Assembly (NCBI RefSeq): GCF_014876775.1
Contig: NZ_CP062310.1
Span: 1,093,699-1,157,698, forward strand
From: Infirmifilum lucidum
GTDB lineage: Archaea; Thermoproteota; Thermoprotei; Thermofilales; Thermofilaceae
Direction: 5' to 3'
DNA: 64,000 nt
Positions within the stretch are counted from its first letter, which is position 1, and the number at the start of each line of letters is the position of its first letter. The position numbers and the translations under genes were made by a program. Below are positions 1 through 64,000 of this stretch, piece by piece. Under the pieces are notes generated by a model that had not been told where the DNA came from, did no database searches, and worked only from the letters and a program-made list of their open reading frames with translations.

Positions 1-2290
1 CTTTAGAGCTGCGTTTAGACAGCTTGTACGCGAGATGACGTACTCTCTAGAACGTCACATGACGAAGGGTCGCGAGATAAACTTGATAAGTATTGTTAGG
101 CCGGACATAATTACAGACAAGCTGAAACACGCCCTAGCCACCGGCAATTGGGTTGGCGGGAGGACAGGCGTCAGCCAGATTCTCGACAGAACAAACTACC
201 TCTCGACACTCTCCCATCTGAGGAGAGTCGTGTCGCCTCTCTCTAGAACCCAGCCCCACTTTGAAGCACGTGAACTGCACCCCACGCAGTGGGGCAGGCT
301 ATGTCCAGTAGAGTCGCCTGAGGGACAGAACTGTGGCCTTGTAAAGAATTTAGCCCTTCTGGCCACTCTCTCAAACGGCTACGATGAAAAAGAGGTTTAT
401 GACCTCTTAGTTTCCCGGCTAAATGTCGTCCCACTGGAGAGAGCCTTGGGTGTAAACGTCAAGGGAGCGCGCGTGTACCTTAACGGGCGGCTAATTGGTT
501 TCGTGGAGGATGGCGATTTACTCGTATCAACCCTGAGGAATCTGAGGAGACAGGGGAGAATTAGTCACGAGATAAATGTGGCGATTTACAAGAGAGGGGA
601 TATACAGGAGGTTTATGTGAACTGTGATGCTGGGAGGATTAGGAGGCCGCTTATTGTTGTGGAGAATGGGGAGCCCAAGCTCAGGCCACAGCATATAAGG
701 ATGCTTCGCGAAGGTATTTGGACGTGGAGCGACCTGATCCAGAACGGTATTGTAGAATACTTAGATGCAGAAGAAGAGGAGAACGCGTTAATAGCAGATT
801 CCCCAGAAAAGTTAACTCCTAGACATACACACCTCGAAATACACCCTGCAGCCATCCTAGGGGTTATAGCAATGACCATACCATTCATTGAGTACAACCA
901 GTCTCCCAGGAACTCATACCAAGCGGCTATGGCTAAACAGTCTCTCGGGATACCTGCCCTAAACTACAGGCTTCGTATGGATCCTAGAATGCATGTAATG
1001 TATTATCCCCAGAAACCACTAGTAAAGACCAAGATTTATGACCTGCTACCAATAGACAACCTGCCCTACGGAACGAACATGGTTGTAGCTGTTCTAACAG
1101 GCGGAGGTTATAACATCCAAGACGCTGTGATAATAAACAAGGCAGCTGTAGAGCGCGGGATGACGCGCTCGGTATTCTTCCGCACATACGAGGCTGATGA
1201 ACGTAGATATCCCGGCGGTATGGAGGATAGGTTTGAGAAACCTAAACCTGAGCAAGAGCTCTTAGACCTTAAACCCATCGAAGCCTACGATGCTCTCGAT
1301 GAATTGGATGGCATTGCACACGTGGAGAGCGAACTCAAAGGCGGACAGGTGGTAATAGGTAGGACAAGCCCACCGAGATTCTACACCGGAACATATGAGC
1401 CTAGAATTCTAACCAAGAGGAAGGACACTTCGATTACTCTGAGGCATGGTGAACGGGGGATAGTAGATCGAGTGTTGATAATGGAGAGCCCTGAGGGCGT
1501 GAAGCTCGTGAAAGTAAGAGTAAGGGATTTGAGACCCACTGAGATAGGCGATAAATTCGCTTCGAGGCATGGGCAGAAGGGCGTGGTAGGTCTTCTAGTC
1601 TCCCAGGAAGACATGCCCTTCACCGAGGATGGGATTACGCCCGACCTCATAATAAACCCGCATGCTATACCTTCACGGATGACTGTTGGCCAATTACTAG
1701 AGACGATAACTGGAAAGGCTGCAGCTCTCTCGGGTAGGCGCATTGATGCAACAGCCTTTGAGGCTCCAAGCCTTGACGAGATACGAGAGATTTTGAGGAG
1801 CTATGGTTTCAGGAGCGACGGGAAAGAAGTCCTGTATAATGGAGTAACTGGCGAGAAGTTGGAAGCCGAGATATTTATAGGAGTAGTATTCTACGAGAAG
1901 TTACACCACCTAGTAGCAGACAAAATGCATGCGCGTGCACGTGGTAGGGTTCAGATACTAACCAGGCAACCCACAGAGGGTAGAGCCCGTGAAGGTGGTC
2001 TTAGGTTTGGTGAAATGGAGAAGGACTGCCTGGTGGGTCATGGAGCCGCACTATTGTTGCGTGAGCGCCTTCTAGAGAGTTCTGACAGGACTACCATATG
2101 GGTTTGCGAAAACTGTGGCTTCGTGGGATGGTATGATGCTAGGAGGAATATGCCTGTGTGCCCAGTCTGCGGTGAAAAGGGGAGGCTACACCCAGTTGAA
2201 GTTTCATACGCGTTCAAGCTTCTTCTCCAAGAGCTAACGGGTTTAGGGATAGCGGTTCGCCTCATTCTCAAGGATAAAATAACGGCATGA
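1..2290 (+). CDS. rpoB: DNA-directed RNA polymerase subunit B (3' part, cut by window start)
   Basis: Large catalytic subunit of archaeal RNA polymerase. The reading frame is open from base 2, before the first Met at base 35, so the gene begins outside the window; about 763 C-terminal residues are present out of the roughly 1,120 usual for archaeal B. Visible hallmarks are the GDKFASRHGQKG segment (about bases 1547-1582), which lines the active centre, and a C-terminal zinc ribbon with CxxC pairs near bases 2105-2172. The B subunit is not split in the part seen. It is followed after 11 bases by rpoA1 behind a strong GGTGGTG ribosome-binding site, so the polymerase genes form one operon. Confidence 0.97.
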   Translation, partial: FRAAFRQLVREMTYSLERHMTKGREINLISIVRPDIITDKLKHALATGNWVGGRTGVSQILDRTNYLSTLSHLRRVVSPLSRTQPHFEARELHPTQWGRLCPVESPEGQNCGLVKNLALLATLSNGYDEKEVYDLLVSRLNVVPLERALGVNVKGARVYLNGRLIGFVEDGDLLVSTLRNLRRQGRISHEINVAIYKRGDIQEVYVNCDAGRIRRPLIVVENGEPKLRPQHIRMLREGIWTWSDLIQNGIVEYLDAEEEENALIADSPEKLTPRHTHLEIHPAAILGVIAMTIPFIEYNQSPRNSYQAAMAKQSLGIPALNYRLRMDPRMHVMYYPQKPLVKTKIYDLLPIDNLPYGTNMVVAVLTGGGYNIQDAVIINKAAVERGMTRSVFFRTYEADERRYPGGMEDRFEKPKPEQELLDLKPIEAYDALDELDGIAHVESELKGGQVVIGRTSPPRFYTGTYEPRILTKRKDTSITLRHGERGIVDRVLIMESPEGVKLVKVRVRDLRPTEIGDKFASRHGQKGVVGLLVSQEDMPFTEDGITPDLIINPHAIPSRMTVGQLLETITGKAAALSGRRIDATAFEAPSLDEIREILRSYGFRSDGKEVLYNGVTGEKLEAEIFIGVVFYEKLHHLVADKMHARARGRVQILTRQPTEGRAREGGLRFGEMEKDCLVGHGAALLLRERLLESSDRTTIWVCENCGFVGWYDARRNMPVCPVCGEKGRLHPVEVSYAFKLLLQELTGLGIAVRLILKDKITA

Positions 2291-2301
2291 GGTGGTGGTA
2301 G

Positions 2302-4953
2302 ATGAGCGCATCTAAAGTTGTGGCTGGAGTAAAATTCGGTATACTATCACCTGACCTAATTAGGAAGCTCGCTGTAATGCGTATTGAAACTTCCGAGTTG
2401 TACGACGAGGAGGGTTTTCCGATACCTGGAGGACTAATGGATAGAAGATTGGGGTCGATTGAACCAGGTACAGTATGCCAGACTTGTGGGAACAGAGCCG
2501 TCAATTGCCCTGGACACTTCGGCTACATAGAACTAGCCAGGCCAGTTATTCACCCGGAGTTTGCACCGTATATAGCCAGCATTTTAAAGGCTACGTGCAG
2601 GCACTGTGGCAGAGTAAAGATACCCCAGGAGAAAATAGAGATTTGGAAGAAGAGAATGAATACTGTTGCAAAACACTGGCCCTCGCTGAGGTATAAGTAC
2701 GCGCAGGCCGTAATGAAGGAAGCGGCAAAAGCGCAGAAGTGCCCTCACTGCGGTAGAGTCCAGTACAAGATTAAGCTAGAGAAGCCCTACACGTTTTACG
2801 AAGAGCGAGAAGGCGGCTTAATCAAACTTACACCTCTGGAAGTAAGAGAACGTCTCGAGAGGATCCCCGACGAAGACCTAGAGATCCTGGGGCTAGACCC
2901 AAAGGAAGCGAGACCCGAATGGATGGTCTTAAGAGTCCTACCAGTTGTCCCCCCGTCTGTCAGGCCCTCAATAACTCTTGAGTCGGGAGATAGATCTGAA
3001 GACGATCTTACTCACAAGCTTGTAGACATCGTGCGGGTTAACCAGAGGTTAAAGGAGAGCATTGAAACCGGCTCTCCACCCCTAATCATCGAAGATCTCT
3101 GGGGACTCCTGCAGTACCACGTTGCAACGTATTTCAACAACGAATTGCCCGCGAACCCCCCAGCTAAGCATAGATCTGGACGCCCGCTAAGGACACTGGC
3201 GCAGAGACTGAAGGGGAAGGAGGGCCGCTTTAGAGGCAGTCTAGCGGGCAAGCGCGTAGACTTCTCAGCGAGGACGGTTATATCTCCAGACCCGAACCTC
3301 AGTATAAACGAGGTAGGCGTCCCAATAGAGATCGCGAAAATACTCACTGTTCCCGAGAAAGTCACTCCGTGGAACATCGAGAAGTTGAAGAAACTTGTAA
3401 TAAATGGCCCGGAGACTTGGCCCGGGGCCAACTACATAATCCGGCCCGATGGGTCAAGGATAGACCTACGTTACGCTAAATATAGGGAGGAGATCGCGCA
3501 GTCGCTGAAGCCAGGCTATATTGTCGAGAGGCACCTACAAGATGGCGACATTGTCCTGTTCAACAGACAGCCGTCTCTACACAGAATGTCGATAATGGCG
3601 CACGTCGTAAAAGTTCTACCCTATAAGACCTTCAGGCTAAACCTCTTGGTGACGATTCCATACAACGCTGACTTCGATGGCGACGAGATGAACTTGCACG
3701 TCCCACAGAACGAGGAGGCGCAAGCAGAAGCGCGAACCCTAATGCTGGTGCAGGAGCACATAATGACGCCTAGATACGGTGCCCCAATAGTAGGTGCAAT
3801 ACACGACTACATAACCGGAGCATACCTCTTAACCAGGAAGGACGCCATTTTCGACAAGCACAAGGCGTTATTACTCTTGTACAGTGCTAACTATAAAGGG
3901 CCACTACCCGAGCCGGCCATCCTAAAGCCTGGCCCTTACTGGACGGGAAAGCAACTTGTAAGTCTCTTCCTTCCAAGCGACATGGACTATATCGGTAGAG
4001 CTACTGTGGCTCCAGCATCGGGTAAATGTGATCAAGAGTATTGCGAGAATGATGGCTTCATACTGATAAAAAAGGGCAAATTACTGCTAGGTGTCTTTGA
4101 CAAACAGGCTGTAGGAGCAGAAAAACACGGAACCGTGCTTCATGAGATTGTCCGCGAGTACGGTGTTGAGAAAGCTAAGGAGCTCATGGATGGGCTCTTC
4201 AAGATGTTTGTTGTCTACCTAGACATGCACGGTTTTACGATGGGTGTAGATAGCGTCGAGATACCACTTGAAGCAGAGAGCGAGATTAGGAAGGTCTTGC
4301 AAGACGCGGAGGAAAGGGTTCTTAATCTAATAGAACAGTACAGAAGAGGCGAGCTGCAACCCATGCCAGGGAAAACTAGGAAAGAGACGCTTGAGGATCT
4401 GATAATGAACGTGCTAGCTGAGGCTAGAAGTAGAGCAGGCGAGGTAGCTGGAGCATTTCTAGGAATGAAGAACCATGCAGTCATAATGGCAAAAACTGGG
4501 GCGAGAGGTAGCATGCTAAACCTCACACAGATGGCTGCAACCGTAGGGCAACAATCGGTTAGGGGTAAAAGGATAGAACGCGGGTATACCGAGCGGACGC
4601 TCCCGTACTTCGATAAGGGTGATCTATCGCCTCTCTCTAAAGGTTATGTGTACAGCAGCTTTAGGAAGGGGCTTTCACCGGTAGAGTTCTTCTTCCACGC
4701 GATATCTGGTAGGGAGGGTCTAGTAGATACTGCCGTTAGGACTGCCCAGAGCGGATACATGTACAGGCGCCTGCAGAGTGCGATACAGGACTTTTACGTG
4801 GCGTACGACGGAACAGTACGCAACAGTGAGGGGATAGTGATTCAATTCCGGTATGGAGAGGACGGAGTAGACCCGGCCAGGAGTGATCACGGCAAGCCCG
4901 TTGATGTTGAAAAACTAGTTAAGAGGGTGGTCGCACTCAGGGGTGAAGTGTAG
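2302..4953 (+). CDS. rpoA1: DNA-directed RNA polymerase subunit A'
   Basis: N-terminal two thirds of the largest RNA polymerase subunit, 883 residues, the usual archaeal size. The N-terminal zinc-binding region has CxxC and CxxH elements near residues 59-72, and a second pair of CxxC motifs follows at about residues 99-150. The absolutely conserved NADFDGD motif, which holds the catalytic magnesium ion, lies at residues 455-461. The ATG at 2302 has a GGTGGTG ribosome-binding site just after the rpoB stop. The stop codon TAG shares its G with the GTG start of rpoA2, consistent with translational coupling of the two halves of the split subunit. Confidence 0.98.
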
Positions 4954-6170
4954 TGAGGGAGCCTATATCTGAGGATGAGCTTTGGAGCGAGATCGAGAAA
5001 TACCACGACACCCTCCCATACTCGTTACGCCGGGAGCTGTTCGAGAAGATAAGACAGTATGGGCTTAGCCGTGAAGAGGCTCTTGCCGTTATACAAGAGG
5101 CCATTAGGAGGTACCTTTCGAGCCTTGTTGCCCCTGGAGAAGCAGTTGGGATGGTTGCTGCCCAATCCATTGGAGAGCCTGCTACGCAGATGACTCTAAG
5201 AACTTTCCACTTCGCCGGTGTCCGAGAACTCAATGTTACACTAGGGCTACCGAGGCTGATCGAGATAGTAGATCTACGACGAGAACCCTCTACTCCTCTT
5301 ATGGAGATATACCTTGAACCTGAGATAGCCAAGAATGAACAAGAGGCGCTACGGCTTGCGAGGGAAATAGAGCTGACAACCGTAGAGACTCTTTGCAAGA
5401 GTATTGTAATGGATTACTATGAGAAAAGCATCATCCTAGAACTCGACCCGGAAATGCTAGAGAACAGGGATGTTACTGTTGATGACGTTGTAAAGGCTCT
5501 AAGCAAGGTAAAAGGCAAGAAGGGCAGAATTGAAGTCTCGGAGGACGGGTATACGATAACATTCTACACGGGGCTAGAGGATCTCATCAAATTCCGGCGT
5601 ATGTATGATAGAGTCCTCAACTTGAGGGTTAAAGGCATAAAAGGCATAAGGCATGCTATAGTCAAGCCCATTAGGGACGAGAATGGAAGCTTAAAAGAAT
5701 ACGTCATTCTAACGGAGGGAAGCAACTTCCAGGCCGTCCTTTCACTTGAAGGGGTTGACGCCAGGAGAACGAGGACAAACAATGTTATCGAGATATACGA
5801 AGTTCTCGGAATAGAGGCTGCCCGTGCCGCGATAATAAACGAGATAAAGAAAGTTCTAGACGAGCACGGCCTAGACGTCGACTATCGCCACATCCTAATG
5901 GTCGCCGACGCCATGACGTACACCGGGAAGGTACGCCAAGTAGGGCGCCACGGTGTAGCCGGAGAAAAGGGAAGCATACTGGCGCGTGCAAGCTTCGAAG
6001 TCACGGTCAAGAACCTCGTCGAGGCGGCCATGAGAGGGGAGGTGGACGAGCTCAAAGGAGTAATAGAAAACGTTATAATTGAAAGCAAGCCTATCCCGAT
6101 TGGCACTGGAGCTGTTAAGCTTAAAATGAGGTACTCAGAATTTAGTAAGGATGAGGGTGGAAATAAATGA
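4953..6170 (+). CDS. rpoA2: DNA-directed RNA polymerase subunit A''
   Basis: C-terminal third of the largest RNA polymerase subunit, 405 residues. The conserved trigger-loop region is seen near residues 65-90 ([19 protein letters not shown]). The C-terminal portion carries the [12 protein letters not shown] segment typical of archaeal A''. The GTG start overlaps the rpoA1 stop by one base (TAGTG). The stop overlaps the start of L30e as ATGA. Split A'/A'' is general in archaea. Nothing is missing compared with the family. Confidence 0.97.
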
Positions 6171-6481
6171 GTAGTGCTGATTTCGTGAGAGAGTTGCAGA
6201 CAGCCCTGAAAACTGGGAAGGCCACGCTAGGGTATCGGAGCACTTTGAAGGCAGTAGTAAGCGGCAGAGCCAAACTGGTAGTACTGGCGCGGAATGCCCC
6301 AGCAGTCATCTCGGAGGAAATAAAATATTACGCTTCTCTGGCTCAAATACCCGTCTATGTCTTCAATGGGAGTAGTCGCGAGCTTGGCGCTGCTTGCAAC
6401 AAGCCTTTCCTCGTATCCTCAATAGCGATAATCGACCCCGGTGAAAGTAACATCTTGCTGTACGCACAGGGAGCCACATGA
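6167..6481 (+). CDS. rpl30e: Ribosomal protein L30e
   Basis: Protein of the L7Ae/L30e RNA-binding fold, 104 residues, in its usual archaeal place between rpoA2 and nusA. The N-terminal [13 protein letters not shown] segment and the central alpha/beta core with ARNAP are typical of L30e. L30e can bind kink-turn RNA, but in archaea its normal role is in the large ribosomal subunit. The ATG overlaps the rpoA2 stop (ATGA), with GGGTGG upstream as ribosome-binding site, and its own stop overlaps the next start in the same way, so the genes are translationally coupled. Confidence 0.94.
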
Positions 6482-6933
6482 GCTCAAGTACAAGCAACAG
6501 AAGGCTTACCAACGAAGAACTTCAAATGATGAGCCTCTTTGAGCAGGTAACAAACATTCCCCCCAAGGACTGTATTCTAGATCCTCAATTTAATAGGTTA
6601 ATCTTTGTTGTGGATAAGGGCCTTGCAGGCCTCGCTGTAGGTAGAAGTGGCACGAAAGTGCGCATACTAAGGGAGATGTTTAAACGCGACGTCGAGATAG
6701 TCGAGGACGGTCAGAGCATTGAGGAGCTAACAAGGAACACTCTGTACCCTGCAAGAGTCGTAGATGTGTCCGTTAAGAACGAGGGGGGCAGAAAAGTCGT
6801 GGTCGCTTCTGTTCCGCGCGATCAGATCGGGCTCGCCATAGGTAGGAACGGTAGGAATGCCGCTAGGGCGAAGCTCCTACTATCCCGGTATTTTGGTGTG
6901 ACAGACCTTCGGATAGTTAACTTTGAGTCTTGA
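6478..6933 (+). CDS. nusA: NusA-like KH-domain transcription factor
   Basis: Archaeal NusA homologue, 151 residues. It consists only of the two KH RNA-binding domains and lacks the N-terminal polymerase-binding and S1 domains of bacterial NusA, which is normal for archaea. The KH signatures are seen twice: GLAVGRSGTKVRILRE near residues 52-67 and GLAIGRNGRNAARAK near residues 119-133. It probably acts in transcript elongation, termination or rRNA synthesis. It overlaps L30e by four bases (ATGA) and ends the polymerase operon; a separate TATA box precedes S12. Confidence 0.93.
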   Translation: MSSSTSNRRLTNEELQMMSLFEQVTNIPPKDCILDPQFNRLIFVVDKGLAGLAVGRSGTKVRILREMFKRDVEIVEDGQSIEELTRNTLYPARVVDVSVKNEGGRKVVVASVPRDQIGLAIGRNGRNAARAKLLLSRYFGVTDLRIVNFES

Positions 6934-6945
6934 TGGCCAAGCCTA

Positions 6946-6984
6946 AAAGTTTTTAAATAGGGATTTACAATACGTGAGGGAGTA
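6946..6984 (+). promoter_or_regulatory. Promoter of S12-rpoD operon
   Basis: A BRE/TATA-like stretch (AAAAGTTTTTAAATAG, core 6950-6958) lies about 26-30 bases upstream of the S12 ATG at 6984, and GTGAGGG directly precedes the start as a ribosome-binding site. The leader would be only a few bases long. Confidence 0.6.
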
Positions 6985-7427
6985 TGCCTGGGAGTAAGTC
7001 ACCTAGAGGCATGTTTGCTGCAAGAAAGCTTGAACTAAAGAGGAAAAAATTCCGGTGGAGTGACTTAGAGTACAAGCGAAGAGTACTGCAGCTGAAGAAG
7101 AAAGTTGACCCGCTAGAAGGCGCCCCCATGGCGAGGGGGATAGTGATAGAGAAAGTCGGGATTGAAAGTAGACAGCCAAATAGTGCTGTGAGGAAATGTG
7201 TAAGAGTACAGTTAATTAAAAATGGTAAAGTCGTCACCGCCTTCCTCCCCGGTGACGGTGCCTTGCTGTTCGTCAACGAGCACGACGAGGTAGTCATCGA
7301 GGGGATAGGCGGGCCCGAGGGAAGAGCTTACGGAGATTTGCCGGGTGTAAGGTGGAAAGTAATTAAAGTAAATGGCGTCTCTCTGAAGGAAATACTGCGA
7401 GGGCGGAAGCAGAAGCCTACGAGGTAG
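6984..7427 (+). CDS. rps12: Ribosomal protein S12 (uS12)
   Basis: Small-subunit decoding-centre protein, 147 residues, the archaeal/eukaryotic S23 type. It carries the conserved QPNSAVRK motif (about residues 58-65) and the [16 protein letters not shown] segment. It has its own TATA box and the GTGAGGG ribosome-binding site. Normally S12 is followed in archaea by S7, EF1-alpha and S10; here it is followed after four bases by RpoD, while S7 is about 9 kb away at 16577. This is a rearranged str-type cluster. Confidence 0.96.
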
Positions 7428-7431
7428 GTAT

Positions 7432-8328
7432 ATGACCTCTCCCTCTGCCCCACGCGTCATTGTCTTGGAGAGCAAGGGGAATACACTCACTCTGGTCTTT
7501 GAGGGTGTAACTCCAGCACTCGCTAACAGCATCCGGAGAGCCATTCTTTCCGAAGTCCCTACACTCGCTATTGATGAAGTCATCTTTGCGGCGAATACAA
7601 GTGCATTCTGGGACGAGATGATAGCACACAGGCTAGGCCTGATCCCGCTTAGGGTCGACAATGAACTCTACGACGCTCTGAGAGACTGCTACGAGAATCA
7701 TGGCAACGACTGCCAGGTAATTTTCTCATTGTCAGAAGAAGCTATAGAGCGACCCAAAACTGTTATGAGCGGGCACCTGCGCTTTGAAGGCATTGAGGGC
7801 GTTATTCCCTTTAAAGAAGGCTTGGCCATAGAACCCACCTCAAAGTACATACCAATTATCAAGCTTGCCAAGGGACAGCGTCTCTCCTTAACGGCAATTG
7901 CCAGAATGGGTGTCGGCAGAGAACACGCTAAGTGGCAACCTGTATCCGCAATCGGGTACAAATACAAACCTGTGGTAAATATTCTGAAGAGAGAGATTCC
8001 GGAGGATTTAGCTACCAAGTTGGTCAACACTTGCCCTCGGAGAGTTTTCGGGTACAGGGACGGTAAATTGGTAGTAATCAACGAGAATTCCTGCTCCCTC
8101 TGCCGCGAGTGCGCCGAGAAGTTTCCAGAAGTTGTTGACGTGAAGGGCGACCCCTCCACGATCATAATGACTATAGAATCACTGGGGGGCTTGCCTCCGA
8201 GTAGAATAGTTGATGTGGCCTTAGACGTTCTCATCGGGAAGCTGGAAAAGTTTCACTCTAAAGTATCGGAGGCTGTCAATGCCTACCTTGCACCTTCACT
8301 CAGAGAAGGCTCTGGGCAAAGTTTTTAA
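7432..8328 (+). CDS. rpoD: DNA-directed RNA polymerase subunit D (Fe-S type)
   Basis: Archaeal homologue of bacterial alpha and eukaryotic Rpb3, the assembly platform of RNA polymerase, 298 residues. N-terminal dimerisation domain with NSIRRAILSEVPTLA. The insertion domain keeps four cysteines, C201, C221, C224 and C227, in a ferredoxin-like arrangement; the 20-3-3 spacing equals that of the Sulfolobus D subunit, which holds an iron-sulfur cluster, so a cluster is likely here too. It lies between S12 and L18e rather than after S11, its usual partner. The S13-S4-S11 block is on the other strand at 30 kb. Confidence 0.96.
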   Translation: MTSPSAPRVIVLESKGNTLTLVFEGVTPALANSIRRAILSEVPTLAIDEVIFAANTSAFWDEMIAHRLGLIPLRVDNELYDALRDCYENHGNDCQVIFSLSEEAIERPKTVMSGHLRFEGIEGVIPFKEGLAIEPTSKYIPIIKLAKGQRLSLTAIARMGVGREHAKWQPVSAIGYKYKPVVNILKREIPEDLATKLVNTCPRRVFGYRDGKLVVINENSCSLCRECAEKFPEVVDVKGDPSTIIMTIESLGGLPPSRIVDVALDVLIGKLEKFHSKVSEAVNAYLAPSLREGSGQSF

Positions 8329-8360
8329 CCGAAGCTTGGGATGTAGAGCGGGGTTTCAAG
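8321..8360 (+). promoter_or_regulatory. Internal promoter before L18e
   Basis: GTTTTTAACC (8321-8330), inside the last codons of rpoD, is a good TATA element, with BRE-like purines before it. It would start transcription shortly before the L18e ATG at 8362. Confidence 0.45.
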
Positions 8361-8361
8361 T

Positions 8362-8721
8362 ATGCGGCAGACGATGTCTACGAACATCTACCTGAGGCGT
8401 CTGATACACACTCTGAAGAAGTATAGCAGGGAGTTCAAGGCACCAGTATGGCGAGACATTGCCGAGCGCCTCTCAAGACCTACCAGGAAGCGGGTAGAAG
8501 TCAACCTTAGCAGGATTAACAGGCATGCTAGGGATGGCGACGTGATAGTTGTTCCAGGGAAGGTTTTGGGGAGTGGTACCCTGTCCCGTAAGGTTACCGT
8601 TGCCGCCTGGCGTTTCTCGCGTAGTGCGTATGAGAAAATAAGGAAAGTCGGGGAGGCAATAACCATTGAGGAGCTTCTCAGGAGAAACCCCTCTGGGAGT
8701 AATGTGAAGATGATCACATAG
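8362..8721 (+). CDS. rpl18e: Ribosomal protein L18e
   Basis: Large-subunit protein of the L15/L18e fold, 119 residues, first gene of the usual archaeal run L18e-L13-S9-RpoN. The central VVPGKVLGSGTLSRKVTVAAWRFS segment is characteristic. A second in-frame ATG lies four codons downstream (8374), so the start could be either; the upstream one is within reach of the internal TATA box at 8321 and would give a nearly leaderless message. Confidence 0.94.
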   Translation: MRQTMSTNIYLRRLIHTLKKYSREFKAPVWRDIAERLSRPTRKRVEVNLSRINRHARDGDVIVVPGKVLGSGTLSRKVTVAAWRFSRSAYEKIRKVGEAITIEELLRRNPSGSNVKMIT

Positions 8722-8729
8722 GGGTGAGG

Positions 8730-9191
8730 GTGTTGAGCAACGTTGTTGTAATTGATGGAACTGGGCATGTTGCAGGTAGACTCGCAAGCGTAGTCGCAAA
8801 GAGGCTTCTGCGTGGCGAGAGTATCGTTGTAGTCAACGCTGAAAAAATAGTTGTAACAGGCAAGTCGGAGTCTATAATTGCCCATCATCTCAAGAGATGG
8901 GTCGAATGGAGGACATACTACAACCCTGAGAAGAGAGGGCCGAAATACCACAGAACGCCAGATAGGTTGTTCAAGAGAATGGTTCGCGGAATGCTACCTC
9001 GCGATAAGCCTAGAGGGCGTGAAGCATTAAAAAGGCTCAAAGTTTTCGTAGGTGTGCCCGAAGAGTACCGCAATGCACAATTAACAAGGATAGATGAAGC
9101 ACTGTTCAAGAACCCCTTCGTGTCCTACCTCACGCTTGGAGACATCTATACCAGATTATCGAATAGAGTTCTCGAGGGTGGCGAGAGATGA
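8730..9191 (+). CDS. rpl13: Ribosomal protein L13 (uL13)
   Basis: Large-subunit protein, about 153 residues. The N-terminal VVIDGTGHVAGRLASVVAK and the KRMVRGMLPRDKPRGREAL segments are typical of archaeal L13. Three weak start codons lie in a row in frame: GTG at 8724, GTG at 8730 and TTG at 8733. GGGGTGAGG (8721-8729) would serve as ribosome-binding site for the latter two, so I place the start at 8730, with 8733 as alternative. The stop overlaps the S9 start by four bases (ATGA). Confidence 0.93.
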   Translation: MLSNVVVIDGTGHVAGRLASVVAKRLLRGESIVVVNAEKIVVTGKSESIIAHHLKRWVEWRTYYNPEKRGPKYHRTPDRLFKRMVRGMLPRDKPRGREALKRLKVFVGVPEEYRNAQLTRIDEALFKNPFVSYLTLGDIYTRLSNRVLEGGER

Positions 9192-9586
9192 AGGTTGTTT
9201 TAGCGTCTGCGCGCAGGAAGACGGCGAGGGCTAGAGTTGTAGTTAAGGAGGGCAAGGGCAGGGTATTCATCAACGGCGTGCCTCTAGAGATATTAGAGCC
9301 TGAAGTTGTGAGACTGAAGATAATGGAGCCAATACTCCTTGCCGGCGACCTCGTAAAGAACATAGACATTCATGCTGAGGCCAGAGGGGGAGGCATCATG
9401 GGGCAAGCCTCAGCTATCAGAACAGCCATAGCCAGGGCTATACTGGAGTGGAGCGGGAGCGAGGAGCTGAAAAAACTATACCTCGCCTATGATAGACACC
9501 TGCTTGTAGAGGATCCGAGGCAGGCAGAGCCGAAAAAACCGCATGGAAGATCTGCACGCGCGAAGAGACAGAAGAGCTACCGCTAG
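9188..9586 (+). CDS. rps9: Ribosomal protein S9 (uS9)
   Basis: Small-subunit protein, 132 residues, whose C-terminal tail reaches towards the P-site tRNA. The [12 protein letters not shown] start, the [12 protein letters not shown] core and the basic C-terminus RAKRQKSYR are diagnostic. ATG overlaps the L13 stop. It ends convergently on rpoN: the palindrome CTAG (9583-9586) contains both stop codons. Confidence 0.96.
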
Positions 9587-9807
9587 GGCTTATAGGGTAG
9601 GTACAGTTCCTCTATAGTCCCGTACTCCAATATCTTGTCAACGAGATCAACATGGGAGAGAAACATTCTCCGGCAGCAGTAGCGTCTAATACCTAGCTCA
9701 TTGAGAACTTTTTCGGGGTCTTCTCCGCTCTGAACTCTAGTTGCGAACTCATGCCATTTATCACCAATTAAACTACCGCACGTGAAGCACCTGATGGGAA
9801 ATATCAT
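9583..9807 (-). CDS. rpoN: DNA-directed RNA polymerase subunit N
   Basis: Small zinc-binding polymerase subunit, homologue of Rpb10. It has the conserved FPIRCFTCG start and the unusual adjacent-cysteine motif RYCCRRM. A longer frame begins at GTG 9852, but the ATG at 9807 gives the canonical N-terminus (74 residues) and is preceded by AGGGTG as ribosome-binding site, so I use it; the TATA-like TTTAAATA (9866-9873 on this strand) then gives a leader of about 35 bases. In most archaea rpoN follows S9 on the same strand; here it is inverted and shares its stop with S9. Confidence 0.95.
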
Positions 9808-9924
9808 TCCTCTAACACCCTCTATCCATACACGCTGAGCTAGAAGTTTCACTAATTCGCCTATTTAAATGTATTTTCTTAATGCTCCCGAAAGCTAGAT
9901 ATTTAGGTACTGCTTGAGTATAGC

Positions 9925-10572
9925 GTGGCTAGGCTCGATGAGGCTTCTCTAGTAAACGAGTTACAGCTCACTAGGCCAATCGTCATTAGAACCACTCCTG
10001 GATACGAGGGAGAAATAATCCGGGCGATAACGAGAATAGCCTCCTCGCGTGGCTTAACCATGTATGTCTTCTCGAGAGGGCTCTGTCAAGGCTGTTGTGT
10101 CTCAGAAACCAGTCTTCTTCACGCCTTAAGGAGGCTCCTCAGGAAGCTTGACCCCTTCTCCCACGCACTGCTCGATAAGGATATCGAGACGCTTGGGGGT
10201 CTGATATCGAAATACCTTGTACTTTCATCAGAGCAATGGAGTGCTAGTAGAGAAAGCATACTCAATGCTCTCCTATTCTCTAGAAGGCTTACATGCGATA
10301 ACGAGAACCGGCAGCACAACGTAGAATGCCCGGAAGATGCTCTATCTGCTGCAATCCTTACTGAAGCACTGAATTACGAGCACTCAGGAAGAGGGAGTAA
10401 AGCGCTAATATTGTATAGTTGTGGCGAGGTATTCAACGAGAGGGTATTCAATAGGATTCTGAGCACTAACCTCCACGTGAAACCTGTATTCCTCGTCGCC
10501 AACAGATCCAACACTCTCGCACTGGACAAGCAAGGGCGCACCGTTATGTACACTTACGACATACCCTTCTGA
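9925..10572 (+). CDS. Uncharacterised Cys-rich protein
   Basis: I do not recognise this 215-residue protein. It appears soluble, with no signal peptide or membrane span. A cysteine cluster, GLCQGCCVSETS, lies near residues 53-63 and two further cysteines flank residues 125-135. The C-terminal part (ALILYSCGEVFNERVF, then KPVFLVANRSN) reads like an alpha/beta sheet edge. The GTG start at 9925 lies about 25 bases after a TATA-like GATATTTAG (9898-9906), so the message is probably leaderless. It is divergent from rpoN, and a small hairpin at 10593-10606 lies beyond its stop. Function unknown; the Cys cluster suggests metal or redox chemistry. Confidence 0.7.
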   Translation: MARLDEASLVNELQLTRPIVIRTTPGYEGEIIRAITRIASSRGLTMYVFSRGLCQGCCVSETSLLHALRRLLRKLDPFSHALLDKDIETLGGLISKYLVLSSEQWSASRESILNALLFSRRLTCDNENRQHNVECPEDALSAAILTEALNYEHSGRGSKALILYSCGEVFNERVFNRILSTNLHVKPVFLVANRSNTLALDKQGRTVMYTYDIPF

Positions 10573-10592
10573 GATAACTGCTGTAGACCATC

Positions 10593-10612
10593 AGAGTCAA
10601 AACTCTATTTTA
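10593..10612 (+). terminator. Possible terminator hairpin
   Basis: AGAGT-CAAA-ACTCT (10593-10606) forms a five base-pair hairpin followed by ATTTTAC, 20 bases after the stop of the Cys-rich gene. The stem is short and archaeal terminators usually need only a T run, so this is a weak call. Confidence 0.25.
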
Positions 10613-10686
10613 CAAAAAATCAAGCAAGAGGCAGTTATTAAATAAACAGCTAAAATAAGCAAAATATGAATCTAATCAGGATATGA

Positions 10687-11120
10687 AGCCAGGAACCTGC
10701 CTCCGCTACTGGCTTCACGGACATGGAGGGTAATGCAACTTGGGAAGGGGGAAAGCACGTGTTCACTGGGTGGAGTGGAGACGCGAGTGGAAGCAACTTG
10801 ACTTCAAGCCTCGTACTCACGGATTCCCCAAAGAGAGTAGTTGCGGAGTGGAAGAAGCGGTGCTATGTGGTGGCTGAGACCCCCACAGCTACTTCATAGG
10901 GGGGAGCGACTGGTACGACGAGGGGAGCTGTGTAAGGTTGGCTTTAAGAGACATGTTCTTAGGATTTCTAATCCAGGATGTCTTTGACGACTTTGAGAGT
11001 GTAGACTACTCTAAGGACAAGGTTATGGGCAGAGGGGAGGGTCGAGTCTACGTAGATTCCCCGAGACGCATCAGAGCGGTATTCATCGTCACTGTATTGA
11101 CTAGAAGGAGGAAAAAGTAG
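10687..11120 (+). pseudogene. Remnant of a secreted/S-layer-type repeat protein
   Basis: Two open stretches in different frames read as one decayed protein. The first (bases 10687-10899) reads GKHVFTGWSGDASGS, then LTDSPKRVVAEWK. The second (about 10884-11120) reads YFIGGSDWYDEGS, then GFLIQDVF and YVDSPRRIRAVF, ending RRRKK. This pattern of FxGWSGD followed by a D/SP(K/R)xVxAxW strand is that of extracellular InlB B-repeat-like modules (Flg_new_2 type) common at the C-terminus of crenarchaeal surface proteins. The frames join near the run of five C at 10880-10884. There is no start codon or signal peptide, and the usual transmembrane anchor before the basic tail is absent, so the gene is truncated and frameshifted. 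Confidence 0.7.
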
Positions 11121-11243
11121 AGCCAGTGAACACGGAGTCTGCCTGGAAAAGCGAGGAGGTAGGTGGAGAGATGCGTTGAGGAGAGAGGAATCTATGAGTG
11201 ATGCGGAGTTTAAAAGCGGTTATCCGGTTAAAATACACAAAAA
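11121..11243. other. Gene-free stretch between pseudogene and tRNA-Val
   Basis: Purine-rich sequence with no open frame I trust, no repeat and no clear promoter. Together with 10573-10686 it makes the flanks of the pseudogene the longest non-coding tract of the window. Confidence 0.5.
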
Positions 11244-11339
11244 TGGGCCCGCCGGGAATTGAACCCGGGACCTCCACCGTTCTCAGGCGGCGTGTGCCGC
11301 CTTGTCAGGGTGGCATCCTAGCCGCTAGACGACGGGCCC
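11244..11339 (-). tRNA. tRNA-Val(GAC), with 23-base intron
   Basis: On the minus strand the acceptor GGGCCCG pairs with CGGGCCC, the D arm is GTCT/GGAT, the anticodon stem CCACC/GGTGG and the T arm CCGGG-TTCAATT-CCCGG. Removing 23 bases at the canonical position 37/38 leaves the loop CTGACAC with anticodon GAC (bases 11304-11306). Discriminator is A at 11244; CCA is not encoded. The mature RNA would be 73 nt. A TATA box lies at 11367-11375. The alternative of a Glu or Asp tRNA does not give a seven-base loop. Confidence 0.93.
11280..11302 (-). other. tRNA-Val intron
   Basis: Twenty-three bases containing a GC-rich hairpin GGCGGC-ACAC-GCCGCC. The splice sites fall in three-base bulges (CA|A and AA|C). 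The central helix between them, CTGA against TGAG, has one G-G mismatch, so it is a relaxed bulge-helix-bulge motif for the archaeal splicing endonuclease. Confidence 0.85.
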
Positions 11340-11366
11340 TAACATTCATGCTGATACATGGTAATG

Positions 11367-11375
11367 TTATAAAAG
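11367..11375 (-). promoter_or_regulatory. TATA box of tRNA-Val
   Basis: CTTTTATAA on the minus strand, about 28 bases before the tRNA 5' end. Confidence 0.6.
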
Positions 11376-11566
11376 TTTTTGCTCTAAGCTGGTTAGAGGC
11401 TCGAATTTCAGGCCCGAGCTCTCTGCTGAGATCTATCCTTTGACAGGTCACTACTTCAGGACTAGGTTTTTCCTGGGCCACTATGCGACTGGAGTTCTTC
11501 AAAGAGAAATATTTAAAAATATTGAAAGAGTTGAGTCTTAGTCTGTCTCACGGGGTGAACGTTACG

Positions 11567-12211
11567 GTGAGCTTGGACGAGCTGAAGACCGTGGAAGGCG
11601 AGCTACTCATACCGCTAGAGATGTACTTGACGGCAGGCATTCGTATCGGCACAAGGATGAAGAGCAAGTTTATGGAGCCCTACATCTATGCCGCTAGGCC
11701 TGACGGCCTTTATCTACTCGACGTCAAGAAGACCGACGAGAGGATTAGAATAGCTGCTCGCTTCATAGCTCGTTACGAACCGAGCCGGGTTGTCGCTGTA
11801 TCTGGCAGGCAGTACGGCTTTAGGCCTGTCAGGAAGTTCTGCGGGCTCGTAGGCTGTAAGCCCATTCTCGGGAGGGTTTTACCTGGAACTTTCACAAACC
11901 CTGCCTTGGCACACTATACCGAGGCTGATTTACTGATGGTGACGGATCCCCGCGTCGACGAGCAGGCTATAATCGAAGCCGGGAAAGTAGGAATACCCGT
12001 AGTAGCCTTGTGTGACAGCGACTCGCCGATCACTAACGTCGACCTCATAATCCCAACGAACAATAGAGGTAGAAAGGCCCTAGCCCTAGTTTACTGGCTG
12101 TTGGCGAGAGAGGTTCTCAGGGCCCGCGGAGATTTACCTCCCAATGGCGAGCTCCCTGTCCCCCTGTCCGACTTCGAGGCGAAGATACTAACAACTGGAG
12201 AAGTAGTCTAG
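11567..12211 (+). CDS. rps2: Ribosomal protein S2 (uS2)
   Basis: Small-subunit protein, about 214 residues. LIPLEMYLTAGIRIGTRMKSKFM, the YEPSRVVAVSGRQYG stretch and PVVALCDSDSPITNVDLIIPTNNRGRKA are diagnostic of archaeal S2. The frame is open from ATG 11483, but a TATA element (ATATTTAAAA, 11507-11516) lies inside that extension. GTG 11567 has GGGGTG at the right distance and starts just before the conserved domain, so I prefer it; 11555 and 11483 are alternatives. S2 normally follows RpoN/RpoK; here it leads a group with the MEMO protein and IPP isomerase. Confidence 0.93.
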   Translation: MSLDELKTVEGELLIPLEMYLTAGIRIGTRMKSKFMEPYIYAARPDGLYLLDVKKTDERIRIAARFIARYEPSRVVAVSGRQYGFRPVRKFCGLVGCKPILGRVLPGTFTNPALAHYTEADLLMVTDPRVDEQAIIEAGKVGIPVVALCDSDSPITNVDLIIPTNNRGRKALALVYWLLAREVLRARGDLPPNGELPVPLSDFEAKILTTGEVV

Positions 12212-12230
12212 CGAAAGTTTTTATCCACGC
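12212..12230 (+). promoter_or_regulatory. Promoter of MEMO-fni-archease operon
   Basis: CGAAAGTTTTTATCC directly after the S2 stop is a textbook BRE plus TATA; the ATG at 12256 sits about where transcription would begin, so the message is leaderless or nearly so. Confidence 0.65.
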
Positions 12231-12255
12231 ATATAGGCTAACAGATTGGCGTATT

Positions 12256-13110
12256 ATGTCCAAGAGGTACCCAGCACACGCAGGCTACTTTTATCCCAAA
12301 GAACTGGAAGCTCTACGAGATGCGATAACCAAAACATTCCTCCATGTGTTAGGGCCCGGAAAGCTTCCGCCCCAACCACCATCTTTCACCGGTAACCTAA
12401 TCGGCGTTGTATCGCCACACGCTGGCTACATTTACTCGGGTCATGTTGCCGCACACGGTTACCTTGCACTGGCAGAGGCTGGCAAGCCAGAAGTCGTTGT
12501 GGTCTTAGGGCCAAACCACCACGCCCTGGGGGCTCCAGTGGCGTTTGACGAGAATGAGGTCTGGACGACACCTCTAGGGGACGTAGAGCTCGATGTTGAG
12601 CTCGAGAAGGAAATGGCTTCACGGGAGCCGCTCCTGCGTTTCGACCTAGCCGCTCATATGTATGAGCACTCCATAGAAGTTCAGGTTCCGTTCCTTCAGT
12701 TCATTTTCGGGAGTGACTTCAAGCTTATACCTATCTCGATGATGCTTCAAACGCCCGAGGGTGCAAGGAGGGTGGCTAGGGCAATAGTAAGCGTGATGCA
12801 GGAACATAGCGTAAAATTCTACGTGGTTGCCAGCTCCGACATGAGCCACTATGTGGACGCGAGGGTTGCTAGCAGGAAGGACAGTCTGGCAATCGAGAAG
12901 ATAAAAATGCTTGACGTAGACGGACTGTACAATGCTATAATTGAGGAGGACATATCTATGTGCGGCTACGGCCCCGTTATGACGCTGATGGAGGTTGCAA
13001 GGCTCACGGGCTTTACGAAAGTTAGCCTCTTGAAATACGCCGATAGCGGCGACATAACAGGCGATAAGAGCGAAGTCGTGGCATACGCCTCTATCTCCTT
13101 TGCAAAGTAG
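12256..13110 (+). CDS. MEMO1-family protein (AmmeMemoRadiSam protein B)
   Basis: Member of the MEMO/Mho1 family, 284 residues, full length. The family fold resembles class III extradiol dioxygenases. Conserved metal-site motifs are visible: PHAGYIYSGH near residues 54-63, LGPNHH near 85-90, SSDMSHY near 197-203 and MCGYGPV near 234-240. Human MEMO1 binds iron or copper through equivalent His and Cys residues; the archaeal function is unknown. No AMMECR1 or radical-SAM partner is adjacent. It lies upstream of type 2 IPP isomerase, and archaeal MEMO genes are often found with mevalonate pathway genes, so a link to isoprenoid metabolism is possible. Confidence 0.9.
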   Translation: MSKRYPAHAGYFYPKELEALRDAITKTFLHVLGPGKLPPQPPSFTGNLIGVVSPHAGYIYSGHVAAHGYLALAEAGKPEVVVVLGPNHHALGAPVAFDENEVWTTPLGDVELDVELEKEMASREPLLRFDLAAHMYEHSIEVQVPFLQFIFGSDFKLIPISMMLQTPEGARRVARAIVSVMQEHSVKFYVVASSDMSHYVDARVASRKDSLAIEKIKMLDVDGLYNAIIEEDISMCGYGPVMTLMEVARLTGFTKVSLLKYADSGDITGDKSEVVAYASISFAK

Positions 13111-13119
13111 GGGGTTTGT

Positions 13120-14223
13120 GTGGAGTTCAGGACGACCTCACGCAAAGACAACCACATAGTACTTTCAGTCAAGGAGGATGTCTCTTCGAGAACTTCCCCT
13201 TGGTTCGAATACCTGAGGTTTGTCCACCAGTCGATACTGGAAACATCGCTGAGCGATGTCGATATCTCAGCGAGCTTCCTGGGGCATGCTGTTGAAGCAC
13301 CCATAGTCATTAGCGGCATGACAGGAGGAACCGATCTTGCAAAGGCTATAAACGAATCACTAGCCAGGCTAGCCCAAAAATTCAAAATACCAATAGGCGT
13401 GGGTAGCCAGAGAGCGGCACTTGAAGACCGCTCGCTTGCGCGTACATTCTCGGTAGTGCGGGAAAACGCCCCGGACGTCCCAGTAATAGCGAATATAGGC
13501 CAGAGCCAAGTCGCTGCCGGAGTGAGTAGGGAGGAAATCCTGTACCTGGTAGAGATGATACAAGCGGATGCTATCGCCGTGCACATAAACCCGCTACAAG
13601 AAGTCTTACAGCCAGAAGGGGAACCAGACTTCAGGGACTTCGTAAGGAAGTTAGGAGAATTCGTAAAGGAGTCCCCTGTGCCGGTTATAATCAAACAGAC
13701 CGGAGAAGGCCTCTCGAGGGAGTCTGCTAGCAAATTACGTGGAATTGGAATTGAAGGCATAGACGTCGGAGGAGCTGGAGGAACGTCCTTCGCGGTGATC
13801 GAAGGTCTGAGGTCGCGCTTCTACGGTAGAGATCTCCTGGAGAAAGTGGCGAGCACGTTTGCGGACTGGGGGGTTCCGACCGCGGCCAGTATTCTCGAAG
13901 TTAGGGAAATTTTCCCAGACAAGCTACTGATAGCAACTGGTGGTATTAGAAGTGGCGTTGACGCGGCAAAGGCTTTGAGGCTCGGAGCAGACTTCGCCGG
14001 AATAGCAAGACCTATACTTAAGGAGCTGTACGAAGGGGGGCTTTCAAGGGCTGAAAAATATCTCGAACAGGTAATTAAAGAGCTCCGGGTCACTCTCTTC
14101 CTAACTGGAAGTTCTAACCTCAACGAGTTGCGGAGCGCCCCAATAGTCATCTTTGGGGATCTCCTACACTGGGTGAAGCAGAGAGGACTGCGGGTTCCAG
14201 GGTGGGAGTATGGGGGGGTTTGA
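13120..14223 (+). CDS. fni: Isopentenyl-diphosphate delta-isomerase, type 2
   Basis: FMN-dependent enzyme that interconverts isopentenyl and dimethylallyl diphosphate, feeding archaeal ether-lipid synthesis; 367 residues, TIM barrel. Visible motifs are ISGMTGG (flavin site, about residues 65-71), GVGSQRAAL, HINPLQE with the conserved Gln, IKQTGEGLS, GVGGAGGT-like VGGAGGTSFA and ATGGIRSGVDAAKAL. Start is GTG 13120, nine bases after the MEMO gene. Its last 14 bases overlap the archease start. Mevalonate kinase and isopentenyl phosphate kinase, frequent neighbours elsewhere, are not here. Confidence 0.95.
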   Translation: MEFRTTSRKDNHIVLSVKEDVSSRTSPWFEYLRFVHQSILETSLSDVDISASFLGHAVEAPIVISGMTGGTDLAKAINESLARLAQKFKIPIGVGSQRAALEDRSLARTFSVVRENAPDVPVIANIGQSQVAAGVSREEILYLVEMIQADAIAVHINPLQEVLQPEGEPDFRDFVRKLGEFVKESPVPVIIKQTGEGLSRESASKLRGIGIEGIDVGGAGGTSFAVIEGLRSRFYGRDLLEKVASTFADWGVPTAASILEVREIFPDKLLIATGGIRSGVDAAKALRLGADFAGIARPILKELYEGGLSRAEKYLEQVIKELRVTLFLTGSSNLNELRSAPIVIFGDLLHWVKQRGLRVPGWEYGGV

Positions 14224-14638
14224 GATCCTCCCGCATACAGCTGACGTCCTTGTAAAAGCCTGGGGAGATACCCTCGAAGAAGCTTTGTCATATGCGATAC
14301 TGGGCTTCTATGAGGTCATGACAGATACCAGCAAGGTCACTTCCGTAGAGCGTAAGACAGTCAGAGCAGAGGGATTCGATCTAGAGAGCATGCTCTACAA
14401 TCTCATCGAGAGTTTAGTAGTACTGTTCGATGAGGAAGCCTTCATTGCCTCAAGAGTTGAAGGGCTCACATACACAGAGGATGAGAATAACAAGAGAGTG
14501 GAAGCGGTCTTGGCCGGAGAAAAATTCAACATGGAGAAACACGAGTCGAGAGTCCTTATAAAGGCCGCTACCTACCACTTGATGAAGATCTGGATCCAGG
14601 ACGGCAAGTGGTATCTCCAATACGTAGTGGACATTTAG
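14210..14638 (+). CDS. Archease, RtcB activator
   Basis: Archease, 142 residues. This small protein speeds guanylylation of the RNA ligase RtcB and widens its NTP use. FEILPHTADVLVKAWG and EEALSYAILGFYEVMTD at the N-terminus and ATYHLMKI with a C-terminal YVVDI (the acidic end residue is a conserved metal ligand in archease) are typical. Its ATG overlaps fni. It lies on the same strand as rtcB, 450 bases upstream, but a convergent regulator gene separates them, so the two are transcribed independently. Confidence 0.93.
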   Translation: MGGFEILPHTADVLVKAWGDTLEEALSYAILGFYEVMTDTSKVTSVERKTVRAEGFDLESMLYNLIESLVVLFDEEAFIASRVEGLTYTEDENNKRVEAVLAGEKFNMEKHESRVLIKAATYHLMKIWIQDGKWYLQYVVDI

Positions 14639-15018
14639 CTGTGGCTCTGCACCTCGATGACTACTCTCTTGAAGAGTAGCACAGGGATCTTCTCACGTCC
14701 CCTGTCGATGAACGTCAGGAGCCTGTGCTTCTTGAGGAAGACAAGGTCTCTATGGATGTTTGGAGGCGACCTGTGTACGGCTTCAGCCAGCTTCGTGATG
14801 TTATATTCTTTCTTCGACGACAAAACCTCTACAATCTCAACTATTTTATCGCTTAGTAGCCTACGTGCCACCTCAAGCGGCACCTCCTCGCGAATCCACA
14901 TTGGTGGCTCTTCTCCCTCTTCCTCATACTCCAGGTAAGCCTTCCTAAGCCTTGCTATTCTCCTTGCTTCTATGAGGTCTTCTGGTGTCAGTGCTCTCTC
15001 AATAAAGACCTTTATCAT
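14635..15018 (-). CDS. Winged-helix transcriptional regulator
   Basis: 127-residue predicted DNA-binding protein. The C-terminal half is a winged helix: ILxVLSSKKEYNITKLAEAVHRSPPNIHRDLVFLKKHRLLTFID-like organisation (residues 62-108), with AEAVHRSPPNIHRDL as helix-turn-helix. The N-terminal half is charged and may dimerise. It resembles the HVO_A0114-type archaeal HTH family. It is divergent from rtcB and overlaps the archease stop by four bases (TTAG), so it is wedged between the two. Control of rtcB is a reasonable guess from position only. Confidence 0.75.
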   Translation of the reverse strand: MIKVFIERALTPEDLIEARRIARLRKAYLEYEEEGEEPPMWIREEVPLEVARRLLSDKIVEIVEVLSSKKEYNITKLAEAVHRSPPNIHRDLVFLKKHRLLTFIDRGREKIPVLLFKRVVIEVQSHS

Positions 15019-15037
15019 TTCATGAGAAAATTATCCT

Positions 15038-15050
15038 ACAAGTATAATAA
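15038..15050 (+). promoter_or_regulatory. Promoter of rtcB
   Basis: AGTATAATAAAG, in the 72-base divergent region between the HTH regulator and rtcB. Initiation would fall near 15070, leaving a leader of about 20 bases before ATG 15091. Confidence 0.5.
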
Positions 15051-15090
15051 AGTTTTTGAGCATGAAGAGATATGTGATAAGCGAGTACAT

Positions 15091-16539
15091 ATGGCTCCTC
15101 CATTGAGAAGAATTACAGAGTATCTATGGGAGATACCGGAAAAGTACAAACCAGGAATGAGAGTGCCAGGCTTAGTAATTGCTGATGAAGTCCTGCTAGC
15201 TAAAATGAAGGAGGATCTGACTCTAGAGCAAGTAGCCAATGTTGCTTTCCTGCCAGGAATATACAAGTATTCTATTGTACTCCCAGACGGGCACCAAGGA
15301 TATGGTTTCCCGATAGGTGGCGTAGCAGCCTTCGACGCCGAGGAAGGAGTCCTCAGTCCGGGGGGTGTCGGCTACGACATAAACTGCGGAGTAAGGGTGC
15401 TTCGGACAAGCCTTATGGAGTCTGAGGTTAGGCCTAAACTGCGAGAACTCGCTGAAACACTGTTCAGGAAGATCCCCTCAGGACTTGGAAGCACTAGCGG
15501 GCTCGAGCTGAGCTTCAGCGAGCTTGATAGAGTTCTCGAGGAAGGTGTCGAGTGGGCAATTTCTCGTGGATACGGCTGGAAGGAAGACGTCGAGCACATC
15601 GAGGAAGGCGGGAGGATGGAAGGCGCAGACGCCAATGCTGTGTCAAGGGAAGCTAAACAGAGAGGTAGGAATCAGCTCGGCACGCTTGGGAGCGGGAATC
15701 ACTTCCTAGAGATTCAGAAGGTAGATAAGATATATGATCCCCAAATAGCCAAAGTCCTTGGTATTGAGAGGGAGGGCCAGGTAACTGTAATGATTCACAC
15801 GGGGAGTAGAGGCCTTGGACACCAAGTCGCCAGCGACTACCTCAAGATTATGGAGAGGCTCGTTCACAAGTACAAGATGCCGTTGCCCGACCGAGAGCTA
15901 GTCTCTGTTCCGGCTACAAGTGAAGAAGCACAGAGGTACTTCGCCGCAATGAAGGCGGCAGCGAATTTTGCATGGACCAATAGGCAGGTCATCACTCACT
16001 GGGTAAGAGAAAGCTTCCGCTCTGTTTTCAAGAAAGATCCAGACACTATAGATTTACGTGTAATTTACGACGTGGCCCATAACATTGCAAAATTAGAGGA
16101 ACATTTAATAGATGGGAAGCGGGTAAAAGTATACGTACACAGGAAGGGGGCTACGCGTAGCTTCCCGCCAGGCCATCCAGACATACCGTCAGACTACAAG
16201 AGCATTGGACAGCCCGTGCTTATACCGGGCTCGATGGGCACGGCCAGCTATATACTGGTCGGGACGCAGAAGGCCATGGAGCTGACGTTTGGATCTTCGC
16301 CGCACGGCGCGGGCAGGGTGCAGAGCAGAGCCGAGGCGAGGCGTAGCGTTAGAGGGCAGGAGATAAAGAACGAGCTTGAGAGCAGGGGCATTGTGGTGAG
16401 AGCAGCAAGCCTGGCCGTTGTTGCCGAAGAAGCTCCAGACGCATATAAAGACGTGGACAGAGTTGTGCTCGTGGCCGATGCCGTCGGCATAGCAAAGAAA
16501 ATCGTGAGAATGGTTCCGATAGCGGTTGTCAAAGGGTAA
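15091..16539 (+). CDS. rtcB: tRNA-splicing / RNA ligase RtcB
   Basis: GTP- and Mn-dependent ligase joining 2',3'-cyclic phosphate to 5'-OH ends, the tRNA exon ligase of archaea. With ATG 15091 the protein has 482 residues, the family length; GYDINC at 94-99 and the guanylylated His of PHGAGR at residue 405 then match Pyrococcus numbering within one. The longer frame from 15022 adds 23 unlike residues and runs across the TATA-like TATAATAAAG (15040-15049). LGSGNHF, HTGSRGLGHQ and HRKGATRSF are intact. Substrates in this window are the spliced tRNA-Val and tRNA-Ser. Confidence 0.97.
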   Translation: MAPPLRRITEYLWEIPEKYKPGMRVPGLVIADEVLLAKMKEDLTLEQVANVAFLPGIYKYSIVLPDGHQGYGFPIGGVAAFDAEEGVLSPGGVGYDINCGVRVLRTSLMESEVRPKLRELAETLFRKIPSGLGSTSGLELSFSELDRVLEEGVEWAISRGYGWKEDVEHIEEGGRMEGADANAVSREAKQRGRNQLGTLGSGNHFLEIQKVDKIYDPQIAKVLGIEREGQVTVMIHTGSRGLGHQVASDYLKIMERLVHKYKMPLPDRELVSVPATSEEAQRYFAAMKAAANFAWTNRQVITHWVRESFRSVFKKDPDTIDLRVIYDVAHNIAKLEEHLIDGKRVKVYVHRKGATRSFPPGHPDIPSDYKSIGQPVLIPGSMGTASYILVGTQKAMELTFGSSPHGAGRVQSRAEARRSVRGQEIKNELESRGIVVRAASLAVVAEEAPDAYKDVDRVVLVADAVGIAKKIVRMVPIAVVKG

Positions 16540-16576
16540 GAAAACAATTTATACTGTATGCTGTTAGAGTAGTGGT

Positions 16577-17185
16577 ATGTCGGAGGAGGCTAGAGCCACT
16601 GTGCTGAAGACTCTGAGTGGAGAGGAAATAAAACTGTTTGGCAAGTGGAGTCTCTTAGACGTAGAAATCAGAGACCAAAGCCTACGTAGGTATATCTCGC
16701 TAAAGCCGGTGCTTGTCCCGCACTCAGAAGGGAGACATGCTAAGAAGCGCTTCGGAAAGGCAAACGTATCAATAGTGGAGAGAATCGCAAACGAGTTAAT
16801 GAGGCCTGGGAGGAATGCCGGCAAGAAAATACTTGCGCTCAACATTGTGAAGAGAGCATTCGAGATCATCGAGCTCAAAACAGGGAAGAACCCTGTCCAA
16901 GTCCTAGTTTGGGCAATTGAAAACGCGTCCCCAAGAGAGGAAACTACACGAGTTATATACGGCGGGATTCTCTACCACGTGTCAGTAGACGTATCGCCCC
17001 AAAGGCGTGTCGATCTGGCCCTTAGATTTATAACTGAAGGAGCACGCGCCTGCTCTTTCAATAACCCCAAGACTATCGAGGAGTGCCTGGCAGACGAAAT
17101 CGTTGCCGCTGCATACGGCGACTCGAACAGCTATGCGCTGAGGAAGAAGGAAGAAATAGAGAGGATTGCTCTAGCGTCGCGGTAA
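16577..17185 (+). CDS. rps7: Ribosomal protein S7 (uS7)
   Basis: Small-subunit head protein, 202 residues. Diagnostic segments are [57 protein letters not shown] and the C-terminal [29 protein letters not shown]-like end. It has its own TATA-like ATTTATAC about 26 bases upstream. In most archaea S7 follows S12; here it is isolated between rtcB and the clamp loader. Confidence 0.96.
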
Positions 17186-17236
17186 ATTTTGCCCATTAGC
17201 TTTAATTCCCAGTTACTCTCCCATTCTGTGGTGTAC

Positions 17237-18226
17237 ATGTCAGACGTCGAGGTATGGGTCGAAAAATACAGGCCCCGTTCTCTTGATGAGATAGCTGACC
17301 AGGAGGAAATAGTGCGGCGTCTCAAGGAATTCGTCAGGACAAAGAGCCTCCCGCATCTACTCTTTGCAGGCCCCCCTGGTACCGGTAAGACTACAGCGGC
17401 TCTAGCCTTGGCACATGACCTCTACGGTGACCACTGGCGTGACAACACTCTCGAACTGAACGCTAGCGACGAACGTGGAATAGACGTGATAAGGAGCCGT
17501 ATAAAGGATTACGCCAGGACGCTACCCATCGGGGATGTCCCATTCAAGCTCGTGATCTTGGACGAAGCAGATAACATGACAGGCGATGCGCAACAAGCCC
17601 TCAGGAGGACGATGGAGCTTTTCAGTAAGAATACACGCTTTATACTAATTGCGAATTACGTCTCCAAGATAATTGAACCGATACAGTCCCGTTGTGCAGT
17701 TTTCCGCTTTCAACCGTTGCCGAAGGGCGCGGCGATCGAGAGGCTTAAGTGGATCGCCTCACAGGAAGGAGTTGACGTCAGCGAGGAAGCACTGGACGTT
17801 ATTTGGGAAGAGGCGCAGGGTGATTTGAGGAAAGCGATAAATACTCTTCAGGCAGCCTCGGCTATAAAAAGAAATGTTACTGCAGAAGTGGTATACGAGG
17901 CACTGGGAAAAATCAGGCCCAGGGAAGTTGAAGAAATGATTCAGAGTGCACTGAAAGGGGATCTCGTAGGGGCCCGAGAAAAGCTTAGAGCCCTGCTCTA
18001 CAATTACGGCTTATCGGGCATCGATATAGTCCGCTTCATACACAGGGAGATCTTCTCAGTGAGGAAAACAGTCAGGCTGGATACAGCGACTCTAGCAGAG
18101 CTAGTATCCCTAGTAGCTGAGGCTAATTATCGCATCGTTGAGGGGTCAGACGACGAGATACAGCTCATGGCTCTCCTGTCAAAACTCGCCTTACTAGCCC
18201 AGAGGCAACCCCCAGGCGGGAAGTAA
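17237..18226 (+). CDS. rfcS: Replication factor C small subunit
   Basis: Clamp-loader AAA+ ATPase, 329 residues, loads PCNA on DNA. N-terminal WVEKYRPRSLDEIA (RFC box II), Walker A GPPGTGKTT near residues 44-52, Walker B LDEADNM, the sensor region and the SRC motif (QSRCAVFRF) that supplies the arginine finger are all present. The frame is open from 17189, but ATG 17237 with GTGGTG upstream gives the family N-terminus. Followed with one-base overlap (TAATG) by the large subunit. Confidence 0.96.
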   Translation: MSDVEVWVEKYRPRSLDEIADQEEIVRRLKEFVRTKSLPHLLFAGPPGTGKTTAALALAHDLYGDHWRDNTLELNASDERGIDVIRSRIKDYARTLPIGDVPFKLVILDEADNMTGDAQQALRRTMELFSKNTRFILIANYVSKIIEPIQSRCAVFRFQPLPKGAAIERLKWIASQEGVDVSEEALDVIWEEAQGDLRKAINTLQAASAIKRNVTAEVVYEALGKIRPREVEEMIQSALKGDLVGAREKLRALLYNYGLSGIDIVRFIHREIFSVRKTVRLDTATLAELVSLVAEANYRIVEGSDDEIQLMALLSKLALLAQRQPPGGK

Positions 18227-19464
18227 TGTCCTCAGCGAGGTTCATTCCTTGGGCCGAAAAGTATAGGCCTAGACGTATACAAGATGTGGTCGGGAACGAG
18301 GAGGCCAAGAAGGAATATGTTGCATGGCTAAACTCATGGATCCGCGGAAAACCCTCGCACAAGGCAGTTCTGCTTTACGGCCCGCCTGGATGCGGTAAAA
18401 CTAGCATCGTCTATGCTACGGCGTCGGAGTACAACTGGGAGCTCATTGAAATAAACGCCAGCGATGTTAGATCCAGGGAAGCCATACAGAGCCGAGTCTT
18501 CCCTGCCATACAGACGGGCTCCATCTACGGGTACTCAGGCAAAATCATACTCATCGACGAAGTCGACGGTGTATGGACACGTGAAGACGTGGGGGGGATG
18601 GACGCTATCATAGAGCTGATAAGTAAGTCCAGGTATCCGGTAGTTCTCACAGCAAATGATCCCTGGGATCCTAAGCTAAAGGATCTGCGTGAAGCCTGCA
18701 AGCTAATAGAATTTAAGAAAATCGGAAAACGCGATGTAATCAGGGTATTAGAGGACATATGCTCTCGTGAGGGAGTACACTGTGACCGTGATGTACTGTC
18801 TGCTATCGCAGATAATGCTAAGGGGGATCTTCGCGCTGCAATAAACGACTTGCAGACGATTGCCATGGGACGCAAGACCATAAGCCTCGCAGACCTCCAA
18901 ATCCTGGGTGAAAGGGCTGAACAGGAGAACATGTTTGAAGTTGTGAGAACCGTCCTAACAGCTAAGACCCCGGAACAAGCTCTATCTGTTACGCGGTTAC
19001 CCTCACTCGACTACGAAATGCTCATCCAATGGCTTAGCGAAAACATCGTCGCCCAGTATACGCCAAGCTATAGGGCGATTGCTGACGCTTACGATGCCCT
19101 GTCCATGGCAGATATTTATCTTAGTAGGATGAAGCGCGAGCAGATCTGGGCACTCTTGCCCTACGCTTTAGAGCTGATGACAGCTGGAGTGGCCAGCGCG
19201 CGAGAGAGGCCTCCTTTCAAGTTCGTGAAGTACAGTTTTCCCGAGAAACTCAGAATACTCTCAAGGATAAAAACTAAGCGTGAAAAGTTCGTGGAAGCAA
19301 CACGTAATGCTGCCAGGCTGCTCCACGTGTCTACATCTACATTCAGGACAGAGTTCCTCCCGTATATAAGGCTCATAAACTCGTATAACCCAGAGCAGGC
19401 AAGGAGAATCCTCGCCTCACTCGGGATAAATGAAGAAACGGCGAAGTACATTCTGGAGACTTAG
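18226..19464 (+). CDS. rfcL: Replication factor C large subunit
   Basis: Large subunit of the archaeal clamp loader, 412 residues, at the short end of the family. IPWAEKYRPRRIQDVVGNEE at the start, Walker A YGPPGCGKTS near residues 49-58, Walker B IDEVDGV and sensor 1 LTANDPWD are typical of RfcL. The C-terminal Lys-rich tail and PIP box often seen in RfcL are not obvious; the protein ends with INEETAKYILET. Overlaps rfcS as TAATG, so the two subunits are translated together. Confidence 0.95.
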   Translation: MSSARFIPWAEKYRPRRIQDVVGNEEAKKEYVAWLNSWIRGKPSHKAVLLYGPPGCGKTSIVYATASEYNWELIEINASDVRSREAIQSRVFPAIQTGSIYGYSGKIILIDEVDGVWTREDVGGMDAIIELISKSRYPVVLTANDPWDPKLKDLREACKLIEFKKIGKRDVIRVLEDICSREGVHCDRDVLSAIADNAKGDLRAAINDLQTIAMGRKTISLADLQILGERAEQENMFEVVRTVLTAKTPEQALSVTRLPSLDYEMLIQWLSENIVAQYTPSYRAIADAYDALSMADIYLSRMKREQIWALLPYALELMTAGVASARERPPFKFVKYSFPEKLRILSRIKTKREKFVEATRNAARLLHVSTSTFRTEFLPYIRLINSYNPEQARRILASLGINEETAKYILET

Positions 19465-19481
19465 CGCGCCTGTTGCTAGAA

Positions 19482-19868
19482 CTATTTGATTACAGCGCTC
19501 TCAAGCTTCTCCTTTTTGTTCAAGCGTCTATGTCTTATTATCTCACTGAGTAGTTCTTTCTCGGAGAAGAAGCTCTGGTGCTCCACTTCAATTATCGGAA
19601 TTATTGAGTATTTACTGTCCGATGCCCAGGCATTCGAGACCAAGACCTCACCTGTAAAGTTGTTAAACAGGATATAGCCCCCTTGGAGGGGCTGCGCCGT
19701 CTCGTAGTAATATATGACGCTAGGCTCTCCTCCAAGCGTTACAGGTACAAAGTAGACGTGTGTGCTGTTCAGTTGATAGTGGTGTACCAGTGGTATCTGA
19801 CTAACATTTAACACATGTATGAGATCTATCAGGCGCTTAAGCCGTATGAGTTTCGCTGTCATTATCAC
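19482..19868 (-). CDS. Uncharacterised protein
   Basis: I do not recognise this 128-residue protein. It starts basic (KLIRLKRLIDLIHVL), then has alternating strands (HVYFVPVTLGG, PSVIYYYETAQPLQGGYILFNN), and ends in a charged helix with many Lys and Arg. No membrane span, no metal motif. GTG 19868 and ATG 19862 are both possible starts; a TATA-like CTTAAAAACTTA lies near 19930-19941 on this strand. It sits between rfcL (convergent, 17 bases apart) and the MtnA-like gene on the same strand. Confidence 0.6.
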   Translation of the reverse strand: MIMTAKLIRLKRLIDLIHVLNVSQIPLVHHYQLNSTHVYFVPVTLGGEPSVIYYYETAQPLQGGYILFNNFTGEVLVSNAWASDSKYSIIPIIEVEHQSFFSEKELLSEIIRHRRLNKKEKLESAVIK

Positions 19869-19939
19869 TCATCAACTCTGACATCTCGATGCGACTAAAA
19901 AGACCCACGCATTTCATGAAAGTAGAAAGGATTAAGTTT

Positions 19940-20977
19940 TTAAGCGAGAAGTCGGGGGATACTCTTCTCGAAGGGAGGGTAGATCAGGCCTTTCTCGGTG
20001 ATGATACCGGTGACCAGCTGCGGAGGGGTCAGGTCGAACGCATAGTATATTGCTGTAACCTCTTCGGGGGCAATCCTATAGCCCTTTATGTACAGGACTT
20101 CGCTGGGATCTCTCCTCTCGATCTCGAAGTCGTTGGGCCCCACCGATTTAAGGTCAAAAGAACTGGTTGGCGCTGCTACATAGAACGGTATATTGTGGAC
20201 GCGTGAAACCAGCGCTAGCAAGTATGTTCCCAGCTTGTTTGCAACCCAACCTGTCTTAGTAATCCTATCAGCACCGACTATCGCGAGGTTAATCTTCTCC
20301 TTCATGGCAAGGATACCGATACTGTTGTCGGTGGCGACATAGACGTCGATGCCTGCTTGGGCGAGCTCCCACGCTGTTAGCCGGGCCCCTTGGAGGTAGG
20401 GTCTGGTTTCAAGTGCTATTACCCGGAAGTTCTTCCCCCTTTCTTTCGCTACATACATCGGGGCTGTCGCCGTCCCCCAGTAACTAGTCGCCAGCGAGCC
20501 TGCATTACAAACAGTTATAATGGTATCCCCGTCTTCGATTAGATCGGCGCCTATCTCTCCAATCCTTCTGTTAGCCTCCTCATCCTCCTTCTGTATTTTC
20601 AAAGCTTCTTCGATGACGATACGCCTGGCCTCTTCAATGCTTGTAGTGCTTTTAGCTCTACTGAGCACCCTCTCAACGGCCCAGAAGAGGTTCACTGCTG
20701 TGGGGCGCGTTCTCTTCACTTCCTCTGCCACATATGCTAATTCCTTTAAGAAGCTCTCAAGAGAGTCCCCGTTAAAATGCCAGGCGAAAAGTGCCATAGA
20801 GAAGGCAGCTGCCACACCTATGGCTGGAGCCCCTCGAATCTCCATATCTTTAATTGCCCTGGCCAAGCGTCTCCAGTCGGTCGTCTCTATATAGACTAAG
20901 TTCTCTGGCAGCTCCTTTTGGTTTATTAAGCGGACAACGCCGTCTCTCCACTCAATAGTTCTCGGGAGTTTTAGCAT
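19940..20977 (-). CDS. mtnA: S-methyl-5-thioribose-1-phosphate isomerase (MtnA type)
   Basis: Member of the eIF2B-alpha/MtnA superfamily, 345 residues. Visible MtnA motifs are IRGAPAIGVAAAF (residues 48-60), RPTAVNLFWAVER, TVCNAGSLAT with the catalytic Cys near residue 159, TRPYLQGARLTAWEL, VGADRI with the catalytic Asp near 239, ANKLGTY and PFYVAAPTSSFD. These match MtnA more closely than ribose-1,5-bisphosphate isomerase, a sister family in archaeal AMP metabolism, which remains the alternative. TTTATCTTTTAT just upstream suggests a leaderless transcript. Confidence 0.88.
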   Translation of the reverse strand: MLKLPRTIEWRDGVVRLINQKELPENLVYIETTDWRRLARAIKDMEIRGAPAIGVAAAFSMALFAWHFNGDSLESFLKELAYVAEEVKRTRPTAVNLFWAVERVLSRAKSTTSIEEARRIVIEEALKIQKEDEEANRRIGEIGADLIEDGDTIITVCNAGSLATSYWGTATAPMYVAKERGKNFRVIALETRPYLQGARLTAWELAQAGIDVYVATDNSIGILAMKEKINLAIVGADRITKTGWVANKLGTYLLALVSRVHNIPFYVAAPTSSFDLKSVGPNDFEIERRDPSEVLYIKGYRIAPEEVTAIYYAFDLTPPQLVTGIITEKGLIYPPFEKSIPRLLA

Positions 20978-21007
20978 AAGTTATATCTCTACGGCATAAA
21001 AGATAAA

Positions 21008-21601
21008 TTATTTTTGGAGGAATGAAGGATCGTTCTCCTCGAGGAACAAATAAATGGCTCTAGCGATACTCTGTGCTATGCGCAGTGGCTCTGGGACTTT
21101 TCCATGCTTAGTAACAGCGTTGAGCAACTCTCTGAGATCCTCTTCTCCGATGCCCTCGTACCGCGCGTACACATAGCTCCTAGAGCTGCTTATGTACACA
21201 AGTCGGCGCTCGCCAAGATTAGAGTACATCTTTAGGCGCCCCTCATCGCCTGGAAAGTACTTCTCCAAGAATTTCTCGAGGCCGCTCGATTCCTCGTAGC
21301 TTAGACACACGACTGGTATGCCCAGTTCTCTGTAAAGAGTTTTTATGTCTACGATGTTAAACCAGCTTATTATACATCCGTTCAACATTACAGCGTTGAT
21401 GTCTTGCCTACCCGTGTTTCTTACGAGTTCAACTATCTTCTCTGTTGCGTCGAGTCCGCCTACAGTCAACCATGTGAGATAAACTCCGTCTACTATTCCA
21501 TCCCTCCTGTATGATACAGCTGCCAATATGGACTTCCTCAGTTTCTTGTTAAAGCATTCGGCCATTCCTAGTACGCGGAATGCAGGCTTCGTGAACTGCA
21601 A
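21008..21601 (-). CDS. DUF99 (UPF0215) family protein
   Basis: 197 residues, an archaeal family with an endonuclease V-like RNase H fold, sometimes labelled endonuclease dU; activity for this member is unproven. Recognised by FRVLGMAECF near the N-terminus, GVYLTWLTVGGLDATEKIVELV, INAVMLNGCIISWFNIVDIKTLYRELGIPVV-like core and the LRIAQSIARAIYLFLEEN end. One of the acidic residues expected in an EndoV site is visible in VGGLDA. It lies ten bases after the M24 peptidase gene and is probably cotranscribed with it and mtnA. Confidence 0.85.
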   Translation of the reverse strand: MQFTKPAFRVLGMAECFNKKLRKSILAAVSYRRDGIVDGVYLTWLTVGGLDATEKIVELVRNTGRQDINAVMLNGCIISWFNIVDIKTLYRELGIPVVCLSYEESSGLEKFLEKYFPGDEGRLKMYSNLGERRLVYISSSRSYVYARYEGIGEEDLRELLNAVTKHGKVPEPLRIAQSIARAIYLFLEENDPSFLQK

Positions 21602-21611
21602 GGCCGTAGCC

Positions 21612-22712
21612 CTAGATAAGGTAATCCCTAGGGAAATATGTCAGTAGCTCTGCGCCGCCCTCCTCGACCAGGATCATGTCCTCTACTCTTACTCCCAGAT
21701 ACCCAGCCATGTAGACTCCGGGCTCGACGGTTACGACGTCGCCTGGGAGCAGTAAAGCCTCGCTCTCAGAATTCAAGTACGGCTCTTCGTGGACTTCAAT
21801 GCCTACCCCATGCCCGAGGCCGTGGTTGAAGTAGAGGTGTAGTCCCTCCTCCTGGAGCGCCTTGTACGCAATGAAATAGACATCCCTAGCAGCCTTACCT
21901 GCCTGGATACTTTCCATCGCGCGTTCCTGCGCTCTCACGACAGCTTTTAATATCCTTTCTTGCTTCTGAGAGGGTTTGCCAAAGATCAGAGTCCGCGTTA
22001 TATCGCTACAATAGCCTTTGACTCTTGCCCCAAGGTCTATCTTGACGACATCTCCCTCTTTCAGTGCGCGTTGCGTCGGCTTTGCGTGTGGCTGTGCAGC
22101 ATGTTCTCCGAATGCGACTATTGGGTCGAACGAGGGGCGCGCTCCACCTCTGAGGAGGGTTACGAGCACTGCTGTGACGACGTCAAGCTCTGTCACTCCG
22201 CGGTCAAGAGCGTCAATTGCCCTTCTCATGGCTTGCTCAGCAAGCCAGGCCGCCTCCCTAATTATAGCGAGCTCGACTTTGTCCTTCTGTCTCCTAAGGG
22301 CTACAACATCCCGCGTAATATCAACAGGCTCTGCTCCAAGTTTCTCGGCGAGCTTTTTCTTTGTTTCAAGCCCCGCGCCGCCGATGCCAATTTTCTCGGG
22401 GGGTAGTCCCTCTAGGAGTTTTCCGATGACATCGTACAAGTCTCCTCTAATCACTTTCTCGTATTCTGCGACATCCGTCTGACGAGAGAAGGCGTAAACA
22501 TCGCCAATAACGTGCTCCTCGACAGCCCTCAGGTATTCAAGTCTGCTTGAAAGTAACAGAACATCCCCTCTGTCTAGGACTATCGCTAGGCTCGGTGCAT
22601 CCGTTCCAGCGAAGTAGTAAATGTTAGCCGGTGAGAAGATGAGAGCCGCTTTAAGGTTCTTGTTAGAGAGTATGCCTAGTAGCCTTTCAACATGGCTCTT
22701 AAATGGTTCCAC
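21612..22712 (-). CDS. pepQ: M24-family aminopeptidase (Xaa-Pro dipeptidase type)
   Basis: Pita-bread fold metallopeptidase, 366 residues, cytoplasmic. The N-terminal creatinase-like domain starts [15 protein letters not shown] and contains the [12 protein letters not shown] strand typical of prolidases. The metal ligands are all seen in the C-terminal domain: [19 protein letters not shown] (two Asp), [14 protein letters not shown] (His), VTVEPGVY (Glu) and VRVEDM (Glu). Start is GTG 22712 behind GGAG. Exact substrate (Xaa-Pro dipeptides or longer peptides) cannot be told from sequence. Confidence 0.92.
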
Positions 22713-22816
22713 GTGAGTTCATGCTCCTAATGCGAAATATATTGTTTTGCTTTGTACTGATAACCTAGGAGCGACAATGCTTTTAGGAGGTGTGCGTTCG
22801 ACACTATGTTTGAGTA

Positions 22817-24190
22817 ATGGGCGCAAAGATAAGGGATCGCCTGCTCGCTACTACGAGTACCTTTGTTGTATCGGTAATGTACTCTGAGCTATTTCTCAAC
22901 AACGCTAGTAGCCTAATGCTCTACATTGTCCCAGCGGTCTCTGCGTTAGTCGTACCCTCTCTTGGTGCACCGATATTCGTCCTAATATTTTTCCTAGAGC
23001 TCTACCGCTTAGAAGAACTCTTCCTACTTCTTGCTCTTTTACCATTCCTGTTATTTATACTCCTGAAGAACGTTCACAGCTGGGCATCATCTCTAGTCCT
23101 CCTAGTGCTAACACCCTTAATAGTAATCTACCCTCAGGTAACTGGAGTAGTTCTCGGCATGCTGTATTACCTGGCCTTTAAAGAAAAACCCAGAGAAGCT
23201 GTTTTTACCGGCGTAAGCCTCGTAGCTAACCTCTTCGTCATTTCCTTCTTGCTTTTAAAAGAATACGAGACAAGAATACCTCTGCTACTCCTACCCGGAG
23301 GTTTCCAAGCCACGGGAAATGAAATTAGCCGGGCTGCACTTTTCTACTCTACTTTCGCGAACAGACTTTTTAGCGATACTAAGCTACTTGCGGAGGCAAT
23401 AGTGCTAGTTTCATCGCTAGCCGCTGTATCGCTGTTCGAGGGAAAAAACATGTTTTCACTCATTGCCCCTCAAACTGTCCTCTTAAGCACTACACCATTA
23501 ATCGGGGGGCTGATGCCAAGTGACGTTGTTGGACTCGTTTTATCTGTGGGAACCAGTAGCCTATTCCATGTCGCTGAGCAGGCGTCTGTGAGTCTATATC
23601 CTCGTGTACTCGCCCTGAGAAACTTACTCAAGAAGAGAGGCCGCGAAGAAATCAGGAGTGATTACTCGGTGTTGTTCACCGACGTGGCAACAACCGCAAG
23701 GGAGCTGAAGCTACTATGCGAAACACTCCCTCCCGGCAGGAAAATCGTCATACTGGGTCTCAGCGAAGACGAGGAGAAATTATTTGTGAAGCATGTTCTT
23801 GGAGGAAAGAAGTGTGCTGCCAGTGTTGTTTTCTTCCACGAGTTAGGTCTAGAGAAACTCCTAAGCCTTCCACCCAATGAGACTATTGTCGTCTATATCC
23901 GTATACTGGACGAGAAGACAGCTCTATCCATGCTCTCAAAGCTGACGGGTTTTGATGCAGAAACAATTAGAGAACTGGTGCAACCGTACTTGGAGAAACT
24001 CAAGCGTATAAGTCGGGTTACGCTGTATAATCTCTCAAAGGAAATAGACGAGCTTATAAAACAGGGTGTAAGTGCCAGGAAAGCCTTTGACTCTGTGATG
24101 AGTAGGGTAGAGCCAGAATTAAACGAGGAATTTATACAAACTCTAGAAAAAATATATGTAACTTACGAGATTGTAGGCTTTGCAAGGTGA
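22817..24190 (+). CDS. Polytopic membrane protein with cytoplasmic C-terminal domain
   Basis: I do not recognise this 457-residue protein. Residues 10-235 are rich in Leu, Val and Phe and hold roughly seven to nine membrane spans (for example around 35-70, 66-88, 93-120, 132-150, 190-206, 213-240). Residues 255-457 are soluble and charged. The pattern PPGRKIVILGLSEDEEKLF, then ETIVVYIRILDEKTALSMLSKLTGFD recalls an AAA+ ATPase domain without a Walker A lysine, which I only suggest. Its stop overlaps the next start by four bases (GTGA). It is the first gene of a cluster leading to Roadblock and small-GTPase genes. Confidence 0.75.
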   Translation: MGAKIRDRLLATTSTFVVSVMYSELFLNNASSLMLYIVPAVSALVVPSLGAPIFVLIFFLELYRLEELFLLLALLPFLLFILLKNVHSWASSLVLLVLTPLIVIYPQVTGVVLGMLYYLAFKEKPREAVFTGVSLVANLFVISFLLLKEYETRIPLLLLPGGFQATGNEISRAALFYSTFANRLFSDTKLLAEAIVLVSSLAAVSLFEGKNMFSLIAPQTVLLSTTPLIGGLMPSDVVGLVLSVGTSSLFHVAEQASVSLYPRVLALRNLLKKRGREEIRSDYSVLFTDVATTARELKLLCETLPPGRKIVILGLSEDEEKLFVKHVLGGKKCAASVVFFHELGLEKLLSLPPNETIVVYIRILDEKTALSMLSKLTGFDAETIRELVQPYLEKLKRISRVTLYNLSKEIDELIKQGVSARKAFDSVMSRVEPELNEEFIQTLEKIYVTYEIVGFAR

Positions 24191-25374
24191 AAGCAGTGCT
24201 CCAGTCGAGTAAAATGTACCTAAAACTGGAGGAGATACCCTTCATGCACTGGGGCATCATAACACGCTATAACTTCTCACCTGACAAGCTTCACCTAGTA
24301 CCGCGTAAACGATGGGATCCTCTATCTTCTGCGCCTATAGTACTGCCTGATGCCTCTGGGCGTCTCGTGCCGATAGGTAAGTGGAAAGGGCACTTCTCGT
24401 ATATAAGTCCCATCCGGGGCTTAAGACCTGGCGAGGACAGTGATAGTAAGCCTAGAGATGTTTTCAAGGACATAATCTCCGGGAAAGACTACGCAATTTT
24501 CGTGGCGCTTGATGATAAACCCTATGACTCTGTCTTCAGTGTAGAGCCTATTGCTGTCGAGATCTCAAATACTAAGGCTGCCACGATAGTAAATAGGTTC
24601 CCCGCTATGGTGAGAGTCCTGGATCCTGAATTAGAGGGGTATCTACGCTCAAAACTAGAAGACAAGCACACTAGGATAGCGCGCGGCATAAACCTAGTGA
24701 CATTCCCAGTTGACGCGTACTACGAGACGTTCAGCGAGGCGCCACCGGATTCGTTAGCTTGTGTCTTCAAGTCGCTCATACAGGCTATTAAGTCAAGCGT
24801 AGTAGAGGCCCAGAAACACGGGCACAGACTATTACCCGTGTATGTCTTCTTTAATATTGGGAAGATGGCCGGAGGCAGCCAGCCACGCCTACACGCCCAG
24901 ACGTATATTGACTTGAACGAGGACGGGCATGGCACCTTCATGGAGAACCTCTTACAAGCCTTCGATTACTCGAAAAGCAAGTGTCACCTTTGCTCGTCTC
25001 GGCATGACGGGAGGATTGTTTACGAAAACAATACCTGGATAGCGTGGGCCACCTCTGCTCCTCGCCGTAATTTCCACGTCAGGATTGCGCCGAAGCGTCA
25101 CCTAGAGAGGATAACCGATCTCGACGAAAGCGAAATCCAGGGCCTTGTAGACACTATTATTACAGTCTCGCAGGCAATGGACAAGGTAGGCATTATTAGA
25201 GACAGATATCTACTGATTTATAGCAACCCCTTCGGGTATAACTCGTTCTTCCACCTTTTCATCGACTTTATACCTTTCGAGAGAATTGGAGGCATAGAGA
25301 TCCTAGATTCGGTACGCGTCGCTAGAGTGGCGCCAGAGGAAGCTGCGAGGATTATCCGCGGGGCTATTGGTTGA
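24187..25374 (+). CDS. GalT-like HIT-superfamily nucleotidyltransferase
   Basis: 395-residue protein with the two-domain look of galactose-1-phosphate uridylyltransferases and relatives. The signature strand N223-IGKMAGGSQP-RLHAQ keeps the nucleophile His (H236) and the transferase-type Gln (Q238), but the first His of the HPHxQ motif is Arg (R234). A CHLC pair (C266, C269) may bind metal. The second half repeats HIT elements: APRRNFHVRIAPKRHL (H297). Likely a nucleotide-sugar or ADP-sugar transferase/phosphorylase; substrate unknown. GTG start overlaps the upstream stop. Confidence 0.72.
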   Translation: MKAVLQSSKMYLKLEEIPFMHWGIITRYNFSPDKLHLVPRKRWDPLSSAPIVLPDASGRLVPIGKWKGHFSYISPIRGLRPGEDSDSKPRDVFKDIISGKDYAIFVALDDKPYDSVFSVEPIAVEISNTKAATIVNRFPAMVRVLDPELEGYLRSKLEDKHTRIARGINLVTFPVDAYYETFSEAPPDSLACVFKSLIQAIKSSVVEAQKHGHRLLPVYVFFNIGKMAGGSQPRLHAQTYIDLNEDGHGTFMENLLQAFDYSKSKCHLCSSRHDGRIVYENNTWIAWATSAPRRNFHVRIAPKRHLERITDLDESEIQGLVDTIITVSQAMDKVGIIRDRYLLIYSNPFGYNSFFHLFIDFIPFERIGGIEILDSVRVARVAPEEAARIIRGAIG

Positions 25375-25411
25375 CAAAAAATAATTATCAGGCTCACTGC
25401 TCTTTTATTTA

Positions 25412-26179
25412 GTGTCGCTCATGTTAAGTCACCTACAGGCCCTGTTGTCGCCAGCCCAGGTCATGGGGGATTATCTGGCTCCACTGATTTATCTCTCCTT
25501 TCTCTCACTCGGCATCTCTATAGGCGTCCTCATATCCTTCATATACATTATCCGCATGATACAACACGGCGGTACACCTCGAGAGGTTCTAGAGAAGCTT
25601 AGCCACTTGGAGGAAAAAGCCGAGAAACTAGAGGACTCGCAAGGAGGTCTATCCTCGAGTGTAGCCGAGCTTAGTGCTTCAGTGAAGAGTTTACAGGAGA
25701 GCTTGATGCGTGTAGATTCCCGTTTAACAAGCCTTGAAAGCAGAGTAACGGTACTCGAGAGGAGAGGGGTCAGAGAGTTGAGAGAGACAGCACGTACAGT
25801 TTCTTACCCCAGGCCCTCCCAACTTGCGAAAGTGGAGGCAGCAACCATAAAGGATCTGAATGAGATTGTACTCCACTTCCCCGAGGTGAGGTATGCTGGA
25901 ATAATCACGTCGCAGGGGTATGTTGTAAAGAGCTATGGCCAACCTAGCGAGGAACCCCCTAAGATGCTTGAAGTGTTAAGGATTTCTGGTACGCCGAGGG
26001 TCTCACTTATAAGGGGGGATAGGAGGCTTGAAGTGTTCTATCTTGGGGACGTGAAAGACCTCTCTATCTACGGCATACTGGAAATCGAAGACAGTGTAAG
26101 CATTGATGAGGCTAAGCTTGAGGCGATAAAAGAAACGATAAATAGATATTTTAGGAGTGTTGTTTCAAAGTCACAATAA
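25412..26179 (+). CDS. Membrane-anchored coiled-coil protein with possible Roadblock-like C-terminus
   Basis: 255 residues in three parts. Residues 20-47 form one membrane span (LAPLIYLSFLSLGISIGVL...). Residues 57-120 form a heptad-rich coiled coil (HLEEKAEKLED, VAELSASVKSLQESL, LTSLESRVTVLERR). Residues 145-255 form an alpha/beta domain, beginning LNEIVLHFPEVRYAGIITSQGYVVKSYG, whose pattern of helix, strand, turn and strand looks like a divergent Roadblock/LC7 domain. It has its own TATA-like CTTTTATTTAG upstream. It is followed after 15 bases by a clear Roadblock gene, so it may be the membrane receptor or scaffold of that system. Confidence 0.75.
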   Translation: MSLMLSHLQALLSPAQVMGDYLAPLIYLSFLSLGISIGVLISFIYIIRMIQHGGTPREVLEKLSHLEEKAEKLEDSQGGLSSSVAELSASVKSLQESLMRVDSRLTSLESRVTVLERRGVRELRETARTVSYPRPSQLAKVEAATIKDLNEIVLHFPEVRYAGIITSQGYVVKSYGQPSEEPPKMLEVLRISGTPRVSLIRGDRRLEVFYLGDVKDLSIYGILEIEDSVSIDEAKLEAIKETINRYFRSVVSKSQ

Positions 26180-26194
26180 AATATTGGTGAACCT

Positions 26195-26611
26195 ATGAGT
26201 CTGGACAAGGAGACCGAAATTCGAGGTGTCCTTGGGAAAATAATCAAGGAGACGCACGATGCAATCATGTCGATAGTGTTTGCGTGGCGGGACGGAATAC
26301 CCGTGTCTTTCATAGCCCCCGACCAGTCTCAAGCCGAGTTCCTGGCAGTGGCCTCCGCCGCGGCGCTGGGATCCCTCGACGCTCTCGGGGACATTTTCGG
26401 TAGTCGCGTTAAGCGCGTCGACGTGGAGTTTGAGAATGGAGGCCATGTCATCATATCATCCGTTAACGGCTCCTTCATTGCGCTCTCGACAACGCCACGC
26501 CCCAACCTAGGACTGATACATCTCGTCCTGAGGAAGTACGAGGACGACGTCGTAAGGATGGCCGGTGTCGGCTATGTCGACGCGAAGAAACTACCTAAAA
26601 ATACTCGTTAG
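26195..26611 (+). CDS. Roadblock/LC7 domain protein
   Basis: 138 residues. Roadblock/LC7 proteins are small dimeric regulators of Ras/Arf/MglA-type GTPases. The fold is visible as ETHDAIMSIVFAWRDGIPVSFIAP, then AVASAAALGSLDALGDIFG, then VDVEFENGGHVIISSVNGSFIALSTT and PNLGLIHLVLRK. The 3' end overlaps the GTPase gene by about 38 bases, a strong sign of coupled translation. It is probably the direct partner (MglB-like) of that GTPase. Confidence 0.88.
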   Translation: MSLDKETEIRGVLGKIIKETHDAIMSIVFAWRDGIPVSFIAPDQSQAEFLAVASAAALGSLDALGDIFGSRVKRVDVEFENGGHVIISSVNGSFIALSTTPRPNLGLIHLVLRKYEDDVVRMAGVGYVDAKKLPKNTR

Positions 26612-27125
26612 CGGTCCCTATGCCAGTGGGAAGACAACTTTTGTAAAAACCGTTGCAACTAGCAGTTTATTGACGACGGAAGTTCCTGTATCTACGCTAT
26701 ATGAGTCACAAGTAAAACAGTACACGACTATAGCCTTCGACTATGGCAAGACAAACGTAGATGGTGTAGATGTGTACCTTTTTGGTACACCTGGCCAGAC
26801 GCGTTTACAGTTCATGTGGAGGGTTCTCTCGGCGGGCATGCATGGTTACATATTCATCGTAGATGGTACGTCTATGCTCCACGTATTGCGGTCACGTGCA
26901 GTTTACGAGTATATGAAGAGTCTAGGAGACTACCCGCATGTCGTGGCCGTGAGCAAGCAAGACCTCCCAAATAGTGTAAAGCCCAGCATCGTGGCCCAGC
27001 TCTTCGGGATTAGTCCCGGGAGCGTCATGCCGCTGGTTACACATGATAGGTCATCTGCCCTGACGGTGTTAAAACGTATAGTAGAAATCGTGAGAGAATC
27101 CACGGATCAACCTTTTTTTAAATGA
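26574..27125 (+). CDS. MglA/Arf-like small GTPase
   Basis: 183-residue Ras-superfamily GTPase. G1 is GPYASGKTT (residues 14-22); a switch I Thr is in QYTTIAFDYG; G3 is FGTPGQ (residues 70-75), with Gly in place of the usual Asp, as in MglA and conservon CvnD-type GTPases, followed by LQFMW; G4 is SKQD (127-130) instead of NKxD. No lipid-anchor motif is visible. ATG 26574 is preceded by GGTG at six bases; GTG 26565 is less likely. It lies between two Roadblock genes, which are expected to act as its GAP or GEF-like partners. Confidence 0.9.
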   Translation: MSTRRNYLKILVSGPYASGKTTFVKTVATSSLLTTEVPVSTLYESQVKQYTTIAFDYGKTNVDGVDVYLFGTPGQTRLQFMWRVLSAGMHGYIFIVDGTSMLHVLRSRAVYEYMKSLGDYPHVVAVSKQDLPNSVKPSIVAQLFGISPGSVMPLVTHDRSSALTVLKRIVEIVRESTDQPFFK

Positions 27126-27169
27126 AAAGAATATATCCTTGTTAAAGCTAGGAAATCATCGTGGTTTGA

Positions 27170-27544
27170 ATGAGCCTAAACCTCGAAGCATTGAGGAGAC
27201 TTATAGAGCCGGTTACAAAAGTCGCAGGATTCGAAGGGTTCGTTGTTGCCACGAGCGATGGCCTACCTCTCTTAAGTAGCCTGTCTGACAAGGATTTAGA
27301 GGAGAAGGTCGCTGCCTTGACGGCAGTTTTGAGTGAAGTGGGTAACAGAGCCAGTACAGAGTTGGGGAAGGGTGAGGCAGACTGGATCGCTGTTTATGCT
27401 CCTGACGGCTCCGGTATAATATACGTTAAACTCGGTGAAGTAGGCTACATGGCAGTTCTATTCAGTAGAGACACGCGACTGGGAGTACTTCTTTATACGC
27501 TTAAGGAAATAAAGAAGAAGATTTTGGAAGCGAGAATATCTTAG
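27170..27544 (+). CDS. Roadblock/LC7 domain protein
   Basis: 124 residues, second Roadblock protein of the cluster and the more canonical one: LIEPVTKVAGFEGFVVATSDGLPLLSS, AALTAVLSEVGNRASTELGKGE, WIAVYAPDGSGIIYVKLGEVGYMAVLF, then a C-terminal amphipathic helix LLYTLKEIKKKILEA. It has a TATA-like GAATATATC 40 bases upstream and so may also be made separately from the GTPase. Its TAG stop is interleaved with the TAA stop of the convergent aminotransferase (TTAG). Confidence 0.88.
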   Translation: MSLNLEALRRLIEPVTKVAGFEGFVVATSDGLPLLSSLSDKDLEEKVAALTAVLSEVGNRASTELGKGEADWIAVYAPDGSGIIYVKLGEVGYMAVLFSRDTRLGVLLYTLKEIKKKILEARIS

Positions 27545-28746
27545 AGATAGCTAGTAATGTAGGCATTCATCCTCTTAAGTCCTTCCTCTATTCTCTCCTC
27601 GCTCTCGCTGACAAAAGTCATTCTAACATGCCCTTTACCCATCTCACCGAAATACTTGCCAGGTATCACTACGACGCTCTTCCTATAGAGCAAGCGGTTG
27701 GCGAACTCTTCATCGTCTCTACCCATGGCCTCTAGGTATGGTCTTAGATCAACGAAAAAGTAGAAAGCCCCCTCTGGGAGCGTTGTCTTAGCCTCAGGCA
27801 GGTACTCCTGGATTGCTTTGTACATGAAATCTCGGCGCCTCCTATACGTAGGTATAACTACTTCGTTTAGATAGCGCTCCTTTATCCCGTTCTCGTAGAA
27901 CTTTATCATTGCTATCTGCCCGGGAGTATCGGGCGCCAACGAAACATACTGCTTAATCTTCTCCATCGCCTCTATTACCTCGGGTGGGCCGGTCACGTAG
28001 CCCAGCCTAAACCCTGGAATGGAGGCCTCCTTGCTAAAGCTGTGGATAGTTATCGTTCTCTCCCTTGCACCAGGGTAGGCGTCGACCCAAGGCGTTTGAC
28101 GGCCGTACGTGATGTGTTTGTACACTGCGTCGAAAATGATCCAGAAATCGTGCTCCTTGGCAAGTCTTACCAGGTCACTTACGAATTTATCGGTTACTAT
28201 TCGCCCAGTAGGGTTATCGGGGGATAGGAGGATGAAAGCCTTTGTCAGGGGGGAGACGACTTTTTCCAAGTCTTCGATTTTTGGCTGGTATCCCTCTTCC
28301 ACGCGCACGGGGACATACCTCACGCGTCCTCCGAACAGCCGGATAGGCTCACTATAACCAACATACGTCGGGTCTATTAGGATAACCTCGTCTCCCGGCT
28401 CTAGAATGGCTCCAAGAGCCAGGTATATTCCCTCTGTTCCACCGTTGACGATCATTATCTCCTCATGAGGATCGTACGATACACCCCAGTATTTTTTCAA
28501 GTCCTGCGAGATTAGTTCTCTAAGCTCGATCATTCCACGCGTGCTCCCGTAAGCCACAGTCTTCTGAGGGTAGCGTTTAAGGGCCTCCGCAATATACTCG
28601 ACAACTTCCTGCGGGGGAGGTAGGCTCGGTGCCCCCCCGCCAAAGCTTATTATATCTCCTTTACGCCTTGCCTCGTCAAGCAAGGCAGCTATTCTCCTTA
28701 TCGGGGAACTCACTATTGTTTGAGTGCGGGTAGCCAACCGAGGCAT
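27541..28746 (-). CDS. PLP-dependent aminotransferase (class I/II)
   Basis: 401 residues, fold type I aminotransferase of the AAT family. ISFGGGAPSLPPP at the start, the YGSTRGMIELRE motif, NGGTEGIYLALGAI, DPTYVGY, SPDNPTGR, DAVYKHITY and the PLP lysine in HSFSKEASIPGFRLGYV are all present. This subgroup includes 2-aminoadipate/LysN-type and aromatic aminotransferases; the substrate cannot be fixed here. Divergent promoter region towards 28838. Confidence 0.93.
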   Translation of the reverse strand: MPRLATRTQTIVSSPIRRIAALLDEARRKGDIISFGGGAPSLPPPQEVVEYIAEALKRYPQKTVAYGSTRGMIELRELISQDLKKYWGVSYDPHEEIMIVNGGTEGIYLALGAILEPGDEVILIDPTYVGYSEPIRLFGGRVRYVPVRVEEGYQPKIEDLEKVVSPLTKAFILLSPDNPTGRIVTDKFVSDLVRLAKEHDFWIIFDAVYKHITYGRQTPWVDAYPGARERTITIHSFSKEASIPGFRLGYVTGPPEVIEAMEKIKQYVSLAPDTPGQIAMIKFYENGIKERYLNEVVIPTYRRRRDFMYKAIQEYLPEAKTTLPEGAFYFFVDLRPYLEAMGRDDEEFANRLLYRKSVVVIPGKYFGEMGKGHVRMTFVSESEERIEEGLKRMNAYITSYL

Positions 28747-28838
28747 TGCAAGTTAATTATTCCTTCTCATATATTTATCGATTTCTAGCAATACTTTAAA
28801 TACTACCCTGCATTTTGGAAGCATGAAAATAGACAATG

Positions 28839-29660
28839 TTATATTTTCTCTAGAATTTTCTTCAGCTCTTCAGGAGACTTCAGTGAGCCTTTGAAAATAT
28901 TAAAGAACTCTTCTAGGGCCTCTTTTATTTCTCTACGCATGTCAGGGTCTAGCATGGATACAAACTTCTCGAGCTCACCGTACAGCTCCCGTTGGGCCAG
29001 CAGTACCGCGAACCTTGTTAGGTTCATAGAGGTTAGCTTACCATCAACTATGCACAACACTGTTCCCGCATCCCAGTCCACTTCGTATGTTACAGTCTGC
29101 TCCCTACTTCTTCCTGCTTTTTCCTCTTTAAGCTTCTCAAGGAGTTTTCTATCGATGACTTTCTCATACCCGTATATTGCTATTGCTTTCTCGAGTTTTT
29201 CCCGCACGCGTTTATCTAGTAACATTATCCGCTGAAAGTCCTCCTCGCCAAGGGGTAGCTCAAAGACTCTTCCTCCTACAATGATCTGCCCCTTTAGTCC
29301 TCTCACCTTAGATGTAGGCATTCTTAGGTCGAGAAATCCATCATACGTGTAAACAGGCACTACGTAGGATTTCCCATCAGGTAGGGCTATCTTCACTGCC
29401 TCGTCCCAGAGCTTAGCTGAGACCTCGCCTAAAACCAGATGAGGCCCGCTCTCTAGAGCAGGACAGTTAAAGGCCTCTGCCAGTATCTCCGCAGCGCTCT
29501 CGACGAAGCCGAGAACCTCATACACCTTAAATTTTTCCCACGTACCCCCCACTAAAACCTCTATTTCGAACTTCTTCGTGAAACTGTAGCCGTACTCCTT
29601 GAGGTACCGCTCAAACTCCTCCTCAGCTGTGCACTCAGCTCTTATCCCAAGCCACGGCAA
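28839..29660 (-). CDS. Uncharacterised protein
   Basis: I do not recognise this 273-residue protein. It looks soluble: an alpha/beta N-terminal half (VLVGGTWEKFKVYEVLGFVESAAEILAEAF, with a single Cys pair at C10 and C66) and a helical, Glu/Lys-rich C-terminal half (residues 150-273). No catalytic motif stands out. It stands alone between the aminotransferase and the S13-S4-S11 operon on the same strand; a TATA-like element on the opposite strand at 28790-28799 faces its 3' end. Confidence 0.65.
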   Translation of the reverse strand: MPWLGIRAECTAEEEFERYLKEYGYSFTKKFEIEVLVGGTWEKFKVYEVLGFVESAAEILAEAFNCPALESGPHLVLGEVSAKLWDEAVKIALPDGKSYVVPVYTYDGFLDLRMPTSKVRGLKGQIIVGGRVFELPLGEEDFQRIMLLDKRVREKLEKAIAIYGYEKVIDRKLLEKLKEEKAGRSREQTVTYEVDWDAGTVLCIVDGKLTSMNLTRFAVLLAQRELYGELEKFVSMLDPDMRREIKEALEEFFNIFKGSLKSPEELKKILEKI

Positions 29661-29756
29661 GCCTACTCCACCTAATTCTTAAGCCATGCTTACTAAATAG
29701 TATAGCGCTGTGCCACCAAAAAGAATTTCTAGTATCGTGCTTCTGAAAAAGTGGAC

Positions 29757-29806
29757 ATGATGAACCATTGCAGCTCTGATGAGTGAAGAAAAGGTTTCCG
29801 GTCTGA
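29757..29806 (+). ncRNA. C/D-box methylation-guide sRNA
   Basis: In a gap antisense to nothing and just beyond the S11 stop, the plus strand shows box C ATGATGA (29757-29763), a 12-base guide, box D' CTGA (29776-29779), a 4-base spacer, box C' TGAAGA (29784-29789), a 13-base guide and box D CTGA (29803-29806). Order and spacings are those of archaeal dual-guide C/D sRNAs (about 50 nt). The first guide, ACCATTGCAGCT, is complementary to GCTGCAATGGT, which resembles a conserved archaeal 16S rRNA stretch near E. coli 1230; that match is from memory. The second guide is AAAGGTTTCCGGT, target not recognised. Confidence 0.6.
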
Positions 29807-29811
29807 GCTCC

Positions 29812-30249
29812 TTACACTCTTCTTCCTCTACGCCCACCCGGTTTTCTAATAGTGTCCGTCGGCAGCGGGGTGACGTCCTCAATACGGTCAACAATGAGTC
29901 CAGCACGCACTAGAGCTCGGATTGCGGGCCCCGCTCCAGGGCCTGGAGTTTTTGCACCATAACCTCCAGGAGCCTTTACCTTGACGTGTACAACCCTTAT
30001 ACCCTTGTCTAGTGCGATTTTCGCGGCTTTCATTGCTGCCTGCATGGCTGCCCAGGGGGAGGGCTTGTCCCTATCGGCCTTTGCGACCTGCCCCCCGGAT
30101 GCTATGGCTATTGTCTCCGATCCGGAGATGTCTGTGATGTGAATAATTGTGTTGTTGTAGCTAGCGTAGATCCAAGCAATGCCAACATCGCTTCTGTGCT
30201 TCGCTTCTCTCTGCTCCTTTGGTTTCTGCTCCTTCTCAGCTTCCGCCAT
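29812..30249 (-). CDS. rps11: Ribosomal protein S11 (uS11)
   Basis: Small-subunit platform protein, 145 residues. [21 protein letters not shown], the [26 protein letters not shown]-like core, [16 protein letters not shown] and the C-terminal [18 protein letters not shown] are diagnostic. Last gene of an S13-S4-S11 operon; in most archaea rpoD follows directly but here rpoD is 22 kb away. A C/D-box sRNA on the other strand ends five bases from its stop. Confidence 0.97.
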
Positions 30250-30251
30250 AC

Positions 30252-30770
30252 TTACTCACCAGACTTAACTTGTTCAACACGTCTAGCGTAGGGCGATAAG
30301 GGGTAGAAGCCTATAAGTTCTTCCTCGTCTCGCGGCACTAAATACCCAGGGCTCCTGGCTCTCCTACCGCCGATTGCTATGTGGCCGTGCGTTATCAGTT
30401 GCCTAGCATGGTAGATGCTGGACGCCAGGCCCTTTCTGTATACTATTGTTTGTAGCCTTCTCTCCAGCACGTGTCGTACGTTCAAGCTTAGGATATCGTC
30501 AAGTGAGGCATCCTCGCTGGGGAGCAGCCCCATCCTGTACAAACGTGCTACTAGGGGCTTTTCAAGGGGGAGGCGTTGCTCCTCGGGTAAGGCCAACAGC
30601 TTCCTTGCCCTAGCCCTAATCTCCCTAAGTAACGACTTGGCAATCCACAACTCGTGTTTATTCCTTAAGCCGTACTCACCTAAGAGGCGCATTTCCTCCT
30701 CTAGGACTTCCTTCCTCCACGGGTGCCCCGGTCCCTGCCACTTTCTCCTCGGCTTCTTAGGATCGCCCAT
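30252..30770 (-). CDS. rps4: Ribosomal protein S4 (uS4)
   Basis: Primary 16S-binding protein, 172 residues. [21 protein letters not shown], the [14 protein letters not shown] helix and the S4 RNA-binding domain [19 protein letters not shown] with [16 protein letters not shown] are clear. Between S13 and S11 with short gaps (2 and 10 bases). Confidence 0.97.
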
Positions 30771-30780
30771 TTGACCACCC

Positions 30781-31251
30781 CTATTTCTTCTCTTGCTGTT
30801 TTTTCGAAGCCCCCTTCCTTACTCCTACTGTCAAGCCTGTTCTGCCTGTTGTTCTCGTCCTCTGTCCTCTAACCTTTAGACCCAACATGTGTCTAATGCC
30901 CTTGTAGCTCTTAATCTTCTTCATGGCTTCTATGTCGCCTCTAACTGTCAGCAGAAGATCAGAGGTTATTAAGTGGCTGCTAGCGCCTGTGATAGGGTCT
31001 CTCCTCCTGTTGAGCATCCAGTCGGGCAAACCTAGCGCCTCAACGTTTTTTAGCGCATTGGAAATCTTCTCGACCTCCTCCTCTGTGAGAGTGCCGAGTA
31101 ATCTGTGGGGATCAAAACCCAGTTTCCTTAAAACTGCATAGGCCGTGTTTACGCCCACTCCCTTTATGTCAGCTAGAGCATAAGCTAGGGCTTTATCACC
31201 CGGCAAGTCTACTCCTGCAACCCTTACAATGTACCGGAACTCACTAGACAT
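30781..31251 (-). CDS. rps13: Ribosomal protein S13 (uS13)
   Basis: Small-subunit head protein, 156 residues. EFRYIVRVAGVDLPGDK, the helix-hairpin-helix ADIKGVGVNTAYAVLRKLG, MKKIKSYKGIRHMLGLKVRGQRTRTTGR-like core and basic tail are typical. First gene of the operon; a TATA-like AAAGATATTTATTT lies at 31278-31291 on this strand, about 26-40 bases upstream. Confidence 0.97.
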   Translation of the reverse strand: MSSEFRYIVRVAGVDLPGDKALAYALADIKGVGVNTAYAVLRKLGFDPHRLLGTLTEEEVEKISNALKNVEALGLPDWMLNRRRDPITGASSHLITSDLLLTVRGDIEAMKKIKSYKGIRHMLGLKVRGQRTRTTGRTGLTVGVRKGASKKQQEKK

Positions 31252-31346
31252 ATGACCTGTGCGGTAAAGAAGGCAGAAATAAATATCTTTTTCGCCATCA
31301 CCACCCTCTAAAAATCCTCATAGCCCGCATCCATCATTCTCGCTAG

Positions 31347-31577
31347 TTGGAGCCTTTTCGCTACACACAATGGCACCTCGTTTTCCTACAAGCCCTGGAT
31401 AGAGCGAGCCTGAGAGTCGGGAAAGCCATGGGGCCTGTTACTGCGCTAGAAGAGCTCGCCAAAGAGGTCGGCTTTCTAGTAGGCAAGAGGATAACAAGCT
31501 CGAAGAGCTTTAGAGGAACGCTGCCCCACCCCATCAGCTCTTTCTACGAAAACAGTGATCGGCTAAAAGCAAATTGA
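31347..31577 (+). CDS. Possible small protein or gene fragment
   Basis: A 76-residue frame in the otherwise empty 327-base gap between S13 and tRNA-Ser. The second half (ALEELAKEVGFLVGKRITSS, then LPHPISSFYENSDRLKAN) reads like a real helical protein with the codon use of its neighbours. But the only start is TTG 31347, directly after a stop codon, with no ribosome-binding site; a weak TATA-like CTAAAAATC lies near 31309. Either a small unknown gene or the 3' remnant of a larger one. I see nothing else in the gap except the S13 promoter. Confidence 0.35.
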   Translation: MEPFRYTQWHLVFLQALDRASLRVGKAMGPVTALEELAKEVGFLVGKRITSSKSFRGTLPHPISSFYENSDRLKAN

Positions 31578-31578
31578 G

Positions 31579-31677
31579 CGCCGGGGCCGGGATTCGAACC
31601 CGGGCACCCTCAGGAGGGCAACGGATTTCCTGGGATAGACTCAAGTCCGCCGCCTTGGTCCACTCGGCCACCCCGGC
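31579..31677 (-). tRNA. tRNA-Ser(UGA), with 13-base intron
   Basis: Minus-strand class II tRNA. Acceptor GCCGGGG/CCCCGGC, short D arm GCC/GGC, anticodon stem GCGGA/TCCGT, long variable arm around CCCTCCTGAGGG, T arm CCGGG-TTCGAAT-CCCGG, discriminator G (base 31579), no encoded CCA. After removing 13 bases at position 37/38 the loop is CTTGAGA with anticodon UGA. Mature length 86 nt. TATA box at 31705-31713. Confidence 0.94.
31627..31639 (-). other. tRNA-Ser intron
   Basis: Thirteen bases (TCTATCCCAGGAA). The central helix CTTG/CAGG has four pairs (one G-U), flanked by three-base bulges AG|T and AA|A: a canonical bulge-helix-bulge with only a small loop, close to the minimum intron size. Confidence 0.88.
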
Positions 31678-31704
31678 CTCTCAGCTGGAAAAGTCTCAAA
31701 TAGA

Positions 31705-31713
31705 GATATAAAG
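31705..31713 (-). promoter_or_regulatory. TATA box of tRNA-Ser
   Basis: CTTTATATC on the minus strand, about 28-32 bases before the tRNA 5' end. Confidence 0.55.
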
Positions 31714-31799
31714 ACATCGTCAGGGCTTGACTTCCCTTTTCCCATCCAACGCAGGAGGCAATATCCTTTTAATTTAGAGTTTTCGAAGAGTACAACTGG

Positions 31800-32684
31800 A
31801 TGAGCAACGGAGGTATCCAGTTCGTAGTACCCTCAGACCCCTCCCTTTTTAGACAAATTATGGACGTCATGAAGGACGCGTGGTCGATGCCGGACTACAC
31901 AGAGGCTGTGCCCCCTCACGTGATGAAGGCAATAGTGGACAATGGAGGTTTTCTCGAGGTCGCGATACACAATGGGCGCGTTGTAGGTTTTGTACTGGGC
32001 TTCATAGGCTACGACCGAGAGTACGGGTACTACCACTACTCGCACATGCTAGGCGTCCTCAAGGAGTACCGCGGCAAGAACATTGCGTTTGAGCTAAAGC
32101 TCCATCAAAGAGAGTGGAGCATGAAGCGTGGCTACAATCTTGTCGTCTGGACTTTCGACCCACACCAAGGCTTGAATGCACGCTTCAACTTCGGCAAGCT
32201 TGGAGTTATCTCCAGAAAGTTCTACGAGAACTACTATGGAGAAATAACAGATGGAATAAACATTGGGCTACCCACAGACCGCTTCAAGGTTGAGTGGTGG
32301 ATAACGAGCAAGAGAGTAGAGGGTCGGATAAGCGGGAGAGACAGGCCCCCGACATACGACGAGGTAAAGGATGTAGCATACCCGTTTATAGCCACGGAAA
32401 AGAGGGAGGGCATAATTACCCCGCTCAAGATTCTCCAGGACTTCTCGAAGGATCTCGTCCTCCTCGAGTTCCCCGGAGACATAAATGCTCTCAGGGCTAA
32501 GTGTTTCGAGTGTGCCCTAAAGTGGAAGATCATGTTCCGCGAAGCTATCCAAAACCTCTTAAGGAATGGGTACATAGTAGTGGAGCATGTACCTCTCGTA
32601 GAGGAGGGGGAGAGACATAACTTCTACTTACTCGCCAGGAGCCCTCTTGAAGAGATACTTAGAGGTGAGTACCCTTGGAGATAA
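31800..32684 (+). CDS. Predicted GNAT acetyltransferase (COG3375 type)
   Basis: 294 residues. The N-terminal half is a GNAT fold: VAIHNGRVVGFVLGFIGYD, then HYSHMLGVLKEYRGKNIAFELKLHQREW with the acetyl-CoA loop (RGKN), then VVWTFDPHQGLNARFNFGKLGV, a signature of the COG3375 group. The C-terminal extension is specific to this group. The family is often linked to enolase-superfamily enzymes, and here it overlaps the next gene, an OSBS/NSAR-like enzyme, by ten bases. The pair probably handles N-acylated amino acids; this is inference from context. TATA CCTTTTAATTTAG lies about 26 bases upstream. Confidence 0.85.
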   Translation: MSNGGIQFVVPSDPSLFRQIMDVMKDAWSMPDYTEAVPPHVMKAIVDNGGFLEVAIHNGRVVGFVLGFIGYDREYGYYHYSHMLGVLKEYRGKNIAFELKLHQREWSMKRGYNLVVWTFDPHQGLNARFNFGKLGVISRKFYENYYGEITDGINIGLPTDRFKVEWWITSKRVEGRISGRDRPPTYDEVKDVAYPFIATEKREGIITPLKILQDFSKDLVLLEFPGDINALRAKCFECALKWKIMFREAIQNLLRNGYIVVEHVPLVEEGERHNFYLLARSPLEEILRGEYPWR

Positions 32685-33787
32685 GGAAAGTTGACGTGTA
32701 TTTCCTCGAAATGAAGCTTAAAGGAGAGTTTAGAACCAGTTTCGGCTCTCTCCTCGCACGTCCAGTCGTCTTAGTCAGAGTCGAGGAGAAAGGCGGAGAG
32801 GAGGGCTGGGGAGAACTTGTCGCAGAGTGGGGCCCGTGGTACAGCTACGAGACATACGATGTCTCTCTACTAGTATTGAGGAAATTCATCATCCCCTTGC
32901 TCCTCGAGTCTGAGATCCAAAGACCCGAGGACTTTCAGAGAATCGTATCACGCGTGAGAGGCTATCCCATGGCGAAAACAGCGGTTGAAGAAGCCCTAGT
33001 AGATCTATTTGCCCGTCTCAGGAGAGTTCCTATCGCGGATCTTCTCGGTGGCGACAGGAGAGAAATAGTGTCAGGAGTCAGTATTGGGATAAAACCCACT
33101 ATCGATGAACTCCTAAGTGAAGTGAGAAGAAGGGTGGAAGAAGGCTACCAGCGCATAAAGATAAAGATAGAGCCCGGGTTTGACCTCAAGCCTGTCGAAG
33201 CCATTAAGAGAGAATTTGGGGATATCCCACTTCAAGTCGACGCAAACGGCGCCTACTCGCTTAGGGACATCAGGCTCTTCCGGGAACTAGACAAGCACGG
33301 GTTACTGATGATCGAGCAACCACTAGCCTGGGACGACCTCCTGGCGCACAGTATACTCTCCCGAAAGATTTCAACGCCGATCTGCCTGGACGAGAGCATT
33401 AAATCGCTACAAGACTTAGTAGTCGGGTGGATGCTTGGCTCTCTAGAGATTGTAAACGTAAAGCCCTCGCGCGTGGGGGGCGTCATAGCTGCAAGGGAAA
33501 TCCTTGAGGCTGCACCGAAACTAGGACTTGGAGCGTGGATAGGAGGGATGCTCGAGACTGGTATAGGTAGAGCCTTCCTTGTGGCTCTCGCTTCTCATGC
33601 GGCTGTAAACTACCCAAATGATATTTCGGCAAGTGACAGGTACTGGGAAGAGGACATAGTTGAGCCCCCATGGATCCTAACAGCTAGAGGGACGATTGAA
33701 GTCCCAAGCCGCCCAGGACTGGGAGTTGAAGTTTTAATTGACAGTATTGAGAAGATGAGCAGAGAAAAATGGAGCATGGCAAAGTAG
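32675..33787 (+). CDS. Enolase-superfamily enzyme, OSBS / N-acylamino acid racemase-like
   Basis: 370 residues, muconate-lactonizing subgroup. All catalytic residues are seen: KIK with K162 and K164, metal ligands D189 (VDANG), E214 (IEQPL) and D239 (LDES), and K263 (VKPSR). These positions match the o-succinylbenzoate synthase/N-succinylamino acid racemase family almost number for number. Start is TTG 32675 behind GAGGTGA. No menaquinone genes are nearby, while a GNAT enzyme overlaps it, so racemisation of N-acyl amino acids is more likely than menaquinone synthesis. Confidence 0.88.
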   Translation: MEIRKVDVYFLEMKLKGEFRTSFGSLLARPVVLVRVEEKGGEEGWGELVAEWGPWYSYETYDVSLLVLRKFIIPLLLESEIQRPEDFQRIVSRVRGYPMAKTAVEEALVDLFARLRRVPIADLLGGDRREIVSGVSIGIKPTIDELLSEVRRRVEEGYQRIKIKIEPGFDLKPVEAIKREFGDIPLQVDANGAYSLRDIRLFRELDKHGLLMIEQPLAWDDLLAHSILSRKISTPICLDESIKSLQDLVVGWMLGSLEIVNVKPSRVGGVIAAREILEAAPKLGLGAWIGGMLETGIGRAFLVALASHAAVNYPNDISASDRYWEEDIVEPPWILTARGTIEVPSRPGLGVEVLIDSIEKMSREKWSMAK

Positions 33788-34233
33788 GTTGCAGGCTCAT
33801 AGTCTCGGCCGCAAGGGGCCATGAGAGGGCAGTCTTGCGCGATCTACTGGATCTACTCTTCCCATACGATAATAGCGTTGACTACAGCACTGTTAACAAC
33901 AGGATCTGTATAAAAACGACTCTAGACCTGAATGCCGTTAGCAGGATCTTGGGGAGATTCCCAGTAAGAAACTTGGTTTCAGCGCGCTATGTTCTCCTAA
34001 GTGAAGAAGCAAAGCCTAACCTTGAGGAAGGCCTTAAAAGGCTTTGCTCGAGGATGTGTGGGAGCAATATTAGGTTCAGAAAGGTCTCTGTTAGGTTAAG
34101 GTCCCGTGAGGGCTGGCGCCAAGAATACTACTATCTGATACGGGAGTGTCTCCAGGAGTGCACTGGAGGGAGTGCTGACGCGTACATAGAGTTTTTCAAC
34201 GGTATACTTGTTTTAACTCTCAAGGTATTCTGA
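33769..34233 (+). CDS. THUMP-domain-like protein (Tan1-like)
   Basis: 154 residues. RLIVSAARGHERAVLRDLLDLLFPY near the start and LEEGLKRLCSRM followed by basic strands (FRKVSVRLRSREGWRQEYYYLIRECLQE) to AYIEFFNGILVLTLKVF fit a NFLD plus THUMP arrangement as in Tan1, a partner in tRNA cytidine acetylation. Similarity is by pattern only, and a second THUMP protein is encoded at 58 kb. The start overlaps the enolase-family gene by 19 bases; ATG 33769 is the first in frame. Confidence 0.55.
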   Translation: MEHGKVGCRLIVSAARGHERAVLRDLLDLLFPYDNSVDYSTVNNRICIKTTLDLNAVSRILGRFPVRNLVSARYVLLSEEAKPNLEEGLKRLCSRMCGSNIRFRKVSVRLRSREGWRQEYYYLIRECLQECTGGSADAYIEFFNGILVLTLKVF

Positions 34234-34339
34234 TCCCTAGTTTTATAAAATGTTGTGCTGATGAGGCGCGTAAACATACAGGAGGAATCGGGAAAAAGTA
34301 ACGCTTAATTCTGGGCGATGAGTGTGTTCTACTGTAACC

Positions 34340-34344
34340 GGAGG
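34340..34344 (+). promoter_or_regulatory. Ribosome-binding site of orc1/cdc6
   Basis: GGAGG five bases before ATG 34350; it decides the start, which is upstream of the first conserved residues. Confidence 0.6.
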
Positions 34345-34349
34345 ACGCT

Positions 34350-35630
34350 ATGCATGGCCCAGGGCATTCACCACTATCCAGAATCGTATTGGATCACAGA
34401 AAGATGAGTAGCGAGTATGTTCCGGTTTTCTTGCCGCACAGGGAGAGCGAGGTTAAAGAGACTCTCAAGCATTTCTACCCGATAATACGGGGGGAGAAGG
34501 GCCTAACCAAGACGGTTATTTATGACGGGCCCACGGGAACCGGGAAGACTGCTGTCGCAAAGAGAATACTCTTGTCGCTTAGCGAACATGCCTCTTTGGG
34601 TAAATTTCCCCCGCTTACGACGAGTTACGTTAATGCATACGAGCTTAGATCCAAGTTCTCGGTTTTCAGGAAGATCGGGGAGGATGTCGGCCTGCGTTTC
34701 CCGCGGAAGGGGTTCTCCACACACGAGGTAATCGCGTACACGTTCCAAACTCTCTCCAGGAGTGGGTCAAACCTTGTTCTCGTAGTCGACGAGGCTGATA
34801 TGCTTGTTCGGCAGAAGGAAGGCGAGGAAGTTCTATACGTCTTGACTAGGGTGGGGGAACTCCTAAGCGATGTAAATGTGGGAATAGGGCTAATTGTAAT
34901 TTTCCGGGACTTCCAGGTGAGTACTGAGAGTATATCCAATGTAGGTGTAAGGAGCTCTCTTTCGTCTACTGTTATACGCTTTAACCCTTACAGCTCTAAA
35001 CAATTGGCCGATATTCTCTGGTATCGGGTAGAGAAGGAAGGAGCTATGAGGCCTGGGGCTGTCGGTAGCGAAGTAATTGAGATGATCGCGAATACCTTTG
35101 GGTACGATCATCAACGAGGGGGTTGGGGGGACGCCCGAATGGCTCTAAAGACTCTATACTACGCGGCTTTGAGGGCAGAGAACTTAGGTCGGGGAGTTGT
35201 TCTCCCAGAGGATGTGCGCGAAGTTCTCAACCAGGGTATATTGCCCACACCATTCGACGAGGAAGAAATCGAGAAACTCCAATTGCACGAGAAGATTTTA
35301 CTCCTAGCAATAACGAACATCCTACTTATGGAGAGAGATAAAGCCTACGTGAGTATCGGGGACGTGGAATTTGAATACGAAGACCTCTGCAACAACTACG
35401 GCATTAAGCCGCTGAAACACACAAGCATCTGGGAGAGGGTTCAAGTGTTGAAGAACAAGGGATTGATCGACACGCGGGTCAGTAGCATGGACGGGAAAGG
35501 CAGAACAACCCAAATAGCACTACCCCAGGTACCTGAGGTCGAGTACTTAGGAATAAACAGGGTACCGCTAGACGTCCTCAAGAAGGTTCTACAAGAGTCG
35601 ATAGAGGAAGAGCTCAGAAGCGCGCACTAG
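34350..35630 (+). CDS. cdc6: Orc1/Cdc6 replication initiator
   Basis: AAA+ origin-binding protein, 426 residues. VFLPHRESEVKETLKHF is the N-terminal linker; Walker A GPTGTGKT is at residues 60-67, Walker B VVDEAD at 145-150, followed by sensor 1 and the archaeal insertion helices; GWGDARMALKTLYYAA is the sensor 2 helix (normally GDAR). Residues 340-426 form the C-terminal winged helix (SIWERVQVLKNKGLIDTRVS). It both marks origins and loads MCM. Origins often lie beside these genes, but in the 116 bases upstream I see no clear ORB or mini-ORB element. Confidence 0.95.
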   Translation: MHGPGHSPLSRIVLDHRKMSSEYVPVFLPHRESEVKETLKHFYPIIRGEKGLTKTVIYDGPTGTGKTAVAKRILLSLSEHASLGKFPPLTTSYVNAYELRSKFSVFRKIGEDVGLRFPRKGFSTHEVIAYTFQTLSRSGSNLVLVVDEADMLVRQKEGEEVLYVLTRVGELLSDVNVGIGLIVIFRDFQVSTESISNVGVRSSLSSTVIRFNPYSSKQLADILWYRVEKEGAMRPGAVGSEVIEMIANTFGYDHQRGGWGDARMALKTLYYAALRAENLGRGVVLPEDVREVLNQGILPTPFDEEEIEKLQLHEKILLLAITNILLMERDKAYVSIGDVEFEYEDLCNNYGIKPLKHTSIWERVQVLKNKGLIDTRVSSMDGKGRTTQIALPQVPEVEYLGINRVPLDVLKKVLQESIEEELRSAH

Positions 35631-35664
35631 CTGGAGTCGCCCTAATTGCGTTCTGTTTGAGAAA

Positions 35665-35674
35665 GTTTATAAAC
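35665..35674 (+). promoter_or_regulatory. Promoter of L24-SecY ribosomal operon
   Basis: GTTTATAAAC, preceded by GAAA as BRE, about 30 bases before the L24 ATG at 35702. Confidence 0.6.
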
Positions 35675-35701
35675 ACATCTTGATAAGCTAGCTGGGATAG
35701 T

Positions 35702-36085
35702 ATGCAACGTGCCGTCTCATCGAAACCCTCAAAGGTGAGAAAGAGGGAAGTGTACAATGCCCCGCTCCATGTTAGGTCTAAGAGGATAGTAGCGCCTCTC
35801 TCAAAAGAGCTCCAGGAAAAGCTTGGCATAAAGAGGATACGGGTGAGGAAAGGGGACAAAGTACTCATCGTTCGCGGCTCTTTTAAGGGGCATGAAGGGA
35901 GAGTCACAGGGGTCAACACCAAGAGAGAACGTATATACGTTGAGGGGGCTGTGTTGCGCAAGGCTGACGGAACAGAGGTTCCTTATCCAATCCATCCATC
36001 TAAGGTCATTGTCGTGGAGCTAGATTTATCGGATAAACGTAGAAGGGAGCTTGTTGAGAAACGTAAAGTCGGTGGTGGGCAATGA
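35702..36085 (+). CDS. rpl24: Ribosomal protein L24 (uL24)
   Basis: 127 residues. The KOW motif [21 protein letters not shown] (residues 45-65) and [27 protein letters not shown] identify archaeal L24. First gene of a long spc-like operon; in other archaea it follows L14, which is missing here, and it has its own promoter. ATG overlap with S4e. Confidence 0.96.
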
Positions 36086-36825
36086 CGCGTAAGATTAGGA
36101 GCTCGCTCAGACATCTGAGAAGATCCATCGCGCCCCCCTTCTGGCCTATAAGCAGGAAGGAGCACGCGTGGACCGTTAAGCCGAGCCCCGGCCCGCACCC
36201 CCTCTTCAAGAGCATACCGCTCGGCATAGTAGTGCGGGATATCCTGGGCTACGCAACTTCAATGAGGGAAGCCCGTCGAATCCTGAACGAGAGAAAGATC
36301 TCGATAGATGGGCGTGTCATTACAGACTACAAGTTCCCGGTAGGCCTCATGGATATTATTCATGTTATCCCTGAAGGAAAGTTTTACCGAGTAGTGCCTG
36401 ACGCTATAAAGAAGCTGAAACTTGTTGAAATACCACAGGAAGAAGCTGGCTACAAGCTGTTAAAAGTCATTCGAAAACAGTCAGTAAGAGGGGGCAGTAT
36501 CCAGCTCACGCTCCACGATGGGAGAAACATCCTACTACCCAAGCCAGGTGAAGGGGGCCTTAACGTGAGGACATTTGACTCTCTACTAATAACCATTCCT
36601 AAACAGTCTATCGTTCAACACGTTCCACTCAGGGAAGGCGTGCTCGCAGCCGTAACCGATGGGCGCCACGTGGGTTTTGTCGGTAGGATTGAATCCATAC
36701 AACAGGTATTTAAGCGCAAAGACGCACTCGTGGTCTTAAAGAATGATCAAGGAGAGACGGCAAGAACCAAGCTTGAGTACATTCTTCCTGTAGGCACCGA
36801 AAAGCCTCTAGTGACTATTGGGTGA
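36082..36825 (+). CDS. rps4e: Ribosomal protein S4e
   Basis: 247 residues, archaeal/eukaryotic small-subunit protein. [37 protein letters not shown]-type N-terminus, an S4 domain ([28 protein letters not shown]) and a C-terminal KOW region ([11 protein letters not shown]). ATGA overlap with L24 upstream and overlap with L5 downstream. Confidence 0.96.
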
Positions 36826-36830
36826 TGCGT

Positions 36831-37382
36831 ATGAAGGGTGTCCCCGTCATGGAGGCTGGCCATCTGATGCGTAGGATCTTTATAGGTAAGGTTGTAGTCA
36901 ACATAGGTGTTGGCGAGAGCGGAGAAAGGCTTGCTAAAGCGGCAAAGCTCCTTGAGGAATTAACAGGCCAGAAGCCGTCGTTACGACGTGCTAGGAGGTC
37001 TATCAAAGAGTTTGGAGTCAAGAAGGGTGAAAACATTGCTGTCATGGTCACACTTCGAGGAGAAAAAGCAATAAATTTCCTGAAACGGGCGCTTGCAGCA
37101 GTCGACTACAAGATAAATGAGAGGAGCATCGATAAGCACGGCAACTTCGCTTTTGGTGTCAAGGAACACATACTCCTGCCCGGCGTGAAGTACGATCCAG
37201 AAGTAGGAATATTCGGTTTTGACGTGATAGTTGCACTCGAGAGGCCTGGCTATCGCATAGCGCGGAGGAGAAGAAAGAGATCAAAGATCGGTTATAGGCA
37301 CCGAGTTACTAGGGAGGAGACGATAGCATACTTAGAAAAAGTTTTAGGAGTGCAGGTTATTAGGGCAAAAAGAGGTGGGTAG
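36831..37382 (+). CDS. rpl5: Ribosomal protein L5 (uL5)
   Basis: About 183 residues, central protuberance protein binding 5S rRNA. GKVVVNIGVGESGERLAKAAKLLEELTGQKPS-like N-terminus, KKGENIAVMVTLRGEKA, and GVKYDPEVGIFGFDVIV are typical. Starts at GTG 36822, ATG 36825, ATG 36831 and ATG 36849 are all in frame; ATG 36831 has GGGTGAT at the best distance. Confidence 0.94.
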   Translation: MKGVPVMEAGHLMRRIFIGKVVVNIGVGESGERLAKAAKLLEELTGQKPSLRRARRSIKEFGVKKGENIAVMVTLRGEKAINFLKRALAAVDYKINERSIDKHGNFAFGVKEHILLPGVKYDPEVGIFGFDVIVALERPGYRIARRRRKRSKIGYRHRVTREETIAYLEKVLGVQVIRAKRGG

Positions 37383-37388
37383 TTAGTT

Positions 37389-37553
37389 ATGGCCAAGCTT
37401 CACCCTCCAAAAAAGCGCAAGTACGGGAAAGGTAGTAGGAGGTGTATCAGGTGCGGGACTCACGAAGCGGTCATCAGAATATACGGCTTAAACCTCTGCC
37501 GCAGGTGCTTCCGCGAGGTGGCCGAAGAAATAGGGTTCAAGAAGTACTCGTAG
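37389..37553 (+). CDS. rps14: Ribosomal protein S14 type Z (uS14)
   Basis: Small gene of 54 codons between L5 and S8. The protein starts [17 protein letters not shown] and has zinc-binding pairs C19/C22 (CIRC) and C37/C40 (CRRC), ending GFKKYS. Full length for archaeal S14. Six-base gap to L5 and ten to S8. Confidence 0.96.
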
Positions 37554-37563
37554 GTGGTTTACA

Positions 37564-37953
37564 ATGATGATGGATACACTTGCTAATGCTATGGCGACGA
37601 TCTACAATAACGAGGTCAAGGGTCACCGCGAGTGCGTCGTATACCCTGCCTCGAAACTAATAGCACGTGTACTCAACGTCATGAAACAGAGTGGTTACAT
37701 CGAGGACTTCGAGTTCGTTAACGACGGGAGAGGCGGAAAAATAGTTGTGAAGCTACATGGTAGGATAAACAAATGCGGCGCCATTAAGCCGAGGTTCTCC
37801 GTCAAGAAGGATGAATACGTAAAGTGGGAGCAACAGTTCCTGCCCTCCAGGGACGTCGGCATACTTATTATCTCAACGCCACAGGGCGTGATGAACCACC
37901 GCGAGGCACAGAGCAGGGGTCTAGGCGGAGTGCTACTCGCCTATGTGTACTGA
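37564..37953 (+). CDS. rps8: Ribosomal protein S8 (uS8)
   Basis: 129 residues. [29 protein letters not shown] and the C-terminal [26 protein letters not shown] are diagnostic. AGGTGG upstream supports ATG 37564 (a second ATG follows at once). In archaea the next gene is normally L6; here it is L32e after 13 bases. Confidence 0.96.
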
Positions 37954-37966
37954 AGGGGGTTAGGAA

Positions 37967-38413
37967 ATGAGCGAGGAGAAACAGCCTGGTGCTGAGAGAG
38001 AAACAAAGAAGGTAAAGCCAGCCCTTTCCCCTGAAGAACGGAAGATGCTTAAACTCCGTGCAGAGATTAACAGCCTAAGGCCCAGGTTCATACGCATGAA
38101 CTCGTGGAGGCTGAAAAGACTTAAGGATAGCTGGCGTAGCCCTAGGCGAAGCCTCGACAACAAGATAAGGTTGCAGCGAAAAGGTTTCCCGCCACTTGTG
38201 AAGGTTGGCTATCGTGGTCCAGCTGTGGTGCGCGGCCTGCACCCCTCTGGGTTCGAAGAGGTTATCGTGCACACGGTAGAAGAGCTCGAGAAAATAGACC
38301 CCTCCAGGCAGGCCGTTAGAATTGCGTCAACTGTTGCTAGGCGTAAGAGAATCGAAATAATTAAAAAGGCGGAGGAAAAGGGTATCCGCATACTTAATGC
38401 AGGGGGTGCGTAG
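37967..38413 (+). CDS. rpl32e: Ribosomal protein L32e
   Basis: 148 residues, archaeal/eukaryotic large-subunit protein. RPRFIRMNSWRLKRLKDSWRSPRR-type core, VKVGYRGPAVVRGLHPSGFEEVIVHTVEEL and the basic C-terminus are typical. The charged N-terminal extension of about 35 residues is usual in Thermoproteota. The L6 gene expected before it is absent. Confidence 0.95.
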   Translation: MSEEKQPGAERETKKVKPALSPEERKMLKLRAEINSLRPRFIRMNSWRLKRLKDSWRSPRRSLDNKIRLQRKGFPPLVKVGYRGPAVVRGLHPSGFEEVIVHTVEELEKIDPSRQAVRIASTVARRKRIEIIKKAEEKGIRILNAGGA

Positions 38414-38415
38414 TG

Positions 38416-38862
38416 ATGGATGTAAGTGTAGCCCGCAGGCTTGCATCAGAGGTGCTCGGCGTTGGGGAGAGCAGGATTTGGGTCGACCCTACGCGCTTAG
38501 ACGACGTAGCTGCCGCCATAAGCCGAGAGGATGTTAGGCGGCTAATCAAAGAAGGTATAATAAAAGCCCTACCACCATCCACACCGTCCCGTGGCAGGCA
38601 TAGGCTTAGAAGGCTTAAAAAGAAAAGGGGTAGGGGTCCAGGGAGTAGGAAAGGTCCAAGAGTCGATGAGAAGAGAGTGTGGATAGCAAGGGTGAGAGCT
38701 CAGAGAAGATTCCTCAAAGCCCTGAAGAGCAAAGGGTTGATTGACAGCAAAAATTTCTGGAGAGTTTACAAGTTAATAAAGGGCGGAGTGTTTAGAAGCG
38801 TGGCACACCTCAAGTTGTACCTTTCTGAACACAAGCTAATAAAGGTGAACCAGAGTGGCTAG
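38416..38862 (+). CDS. rpl19e: Ribosomal protein L19e
   Basis: 148 residues, long basic helix of the large subunit. [36 protein letters not shown] and [12 protein letters not shown] are diagnostic. GTG 38413 is in frame, but ATG 38416 has GGGGGTG at the right distance. Overlaps L18 by eight bases. Confidence 0.95.
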
Positions 38863-39445
38863 AGGATCAACATACAAGGTTCCGCTAAAGCGGCGTCGAG
38901 AAGGTAAAACAAATTACTACAAAAGGAGGAAGCTCATACTTTCCAGGAAGCCCCGGCTTGTCGTCAGGATTCTCTCACGAACCGCGATTGTCCAGGTCAT
39001 AAAGGCTGATCCTAGGGGAGACATAACTCTGGCTTCCGCGCACTCAAGAGAATTACTAAAATATGGCTGGAAGGGGGGATTAAAGAACACGCCGGCTGTA
39101 TACCTGCTCGGCATGCTTGCTGCTTTGAAGGCCAAGAAGAATGGCGTAAACGAGGCAGTGCTAGATATAGGGTTGCACAGACCGACAAGAGGGGGTAGAG
39201 TTTTCGCGGCAGCTAAGGGAGCTATCGATGCAGGCCTTAGCGTTCCGGCAAGTGAAGAGATTTTCCCAGGAGACGATAGAATAAAGGGTGAACATATAGC
39301 TCTATACTCAAGACTACTCCGGGAACAGGATCCTGAAGAATATCACAGGCGTTTCTCAGAGTACCTCGCGAAGGGTCTTAGTCCTGAAGATCTACCTAGA
39401 CACTTCGAGGAAGTAAGAGAGAACATCCTAAGGGCTTTTTCATGA
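38855..39445 (+). CDS. rpl18: Ribosomal protein L18 (uL18)
   Basis: 196 residues, 5S rRNA-binding protein of the archaeal/eukaryotic L5e type. [24 protein letters not shown]-type N-terminus and [29 protein letters not shown] core. GTG start inside the end of L19e. Confidence 0.96.
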
Positions 39446-39490
39446 AAAGGTATTTAATGCATCCAATATAGGTGTCTAGAGGTGACTCTA

Positions 39491-40102
39491 GTGTCGATTG
39501 GCAACTGGGTTCCCAGAACTCAAGTTGGGAGAATGGTAGCAGAGGGTAAAATAAGGTCGATAGATGAAATATTTGCCAGAAATCTCCCCATAAGGGAAGT
39601 CGAGATCATAGACACCCTGCTTCCAGACCTCAAATTCGAAGTTCTAAACGTTAATTTCGTTCAGAGGCAGACAGACTCGGGTGAAGTAAGCCAGTACCAA
39701 GTGACTGTGGCTGTCGGGAACGAAAACGGCTATATAGGAGTAGGCATGGGTAAGTCGAGACATATAGGTACAGCTATAGACAAGGCTGTAAAGAGAGCTA
39801 AACTAAACATAATTCCCGTTAGAAGAGGCTGTGGTAGCTGGGAGTGCTTGTGCGGAGAACTGCATAGCGTGCCCTTTAAGGTTGAAGGTAAAAGTGGCAG
39901 TGTGCGTGTTGTACTTTTACCAGCTCCAAAGGGAGTCGGTATTGTAGCCTCTGACGTAGCTAAAACAGTGCTTAGACTAGCCGGGATAAGCGATGTGTGG
40001 TCCAGATCTTTTGGGGAAACTCGTACTACACACAACATGGCTAAGGCTGTATACGAGGCATTAAAACAAACGTATAAGTTCCATTCGCCTGACAACTGGT
40101 GA
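39491..40102 (+). CDS. rps5: Ribosomal protein S5 (uS5)
   Basis: About 203 residues. NWVPRTQVGRMVAEGKI, the double-stranded RNA-binding stretch VGNENGYIGVGMGKSRHIG and the S5 domain 2 VRVVLLPAPKGVGIVASDVAKTVLRLAGI are typical of archaeal S5. GTG 39482 is in frame, but GTG 39491 is five bases after GAGGTGA and is preferred. Overlaps L30 by four bases. Confidence 0.94.
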   Translation: MSIGNWVPRTQVGRMVAEGKIRSIDEIFARNLPIREVEIIDTLLPDLKFEVLNVNFVQRQTDSGEVSQYQVTVAVGNENGYIGVGMGKSRHIGTAIDKAVKRAKLNIIPVRRGCGSWECLCGELHSVPFKVEGKSGSVRVVLLPAPKGVGIVASDVAKTVLRLAGISDVWSRSFGETRTTHNMAKAVYEALKQTYKFHSPDNW

Positions 40103-40578
40103 GACGTATGGCCTTGTTGTTTGTCATAAGGTTGAGAGGACGACCTGATCGAGCACCTGAGGAGGAAAAGGCGCTAGGGCTTCTGAGGCTGCACAAAACC
40201 TATCACGCAACACTCGTGCCCGACACTCCGTCCATTAGAGGCATGCTTGAGAAGACCCTTAACAGCGCAGTCACGTACGGCGAGATAAGAAGAGACGTCT
40301 TAGTGGAATTGCTCAAGAAGCGAGGAAGAATTGCTGGGAATAAAAGGCTAACGCTTGAATACCTTAAGAGTATTGGATATGAGAGCTTCGAGGCGCTTGC
40401 AGACGCACTCCTCGAAGGCAGGGTAAAGTTGGACGAGGTGCCTGGGCTTAAACCTGTCTTCCGTCTCCGCCCACCCTCTGGCGGCTTTAAAGGGACAATA
40501 AAAAAGAACTTTAAAGCTGGAGGAGAGGCAGGCTACAGAGGAGAGGCTGTAAACGACCTCATACTTAGAATGTTGTAG
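40099..40578 (+). CDS. rpl30: Ribosomal protein L30 (uL30)
   Basis: 159 residues, archaeal/eukaryotic L7 type, longer than bacterial L30. LFVIRLRGRPDRAPEEEKALGLLRLHKTYHA and RPPSGGFKGTIKKNFKAGGEAG are diagnostic. GTG or ATG 40108 as start; both follow the S5 end closely. Confidence 0.93.
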   Translation: MRRMALLFVIRLRGRPDRAPEEEKALGLLRLHKTYHATLVPDTPSIRGMLEKTLNSAVTYGEIRRDVLVELLKKRGRIAGNKRLTLEYLKSIGYESFEALADALLEGRVKLDEVPGLKPVFRLRPPSGGFKGTIKKNFKAGGEAGYRGEAVNDLILRML

Positions 40579-40642
40579 GTGCTCTAGGAACAGGTTTTCC
40601 ATCTACTGCACCCTGAGCATGTAGAGATAGGCTTAAAAAAGG

Positions 40643-40653
40643 CTCTTATAAAA
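40643..40653 (+). promoter_or_regulatory. Internal promoter before L15
   Basis: CTCTTATAAAA in the 94-base gap between L30 and L15, preceded by an A-rich BRE-like run; initiation would fall just before TTG 40673. Confidence 0.45.
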
Positions 40654-40672
40654 TCCATCAAGGTGTGTCGAG

Positions 40673-41125
40673 TTGGTTAGACGCCGCGAAAAGAAGAGCA
40701 AGTACTACCGGGGTAGCAGGACACACGGTTGGGGTCGTGTGGCCCAACACAGGAGAAGCGGGAGAAAAGGAGGGCGTGGCCGTGTTGGCTACCACAAGCA
40801 CAAGTGGAGCTGGATCCTAAAGAATGCTCCAGACTGGTACGGTAAGCACGGCTTCACCCGCCACCCATCTCTGGTTACAAGGTACTCATCCCTGAATGTA
40901 GGTGAGTTAGACGAAAAGATAGACAAGCTGGTAGAGCTAGGTCTTGCCACTAAAAGCGAAGACGGCTTCTACATTGATCTTGCGCTCCTAGGCGTGAACA
41001 AGCTTACAGGGAGAGGAAGGGTGACTAAGAAGATAGTGGTGTCTGTTCACAAAGCGACTGAGCAAGCGGTAGCCAAGATCGTTGCAGCCGGGGGTAAAGT
41101 CATAAGACCTGGTGAAGCCAATTGA
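40673..41125 (+). CDS. rpl15: Ribosomal protein L15 (uL15)
   Basis: 150 residues, archaeal L27a type. RGSRTHGWGRVAQHRRSGRKGGRG-like glycine-rich basic N-terminus, HKHKWSW, and the C-terminal VSVHKATEQAVAKIVAAGGKVI. TTG start after AAGGTGTG. Overlaps secY by four bases. Confidence 0.95.
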   Translation: MVRRREKKSKYYRGSRTHGWGRVAQHRRSGRKGGRGRVGYHKHKWSWILKNAPDWYGKHGFTRHPSLVTRYSSLNVGELDEKIDKLVELGLATKSEDGFYIDLALLGVNKLTGRGRVTKKIVVSVHKATEQAVAKIVAAGGKVIRPGEAN

Positions 41126-42564
41126 GCGTCTACGACCGTTTATCGGTACTCTTCAGGATACTCCCAGAGGTGGAACGACCCTCTAGGAAGCCGAGCCTCG
41201 GGGAGAGGCTCTTCTGGACTGGACTGGTGTTAATTGCATACTTCCTGATGGGGCAGGTTCCGCTCTATGGCATACCCAGGCAGACTCAGGGAACTATCGG
41301 GGCGCTTGAGTTCTTACGCATAGTAATGGCCTCCAAGAGAGGCACACTAATAGAACTTGGTATAGGGCCGATAGTTACTTCTGGAATTATCTGGGAGTTA
41401 CTAGTAGGTAGCAAGATTGTGAACATAGATCTAACGAGCAGAGAGGGAAGGAGAACCTTTGCTGGCCTTCAAAAGCTCACGGCTATACTTTTCGCTGCGC
41501 TTGAAGCCTTCGCGTATATCTACGGCGGTGTTTACGGATTCCTTACTCCTACACAGCAAGCCCTAGTGTTCATTCAGCTGTTTGTTGCGAGCATATTCGT
41601 AATTTTAATGAATGACATGCTTGAGAAGGGGTGGGGGGTTGGGAGCGCAGTAAGTCTCTTCATAGCCGCCGGGGTAGCACAGCAAATATTCTGGGAACTA
41701 TTTAGCCCAATAGGGCCACTCGCCGATGGACTCTACTACGGCCTCTTCCCGTCTCTAATAGTGGGAGTCGTTAACTTTGTCACGACGGGGAATGCCACCC
41801 TGCTACACTATGCAATACTCAGACCCACAGGCTATCCAGATCTAGTAGGTTTTGCCTCAATGGTTGCACTACTACTATTCCTAGCATATCTTGAGAGCAC
41901 CAAAGTCACAATACCGGTATCCAGCGCGAGGTTTAGTGGCATGCGTACGCGGATACCCCTAAAGCTCCTGTACGTGTCTGTAATGCCCGTGATACTAGTT
42001 GGCGCACTCTATGCCAACATAGTAATGATAACACAAGCACTCTGGCCTAGGTTGAATCCAGGAAACACGAACCCCTATCTCAACGTTATCGCCAAGTTTA
42101 ACTACACACAAAACGGCCCAGTTCCGTTACCAGGCAGTCTAGTCTACTACATCACTCCGCCTAGATCCATATTCTCGGTTTTCTACGACCCAGTACACGT
42201 GGCAGTATACGCTTTACTCTACATTTCTTTCGCAGTTCTCTTTGGCGTTGCCTGGATAGTAACCTCTGGCATGGATCCCGAGAGCCAGGCTGAGCAGCTC
42301 GTCAAGGCTCAACTCCATATACCCGGGTTCAGAAAGAGCGAGAAAATCATAGCAAATGTGCTCAGGCGCTATATATGGAGCCTGACCATTCTTAGCAGCA
42401 TACTGATAGGCCTAATCGCCGTAACAAGCGACCTACTAAGAGTCATGGGAGGGGGCACTGGGATCTTACTGCTCGTCGGTATAACAATACAGTACTATTC
42501 AATACTGGCAAGCGAGCGCGCTTTAGAGATGTACCCGGCGCTTTCACGCTTGCTAGGCGAGTAG
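41122..42564 (+). CDS. secY: Preprotein translocase subunit SecY
   Basis: Central channel of the Sec translocon, 480 residues, about ten membrane spans. N-terminal VERPSRKPSLGERLFWTGLVLIAYFLMGQVPLYGI, the plug region, EALEAF-like span 3 and SSARFSGMRTRIPLKLLYVSVMPVI (cytosolic loop 5-6 with basic residues for ribosome binding) are recognisable. TTG start overlaps the L15 stop. Adenylate kinase and other genes that often follow secY are not here. Confidence 0.96.
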   Translation: MSVYDRLSVLFRILPEVERPSRKPSLGERLFWTGLVLIAYFLMGQVPLYGIPRQTQGTIGALEFLRIVMASKRGTLIELGIGPIVTSGIIWELLVGSKIVNIDLTSREGRRTFAGLQKLTAILFAALEAFAYIYGGVYGFLTPTQQALVFIQLFVASIFVILMNDMLEKGWGVGSAVSLFIAAGVAQQIFWELFSPIGPLADGLYYGLFPSLIVGVVNFVTTGNATLLHYAILRPTGYPDLVGFASMVALLLFLAYLESTKVTIPVSSARFSGMRTRIPLKLLYVSVMPVILVGALYANIVMITQALWPRLNPGNTNPYLNVIAKFNYTQNGPVPLPGSLVYYITPPRSIFSVFYDPVHVAVYALLYISFAVLFGVAWIVTSGMDPESQAEQLVKAQLHIPGFRKSEKIIANVLRRYIWSLTILSSILIGLIAVTSDLLRVMGGGTGILLLVGITIQYYSILASERALEMYPALSRLLGE

Positions 42565-42602
42565 AGCTCATTTTAATAAACTTACATTTAATTCTGTTTG
42601 TA

Positions 42603-42633
42603 AAACGATGAATACAAAATCAATCAATCGTTT
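42603..42633. promoter_or_regulatory. Inverted repeat, possible operator
   Basis: AAACGAT (42603-42609) and ATCGTTT (42627-42633) form a seven-base inverted repeat with a 17-base spacer, immediately upstream of the TATA element (42644-42652) of a small winged-helix gene. Position suits autoregulation by that protein. A pair of this size may arise by chance in AT-rich DNA. Confidence 0.3.
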
Positions 42634-42685
42634 GACAAAATAAAGTTTTAATACGCGGATAAACAATGAAATCTGGTGAAATAAA

Positions 42686-42898
42686 ATGCCGAGGAAGGTC
42701 ACGGACAAGATAATTGAGAGGAAAAAGCTCATACACGACTACCTGAAGAAGCACGGTCCTATACCCACTGTTGAAATAGTGAAGGATTTAGGGCTCTCCC
42801 ATAGCCAGGTCTTCTATGTCTTGAGGCTTCTGTTACGGGAGGGGAAAGTTAAAGAGGAGAGAAGAGGGAAAATGGCGTACTGGGTTGCTGTAGAGTAG
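42686..42898 (+). CDS. Small winged-helix DNA-binding protein
   Basis: 70 residues that are a single winged helix: IERKKLIHDYLKKHGPIPTVEIVKDLGLSHSQVFYVLRLLLREGKVKEERRG-type layout, with TVEIVKDLGLSHSQVFYVLRLL as helix-turn-helix (residues 29-50) and KEERRGKMAYW as wing. GGTGA precedes ATG 42686 by seven bases. Own promoter GTTTTAAT (42645-42652). Likely a local transcription regulator; the inverted repeat upstream suggests autoregulation. Confidence 0.8.
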   Translation: MPRKVTDKIIERKKLIHDYLKKHGPIPTVEIVKDLGLSHSQVFYVLRLLLREGKVKEERRGKMAYWVAVE

Positions 42899-42910
42899 TC
42901 CTGGAAATGT

Positions 42911-42946
42911 CTTTAAATACTACTGAATAATTAGGCACATGGGTGT
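42911..42946 (+). promoter_or_regulatory. Promoter and RBS of basic small protein / SPOUT operon
   Basis: TATA CTTTAAATA (42911-42919) and ribosome-binding site GGGTGT (42941-42946) frame a short leader before ATG 42952. Confidence 0.55.
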
Positions 42947-42951
42947 AGAAA

Positions 42952-43056
42952 ATGGGAGGGCGGCAGAGAACGTCTCTCTTCATGGAGAAGAAGAAGGAAC
43001 TCACCAGAGAGAAAGCCCAGGTTGCTAAAGCAAAGGAAAAAGAGTCAGAGAAGTAG
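42952..43056 (+). CDS. Small basic protein, 34 residues
   Basis: Frame MGGRQRTSLFMEKKKELTRE..., very rich in Lys and Glu, ending KESEK. It has a good TATA box, a ribosome-binding site and a nine-base gap to the next gene, so I take it as expressed. The MGG start followed by a Lys-rich helix resembles the N-terminus of archaeal ribosomal protein S25e, but the winged-helix domain of S25e is missing; the neighbouring 70-residue winged-helix protein lies upstream, in its own transcription unit. It may also be an unrelated small RNA-binding protein. Confidence 0.55.
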   Translation: MGGRQRTSLFMEKKKELTREKAQVAKAKEKESEK

Positions 43057-43064
43057 GATAAGTA

Positions 43065-43907
43065 ATGGGTACTTGCACCTACCCTCCTCCTAAACCAGAA
43101 TACAAGAGGGTTGTTGCCTTACCATCTTCGAATTTCTCCAATCTACGTGAACCCGCACGGACGTTCCACATAGCACAACTAGCACGAGCGCTGGCGATCT
43201 TCAGAGTTGAGGAGGTGGCTATTTACCTGCATGATGGGCATCCGTGCAGTGCTATTAAGGAGGTTCTCGAAGCTATCGAGACTCCACAGTATCTCAGGAG
43301 AAGACTTGTTCCTAGGAGCCCCGCTCTGAAGTATATTGGCTTGGTTCCTCCACTCGCAATACCTTCTCATCAATTAAGGCATGAAGACTACGGGCTTAGA
43401 GAGGGTGTCGTAGTAGCTAGGAAGAGGGGGAGATTGCTGGTAGATATTGGTTTAGATGCATTAGTTGAAGTGGATGGAGAGAGGAAAACCGGGAGTAGAG
43501 TAACTCTGAAGAAGGAGAGGGGCTCCTGGGTTTTAGTCTCTACGGATGACGTCGAGCTGTACTGGGGTTTTAGGGTACTGTGTTTCGAGGACATGGTATC
43601 ACTGGTAGAGCATTACAGGAGGAACAAGTACCTGGTGATCGCAACTTCACGCCGCGGCGAAGTAGTGAATTTAGAGGTTTTAAGCTCGCTTGTCACAGAT
43701 GTGAAGAATAAGGGGCTTGACGGGCTACTGATACTATTCGGGAGCTGGAACAAAGGGCTACACGAGATAGCGAAGGAGCACGGCACGAAGCTCGAAGATC
43801 TAGCGGACTTCATTTTGAACACTATTCCCTGTCAGGGTACCCGTACGGTCAGAACTGAAGAAGCTGTACTGGCAACGCTTTCGCTCCTAAATATAGCCCT
43901 TCCATAG
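43065..43907 (+). CDS. SPOUT-superfamily RNA methyltransferase (COG2106)
   Basis: 280 residues, archaeal homologue of SPOUT1 (C9orf114). VVALPSSNFSNLREPARTFHIAQLARALAIFRVEEVAIY-type N-terminal Rossmann-like half, an OB-like insert (VVVARKRGRLLVDIGLDALVEVDG) and a C-terminal half with LLILFGSWNKGLHEIA and a DFILNTIPCQGTRTVRTEEAVLATLSLLN knot region, typical of SPOUT. SAM-dependent; RNA target not known. It lies just upstream of L3, its usual archaeal context. Confidence 0.88.
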   Translation: MGTCTYPPPKPEYKRVVALPSSNFSNLREPARTFHIAQLARALAIFRVEEVAIYLHDGHPCSAIKEVLEAIETPQYLRRRLVPRSPALKYIGLVPPLAIPSHQLRHEDYGLREGVVVARKRGRLLVDIGLDALVEVDGERKTGSRVTLKKERGSWVLVSTDDVELYWGFRVLCFEDMVSLVEHYRRNKYLVIATSRRGEVVNLEVLSSLVTDVKNKGLDGLLILFGSWNKGLHEIAKEHGTKLEDLADFILNTIPCQGTRTVRTEEAVLATLSLLNIALP

Positions 43908-43928
43908 GTAGCCCCCCTCTTTTAGAGT

Positions 43929-43940
43929 AAATTTAATAAG
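43929..43940 (+). promoter_or_regulatory. Promoter of L3-L4-L23-L2 operon
   Basis: AAATTTAATAAG in the 85-base gap before L3, with GGTGGAG as ribosome-binding site in front of ATG 43993. Confidence 0.5.
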
Positions 43941-43992
43941 CCTAGCGTAATAAAACGGAAGCGGTGCATCTTAGGAGTAACGGTGGAGACAA

Positions 43993-45000
43993 ATGGCTAA
44001 AGGTCATAAGCCTCGTAGAGGGTCACGCGCATACTACCCAAGGAAAAGAGCCCGTAGCATCGTGGCCAGGGTTCGCCGCTGGCCCAAAATTGATAAAGTC
44101 ATGCCCCTAGGCTTTGCAGGCTATAAAGTCGGGATGGTTCACGTAGTAGGTATCGAGATGAATAAGAACAGCCCGTTCTACGGACAGGAGAGAGTATACC
44201 CCGCAACCGTCTTGGAGGTTCCTCCATTGCGAGTAGTAGGCGTCAGAGTATATGCTTCGAGTTTTTACGGCTTGAAGGCTATAGGTGAAGTATGGGCTCC
44301 GAAGCTCCCCGAGGAGCTACAGAGAGTTTTTACCGTCCCAGGGAAGGAAAACTACTTCGAAGAGCAGAAGAGGAAGATAGAGGAAATCCGGGGTAAAGTT
44401 AAGGAAGTGCGGTTGATTGTCGCTACCCAGCCTCGTGTTACTGGTCTCGGAAAGAAGAAGCCTGAGGTCTTCGAAATAGCTGTTGGCGGGCCGCCGTCTG
44501 AAGCGCTTAATTTCGCGCTTGAGCGCTTGGGTAAAGAGATAGACATCACGGAAGTGTTCAAAGAAGGCGACTACACTGATGTAATAGCCGTGACCAAGGG
44601 TAAAGGGTTCCAGGGTGTAATAAAGAGGTTCGGCGTAAAAGAAATGCCTCGCTGGCACAAGCACCGCAAGGGTCACAGGAGGATAGGGAGCGTGGGTCCC
44701 CAAGGCCCAGCAATAATGTTCTATACACCCTTCCCCGGCCAAACAGGCTTCCACCAGAGAACAGAGTATAATAAGCGCGTTCTCAAGATAGGCGACATAA
44801 GCTCTGAGAACATTAACCCGCCGGGTGGCTGGCCACACTACGGCCTGATCAGGACAAAATTTATACTAATTGAGGGAAGCGTCCCAGGTGCTATAAAGAG
44901 GCTCGTGAAACTCAGAATACCCATAAGACTGCACAGGGCAGTTGAGGCGCCAAAAGTAGTATACGTAAGTACCCAGCCGTGGCCCCAAGCTGTAGGGTGA
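43993..45000 (+). CDS. rpl3: Ribosomal protein L3 (uL3)
   Basis: 335 residues, archaeal length. KPRRGSRAYYPRKRARSIVARVRRWP start, VTKGKGFQGVIKRFGVKEMPRWHKHRKGHRRIGSVGPQ-like central region and GQTGFHQRTEYNKRVLKIG are diagnostic. First of L3-L4-L23-L2. Confidence 0.97.
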   Translation: MAKGHKPRRGSRAYYPRKRARSIVARVRRWPKIDKVMPLGFAGYKVGMVHVVGIEMNKNSPFYGQERVYPATVLEVPPLRVVGVRVYASSFYGLKAIGEVWAPKLPEELQRVFTVPGKENYFEEQKRKIEEIRGKVKEVRLIVATQPRVTGLGKKKPEVFEIAVGGPPSEALNFALERLGKEIDITEVFKEGDYTDVIAVTKGKGFQGVIKRFGVKEMPRWHKHRKGHRRIGSVGPQGPAIMFYTPFPGQTGFHQRTEYNKRVLKIGDISSENINPPGGWPHYGLIRTKFILIEGSVPGAIKRLVKLRIPIRLHRAVEAPKVVYVSTQPWPQAVG

Positions 45001-45006
45001 CTATAG

Positions 45007-45810
45007 ATGAGTAGCACCGAACTCGTCTTGAGGGAAGTTCCCGTCTACGGCCTGGATGGAAACGAGGCGAGCAAAGCGCAGTTACCGAGCTTCTTCTACA
45101 GCCCAGTACGCGTTGACCTGATCAGGCGCGCTTTCCTAGCAATCTTTACCTCGAAACTACAGCCTAAGGGGACGGATCCCCTAGCCGGCTTGAGAACTAC
45201 TGCCGAAAGCCTTGGCGTTGGCCATGGAATTGCTCGCGTTGCCAGAATAAAGGGTGGGATGAGGGCAGCCAGAGTACCCCAGGCGGTCAAAGGCAGGCGT
45301 GTCCACCCGCCTAAAGTTGAGAAGAAACTGAAGGAGAACATTAACAAGAAGGAGAAGAAGCTCGCACTTGCATCGGCTCTAGCGGCAACTGCAATAAGGG
45401 AGCTCGTGGTGCGCCGAGGCCACGTAGTCCCGGAGAAGCAGTTGCCCATAGTTGTCGTCGACGAGATAGAGAAAGTAAACAAGGCGTCTCAGCTACGCGA
45501 GATCTTCAAGAAGCTTGGAGTATGGGGTGACGTAGAACGCGCAGCAGAGAGAGTCAGAGTTAGGGCAGGCAAAGGCAAAATGCGTGGCCGCAAGTACAAG
45601 AAGCCTAAAAGTGTTTTAATCGTTGCGAGCAATTCTAGGGAGTTGTCCAAGGCTGCTAGGAACATGCCAGGCGTTGAGGTCGTGAGCGCCCGAAACCTCA
45701 CTGTATCGCACCTAGCCCCTGGCGGCGTGCCAGGGCGGCTTACCATTTATACCCTGGAGGCTCTAAGGATTCTAGAAGAGAGGCTTAAAGACGTAGAGGT
45801 GAGATATTAA
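45007..45810 (+). CDS. rpl4: Ribosomal protein L4 (uL4)
   Basis: 267 residues. [34 protein letters not shown]-type start, the extended loop around [32 protein letters not shown] and [18 protein letters not shown] are typical of archaeal L4. Six-base gap to L3 and one-base overlap (TAATG) with L23. Confidence 0.97.
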
Positions 45811-46073
45811 TGGGCGTGCCTACAAGCGTTATTATTAGACCTCATTTAACCGAGAAGACTTTACGGCTAATAGAAGAGGCGAACACTCTAACCTTTATTG
45901 TCGATAGGCGTGCCACGAAGAAGCAGATAAAGGAGGAGGTTGAGAGGATGTTCAACGTAAAAGTCGAGAAAGTTAGAACGCTAAACACTACTGACGGTAA
46001 CAAAAAAGCTTATGTGCGGCTAGCAAAGGAGTATTCAGCCTCAGACATTGCAACACGCATGGGTGTGGTCTAA
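45810..46073 (+). CDS. rpl23: Ribosomal protein L23 (uL23)
   Basis: 87 residues, at the exit-tunnel mouth, docking site for SRP and [43 protein letters not shown] and [23 protein letters not shown] are diagnostic. Directly abuts L2. Confidence 0.97.
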
Positions 46074-46817
46074 ATGGGTAAGAGAATTTTAGTCCAGCGT
46101 AGGGGCCGTGGTGGGTCTGTCTTCAGAAACCCAGGGTGGAAGCGTGTTGCTCCAGCGCGGTACCTCGAGTACAACGCCGAGGAGTTCAAGAATAAGGTGC
46201 TTGTTGGCTACGTTAAGGAGCTCGTTCACGAGCCGGGTAGGGGAACTCCTCTTGCCATCGTCCAGTTCGAGGACGGCAGAGAGATGGTGATGATCCCACC
46301 TGAGGGTCTAGCCGTAGGCCAAAAAATCTACTACGGGGCTAAGGCTCCTATCGTGCTTGGAAGCATCATAGAAGTGGGGAGTGCCCCTGAGGGGACAATA
46401 ATCTCGAATGTCGAAATACGCCCCGGTGACGGCGGCAAGCTTGCGCGGAGTAGCGGGGCCTATGCTTTAATCCTGGCGCACTCCAACGGCAAGACTCTCA
46501 TACAGCTCCCCTCGAAGAAGGTTAAAGAAGTGGACAGCAATGCACGCGCAACAGTCGGTATGGTTGCTGCAGGCGGACGCACCGAGAAGCCGTTCCTCAA
46601 GGCAGGCAAGAAATATCACTGGTCTCGTGCCAAATCCTTCAAGTACCCGACTGTAAGAGGCAAGGCCATGTCAGCGTACGCACACCCTGCCGGCGGCGGG
46701 CATCACCCGAAGGGGTTAACACCTGCACCACGCAATGCGCCTCCAGGGAGGAAGGTTGGCCACATTGCCGCGCGCAGAACAGGGAGGAAGAAGGGAGCGA
46801 GTAAAACATCTAAGTAA
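46074..46817 (+). CDS. rpl2: Ribosomal protein L2 (uL2)
   Basis: 247 residues. KRILVQRRGRGGSVFRNPGWKRVAPARY start, GDGGKLARSSGAYALILAHSNGKTLIQLPS and the universally conserved C-terminal AYAHPAGGGHHPKG (His essential for peptidyl transfer in bacteria) are present. In most archaea S19 follows; here the operon stops and a minus-strand gene comes next. Confidence 0.97.
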   Translation: MGKRILVQRRGRGGSVFRNPGWKRVAPARYLEYNAEEFKNKVLVGYVKELVHEPGRGTPLAIVQFEDGREMVMIPPEGLAVGQKIYYGAKAPIVLGSIIEVGSAPEGTIISNVEIRPGDGGKLARSSGAYALILAHSNGKTLIQLPSKKVKEVDSNARATVGMVAAGGRTEKPFLKAGKKYHWSRAKSFKYPTVRGKAMSAYAHPAGGGHHPKGLTPAPRNAPPGRKVGHIAARRTGRKKGASKTSK

Positions 46818-46934
46818 GCAGGAGGCCCTTATAATCCCTGTGTACTTCTACTTTTGAATATGCCTAGAGTAAGGAGTTTTTACGTGGCATAAACCGGGAG
46901 CGAGTTGTCTCTTCTAGTCTTGTTTGGCCTGCTT

Positions 46935-46951
46935 GGACTGCGGGACAGTCC
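46935..46951. terminator. Hairpin at the 3' end of the flavoprotein gene
   Basis: GGACTG-CGGGA-CAGTCC, six perfect pairs, touching the stop of the minus-strand gene. No T run follows on either strand, so it may just be a chance or structural hairpin. Confidence 0.3.
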
Positions 46952-48120
46952 TAGGTTCTGCTGATAGCTCTAAGAATCTTGCTTTCTAGGGTTGTGGCTA
47001 CTCCTCCTCCGATCTTGCCCTTTACGTCCCGCATGACTATACTCTCTATGAACATCTTGCTTATGTACGGCGTCCTCCCAAAGAGGATTTTGTTCTCCCA
47101 AACCATTATAGCCTTGTTAAAACCGACAGAGCAGAGAGTCTTCGGCCTGGAAGCCAGAAATATCGGCTTGTGCTCGTAGGCGGGGTCTTTTCCGTCCAAC
47201 TGCCTGAGTATGTTCTTGGCAGCGGTCTTGCCCTGGAGTATTGCTTCCTCTGCCATTTTCATTACAGAATCACTGTTGTAGTCGAAGTGGTTGATATCGC
47301 CAACTGCATAAACATCTTCGAAGCCCTTCAACTGTAACTTCGAATTTACGACTAGCCAGCCCCTCCCCTTTACCTCTACCGGCACGTCAAAGCTGATGTT
47401 GGAGGCTCTGACGCCTACAGCCCAGACGATAACAGCACAGTCGAGACTGCTACCGCTCTCCAAGATAAGTCTGTTGTCATTCACCCCCTTAACACCGTCG
47501 CCCTTAATTACCCTGACTCCGCTTGTACGCAGGAAGTTCTCAACAACTTCACTGGCCTTTGGGCTGTTAAGAGTGGGAAGAAGGTGAGGCATCTTCTCTA
47601 CGAGCACGACTTTACCCTTCCCAAGTTTCTCAGCAAGCTCGCCTGCAACCTCAACTCCCGTGAGCCCGCCGCCGGCAATGCACACTTGTCCTTCTGGGTT
47701 TCTTTCAACCTGCTTCTTCAGCTCGATGTAGTCTTCTAGTCGCCAAGATGGAACTGTGTTCTCAGCTCCCGGTATGCCGTAATATTCCGTCTGTGCTCCC
47801 GCCGAGAGAATTAAGTAGTCGAACTCTACGGCTCCACCGCCCTTTATGAGTACTTGCTTGTTTTTCAACGATACCCCTTCCACCTCACCTCTGACGAAAG
47901 TTATCCCGAGGCGCCTACTAATCCTTTCGAAAGGCTCTGTTATATCTTCAACAGTCTTCCTACCCGAGAGTAGGTACGGCAGCGAAGGCAGGTAAACGAA
48001 CCTGTCGTTTTTATCTATTAATGTTACTTCGAAAGAACTCGGCTCCCCTGCCTGCTTGAGCGTTTTTATAGCGTAAAAACCGCCAAACCCTCCTCCAATT
48101 ACTACTACCTTCTTAGCCAT
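46951..48120 (-). CDS. NDH-2/SQR-like FAD-dependent oxidoreductase
   Basis: 389 residues from ATG 48120. Two Rossmann motifs: KKVVVIGGGFGGFYAIKTLK (FAD) at the start and GQVCIAGGGLTGVEVAGELAEKL (NADH) in the middle; VYAVGDINHF is the second FAD motif. Resembles type II NADH dehydrogenases and sulfide:quinone reductases, and likely transfers electrons to quinone at the membrane, through a C-terminal helix region. The SQR redox cysteines are not evident, so NADH dehydrogenase is more likely. A longer frame starts at 48135, but GTATATGA (about 48148-48155) points to a leaderless start at 48120. Confidence 0.88.
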   Translation of the reverse strand: MAKKVVVIGGGFGGFYAIKTLKQAGEPSSFEVTLIDKNDRFVYLPSLPYLLSGRKTVEDITEPFERISRRLGITFVRGEVEGVSLKNKQVLIKGGGAVEFDYLILSAGAQTEYYGIPGAENTVPSWRLEDYIELKKQVERNPEGQVCIAGGGLTGVEVAGELAEKLGKGKVVLVEKMPHLLPTLNSPKASEVVENFLRTSGVRVIKGDGVKGVNDNRLILESGSSLDCAVIVWAVGVRASNISFDVPVEVKGRGWLVVNSKLQLKGFEDVYAVGDINHFDYNSDSVMKMAEEAILQGKTAAKNILRQLDGKDPAYEHKPIFLASRPKTLCSVGFNKAIMVWENKILFGRTPYISKMFIESIVMRDVKGKIGGGVATTLESKILRAISRT

Positions 48121-48135
48121 ACCAAGAAGTGTCAA

Positions 48136-48396
48136 TTATTCGATAATCATATACTCTCTTAAGTAAACCTTGTTGTTACTATAGACTGGAAGAGGATGCC
48201 TTACAGTCTTATAGATCTCCAAGCTCGGGGCTATACAGATCAAAGCAGCTCAGGCCCTGTAGTGGGCTCTCAATGCCCGTAGCTCTTACTACTCTACAGT
48301 AAAGGTATCGTGATGTTCCCTTATAGGACACTGTGCAGTAAACCGTGAATAACCGAAGAGCACCAGATAGGGTCGAAACAGCATCGGTGGAAAAAA
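48136..48396. other. Gene-free stretch between flavoprotein gene and S19
   Basis: About 260 bases holding the divergent promoters (TATA-like GTATATGA for the flavoprotein gene; CTTAAATTT at 48398-48406 for S19). A minus-strand frame of 74 codons (48209-48433) crosses the S19 leader and has no start signals. GC content looks too low for a stable hyperthermophile RNA, and I find no RNase P or SRP RNA signature. Confidence 0.5.
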
Positions 48397-48397
48397 G

Positions 48398-48406
48398 CTT
48401 AAATTT
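48398..48406 (+). promoter_or_regulatory. Promoter of S19-L11-L1-L10 operon
   Basis: CTTAAATTT with AAAAAAG as BRE, about 35 bases before ATG 48437, where GGTG gives the ribosome-binding site. Confidence 0.5.
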
Positions 48407-48436
48407 GAGAGGAGGTAAGAGAGGCAGGTGCAATTA

Positions 48437-48862
48437 ATGGAGTCATCGAGCAAGTTTACCTACCGGGGGTATAGCTTTGAAGACCTGGCCCAGCTACCCC
48501 TAGAGAAATTCGTCGAGCTACTGCCTTCAAGACAGCGCAGGAGCGTCACTAGGACATTGATAAAGGGTACTAGCGAGGAACACTTAAAGCTACTCGAAAA
48601 AATAAGGCGTGCGAGAAAACTCTTAAAAGAAGGCAAGAAACAGCCCGTTATCAAGACTCACCTCCGGGACTTCGTGATACTCCCGGAAATGGTGGGCTTG
48701 GTGATTCAAGTCCACAACGGCAAGGAGTTTGTCCCGGTGGAGATAACCCCTGAGCGCATAGGCCACTTCCTCGGCGAGTTTGCCCCAACGACGAAGAAAG
48801 TCGAACATGGAGAACCCGGGCTTAAAGCTACAAGATCCTCGATGTTTGTGGCCTTGAAGTAA
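48437..48862 (+). CDS. rps19: Ribosomal protein S19 (uS19)
   Basis: 141 residues. [30 protein letters not shown] start, [38 protein letters not shown]-type core and [17 protein letters not shown] end are archaeal S19. ATG 48437 is eight bases after GGTG; a TTG at 48428 is in frame but less likely. S19 belongs after L2 in the S10 operon; here it is separated from L2 and heads the L11-L1-L10 group. Confidence 0.96.
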
Positions 48863-48876
48863 AGGTGGTTTTTCCC

Positions 48877-49383
48877 ATGTCTCAAAATATTAAAACATTT
48901 AACTTTCTCGTAGAGGGAGGCAAAGCAACGGCTGGACCGCCAATAGGCCCGGCCCTAGGCCCCTTAGGCCTAAACGTAATGCAAGTCGTCAAGAAGATCA
49001 ACGAGCTTACGCAGGAGTACGCGGGAATGCGTGTCCCTGTAAAAGTTATAGTAGACACGGAGAGGAAAACATTTGAGGTTGAAGTTGGAACCCCTACCAC
49101 TGCTGCATTGATCGTTAAAGAGCTCAAGATCGAAAAAGGAGCGCGTCAGTCAACTAAAGAGTGGGTTGGGAACCTCACGGTCGAGCAGGTAATTAAAATT
49201 GCCAAGATCAAGATGAAGGATATGGGTGTGAAAACGCTCAAAGCAGCGGTCAAAACTGTTGCTGGAACATGTCAGAGCATGGGTGTAACTATTGATGGAA
49301 AGCCTCCAAAGCAATTTATACAGGATGTTGAGGAGGGCTTGTACGACGGCATCATAAGTAAACATGAGGGTGAAGCCTCGTGA
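48877..49383 (+). CDS. rpl11: Ribosomal protein L11 (uL11)
   Basis: 168 residues, GTPase-centre protein. FLVEGGKATAGPPIGPALGPLGLNVMQVVKKIN and the C-terminal MKDMGVKTLKAAVKTVAGTCQSMGVTIDGKPP RNA-binding domain are diagnostic. ATG 48877 is nine bases after AGGTGG; GTG 48865 is inside that site. Overlaps L1 by four bases (GTGA). Confidence 0.96.
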   Translation: MSQNIKTFNFLVEGGKATAGPPIGPALGPLGLNVMQVVKKINELTQEYAGMRVPVKVIVDTERKTFEVEVGTPTTAALIVKELKIEKGARQSTKEWVGNLTVEQVIKIAKIKMKDMGVKTLKAAVKTVAGTCQSMGVTIDGKPPKQFIQDVEEGLYDGIISKHEGEAS

Positions 49384-50057
49384 GCGTTGCGATTACAAGT
49401 ATCGTTAACAGCTTTCCAGCAGCAATTAAGAAGGCCCTTGAAGCGTCTCCCAGAAAGAGGCGTTTCAAGCAGAGTGTCGAGATGATAATCACGTTGAGAG
49501 ACGTTGACTTAAAGAAGCCAGAGAACAGGATAAACACTGTAGTGACTCTGCCGTATCCCCCTCCATCTAAGCTCGCCGGGGTTGTCGTGATAGCGACCGG
49601 GGATGTGGCCTTGAAGGCCAGGGAAGCGGGAGCAGACCTGGTGATAGACAGGGATGAGCTCCAGAAACTTTCAGGCGATAAGAAGGCTATCAAGAAACTG
49701 GCGAAGAAATATGACTTCTTCTTGGCCCAGACGGATCTCATGGTTCAAGTCGGGCGTACCCTAGGTAGGTATCTAGGCCCCCGTGGCAAAATGCCTCAAC
49801 CAATACCCCCCAACGTGCCGGTAGCCCCTCTAATAGACAGGTTCAAAAAATCCGTTAGAATAAGGATCAAGGATGACCCCGTTGTAATGTGCAGGATCGG
49901 CGTTGAAGACCAACCTGTTGAGCACCTGGCGGCTAACGCGAAAGCCGTGTTAGACGAGTTGCTGAAGAAATTCACGCACTACAACATCGATAGGATATAT
50001 TTCAAGCTCACAATGGGTAGACCAGTAAAACTCGAGAAAACGGGTGGTGCAAAGTGA
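49380..50057 (+). CDS. rpl1: Ribosomal protein L1 (uL1)
   Basis: 225 residues, L1 stalk. FKQSVEMIITLRDVDLKKPENRINTVVTLP start, LGRYLGPRGKMPQPIPPN and the C-terminal YFKLTMGRPVKL are typical. GTG start overlaps L11 and its stop overlaps L10. L1 can autoregulate its operon in archaea; I did not find a clear L1-binding hairpin in the leader. Confidence 0.96.
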   Translation: MSVAITSIVNSFPAAIKKALEASPRKRRFKQSVEMIITLRDVDLKKPENRINTVVTLPYPPPSKLAGVVVIATGDVALKAREAGADLVIDRDELQKLSGDKKAIKKLAKKYDFFLAQTDLMVQVGRTLGRYLGPRGKMPQPIPPNVPVAPLIDRFKKSVRIRIKDDPVVMCRIGVEDQPVEHLAANAKAVLDELLKKFTHYNIDRIYFKLTMGRPVKLEKTGGAK

Positions 50058-50944
50058 GCCAAACTGTAGTGTTGCAGACCAGTAAAATGAGCCCTGCAAG
50101 AGCACGCAAGGCGAGACTTGTAGAAGAACTCAAGGAATACCTCCGAAACTACAGGTACTTCATGCTGGCAGGGACAACAGGGTTACCATCGTCAGTCATC
50201 AAGGGAAGCCGAAGGCTACTCTACCAGAAGGGGTCAGCTCTAAAGGTTATAAAAAACACTCTCTTCCTAATTGCACTTAAAGAGGTAGGCAAATACTCGG
50301 ATCAGTTCAAGGATGCCCTGAAAGGGCAAAACGCTGTAATCTTCACAAACGAGAACCCCTTCGAGGTAATACTCTTCTTGGACAAGCAGAAAATTCTTCG
50401 CGAGGCACGCCCCGGGGATGTAGCTACAAGGGAGATACTCATACCAGCCGGTAATACCGGAATCACTCCCGGGCCCGCTATTAGCCTCTTCAACAAGCTC
50501 AACATCCCGATACGGGTACAGGAGGGTAGCATATGGGTGACTAAGGACACGGTGGTGGCCAAGCCGGGAGACGTAGTCACGCCTGAGCTCGCCGACCTGT
50601 TGAACAAACTGGGGATGAAGCCCATAGAGAGCAAGCTTAACATAAAGCTTATCGTCATCGACGGCAGAGTAGTCAAGCCTGAAGACGTCGAGCTCGACCC
50701 AAACCTCGCCATTGAGAAATTAAGAGTGGCGTATTCCCAAGCCTTCAATCTGGCCTTCAACGCGGCGCTCCCCGTACCTCAGATAGTAAGCATGCTGGTC
50801 GCGAAGGCGTACCTACAGGCCATGGCTGTAGCTGTGGAGGCAGGCATACCTGACAAGAGCACTCTCCCATACACCTTAGCCAGGGCCCACAGCGCTGCCC
50901 TCGCCATATACAATCTAGTTAAGTCCAAGAACCCGAGCTTCTAA
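50054..50944 (+). CDS. rpl10: Ribosomal protein L10 / P0 (uL10), short C-terminus
   Basis: Stalk base protein, 296 residues. The rRNA-binding core (KEYLRNYRYFMLAGTTGLPSSVIKGSRRLL, then PAGNTGITPGPAISLFNKLNIPIRVQEGSIWV) is intact. Two or more helices of the L12-binding spine follow (residues 215-290), but the protein ends LVKSKNPSF without the acidic hinge and the conserved C-terminal phenylalanine/glycine-rich tail of archaeal P0 (usually about 335 residues). L12, which normally follows, is absent; alaS comes next. Confidence 0.93.
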   Translation: MSQTVVLQTSKMSPARARKARLVEELKEYLRNYRYFMLAGTTGLPSSVIKGSRRLLYQKGSALKVIKNTLFLIALKEVGKYSDQFKDALKGQNAVIFTNENPFEVILFLDKQKILREARPGDVATREILIPAGNTGITPGPAISLFNKLNIPIRVQEGSIWVTKDTVVAKPGDVVTPELADLLNKLGMKPIESKLNIKLIVIDGRVVKPEDVELDPNLAIEKLRVAYSQAFNLAFNAALPVPQIVSMLVAKAYLQAMAVAVEAGIPDKSTLPYTLARAHSAALAIYNLVKSKNPSF

Positions 50945-50989
50945 AGCATAAACTAAATATTGTCGATCCCTCCTGCTTTTGTGAGCAGG

Positions 50990-53698
50990 ATGGAGGACTT
51001 TGTCAACCTGCCATTCTTCGTGGAAAACGGCTGGATAAAGAAGAAGTGCCCAGTCTGTGGGCGCACCTTCTGGACCCTAGACCCTAACAGGGAGACTTGT
51101 GGAGATCAACCATGCGAGACCTACTCGTTCATCGGCGAGAAGGTTGGGGCAAGCGTCGAGTCGGTGTCTCAAGTCCGTAGAATGTTTATAGAGTTCTTCG
51201 AGAAGAGGGGGCATACCCCGGTAAAGAGGTACCCCGTAGTAGCTAGATGGCGGGACGACGTGTACCTCGTAGGTGCCTCAATCTACGATTTCCAGCCATG
51301 GGTTACTGAAGGGCTCGTCCAGCCCCCTGCAAACCCCCTTGTTATCTCTCAGCCGAGTATAAGGCTAACCGACGTCGACAATGTTGGGAAGACGAGCAGG
51401 CACCTCACAGGCTTCGAGATGATGGCCCACCACGCCTTCAATTTCCCGGGAGTCAACATCTACTGGGCGAATGAGACAGTAGAGTTTGCCTACGAGCTGT
51501 TCACGAAGGTTTACGGGATTAAGCCTGAGGAAATAACCTTCATATACGACATGTGGAGTGGGGGCGGGAATGCCGGAGAGGACTACGAGGTCTTGGTTCG
51601 GGGACTAGAGGTCGCGACGCTCGTGTTCATGCACTACAGGACAACGGAGAGCGGCGACTTAGTACCGCTCAGCAACAGGATTGTAGACACGGGATACGGC
51701 CTTGAGAGAATATTCTGGCTCCTAACGGGCAAGTACAACGTCTACGAGGCAGTTTTCCCGGACATAGTTGAGTACCTGAGGATTCAGAGTGGCCTAGAGA
51801 AGCCTCAGGACGAAATTATGAGCGCGGTTGCCAGACAGAGCGGAAGGCTGGATTACAAGAAGCCCCTGGAGGCCTACGAGACCCTCTCGAGTATAGCCCT
51901 CTCACTTGGCATGGGCTTAGAGGAGTTGAGGAGGTACCTAGAGCCGTACGAGGCTATTTACGCCGTAGCCGACCACACCCGCTCTCTCATGTGGATGATA
52001 GGTGACGGCATCGTACCGAGCAACACAGGCGCTGGGTACCTTGCGCGCCTCCTAATAAGAAGAAGTCTAAGGTACTTGTGGAAGATGGGGCTTGAAATCA
52101 AACTCAGCGAAATCGTTGCCAGGCAGATAGAAAGGTGGAAGAGCGACTTTCCCGAGTACCTTGAGGTTCGAGGCGAGATACTGGACATTATTGACTACGA
52201 GGAGGAGAAGTTCAGGGAAACTGTGAGAAGAGGCGAGAAAATAATCGATGAAATTGTCCGGGACAGCTTAAGCAAGGGTCTCAAGGAGATCTCAGGAGAT
52301 ACCCTAGTAAGACTGTATGACTCGTACGGCATTCCGCCTGAGCTACTAGAAGAGAAGGCGTCCCAGTACGGGCTAGCAGTCAATACGATGGGCTTCTACT
52401 CGAAACTCGCTGAAATCAAGAGTAAGGCCTCGCAGGCCCCCAGAGAAGCTATAAGGTTGAAAGCTGACCCCCTACTTGTACAGAACTTCCCTCCAACGCG
52501 GAAACTGTATTATGAGGATGAAAAGCTCTACGAGTTCACAGCTAGGGTTCTAGGCGTGGTTGAGGGTAAGTACGTAGTGCTCGACCAGACAGCGTTCTAC
52601 CCGGAGGGCGGCGGACAGCTCGCTGATACGGGCTACCTCGAGTTCAACGGCGGTCGCTGTAAAGTCGTCTACGTCATGAAAGTCGGAGACGTAATACTGC
52701 ACGAGTGCTCAGGGGAAATACCACCGCCGGGAACTACCGTGAAGGGTACTGTGGACATGAACCGGCGCCTCAACCTCATGCGGCACCACACGGCAACCCA
52801 CGTTGTATTGGGGGCGTTAAGGAGGGTTTTAGGCAGACACGTGTGGCAGGCAGGCGCCCTAAAGACAGAGGAGTACGTGAGGTTTGACTTCACGCATCAC
52901 AAGCCAATAACGCAGGAACAAGCCAGAGAGATAGAACTCGTCGCTAATCGAGTAGTGTGGGAGAACAGGCCTGTTAAGAAGCAGTTTGTAGGCAGAACAG
53001 AGGCTGAACAGAAGTACGGCTTCACGCTATACCAGGGCGGCGCTGTTCCCGAGAAAGTCCTTAGGGTTGTCGAAGTTGAGGGCTGGGACGCAGAGGCCTG
53101 TGGGGGAACGCACGTTGACAGAACGGGAGAAATAGGCCTCATAAAAATCATAAGCTTCGAGAAGATACAGGACGGGGTTATAAGAGTAGTATTCAAGGCC
53201 GGCGAGCAAGCACTCAAGCACGTCCAGAACCTTGACACCCTAATATCGTCACTCAGAGAGCTAGTACAGGCCCCTGAAGACACCCTTGTCCAGAAGGTGT
53301 CGGAGCTCGTAGACAGCGTGGACAAGCTCGAGAAAGAAGTGAAGAAACTCAGAGAGCAGATGCTCACAGGGTCTTTTCTCCAGGTTGCAACACCAGTGCT
53401 CAAGAAAGGTGAGATAGAGGTCTACCTCATCGACAGCGCCGACATGGAGCCACGCGAGGTGGCAACGACCCTAGGAAAGCAGAAGGCAAATGCCGTGATA
53501 GTCGCGTACAACAGGGAGGGTAGGGTCGCGATAAAAGTTGGCGAAAAGGCCCTTGCGAACTACGACGCGAGAGAAATAGGCAGGAGGCTCAGCGAAAAGC
53601 TAGGCGGGAAGGGCGGAGGCGTCGAGGATCTATTCCAGGGCCGTATCGCTGACACTGCAAACATTAGAAAGGCCATCGAGGATGTTTTCAGCGATTGA
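50990..53698 (+). CDS. alaS: Alanyl-tRNA synthetase
   Basis: About 902 residues, archaeal AlaRS. N-terminal zinc-like KKCPVCGRTFW, class II catalytic core (VRRMFIEFFEKRGHTPVKRYPVVARWRDD; GYGLERIFWLLTGKYNVYEAVF), editing domain HHTATHVVLGAL (HxxxH) and CGGTHVDRTGEIG, and the C-Ala coiled coil and DHH-linked end. Open from TTG 50960, but TATA-like ACTAAATAT (50951-50959) suits a leaderless start at GTG 50981 or ATG 50990; I use the ATG. In archaea alaS often follows L12. Confidence 0.96.
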   Translation: MEDFVNLPFFVENGWIKKKCPVCGRTFWTLDPNRETCGDQPCETYSFIGEKVGASVESVSQVRRMFIEFFEKRGHTPVKRYPVVARWRDDVYLVGASIYDFQPWVTEGLVQPPANPLVISQPSIRLTDVDNVGKTSRHLTGFEMMAHHAFNFPGVNIYWANETVEFAYELFTKVYGIKPEEITFIYDMWSGGGNAGEDYEVLVRGLEVATLVFMHYRTTESGDLVPLSNRIVDTGYGLERIFWLLTGKYNVYEAVFPDIVEYLRIQSGLEKPQDEIMSAVARQSGRLDYKKPLEAYETLSSIALSLGMGLEELRRYLEPYEAIYAVADHTRSLMWMIGDGIVPSNTGAGYLARLLIRRSLRYLWKMGLEIKLSEIVARQIERWKSDFPEYLEVRGEILDIIDYEEEKFRETVRRGEKIIDEIVRDSLSKGLKEISGDTLVRLYDSYGIPPELLEEKASQYGLAVNTMGFYSKLAEIKSKASQAPREAIRLKADPLLVQNFPPTRKLYYEDEKLYEFTARVLGVVEGKYVVLDQTAFYPEGGGQLADTGYLEFNGGRCKVVYVMKVGDVILHECSGEIPPPGTTVKGTVDMNRRLNLMRHHTATHVVLGALRRVLGRHVWQAGALKTEEYVRFDFTHHKPITQEQAREIELVANRVVWENRPVKKQFVGRTEAEQKYGFTLYQGGAVPEKVLRVVEVEGWDAEACGGTHVDRTGEIGLIKIISFEKIQDGVIRVVFKAGEQALKHVQNLDTLISSLRELVQAPEDTLVQKVSELVDSVDKLEKEVKKLREQMLTGSFLQVATPVLKKGEIEVYLIDSADMEPREVATTLGKQKANAVIVAYNREGRVAIKVGEKALANYDAREIGRRLSEKLGGKGGGVEDLFQGRIADTANIRKAIEDVFSD

Positions 53699-54395
53699 GG
53701 AGTGTAGGGAGATCTCTCCAATCCTGGTATCTCCAAGGCCCGAACTGTCTGAGGCTATAAGAGACTTCTACTACCTGCTCGACCGGGGCTATAACAGGAG
53801 GCTTGTCCTAGACATCGTAACGTCAAGGTACGAACTCTCAAGAGTGGAGAGGCTCCTCCTTTACCGCAGCGTCTTCCCCTCCACGGTAAACGACCTCCGC
53901 AGGAGGAAGCTAATAAAGGAGGACGCCCTCCAAAAACACGGCAAGCTAATCGTAGACGGCTTTAACCAGATAAGTACGGTAGCTTCGGCGCTCGTTGGAG
54001 ACACCCTCGTGGTGTCCACAGACGGGCTAGTACGTGATCTAGCCGCTACGAATAGAAGAGTTACCTTCTGCCCACTCTACGTCTCATCTCTCTACCTCTT
54101 GCTTAGGTTTGCAGGCATGCTACTCAAGGGCGAGCTTATTATCGTGCTGGACTCACAGATAAGCTGGTCGAGACACTTTGCTAGCACCCTGAGAGAGCTG
54201 TGCGATCTTCTGTCCCTCAAATGTACCGTCCTGCTTTCCAACAAGGCTGACAAGACAATAATCGAGCAAGCGCAGGCCGGTATCCCCGTAGCCTCGAGCG
54301 ACTCTGTCATAGCCGACCGTGTAAACACACTCTTCGACCTGGCAGGAGCGCTAGGAAAAGTTATATCACCGACCTCAGTCATAGAGATAAGGTAG
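53682..54395 (+). CDS. DUF434 family protein with PIN-like domain
   Basis: 237 residues. The N-terminal AIRDFYYLLDRGYNRRLVLDIVTSRYELSRVERLLLYRSVF is the DUF434 helical signature; the C-terminal part (GKLIVDGFNQISTVASALVGDTLVVSTDGLVRD, then IIVLDSQISWSRHFA) resembles a PIN/Mut7-C type nuclease with conserved Asp residues at D93-like, D109 and D158-like positions. Function unknown, possibly RNA cleavage. Overlaps alaS by 17 bases. Confidence 0.8.
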   Translation: MFSAIEECREISPILVSPRPELSEAIRDFYYLLDRGYNRRLVLDIVTSRYELSRVERLLLYRSVFPSTVNDLRRRKLIKEDALQKHGKLIVDGFNQISTVASALVGDTLVVSTDGLVRDLAATNRRVTFCPLYVSSLYLLLRFAGMLLKGELIIVLDSQISWSRHFASTLRELCDLLSLKCTVLLSNKADKTIIEQAQAGIPVASSDSVIADRVNTLFDLAGALGKVISPTSVIEIR

Positions 54396-54398
54396 CGC

Positions 54399-54764
54399 AT
54401 GAAGAGACTAAGCCCGCGGGAGCAGCGCAGGATACTTGAAAGGATGGGTCTAAGCCTGCGCGACCTCCCTGGAGTCGAAGAGGTCATGCTGAAGCTCAAA
54501 GACAAAGTCATCGTGATAAGAAACCCCGTAGTACAAGTTCTAGAGATAAAGGGTGGTGGGAGAATATACCAAATCTCTGGTAGCGAAGAAGAGGCCGGTA
54601 CTTCTCCAGCTCAAGCACCCATAGAGATATCAGAGGAGGACGTACAACTCGTCGTAGCGCAGACAGGTGCAACGCCGGAGGAAGCCCGTCAGGCTCTCCT
54701 GGAGAGCAAAGGCGACCTCGCGAAGGCCATCCTGCTGATATCTGCTAAAAAACATGGCATGTAG
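54399..54764 (+). CDS. nac: Nascent polypeptide-associated complex protein
   Basis: 121 residues, archaeal NAC, a homodimeric ribosome-bound chaperone. NAC domain with VEEVMLKLKDKVIVIRNPVVQVLEIKGGGRIYQISG-type core (residues 25-62), a linker rich in Ser/Glu/Ala, and the C-terminal UBA domain EEDVQLVVAQTGATPEEARQALLESKGDLAKAILLI. Three-base gap from the DUF434 gene. Confidence 0.95.
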   Translation: MKRLSPREQRRILERMGLSLRDLPGVEEVMLKLKDKVIVIRNPVVQVLEIKGGGRIYQISGSEEEAGTSPAQAPIEISEEDVQLVVAQTGATPEEARQALLESKGDLAKAILLISAKKHGM

Positions 54765-54847
54765 CGGGCTTATGTTTTTCATAATGTCTCACACTCCACT
54801 TCTGCAGCTAAAGTTGAAATATTCAGAGACGATCTATTTGTAAATGT

Positions 54848-55423
54848 ATGTTGAATAAGATTAAGGACAGACTTCAGGTCGTGTTCTCCGTCTTGGCGAA
54901 GCCCATCGCATATGCTCGCATCGACTCTAATTTGGTCACAGTCTCCGGTCTGCTGTTTGGAGTCCTGGCTTTGTACTTCCACAAGTCATACCCCACTATG
55001 CTACTACTCCTTCTCATAATGTTTCTCTCTGACGGGATTGACGGGTACATTGCCCGCTCGCTGAACAAAGTTACGCCTTTCGGCGCCTTCCTGGACTCGA
55101 CGGTCGACAGAGTAGAAGATACAATATCCCTCTACCTCCTCTATCTATACGGCATAGCGTCTGCAGACGAGCTCGTAGCCTCGGTGACCGGTGCTTTCCT
55201 CGTGAGTTATACAAGATCCCGAGCCGAAGCGCTGGGCGTTCAGATGTCGGGTGTAGGCATCGCTGAGCGAGCAGAAAGGCTTATAATCACGCTGTTGATC
55301 TTACTGTCCTACCCATTCAGCATAGCTCTCTCTAGAGCTCTTTTCATGTTGTTGCTAGTGCTCATAGCGATAACAGTTATACAGCGAGTACTACACGTTC
55401 ACAGACGGCTTCAAGGGAGGTGA
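54848..55423 (+). CDS. CDP-alcohol phosphatidyltransferase family enzyme
   Basis: 191 residues, about six membrane spans. The family motif DGx2ARx8Gx3Dx3D is complete: DGYIAR, then G, D and D in FGAFLDSTVDRVED (about residues 63-88). These enzymes move a CDP-linked lipid to an alcohol; in archaea candidates are archaetidylinositol-phosphate or archaetidylglycerol-phosphate synthase. The size and ARSLNKVTPFG sequence look like the inositol-phosphate type, which I cannot confirm. Short gap to rtcA. Confidence 0.88.
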   Translation: MLNKIKDRLQVVFSVLAKPIAYARIDSNLVTVSGLLFGVLALYFHKSYPTMLLLLLIMFLSDGIDGYIARSLNKVTPFGAFLDSTVDRVEDTISLYLLYLYGIASADELVASVTGAFLVSYTRSRAEALGVQMSGVGIAERAERLIITLLILLSYPFSIALSRALFMLLLVLIAITVIQRVLHVHRRLQGR

Positions 55424-55429
55424 CGACGC

Positions 55430-56479
55430 TTGATAGAGATCGACGGTTCGTTCGGCGAGGGTGGAGGGCAGCTACTAAGGTACAGCGTTGCTCTCGCGGC
55501 GCTACTCGGCGAGGAGGTGAGGGTATACAACATTAGAGCCAAGAGGGGTAACCCAGGCTTGAGGCCCCAGCACCTGTCGGCCGTGAAGTTCATAGCCCAG
55601 CTCGTAAAAGCCCAAGTCGACGGCCTCCGAGTCGGATCCACAGAGATAGTGTTCCGACCGACGAGGAAACGGCTCGAAGGAGGCACATATACAGTTGATA
55701 TCGGCACCGCAGGATCTGTTATCCTCTTCCTGCAAGCAACGCTCCCTGTTCTGGCGGCTGCACGCGAGAAGCTCAGGCTAGAGGTTAGGGGAGGAACTAG
55801 CGTGAGATGGAGCCCCCCATATCACTATTTTGAAAGAGTGCTACTGCCGCTTTTCGGGAAAGCCGGCGTAAAGACCTCCTCGCGGCTAGTGAGGCACGGC
55901 TTCTACCCAGAGGGCGGAGGCGTAGTACAGGTAGCAGTTGAACCCTCATACCCCCTCCAACCGCTAAGACTCGAGAAGAGCGAGGATATCAGTTCAGTTC
56001 AGGGGGTATCGTACGTCGGGAACCTGCCTTGCGAGATTGCTGTCAGGCAGGCTAGCTCGGCTAAGGCTGTCTTAGAGCGCTCGGGCTATCCTGTTGGGCA
56101 AATAGTGCACGATTGCGACACGCCCTCGGTTGGGAGGGGGACAGGCATAGTGCTCTGGGCCAGAGTAGGCGAAGGCGTTGTTGGCGGGGACTCTCTAGGC
56201 GAAAAGGGTAAACCTGCCGAAAAAGTCGGAGCAGAAGCCGCGGAAGGCTTACTCAAAAGCTTAAGGTTGAGAGTCCCTGTAGATCCACACGCCGCCGACA
56301 ACCTCGTAATTTACATGTCCCTGGCTAGTGGAGAATCGTACTTCGAGACCTCTGAGTCAACGCTACACCTCGAAACGGCTCTTGAGTTGTGTAGGCAAAT
56401 TCTTGGCTCTGAGTACAGAGTTGACAAATACCCCGATGGCATTAAGGTCAGAGTGAGGGGAGTCGGCTTTGTGCCGTAG
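55430..56479 (+). CDS. rtcA: RNA 3'-terminal phosphate cyclase
   Basis: 349 residues. ATP-dependent conversion of RNA 3'-phosphate to 2',3'-cyclic phosphate, the end recognised by RtcB-type ligases. IDGSFGEGGGQLLRYSVALAAL start, RAKRGNPGLRPQHL, TIEIGTAGS-like VDIGTAGSVILFLQ and the catalytic His in the C-terminal VDPHAADNLVIYMSLASGES are present. TTG start at 55430, six bases after the phosphatidyltransferase. Convergent with the SAM hydrolase gene (six-base gap). Confidence 0.95.
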   Translation: MIEIDGSFGEGGGQLLRYSVALAALLGEEVRVYNIRAKRGNPGLRPQHLSAVKFIAQLVKAQVDGLRVGSTEIVFRPTRKRLEGGTYTVDIGTAGSVILFLQATLPVLAAAREKLRLEVRGGTSVRWSPPYHYFERVLLPLFGKAGVKTSSRLVRHGFYPEGGGVVQVAVEPSYPLQPLRLEKSEDISSVQGVSYVGNLPCEIAVRQASSAKAVLERSGYPVGQIVHDCDTPSVGRGTGIVLWARVGEGVVGGDSLGEKGKPAEKVGAEAAEGLLKSLRLRVPVDPHAADNLVIYMSLASGESYFETSESTLHLETALELCRQILGSEYRVDKYPDGIKVRVRGVGFVP

Positions 56480-56485
56480 ACAGAT

Positions 56486-57328
56486 TTAAAACCGTGAGTG
56501 CATGCCAGGCAATACAATTTCTACGCGGTGCCCGATCTTGGCGGCTATATACTCTGAGGCTCTGCCTTTATTTACTGCAAATTCAAGAACCTTGCAACTA
56601 TTCACGAGAGCTACAAGCTCGCCTTCTCCAGCGTCTCCGAAGGTTTTCACGAACTTTACCCTAAAGCTACTCTCCCCTACCAAAACTTCCAGCTCTGAGC
56701 CATAGCTTATGCCGGCTTTTGAGAGGAGAGCGGTGTCTATGCTCGTTGCTACGTTGCCGAACCTGTCGATGTGAGCGACGTACCCTAGGAGCCTTCCATC
56801 CTTGAGTGTTGTCTCAGGCTTGTCCAAGCGTACAAGCTTGTCGAGAGGTAAGCCAATATCCTCCACGTTGCCGCCACAGGCCAGGTATGCTGCTACGGGC
56901 GCAAAAATATCTCTACCGTGGAAAGTGTAGGAGCTTTTCAACTGGTACGGAACACGGGATATAGTCCAGGCCTTAACAAGCCCATCTTTTTCGATAACGC
57001 TTGAGAAGACGCCATTATCCGGCCCCACGAGCCAGTATCTGCTTGTCCTCACGATTATAGGCCTTCTCCCGGTTCCGACGCCGGGGTCTACGACTGCCAG
57101 GAAGATTGCCCCAGGGGGGAAGTCGTCAAAGCAGCAGGAAAGGAGGTAGTCTGCCTCGAGTGTTGACCAGGGGTCTACTTCGTGAGTGATGTCGATTACC
57201 TCAGCCCTAGGGCATACACGCTTGATGACGGCTTTAACTGCTCCAGTATAGTAGTCTTTACTCCCAAAATCCGACATGAAGGCCACTAGGTTTACGGGGC
57301 TAGCTAATTCACCCATATTGCTCCACAC
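56486..57328 (-). CDS. S-adenosyl-L-methionine hydrolase (adenosine-forming), DUF62
   Basis: 280 residues, fluorinase-fold family that in archaea hydrolyses SAM with hydroxide to adenosine and methionine. VAFMSDFGSKDYYTGAVKAVI start with the conserved Asp of the DFG-like motif, AVVDPGVGTGRRPIIV, VGPDNGVFS, FHGRDIFAPVAAYLA and HIDRFGNVATSI are all diagnostic. GTG 57328 or ATG 57316 can be the start; the latter begins close to the conserved domain. Divergent from cgi121. Confidence 0.92.
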   Translation of the reverse strand: MWSNMGELASPVNLVAFMSDFGSKDYYTGAVKAVIKRVCPRAEVIDITHEVDPWSTLEADYLLSCCFDDFPPGAIFLAVVDPGVGTGRRPIIVRTSRYWLVGPDNGVFSSVIEKDGLVKAWTISRVPYQLKSSYTFHGRDIFAPVAAYLACGGNVEDIGLPLDKLVRLDKPETTLKDGRLLGYVAHIDRFGNVATSIDTALLSKAGISYGSELEVLVGESSFRVKFVKTFGDAGEGELVALVNSCKVLEFAVNKGRASEYIAAKIGHRVEIVLPGMHSRF

Positions 57329-57354
57329 CTTTTTATCCCGGGGTTGGTCTTAAA

Positions 57355-57894
57355 GTGTTTGTGGAGCTCTCGGTCGTGTTTAACGGCAAAGAGTACAGGG
57401 TAGTTTACGGGTGCCTGAAGAGCGTGGACGCCGGGGAGTTCCAAGCCGCAGTGGACTGGGCTAGGAGAAACGCAGGAAGTGACCCGTGGCTTGTGCTTCT
57501 GCGGGATTGTTGTAAGATCCCTGATAAACGAGTAATTGTCTCTTCTCTGCTCCACTCTCTGAGGAACTACAGTAGCGGTAAGATGATATCTAAGAACCTA
57601 GTGCACGAGTTACTGATCTTCATCCTAGGGGTGAGGAATATCAGGGAAGCTACGGAGTTTTTTGCGAGCGGAGAGGGCGAAAATATAGGCTATATATGTA
57701 TGAGCAGTAGAGGCCGGGATTATGTCTTAAATACTCTCGAGGTGTTTAAGAAAGAGCTTGGACTTGTGGAAGAGGGATTCAACGAAGACTGCTGGGTCGA
57801 ACGCTACTCGGCCTACCTGGGAGTGCCTCCGGAGAGGGAGTTGCTAGTGAGAGTTCTCAGGGCTAGGGCTACCCTCCTCACCCTCACTCTGTGA
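57355..57894 (+). CDS. cgi121: KEOPS complex subunit Cgi121
   Basis: 179 residues. Cgi121 binds the tRNA 3' end and Bud32 within KEOPS, which makes the t6A37 modification. The signature is VIVSSLLHSLRNYSSGKMISKNLVHELLIFILGVRNIREATEFFASGEGENIGYI-type central region (about residues 61-115). Start GTG/TTG at 57355 follows closely the divergent SAM hydrolase. Its last 51 bases overlap the 3' end of the convergent THUMP gene. t6A37 would be carried by ANN-decoding tRNAs. Confidence 0.8.
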   Translation: MFVELSVVFNGKEYRVVYGCLKSVDAGEFQAAVDWARRNAGSDPWLVLLRDCCKIPDKRVIVSSLLHSLRNYSSGKMISKNLVHELLIFILGVRNIREATEFFASGEGENIGYICMSSRGRDYVLNTLEVFKKELGLVEEGFNEDCWVERYSAYLGVPPERELLVRVLRARATLLTLTL

Positions 57895-58440
57895 GCGCCC
57901 TCGGAGCTTGCGCGCCTCTCTCCTGAGCTTCTCAATGGAAATTATGCTCGAGGGCTTCACAACTCCCACTCCAGCCCTATCGCCTATGACTTCTACAACG
58001 ATGACCTTGTCAGGCTCCTCGAGGCTTACTTTATTCTGGAGATGGCTGGCAATTGCATCGATTATTTCCTCGCGTCTTAGCTCAGAGAGCCTTATGTGGA
58101 CGTCTACCTTGTACGTCTCAGATGGCGAGATTTTCGCTGTGGCAAGACTCAGCGCTGCTCTCTCTATCTCTTCCACGGTCGCGGGGACAGTGACGTGCAC
58201 AGGCGTAATCTTCAAAATATACCTGAAAAACCACGGGTTGTTTAGGACTTTCTCTCTCATCTTCTCGGTGAATACTTCTGGGTCAAGGCTCGTCTTTGCG
58301 ACAACGAGAGAGGGGAGACCAGTCTTGCTGGCATCAAGGGACTTGTCCCCTATTTCACTAGCGAAGAACCAGAGCTCGCTTATGCAGTCGTTCTCGCGCT
58401 GCCTGTAAGTTGCCACAACCAGGTTGAATTCGTCTAGCAT
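57844..58440 (-). CDS. THUMP-domain protein (Tan1-like)
   Basis: 198 residues. FNLVVATYRQRENDCISELWFFASEIGDK start, FRYILKITPVHVTVPATVEEIERAAL linker and the THUMP core YKVDVHIRLSELRREEIIDAIASHLQNKVSLEEPDKVIVVEVIGDRAGVGVV-type (residues 115-165). Tan1-type proteins present tRNA to the acetyltransferase for ac4C. The C-terminus is basic then acidic. Overlaps cgi121 tail to tail by 51 bases, an unusually long convergent overlap; divergent from the TFS-like gene with a shared AT-rich promoter region. Confidence 0.82.
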   Translation of the reverse strand: MLDEFNLVVATYRQRENDCISELWFFASEIGDKSLDASKTGLPSLVVAKTSLDPEVFTEKMREKVLNNPWFFRYILKITPVHVTVPATVEEIERAALSLATAKISPSETYKVDVHIRLSELRREEIIDAIASHLQNKVSLEEPDKVIVVEVIGDRAGVGVVKPSSIISIEKLRREARKLRGRSQSEGEEGSPSPENSH

Positions 58441-58465
58441 AGGGGCTTTTCCTAGCTATACTCCA

Positions 58466-58486
58466 GCAACATTAATATATTTCATT
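58466..58486. promoter_or_regulatory. Bidirectional promoter region, THUMP / TFS-like gene
   Basis: CATTAATATATTTCATTAGC holds TATA-like elements readable on both strands; GGTGGTGAT precedes ATG 58521 on the plus side. Confidence 0.45.
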
Positions 58487-58520
58487 AGCGATACCCCTAG
58501 TCTACATTTGGTGGTGATAG

Positions 58521-58796
58521 ATGGAGTTCTGCCCTAAGTGCGGCACGCTGATGGTTCCCAAGAAGAGGCAGAACGAGGTCTACCTAGTATGCCCGAACTG
58601 TGGGTACGAGATGAAGGCAAAAGACGTGAAAGGCTACTTGACACGTGAGAGTGTCTCTGAGGAAAAGAAGACTAAAGTCTCGGTCTTCGATGTTAAAAGC
58701 GCTAGAGCGGACGAGGGGGAGCGTGACCAGTTGCGGGAGATGTACGAGGTCTTCTTAGAGACGCTCGAAGAGCAGGAAGGGTCTTCCGAGGAATAA
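58521..58796 (+). CDS. TFS/Rpb9-like N-terminal Zn ribbon protein
   Basis: 91 residues. The N-terminal zinc ribbon FCPKCGTLMVPKKR...YLVCPNCGYEMK (C4, C7, C24, C27) is that of archaeal TFS and Rpb9. The C-terminal TFIIS-type ribbon with the DE pair that drives transcript cleavage is absent; in its place is an acidic helix (RDQLREMYEVFLETLEEQEG). It cannot act as a normal cleavage factor; a role as inhibitor or polymerase-bound Rpb9-like subunit is possible. RBS GGTGGTGAT. Confidence 0.85.
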   Translation: MEFCPKCGTLMVPKKRQNEVYLVCPNCGYEMKAKDVKGYLTRESVSEEKKTKVSVFDVKSARADEGERDQLREMYEVFLETLEEQEGSSEE

Positions 58797-58811
58797 GAAC
58801 CGGGGTAGAGG

Positions 58812-60620
58812 ATGAGAGTTGCCGTAGTCGATAAGGCACTCTGCAAGCCGAGTAAGTGTAACCTGGAGTGTGTCCGGTTCTGCCCAGTAAACAGAGCTGG
58901 GTCTAAGTGTGTCTGGATAGATGAGTCAGAGAATAAAGCCAGAATATCAGAGGAACTGTGTGTAGGGTGCGGGATCTGCATCAAGAAGTGCCCGTACTCG
59001 GCAATCTCTATAGTCAACCTCCCAGAAAAGCTCTCAAAGAGCCTTGTGCACCGCTATGGCCCAAACGCCTTCGAGCTCTTCAGGCTCCCAATACCCAGGG
59101 AGAGCAGGTCGCTGGGCATTCTCGGTAGCAACGGCGTCGGGAAGTCTACCTCGCTTAAAATACTCGCAGGAGTTATAAAGCCGAACCTCGGGAGGTACGA
59201 GTCTCCCCCCAGCTGGGACGAAATTATAGACTTCTTCAAGGGATCCGAGCTTCAGCCCTACTTCGAGAAAATAGCAGACGGCAAGCTAAGAGTATCGTTT
59301 AAGCCCCAGGCCATAGACGCGCTGAGAAAGTACTCCATAACTGTGGAAGAGGCACTTAAAAAAGTAGACGAGAGAGGCATCGCGGGAGAGCTGATCGACT
59401 ACCTCGGGCTCTCGCAAGTAAGGGACAGGCCTTTAAAGCACTTGAGCGGAGGAGAGTTGCAAAAAGTGGCAATCGCGGCAACATTCTCGAAGGATGCTAG
59501 TGCCTACCTACTCGATGAACCATCAAGTTACCTAGATGTTCGCGAGAGGCTCCGCGTAGCCAACTTGATCCGTAGCCAAGTGGCTCCGGGGAGATACATC
59601 ATCGTTGTTGAGCACGACCTCGCAGTCCTGGACTACGTTAGCGACCTGGTATCGATAATATACGGTGAGCCCGGCGTCTACGGAGTTGTAGGCGTAGTAA
59701 AGGGCGCTAGAGCCGGGATAAACACGTATATTGAAGGCTATATTCGCGAGGAGAACGTGAGGTTCAGGGACTATAGGGTAGAGTTCCATGAAAAGCCACC
59801 GTCTGTGGAGTGGCCTACTGAAAGCATTATGGTTAGGTGGAGTAACCTGTCTAAGAGGCTAGATGGTTTTTCACTGCAAGTCGAGGAAGGTGCAGTACAC
59901 AGAGGGGAAGTCGTAGGAGTTCTGGGCCCCAATGGTATTGGGAAGACTACCTTTGTCAGGATGATCGCTGGCGAGCTCGACCCAGACGAGGGTTGGATTG
60001 AGAGGCTGCAAGACATCAGGTTCAGCTACAAGCCCCAGTTCCTGGGTGAGATCAGTTTCGACGGGACAGTCAGGCAGTTCCTCCAGGCCTCCAGCGTCGA
60101 CACTTCCTCAACTTTCGTTCAGGCCGAACTGCTCAAGCCGCTCCGCGTGCACAACCTACTTGACCACAACATGGGCGATCTCAGCGGCGGCGAGCTTCAA
60201 AGAGTCCTCATCGTGTCAGCTCTAGGAAAGGACGCTGACCTATACCTCCTAGACGAACCGATGGCGTACCTGGACGTAGAGCAGAGGTACGCTGTTGCAA
60301 AAGTCGTAAAGCGTCTCACCGCCGAGAAGGGCGTGGCGACAATAGTCGTTGAGCACGACATCGTAGCTATCGACTTCCTCGCGATGACAATAATGGTGTT
60401 TAGGGGCCAACCGGGGATTAGGGGTGAAGCCTCATCTCCTTGTGACATGAGGAAAGGCATGAACATGTTCCTCAAGGACATGGGCATTACGTTTAGGAGG
60501 GATCCCGAGACTAGGAGACCTAGGATAAACAAGCCGGGTTCCTGGCTCGATAGATACCAGAGAGAAGTCTTGAAAGAGTACTACTACGTAGTAGTAGAGG
60601 AGAAAGAGGACAGAGAATAA
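58812..60620 (+). CDS. ABCE1 / Rli1 ribosome recycling ATPase
   Basis: 602 residues. N-terminal twin 4Fe-4S domain with C11, C16, C20, C24 and a second CVGCGICIKKCP cluster; ABC domain 1 with Walker A GSNGVGKST, signature LSGGELQKV and LDEPSSYLDV; hinge; ABC domain 2 with GPNGIGKTT, LSGGELQRV and LDEPMAYLDV. It splits ribosomes after termination with aRF1 or Pelota. Starts 15 bases after the TFS-like gene, probably the same operon. Confidence 0.97.
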   Translation: MRVAVVDKALCKPSKCNLECVRFCPVNRAGSKCVWIDESENKARISEELCVGCGICIKKCPYSAISIVNLPEKLSKSLVHRYGPNAFELFRLPIPRESRSLGILGSNGVGKSTSLKILAGVIKPNLGRYESPPSWDEIIDFFKGSELQPYFEKIADGKLRVSFKPQAIDALRKYSITVEEALKKVDERGIAGELIDYLGLSQVRDRPLKHLSGGELQKVAIAATFSKDASAYLLDEPSSYLDVRERLRVANLIRSQVAPGRYIIVVEHDLAVLDYVSDLVSIIYGEPGVYGVVGVVKGARAGINTYIEGYIREENVRFRDYRVEFHEKPPSVEWPTESIMVRWSNLSKRLDGFSLQVEEGAVHRGEVVGVLGPNGIGKTTFVRMIAGELDPDEGWIERLQDIRFSYKPQFLGEISFDGTVRQFLQASSVDTSSTFVQAELLKPLRVHNLLDHNMGDLSGGELQRVLIVSALGKDADLYLLDEPMAYLDVEQRYAVAKVVKRLTAEKGVATIVVEHDIVAIDFLAMTIMVFRGQPGIRGEASSPCDMRKGMNMFLKDMGITFRRDPETRRPRINKPGSWLDRYQREVLKEYYYVVVEEKEDRE

Positions 60621-60624
60621 AAAA

Positions 60625-60633
60625 GTTTATAAG
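60625..60633 (+). promoter_or_regulatory. Promoter of alba
   Basis: GTTTATAAG with AAAA before it, about 45 bases upstream of ATG 60676; a second TTTATC follows at 60634. Confidence 0.5.
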
Positions 60634-60675
60634 TTTATCAAAAATAGAGTTACCCGCATAACAACAAAACAGGCG

Positions 60676-60957
60676 ATGGACATGGCAGAAGTAGGAACAG
60701 TCTTCGTCGGGAACAAGCCAGTGAGCAGCTACGTCCTAGCAGCAGTGACGCAGTTCACAAGCGGCAGCAAGCGCGTAATACTAAAAGCGAGAGGGCGTGC
60801 TATTTCAAGGGCTGTTGACGCCGCAGAGCTCGTCAGGAGGTTCCTAGGAGGAAAGGTCAGCTACGGCAACATAAAGATTGGGAGCGAGAAGGTAGGAGAG
60901 CCTGGCAAGGAGAGAACAGTTTCGACAATAGAGATCGAACTCGTAAGGACAGAGTAA
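60676..60957 (+). CDS. alba: DNA/RNA-binding protein Alba
   Basis: 93 residues, abundant chromatin protein of Thermoproteota, a dimer that coats DNA and RNA. VFVGNKPVSSYVLAAVTQF contains the conserved Lys that is acetylated in Sulfolobus (the Lys of GNKP), and ILKARGRAISRAVDAAELVRRFL is the signature helix. Own promoter, as expected for a highly expressed gene. ATG 60682 is an alternative start. Confidence 0.96.
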   Translation: MDMAEVGTVFVGNKPVSSYVLAAVTQFTSGSKRVILKARGRAISRAVDAAELVRRFLGGKVSYGNIKIGSEKVGEPGKERTVSTIEIELVRTE

Positions 60958-61002
60958 GACCGAATATTCTCTTCTAACCATTTTTCTCATGCTGTGAATT
61001 AC

Positions 61003-62823
61003 ATGCTCGAGATAACCTCCAGTTTCGACAACGCTGTACTCCTAGCTGATGAGAAAGTAGAGCTCTCGTTTACCCTGTTGAACAGAGGAGATCGAGAGCT
61101 CGAAGGAAGGCCTTACATTTCTCTACGGGTAAACGGCAAACAGGAAACACTCATAGTGTTCGACTTCGAGAAAATCCCCCCACAGTCGCAGAAGACATAC
61201 AATGCTACACTCAAGGTGCCTGGGGCTACAGGTGAAGGCACTTTAGGTTTCTATTTTGAGGCCAGGGAAGGGCCTGTAGCAAGCCTCGAATATCCTGTCT
61301 TCGTAGCCGGCAAGGGCGAGCCGGTTTACGTCTCGTTTGTCTGGCACCACCACCAGGCCCCGCAGTTCTACCCAGATGGCAGGTTTAAGGATCTCTGGGC
61401 CTACAAGCACGTCTTCGAAGGCCGCTTTGAAGGCTTCGAGGGGGGCCCGTACTCTATACACGTGTCCCTTCACAAAAAATATCCAAGTTTTATCGACGTC
61501 GACCATTTCTCACCCTCCCTGCTTGAGCAGTGGGAAATGGCCGTAACTGGGGCTGTAGGAGTGCCTCCCGAGGTCATCCAGCGGAGGCAGGAGATAGAGA
61601 CCCTGCTGGAGACGATAAGACAACTCATCGCTCAGGGGAGAGTTGAACCTCTAGGGAGCGTTTATGCGCACACAATTCTGGGCTTCATCTTAAGGAAGGC
61701 ACACGAGAAGGGTCTAGTAGAGGAGGCGAAGCTGCTAATCTCATGGGAGATTGAACAAGGGCTCTCAATCGTGGAAAAGATTACCGGAAAAAGGCCGAAG
61801 GGGTTCTGGACTCCAGAAATGTTTTGGAGCATGGAGCTTGTCGACATATACCACCGCCACGGGATTCTCTATACTATTCTCTGCGAGCAACATTTCGCGA
61901 AAGCAGGGGGTGATAAAGGCACCATCTACGAGCCGTACATCCTCCGCGACCCAGTGACCTCGAGCACCCTTATAGTTTTCTTCAGAGACCTAGCTCTAAG
62001 CAACTGGGTGAGCTTTAACGTGGACTTTAGAGACGAGCGAGAGGCAGACATTTCTGCAAGGCGTTTCGTTATCGAGCTTGCAAAGAGGAGGGAGAGAGCT
62101 CCTGGAGGAATTGTGGTAATAGCCCTGGACGGCGAGAACTGGATGATAATGCCCTCCTACAGGAGGTATGCCCCCTACTTTCTGAAACGCGTAATCGAAC
62201 TGATCGAGAAGAGCCAGGTCATAAGGCTGTCATCGATCGAGAAGTACCTAGAAGACCACGAGCCCACGAGGGTTCTCACATACGTTCCTTACGGGTCGTG
62301 GATTAACTTAACTGAAGCCCAGTGGACTGGAGGCGTTAAGGACAGCGTGTGGGAGGAGGCTTTCAAGGCCTTAGGCGTAGTTTCCTCCCTGTATAGCGTG
62401 CTAGGAGAGGCCTCGGCAAAGTTGTCCAACGACAGGGAGTCTGAATTCTACAGGGCTCTAAAGGCCCTCGCAATAGCCTTCGACAGCGACTTCTACTGGT
62501 ACGGCGAGATAGAAAAGGAACGCGAGTTTGTAAAGAAGTGGGCACAGAGGAGCATCGAAATCGCCGAGAACTTCGTCAAAAGGTACTTGAAAGTATCCGT
62601 AGTAAGCAGGACACGCAATCACGTAGTGATCCAGCTGGAGAACCACTCCCCCTACCCGCTGACTGCCTCGATACACGTAGAGTCCAGGAACTACAAGAAT
62701 GAGGCCCAAGTAACTCTCAACCCGAAGACCATCAGGAGAGTCCCCGTGTACACGCCATCGCACGAGAACACGCAGGTCGTCATCAAAGCCGGCAGGATAG
62801 TGCTCCCAGCAACCACTCCGTGA
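61003..62823 (+). CDS. Glycoside hydrolase family 57 enzyme
   Basis: About 606 residues. N-terminal Ig-like beta domain (residues 1-105), then the GH57 barrel starting VSFVWHHHQAPQFYPDGRFKDLWAY. The nucleophile Glu is E272 (WTPEMFWS) and the acid/base Asp is D376 (ALDGENW). C-terminal beta domain from about 530. No signal peptide, so it acts inside the cell, on alpha-glucans such as glycogen, as alpha-amylase, 4-alpha-glucanotransferase or branching-type enzyme; which one is unclear. ATG 61003 is preferred to GTG 60994. Confidence 0.9.
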   Translation: MLEITSSFDNAVLLADEKVELSFTLLNRGDRELEGRPYISLRVNGKQETLIVFDFEKIPPQSQKTYNATLKVPGATGEGTLGFYFEAREGPVASLEYPVFVAGKGEPVYVSFVWHHHQAPQFYPDGRFKDLWAYKHVFEGRFEGFEGGPYSIHVSLHKKYPSFIDVDHFSPSLLEQWEMAVTGAVGVPPEVIQRRQEIETLLETIRQLIAQGRVEPLGSVYAHTILGFILRKAHEKGLVEEAKLLISWEIEQGLSIVEKITGKRPKGFWTPEMFWSMELVDIYHRHGILYTILCEQHFAKAGGDKGTIYEPYILRDPVTSSTLIVFFRDLALSNWVSFNVDFRDEREADISARRFVIELAKRRERAPGGIVVIALDGENWMIMPSYRRYAPYFLKRVIELIEKSQVIRLSSIEKYLEDHEPTRVLTYVPYGSWINLTEAQWTGGVKDSVWEEAFKALGVVSSLYSVLGEASAKLSNDRESEFYRALKALAIAFDSDFYWYGEIEKEREFVKKWAQRSIEIAENFVKRYLKVSVVSRTRNHVVIQLENHSPYPLTASIHVESRNYKNEAQVTLNPKTIRRVPVYTPSHENTQVVIKAGRIVLPATTP

Positions 62824-62887
62824 TATTTACACACGTAGCGAGGAATCACGATAAACATTTTTTCTTAACTCTTTTCTTCTATCTCTT

Positions 62888-64000
62888 GTGGACGAGCGAG
62901 AAGATCAGGCCCGCGTTACTGCACTGACTCTAGCGCTCGAAGGCATAAGATCTGCCGAACCGCGCTCCGCCGTGAAAAACTACTTGACTCGAAGCGGGGA
63001 GAAACTAGTCCTGCGAGACGGCACAGAGATACCCGTTAGAGGGGAGGTCTACGTCGTAGGCGCCGGCAAAGCCTCTGGGGGCATGGCTCAGGCCATAGAA
63101 GAGATACTCGGAGACAAGATAGCAGGGGGCGTAGTATCTGTCCCCGAGGAGCTTGTAGGTAAATACTCTACAAAGAAAATCAGGATAGTCGGGGCAACTC
63201 ATCCGAAGGCCTCCCAGAAGAGTGTTGAAGCGGGACGCATGGTCTTAGAGACGCTAACAAACCTAAGAGAAGACGATCTCGTAATTGCGCTGTTCTCAGG
63301 AGGGGGTTCCGCCTTACTCGAATACCCCGTTGAAGGTGTGACTATAGACGAAATAGGGGAGTTCAGCATACTACTCATGAAGAGAGGAGCCGATATATTC
63401 GAGCTCAACGCCGTGCGAAAACACCTCTCGCGCATCAAGGGGGGCTGGCTAGCCCGGCACGCCCAGCCAGCTAGGGTGCTCGCGCTAATGATATCCGATG
63501 TCGTGGGAGATAGAATGGATACAATAGCCTCCGGCCCGACAGTCCCAGACCCAACAACGTTCCAGGACGCGTACAACATCCTTAAGAAATACTCCGCTTG
63601 GGAGGAGGCCCCTGCGTCGGTCAGGGCGTATATAGAGAAGGGGTTAAGGGGGGCTGCCCCGGAGACGCCGAAGCCAGACGATCCCGTCTTCTCCAGAGTG
63701 GTAAACCGGGTAATTGCCAGCAACATGCAGTCCCTAGAGGCGATGGCTACAAAGGCGCAAAACCTCGGCTACAGGCCGCTGATACTGACTTCGATGCTGG
63801 AGGGCGAGGCCCGCGAAGTAGGTAAGGTTATTGCATCGATACTGAGAGAGGTTAGGAAGTCAGGGAAGCCTCTCCCACCACCCCTCGTTATCCTGGCTGG
63901 TGGCGAGACGACAGTCACCGTGAGGGGGAGGGGGATCGGTGGGAGAAACCAGGAGCTCGCTTTGAGCATAGCTATAGGTATAAGGGGGTTAAGAGGCGTT
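62888..64000 (+). CDS. Glycerate 2-kinase, MOFRL type (cut by window end)
   Basis: Open for 371 codons from GTG 62888 to the window edge; family length about 440. Glycerate 2-kinase phosphorylates D-glycerate to 2-phosphoglycerate, as in the branched Entner-Doudoroff pathway of archaea. GEVYVVGAGKASGGMAQAIEE start, VIALFSGGGSALL, LSRIKGGWLA, LMISDVVGDRMDTIASGPTVPDPTTF, and LAGGETTVTVRGRGIGGRNQELAL (the MOFRL domain start) are all present. It lies near the GH57 gene on the same strand; both fit sugar metabolism. Confidence 0.93.
   Translation, partial: MDEREDQARVTALTLALEGIRSAEPRSAVKNYLTRSGEKLVLRDGTEIPVRGEVYVVGAGKASGGMAQAIEEILGDKIAGGVVSVPEELVGKYSTKKIRIVGATHPKASQKSVEAGRMVLETLTNLREDDLVIALFSGGGSALLEYPVEGVTIDEIGEFSILLMKRGADIFELNAVRKHLSRIKGGWLARHAQPARVLALMISDVVGDRMDTIASGPTVPDPTTFQDAYNILKKYSAWEEAPASVRAYIEKGLRGAAPETPKPDDPVFSRVVNRVIASNMQSLEAMATKAQNLGYRPLILTSMLEGEAREVGKVIASILREVRKSGKPLPPPLVILAGGETTVTVRGRGIGGRNQELALSIAIGIRGLRGV

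Follow-up and report, generated by a model that had tools for sequence, protein, structure and literature searches.

MglA-family GTPases are defined by a G3 motif that lacks Asp and carries Gln, either TVPGQ or GTPGQ, and the Asp-less GTPGQ form joined to TT in G2 is the signature of MglA groups 2-5 (PMC4316618). In Myxococcus xanthus and Thermus thermophilus, MglA is accompanied by the Roadblock partner MglB and is linked to type IV pili. SofG of M. xanthus and MglA of B. bacteriovorus are family members with type IV pilus output, and are orphans without a coupled MglB (PMC4316618). A Roadblock protein and a GTPGQ GTPase are also found in one operon in the Streptomyces conservons (CvnA-D). 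Among archaea, Roadblock proteins (arCOG02603) have already been noted at type IV pilus loci (PMC4858521).

The window analysed here is a stretch of 64,000 nucleotides from the genome of Infirmifilum lucidum. Six consecutive ORFs were verified at 22817-27544 of the plus strand, at the coordinates given by an initial annotation made from the sequence. The features identified are the following.

22817..24190, +, polytopic membrane protein, 457 aa, with an N-terminal membrane region at about residues 1-270 (ORF, hydropathy)
23729..24187, +, degenerate (pseudo-)AAA+ domain predicted in the 457-aa protein, which has lost Walker A and retains the lid and C-terminal helices (hhalign)
24187..25374, +, GalT/HIT-superfamily nucleotidyltransferase-like enzyme, 395 aa (Pfam HIT, PDB GalT)
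25412..26179, +, one-span coiled-coil protein, 255 aa (ORF, hydropathy, Pfam coiled-coil matches)
25817..26176, +, Roadblock-like domain, third of the cluster, in the C-terminal part of the coiled-coil protein (hhalign; AlphaFold/Foldseek)
26195..26611, +, Roadblock protein 1, 138 aa, RDG motif (Pfam and hhalign)
26565..27125, +, MglA-type small GTPase (G1 GPYASGKT, G3 FGTPGQ without Asp, G4 SKQD)
27170..27544, +, Roadblock protein 2, 124 aa, SDG motif (Pfam Robl_LC7; PDB Roadblock proteins)

The first two ORFs overlap by 4 bp (GTGA), and gaps of 37, 15 and 44 bp are found elsewhere in the cluster, the first of them 5' of the 255-aa gene. The GTPase may start at GTG 26565 or ATG 26574; orthologues start at ATG, and the latter is probably the start codon. 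With this start, the Roadblock 1 and GTPase genes overlap by 38 bp. A neighbourhood survey, as suggested by the initial annotation, showed the cluster genes to be adjacent in related genomes. The same gene order was found again in ten close relatives, so the arrangement is not due to chance, and the cluster is present in every sampled member of the genus as well as in neighbouring genera.

The P-loop of the GTPase fits the consensus GxxxxGK[ST], and residues G17, G22, K23 and T24 are invariant in 21 aligned rows. The G3 motif, encoded at about 26781-26798, is Asp-less and carries Gln, and TT is found in G2. The nearest PDB relative in a profile search is T. thermophilus MglA (1e-15). Membership of the MglA family is also judged by an MglB/Roadblock gene lying within four genes, and here Roadblock genes flank the GTPase gene on both sides. 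In a tree in which the root is unfixed, deep branches are weak, and Rup and eukaryotic outgroups are absent, archaeal GTPases form a clade separate from the bacterial rows. GTPases of Streptomyces, Nocardiopsis and Actinomadura form another clade (support 100/99), nested among bacterial rows and assumed to be of the CvnD type.

The 124-aa protein matches Pfam Robl_LC7 above the cut-off (3.5e-9), and its PDB relatives include the CvnB5 structure. The Pfam Roadblock match of the 138-aa protein is weak (0.007, below cut-off), and its Roadblock identity is secured by alignment to the 124-aa family (hhalign 98%, 1.4e-13). The 255-aa protein has a single span at residues 29-47 by hydropathy, a coiled coil at about residues 57-125, and a C-terminus with SQG where other Roadblocks have DG. 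This C-terminus aligns to the 124-aa Roadblock family at 82% in hhalign, and at 95% (E 2.5e-8) with a broader alignment. A PDB search with its profile retrieved nothing significant; the best Foldseek match of its AlphaFold model (pLDDT 64) is MglB (probability 1.00, TM up to 0.65, E 2e-3). Profiles and model together identify a third predicted Roadblock domain in the cluster, and agree with the earlier suggestion that the 255-aa protein is a membrane anchor with a Roadblock C-terminus.

Coiled-coil/Roadblock, Roadblock and GTPase genes constitute a conserved three-gene cassette throughout the phylum, which in one family (f40) stands by itself. Searches of the I. lucidum genome returned one Robl_LC7 match and one MglA-type GTPase, and the cluster looks like its sole MglA/Roadblock system. 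The MglA-like profile, the Roadblock matches and the recurring gene order all sustain the GTPase-Roadblock module of the initial annotation, and from its sequences the cluster very probably encodes such a switch. The Asp-less G3 with Gln, the Roadblock partners alongside and the link to type IV pili described below are features in common with MglA/MglB of M. xanthus and T. thermophilus. Unlike these, the switch is of the group 2-5 type (GTPGQ, Thr replacing the intrinsic Arg), falls in an archaeal clade, and features three Roadblock domains, one of which is membrane-anchored. It differs from SofG and B. bacteriovorus MglA in that Roadblock partners are fixed neighbours.

The same switch genes are found close to type IV pilus genes in other lineages. 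In one distant family (f23), TadA/TadC genes lie within 8 kb in 8 of 9 switch loci, where 0.33 are expected. In the order to which Infirmifilum belongs, switch genes are located at type IV pilus genes in three lineages (f2, f3, f1/g7). Pilus-linked loci host TadA/TadC, and in some cases also pilins; at one of them (L042) TadC, pilin-like genes, coiled-coil, Roadblock and GTPase genes are all on one strand. Bacterial relatives of the GTPase adjoin PilB/PilT-type ATPases. By raw counts, kinship being ignored, the GTPase is present in 36 of the 45 genomes that have this TadC type, versus 26 of 353 others. The two are separable: nine genomes have that TadC type without the GTPase, and Vulcanisaeta/Caldivirga (f13) have the GTPase without that TadC type. 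The pilus lead, the strongest to emerge, is absent from the initial annotation. In the open-access literature searched, archaeal pilus loci were nowhere described as having an MglA-type GTPase. The loci described in PMC4858521 have Roadblock genes (arCOG02603) in common with the cassette, but the text reports no MglA-type GTPase, coiled-coil Roadblock anchor or three-gene cassette.

Because the same genes lie inside type IV pilus clusters of several related lineages, the switch probably controls surface fibres. In the genus Infirmifilum, no TadA/TadC/pilin genes were found within about 7 kb of the cluster, and in the I. lucidum genome TadA/TadC are at about 841-845 kb, the cluster at 1,116-1,121 kb. 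We infer the pilus role in this genus, since pilus and switch genes are unlinked there. The same TadC pilus type is kept in six of the seven genus genomes sampled, the seventh being 81% complete. On comparative grounds, the chances that the switch controls type IV pili in this genus appear evenly balanced.

The overall explanation that we prefer, and hold with moderate confidence, is that of a membrane-tethered MglA-like switch, which ancestrally regulated type IV pili and probably still does. The GTPase would alternate between GTP and GDP states. The soluble 138-aa and 124-aa Roadblocks, both of which bear the Asp-Gly pair known from MglB partners of this GTPase type, would dimerise and serve as its GAP or as exchange regulators. 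The one-span coiled-coil protein would display the third Roadblock domain at the inner face of the membrane, fixing the switch there. Ancestrally, and probably to this day, the switch would act on how a type IV pilus is assembled or placed, a task that MglA and SofG perform for pili in bacteria; the pilus concerned would feature a fused TadC of ~600 aa and a TadA ATPase of ~600-690 aa. In the lineage of I. lucidum, the cassette would have joined an older pair formed by the membrane protein and the GalT/HIT enzyme, away from the pilus locus.

An orthologue of the 457-aa membrane protein, which has at least five spans by hydropathy, is found at the same position in the clusters of all ten close relatives. 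Across the order, its profile also matches Cdc48-type ATPases of many genomes. The pseudo-AAA+ domain aligns with D2 domains that keep Walker A (L180-L183; hhalign 96-98%), and weak VCP/VAT matches were obtained in a PDB search. AlphaFold, proposed in the initial annotation as a check and favourable for the 255-aa C-terminus, gave for this domain a single-sequence model left unused as evidence because its pLDDT is 60 and Foldseek returned no significant match. Walker A is lost in the window protein and in G001-G008 and G013, and kept in G009, G011, G015, G016 and G019. In f2, Walker A and B are present in both AAA+ rings, and fuller forms (L187-L189) combine a pair of AAA+ domains with YVPPPD-type and Walker A/B motifs. 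The intact membrane-anchored two-ring Cdc48-type ATPase adjoins GalT in other families. Two AAA+ domains are common to the fuller form and to Cdc48/VAT (VCP-like); unlike the latter, the protein is anchored in the membrane by an N-terminal helix bundle, and its P-loop is gone in the window. By profile comparison, the 457-aa protein descends, with decay, from a Cdc48-type AAA+ ATPase that had two rings and a membrane anchor. A role as transporter or sensor was discarded in favour of the pseudo-AAA+ assignment, given the profile matches to Cdc48-type ATPases and the D2 alignments; no sensor is recognisable.

The pseudo-AAA+ protein might be a scaffold or effector of the switch, a suggestion we make tentatively. 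The switch may instead have been re-tasked. It would now gate or scaffold this protein in some process at the membrane, for example the quality control of proteins or the biogenesis of envelope or glycans, and its tie to pili would be historical only. The two indeed cluster together in all ten close relatives though pilus genes lie elsewhere, and loss of the P-loop is confined to lineages having the joint cluster. Still, the TadC pilus type is retained in the genus, contact between switch and pseudo-AAA+ protein is conjectural, and the joint cluster of G011 keeps the P-loop, which means that joining by itself was not the cause of the loss. Taken together, re-tasking seems rather unlikely. Somewhat less likely is a mixed history, in which the membrane-anchored Cdc48-type AAA+ machine lost one ring and then the P-loop where the MglA-Roadblock switch had joined, and the GTPase now exerts nucleotide-driven control over the pseudo-ATPase at the membrane, possibly still steering type IV pili.

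The 395-aa protein is, by its matches to Pfam HIT (1.3e-7) and PDB GalT (7.7e-9), a GalT/HIT superfamily member. The catalytic-type His is kept in a conserved (S/T)QPRLH(A/S)Q motif, and the NCBIfam GalT equivalog scores 25.9 bits versus a cut-off of 448, so equivalog GalT is not assigned. Four of the ten relatives (G001, G002, G003, G006) lack the gene in their cluster, and f2 and f4 have the membrane protein and GalT pair but no GTPase beside it. GalT was thus rejected as a central component of the switch; it goes with the AAA+ membrane protein and not with the GTPase. These observations, and the relocation of the Roadblock 2 gene in G008/G013, would suit a loose gene run that stays together by chance, in which only the GTPase and Roadblocks would function as a unit. 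But membrane protein, coiled-coil, Roadblock 1 and GTPase genes are kept together in 10/10 relatives, in spite of a membrane protein identity of just 15-53%, and the overlap of the Roadblock 1 and GTPase genes is conserved, which makes a chance run improbable.

That the cluster is an archaeal conservon, in which, as in the homologous Streptomyces CvnA-D, a membrane sensor would signal to a Roadblock-GTPase pair, is very improbable and the 'conservon-like' label is dropped, in spite of the adjacency of membrane protein, Roadblock and GTPase, the GTPGQ shared with group 2 (PMC4316618) and the CvnB5 relationship, because domain searches of the six proteins found no kinase domain (CvnA histidine kinase) and no Pfam match to CvnC, no protein is left over as CvnC candidate, the GTPase falls outside the distant CvnD-type clade, and the membrane protein is unrelated, descending by profile from a Cdc48-type ATPase; what is left is a loose likeness in layout.

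A second topic of interest, distinct from pilus control, is the membrane-anchored Cdc48-type ATPases with a double ring and the way in which they decayed step by step to a pseudo-ATPase. To our knowledge, the placement and switching of archaeal pili are poorly known, and the cassette is a small, testable gene set for their control. That several Thermoproteota lineages have the conserved MglA-Roadblock cassette beside pilus genes, and bacteria beside pilus-type genes, suggests a Ras-like control of type IV pili common to both domains.

The gene order and overlaps proposed in the initial annotation for the six plus-strand genes at 22817-27544 were confirmed in the window DNA. The 38-bp overlap is valid for a GTPase start at ATG 26574, where orthologues start too. 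The host genome is a single 1.63-Mb contig. Taken earlier for a module, the genes are neighbours also in related genomes: the order membrane protein, (GalT), coiled-coil, Roadblock 1, GTPase was found again in ten relatives, counting locus L040, whose membrane protein was identified by a separate search. PepQ, endonuclease dU and MtnA form the outer flank in most of them; in the window, 21008-21601 encodes the endonuclease dU family protein (Pfam Endo_dU 2e-55). The Roadblock 2 gene follows the rest of the cluster in the own genus and is relocated beyond PepQ in genomes G008 and G013. The regions read of G002, G007 and G011 lack it; the first two of these stop at contig ends. Four relatives (G001, G002, G003 and G006) lack GalT in the cluster and have no close copy of it in the rest of the genome. 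Strong matches to the GTPase profile occur in 14/14 good-quality genomes of the order. The 37-bp AT-rich gap upstream of the coiled-coil gene (25375-25411, aaaaaataattat) might hold an independent promoter that drives the cassette formed by the coiled-coil, Roadblock 1 and GTPase genes.

The closest solved relative of the GTPase by profile is T. thermophilus MglA (E 1e-15), Arf-like proteins being close behind. The 21 aligned archaeal rows show no variation in the P-loop residues, in the G2 TT or in the G3 PG; G3 is FGTPGQ or a near variant, without Asp, and G4 is SKQD in the window versus NKQD in most relatives. GTPGQ and a Thr in G2 mark MglA groups 2-5, whose MglB partners conserve only an Asp-Gly pair (PMC4316618). 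Roadblock domains are three. The 124-aa protein matches the Pfam Roadblock model at 3.5e-9, the 138-aa protein only at 0.007, but the latter matches the 124-aa family in profile comparison (98%, E 1.4e-13). The Roadblock-like C-terminus noticed earlier in the 255-aa coiled-coil protein is upheld: its last 120 residues match the same family at 82% in a 12-row alignment and at 95% (E 2.5e-8) in a broader one. A weak AlphaFold model of it (one sequence, pLDDT 64) is consistent with this, the ten best PDB folds in Foldseek all being MglB (probability 1.00, TM 0.5-0.65, E 2e-3 to 1e-2). The Asp-Gly pair is found in 47/56 rows of the 124-aa family, and EG in 8/56; the 138-aa protein has RDG at this site. 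In the coiled-coil protein the site reads SQG, a hint that this Roadblock domain serves for docking and not for catalysis. The cluster very probably encodes a GTPase-Roadblock switch, for which we infer GAP action, membrane tethering and output from families and context. As the own genome has one match to the GTPase profile, and the 124-aa protein as sole Pfam Roadblock match, this looks like its only MglA/Roadblock system.

Likening the cluster to Streptomyces conservons fails on the features tested. In the GTPase tree (deep forks weak, root not fixed) archaeal and bacterial rows are separate, the window-type cluster's eight rows group in one clade (100/99), and conservon-type actinobacterial GTPases fall in a distant clade.

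The profile of the 457-aa membrane protein also matches Cdc48-type ATPases of about 740 aa. Homologues of 837-880 aa in families f2 (L187-L189) and f4 (L183) join membrane helices to two AAA+ domains (Pfam AAA 1e-86), and are directly followed by GalT; the GTPase is not there.

Membrane-anchored two-AAA+ proteins beside a GalT-like gene
L187, 4076-6718
L188, 2575-5199
L189, 642-3266
L183, 5693-8206

Both rings of the f2 homologues have Walker A and B, and such a double Cdc48-type protein is a possible archaeal membrane unfoldase. A single AAA+ domain is left in G009, G015 and G016, with Walker A kept, remote from the GTPase; in G011 Walker A is retained in the membrane protein of the GTPase cluster. 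It is gone in the window's genus and genera g2/g3, where lid and C-terminal helices still align (hhalign 96-98%). This series argues that membrane protein and GalT are the older pair, that the switch joined later, and that loss of the P-loop took place inside the lineage carrying the joint cluster. AlphaFold modelled the decayed domain too poorly for use; a role of the pseudo-AAA+ protein as scaffold or effector is proposed tentatively.

With profiles of these genes, 20 further loci from other classes were examined. In family f23 the cassette is complete in 9/9 loci, and TadA and/or TadC lie within 8 kb in 8/9, versus 0.33 expected if a genome of 1.7 Mb has about 5 pilus-type ATPase loci, a rate taken from the observed data. 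In L156 TadC is followed by a typical archaeal pilin. In f40 there is the cassette on its own, or just the Roadblock-GTPase part of it. Within the own order the pilus link is present in f2 (L041), f3 (L042) and two f1/g7 loci. Pilin-like genes separate TadC from the coiled-coil gene in L042, all on one strand; L044 (f2) starts where its contig does, and another contig from that genome (L071) finishes with TadC, TadA and a Roadblock gene start. Among 398 sampled genomes of the phylum, the GTPase is present in 36 of the 45 with a strong TadC-type match (E < 1e-200) versus 26 of 353 others (Fisher 5e-26, uncorrected for relatedness). Nine genomes have this TadC type without the GTPase, and Vulcanisaeta/Caldivirga-type genomes (f13) the reverse; in the own genome the two coexist at a distance of about 270 kb.

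Other Roadblock arrangements were observed. L157, L159 and L165 carry, alongside the full cassette, a second coiled-coil/Roadblock pair, without GTPase, between TadA and TadC. Further Roadblock-like proteins (L041 7235-7684, L048 8096-8593) weakly match Ragulator/EGO families (SLM4 0.005; MAPKK1_Int 0.025). In L062 a Ras/Rup-type GTPase (Pfam Ras 2.6e-42; 9773-10297) and a Roadblock gene (10313-10684), 16 bp apart, adjoin TadC, as likewise in L060/L073 and L064, whereas Rup GTPases are held to be uncoupled from MglB (PMC4316618).

By genome scan and profiles, GTPase relatives in several Actinomycetota have a Roadblock gene and ATPases of the PilB/PilT type beside them. In L079 Pfam gives T2SSE matches of 2e-143, 6e-144 and 1e-47 and Robl_LC7 of 3.5e-18. 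Pilus-type loci with all three components are L079, L084, L086, L087, L091, L095-L097 and L099. It was known earlier that archaeal pilus loci can include Roadblock proteins (PMC4858521) and that MglA-family GTPases act in bacterial pilus control (PMC4316618); in the open-access literature searched no report was found linking the two in archaea. We give even chances to the reading that the switch controls pili in the window's genus.
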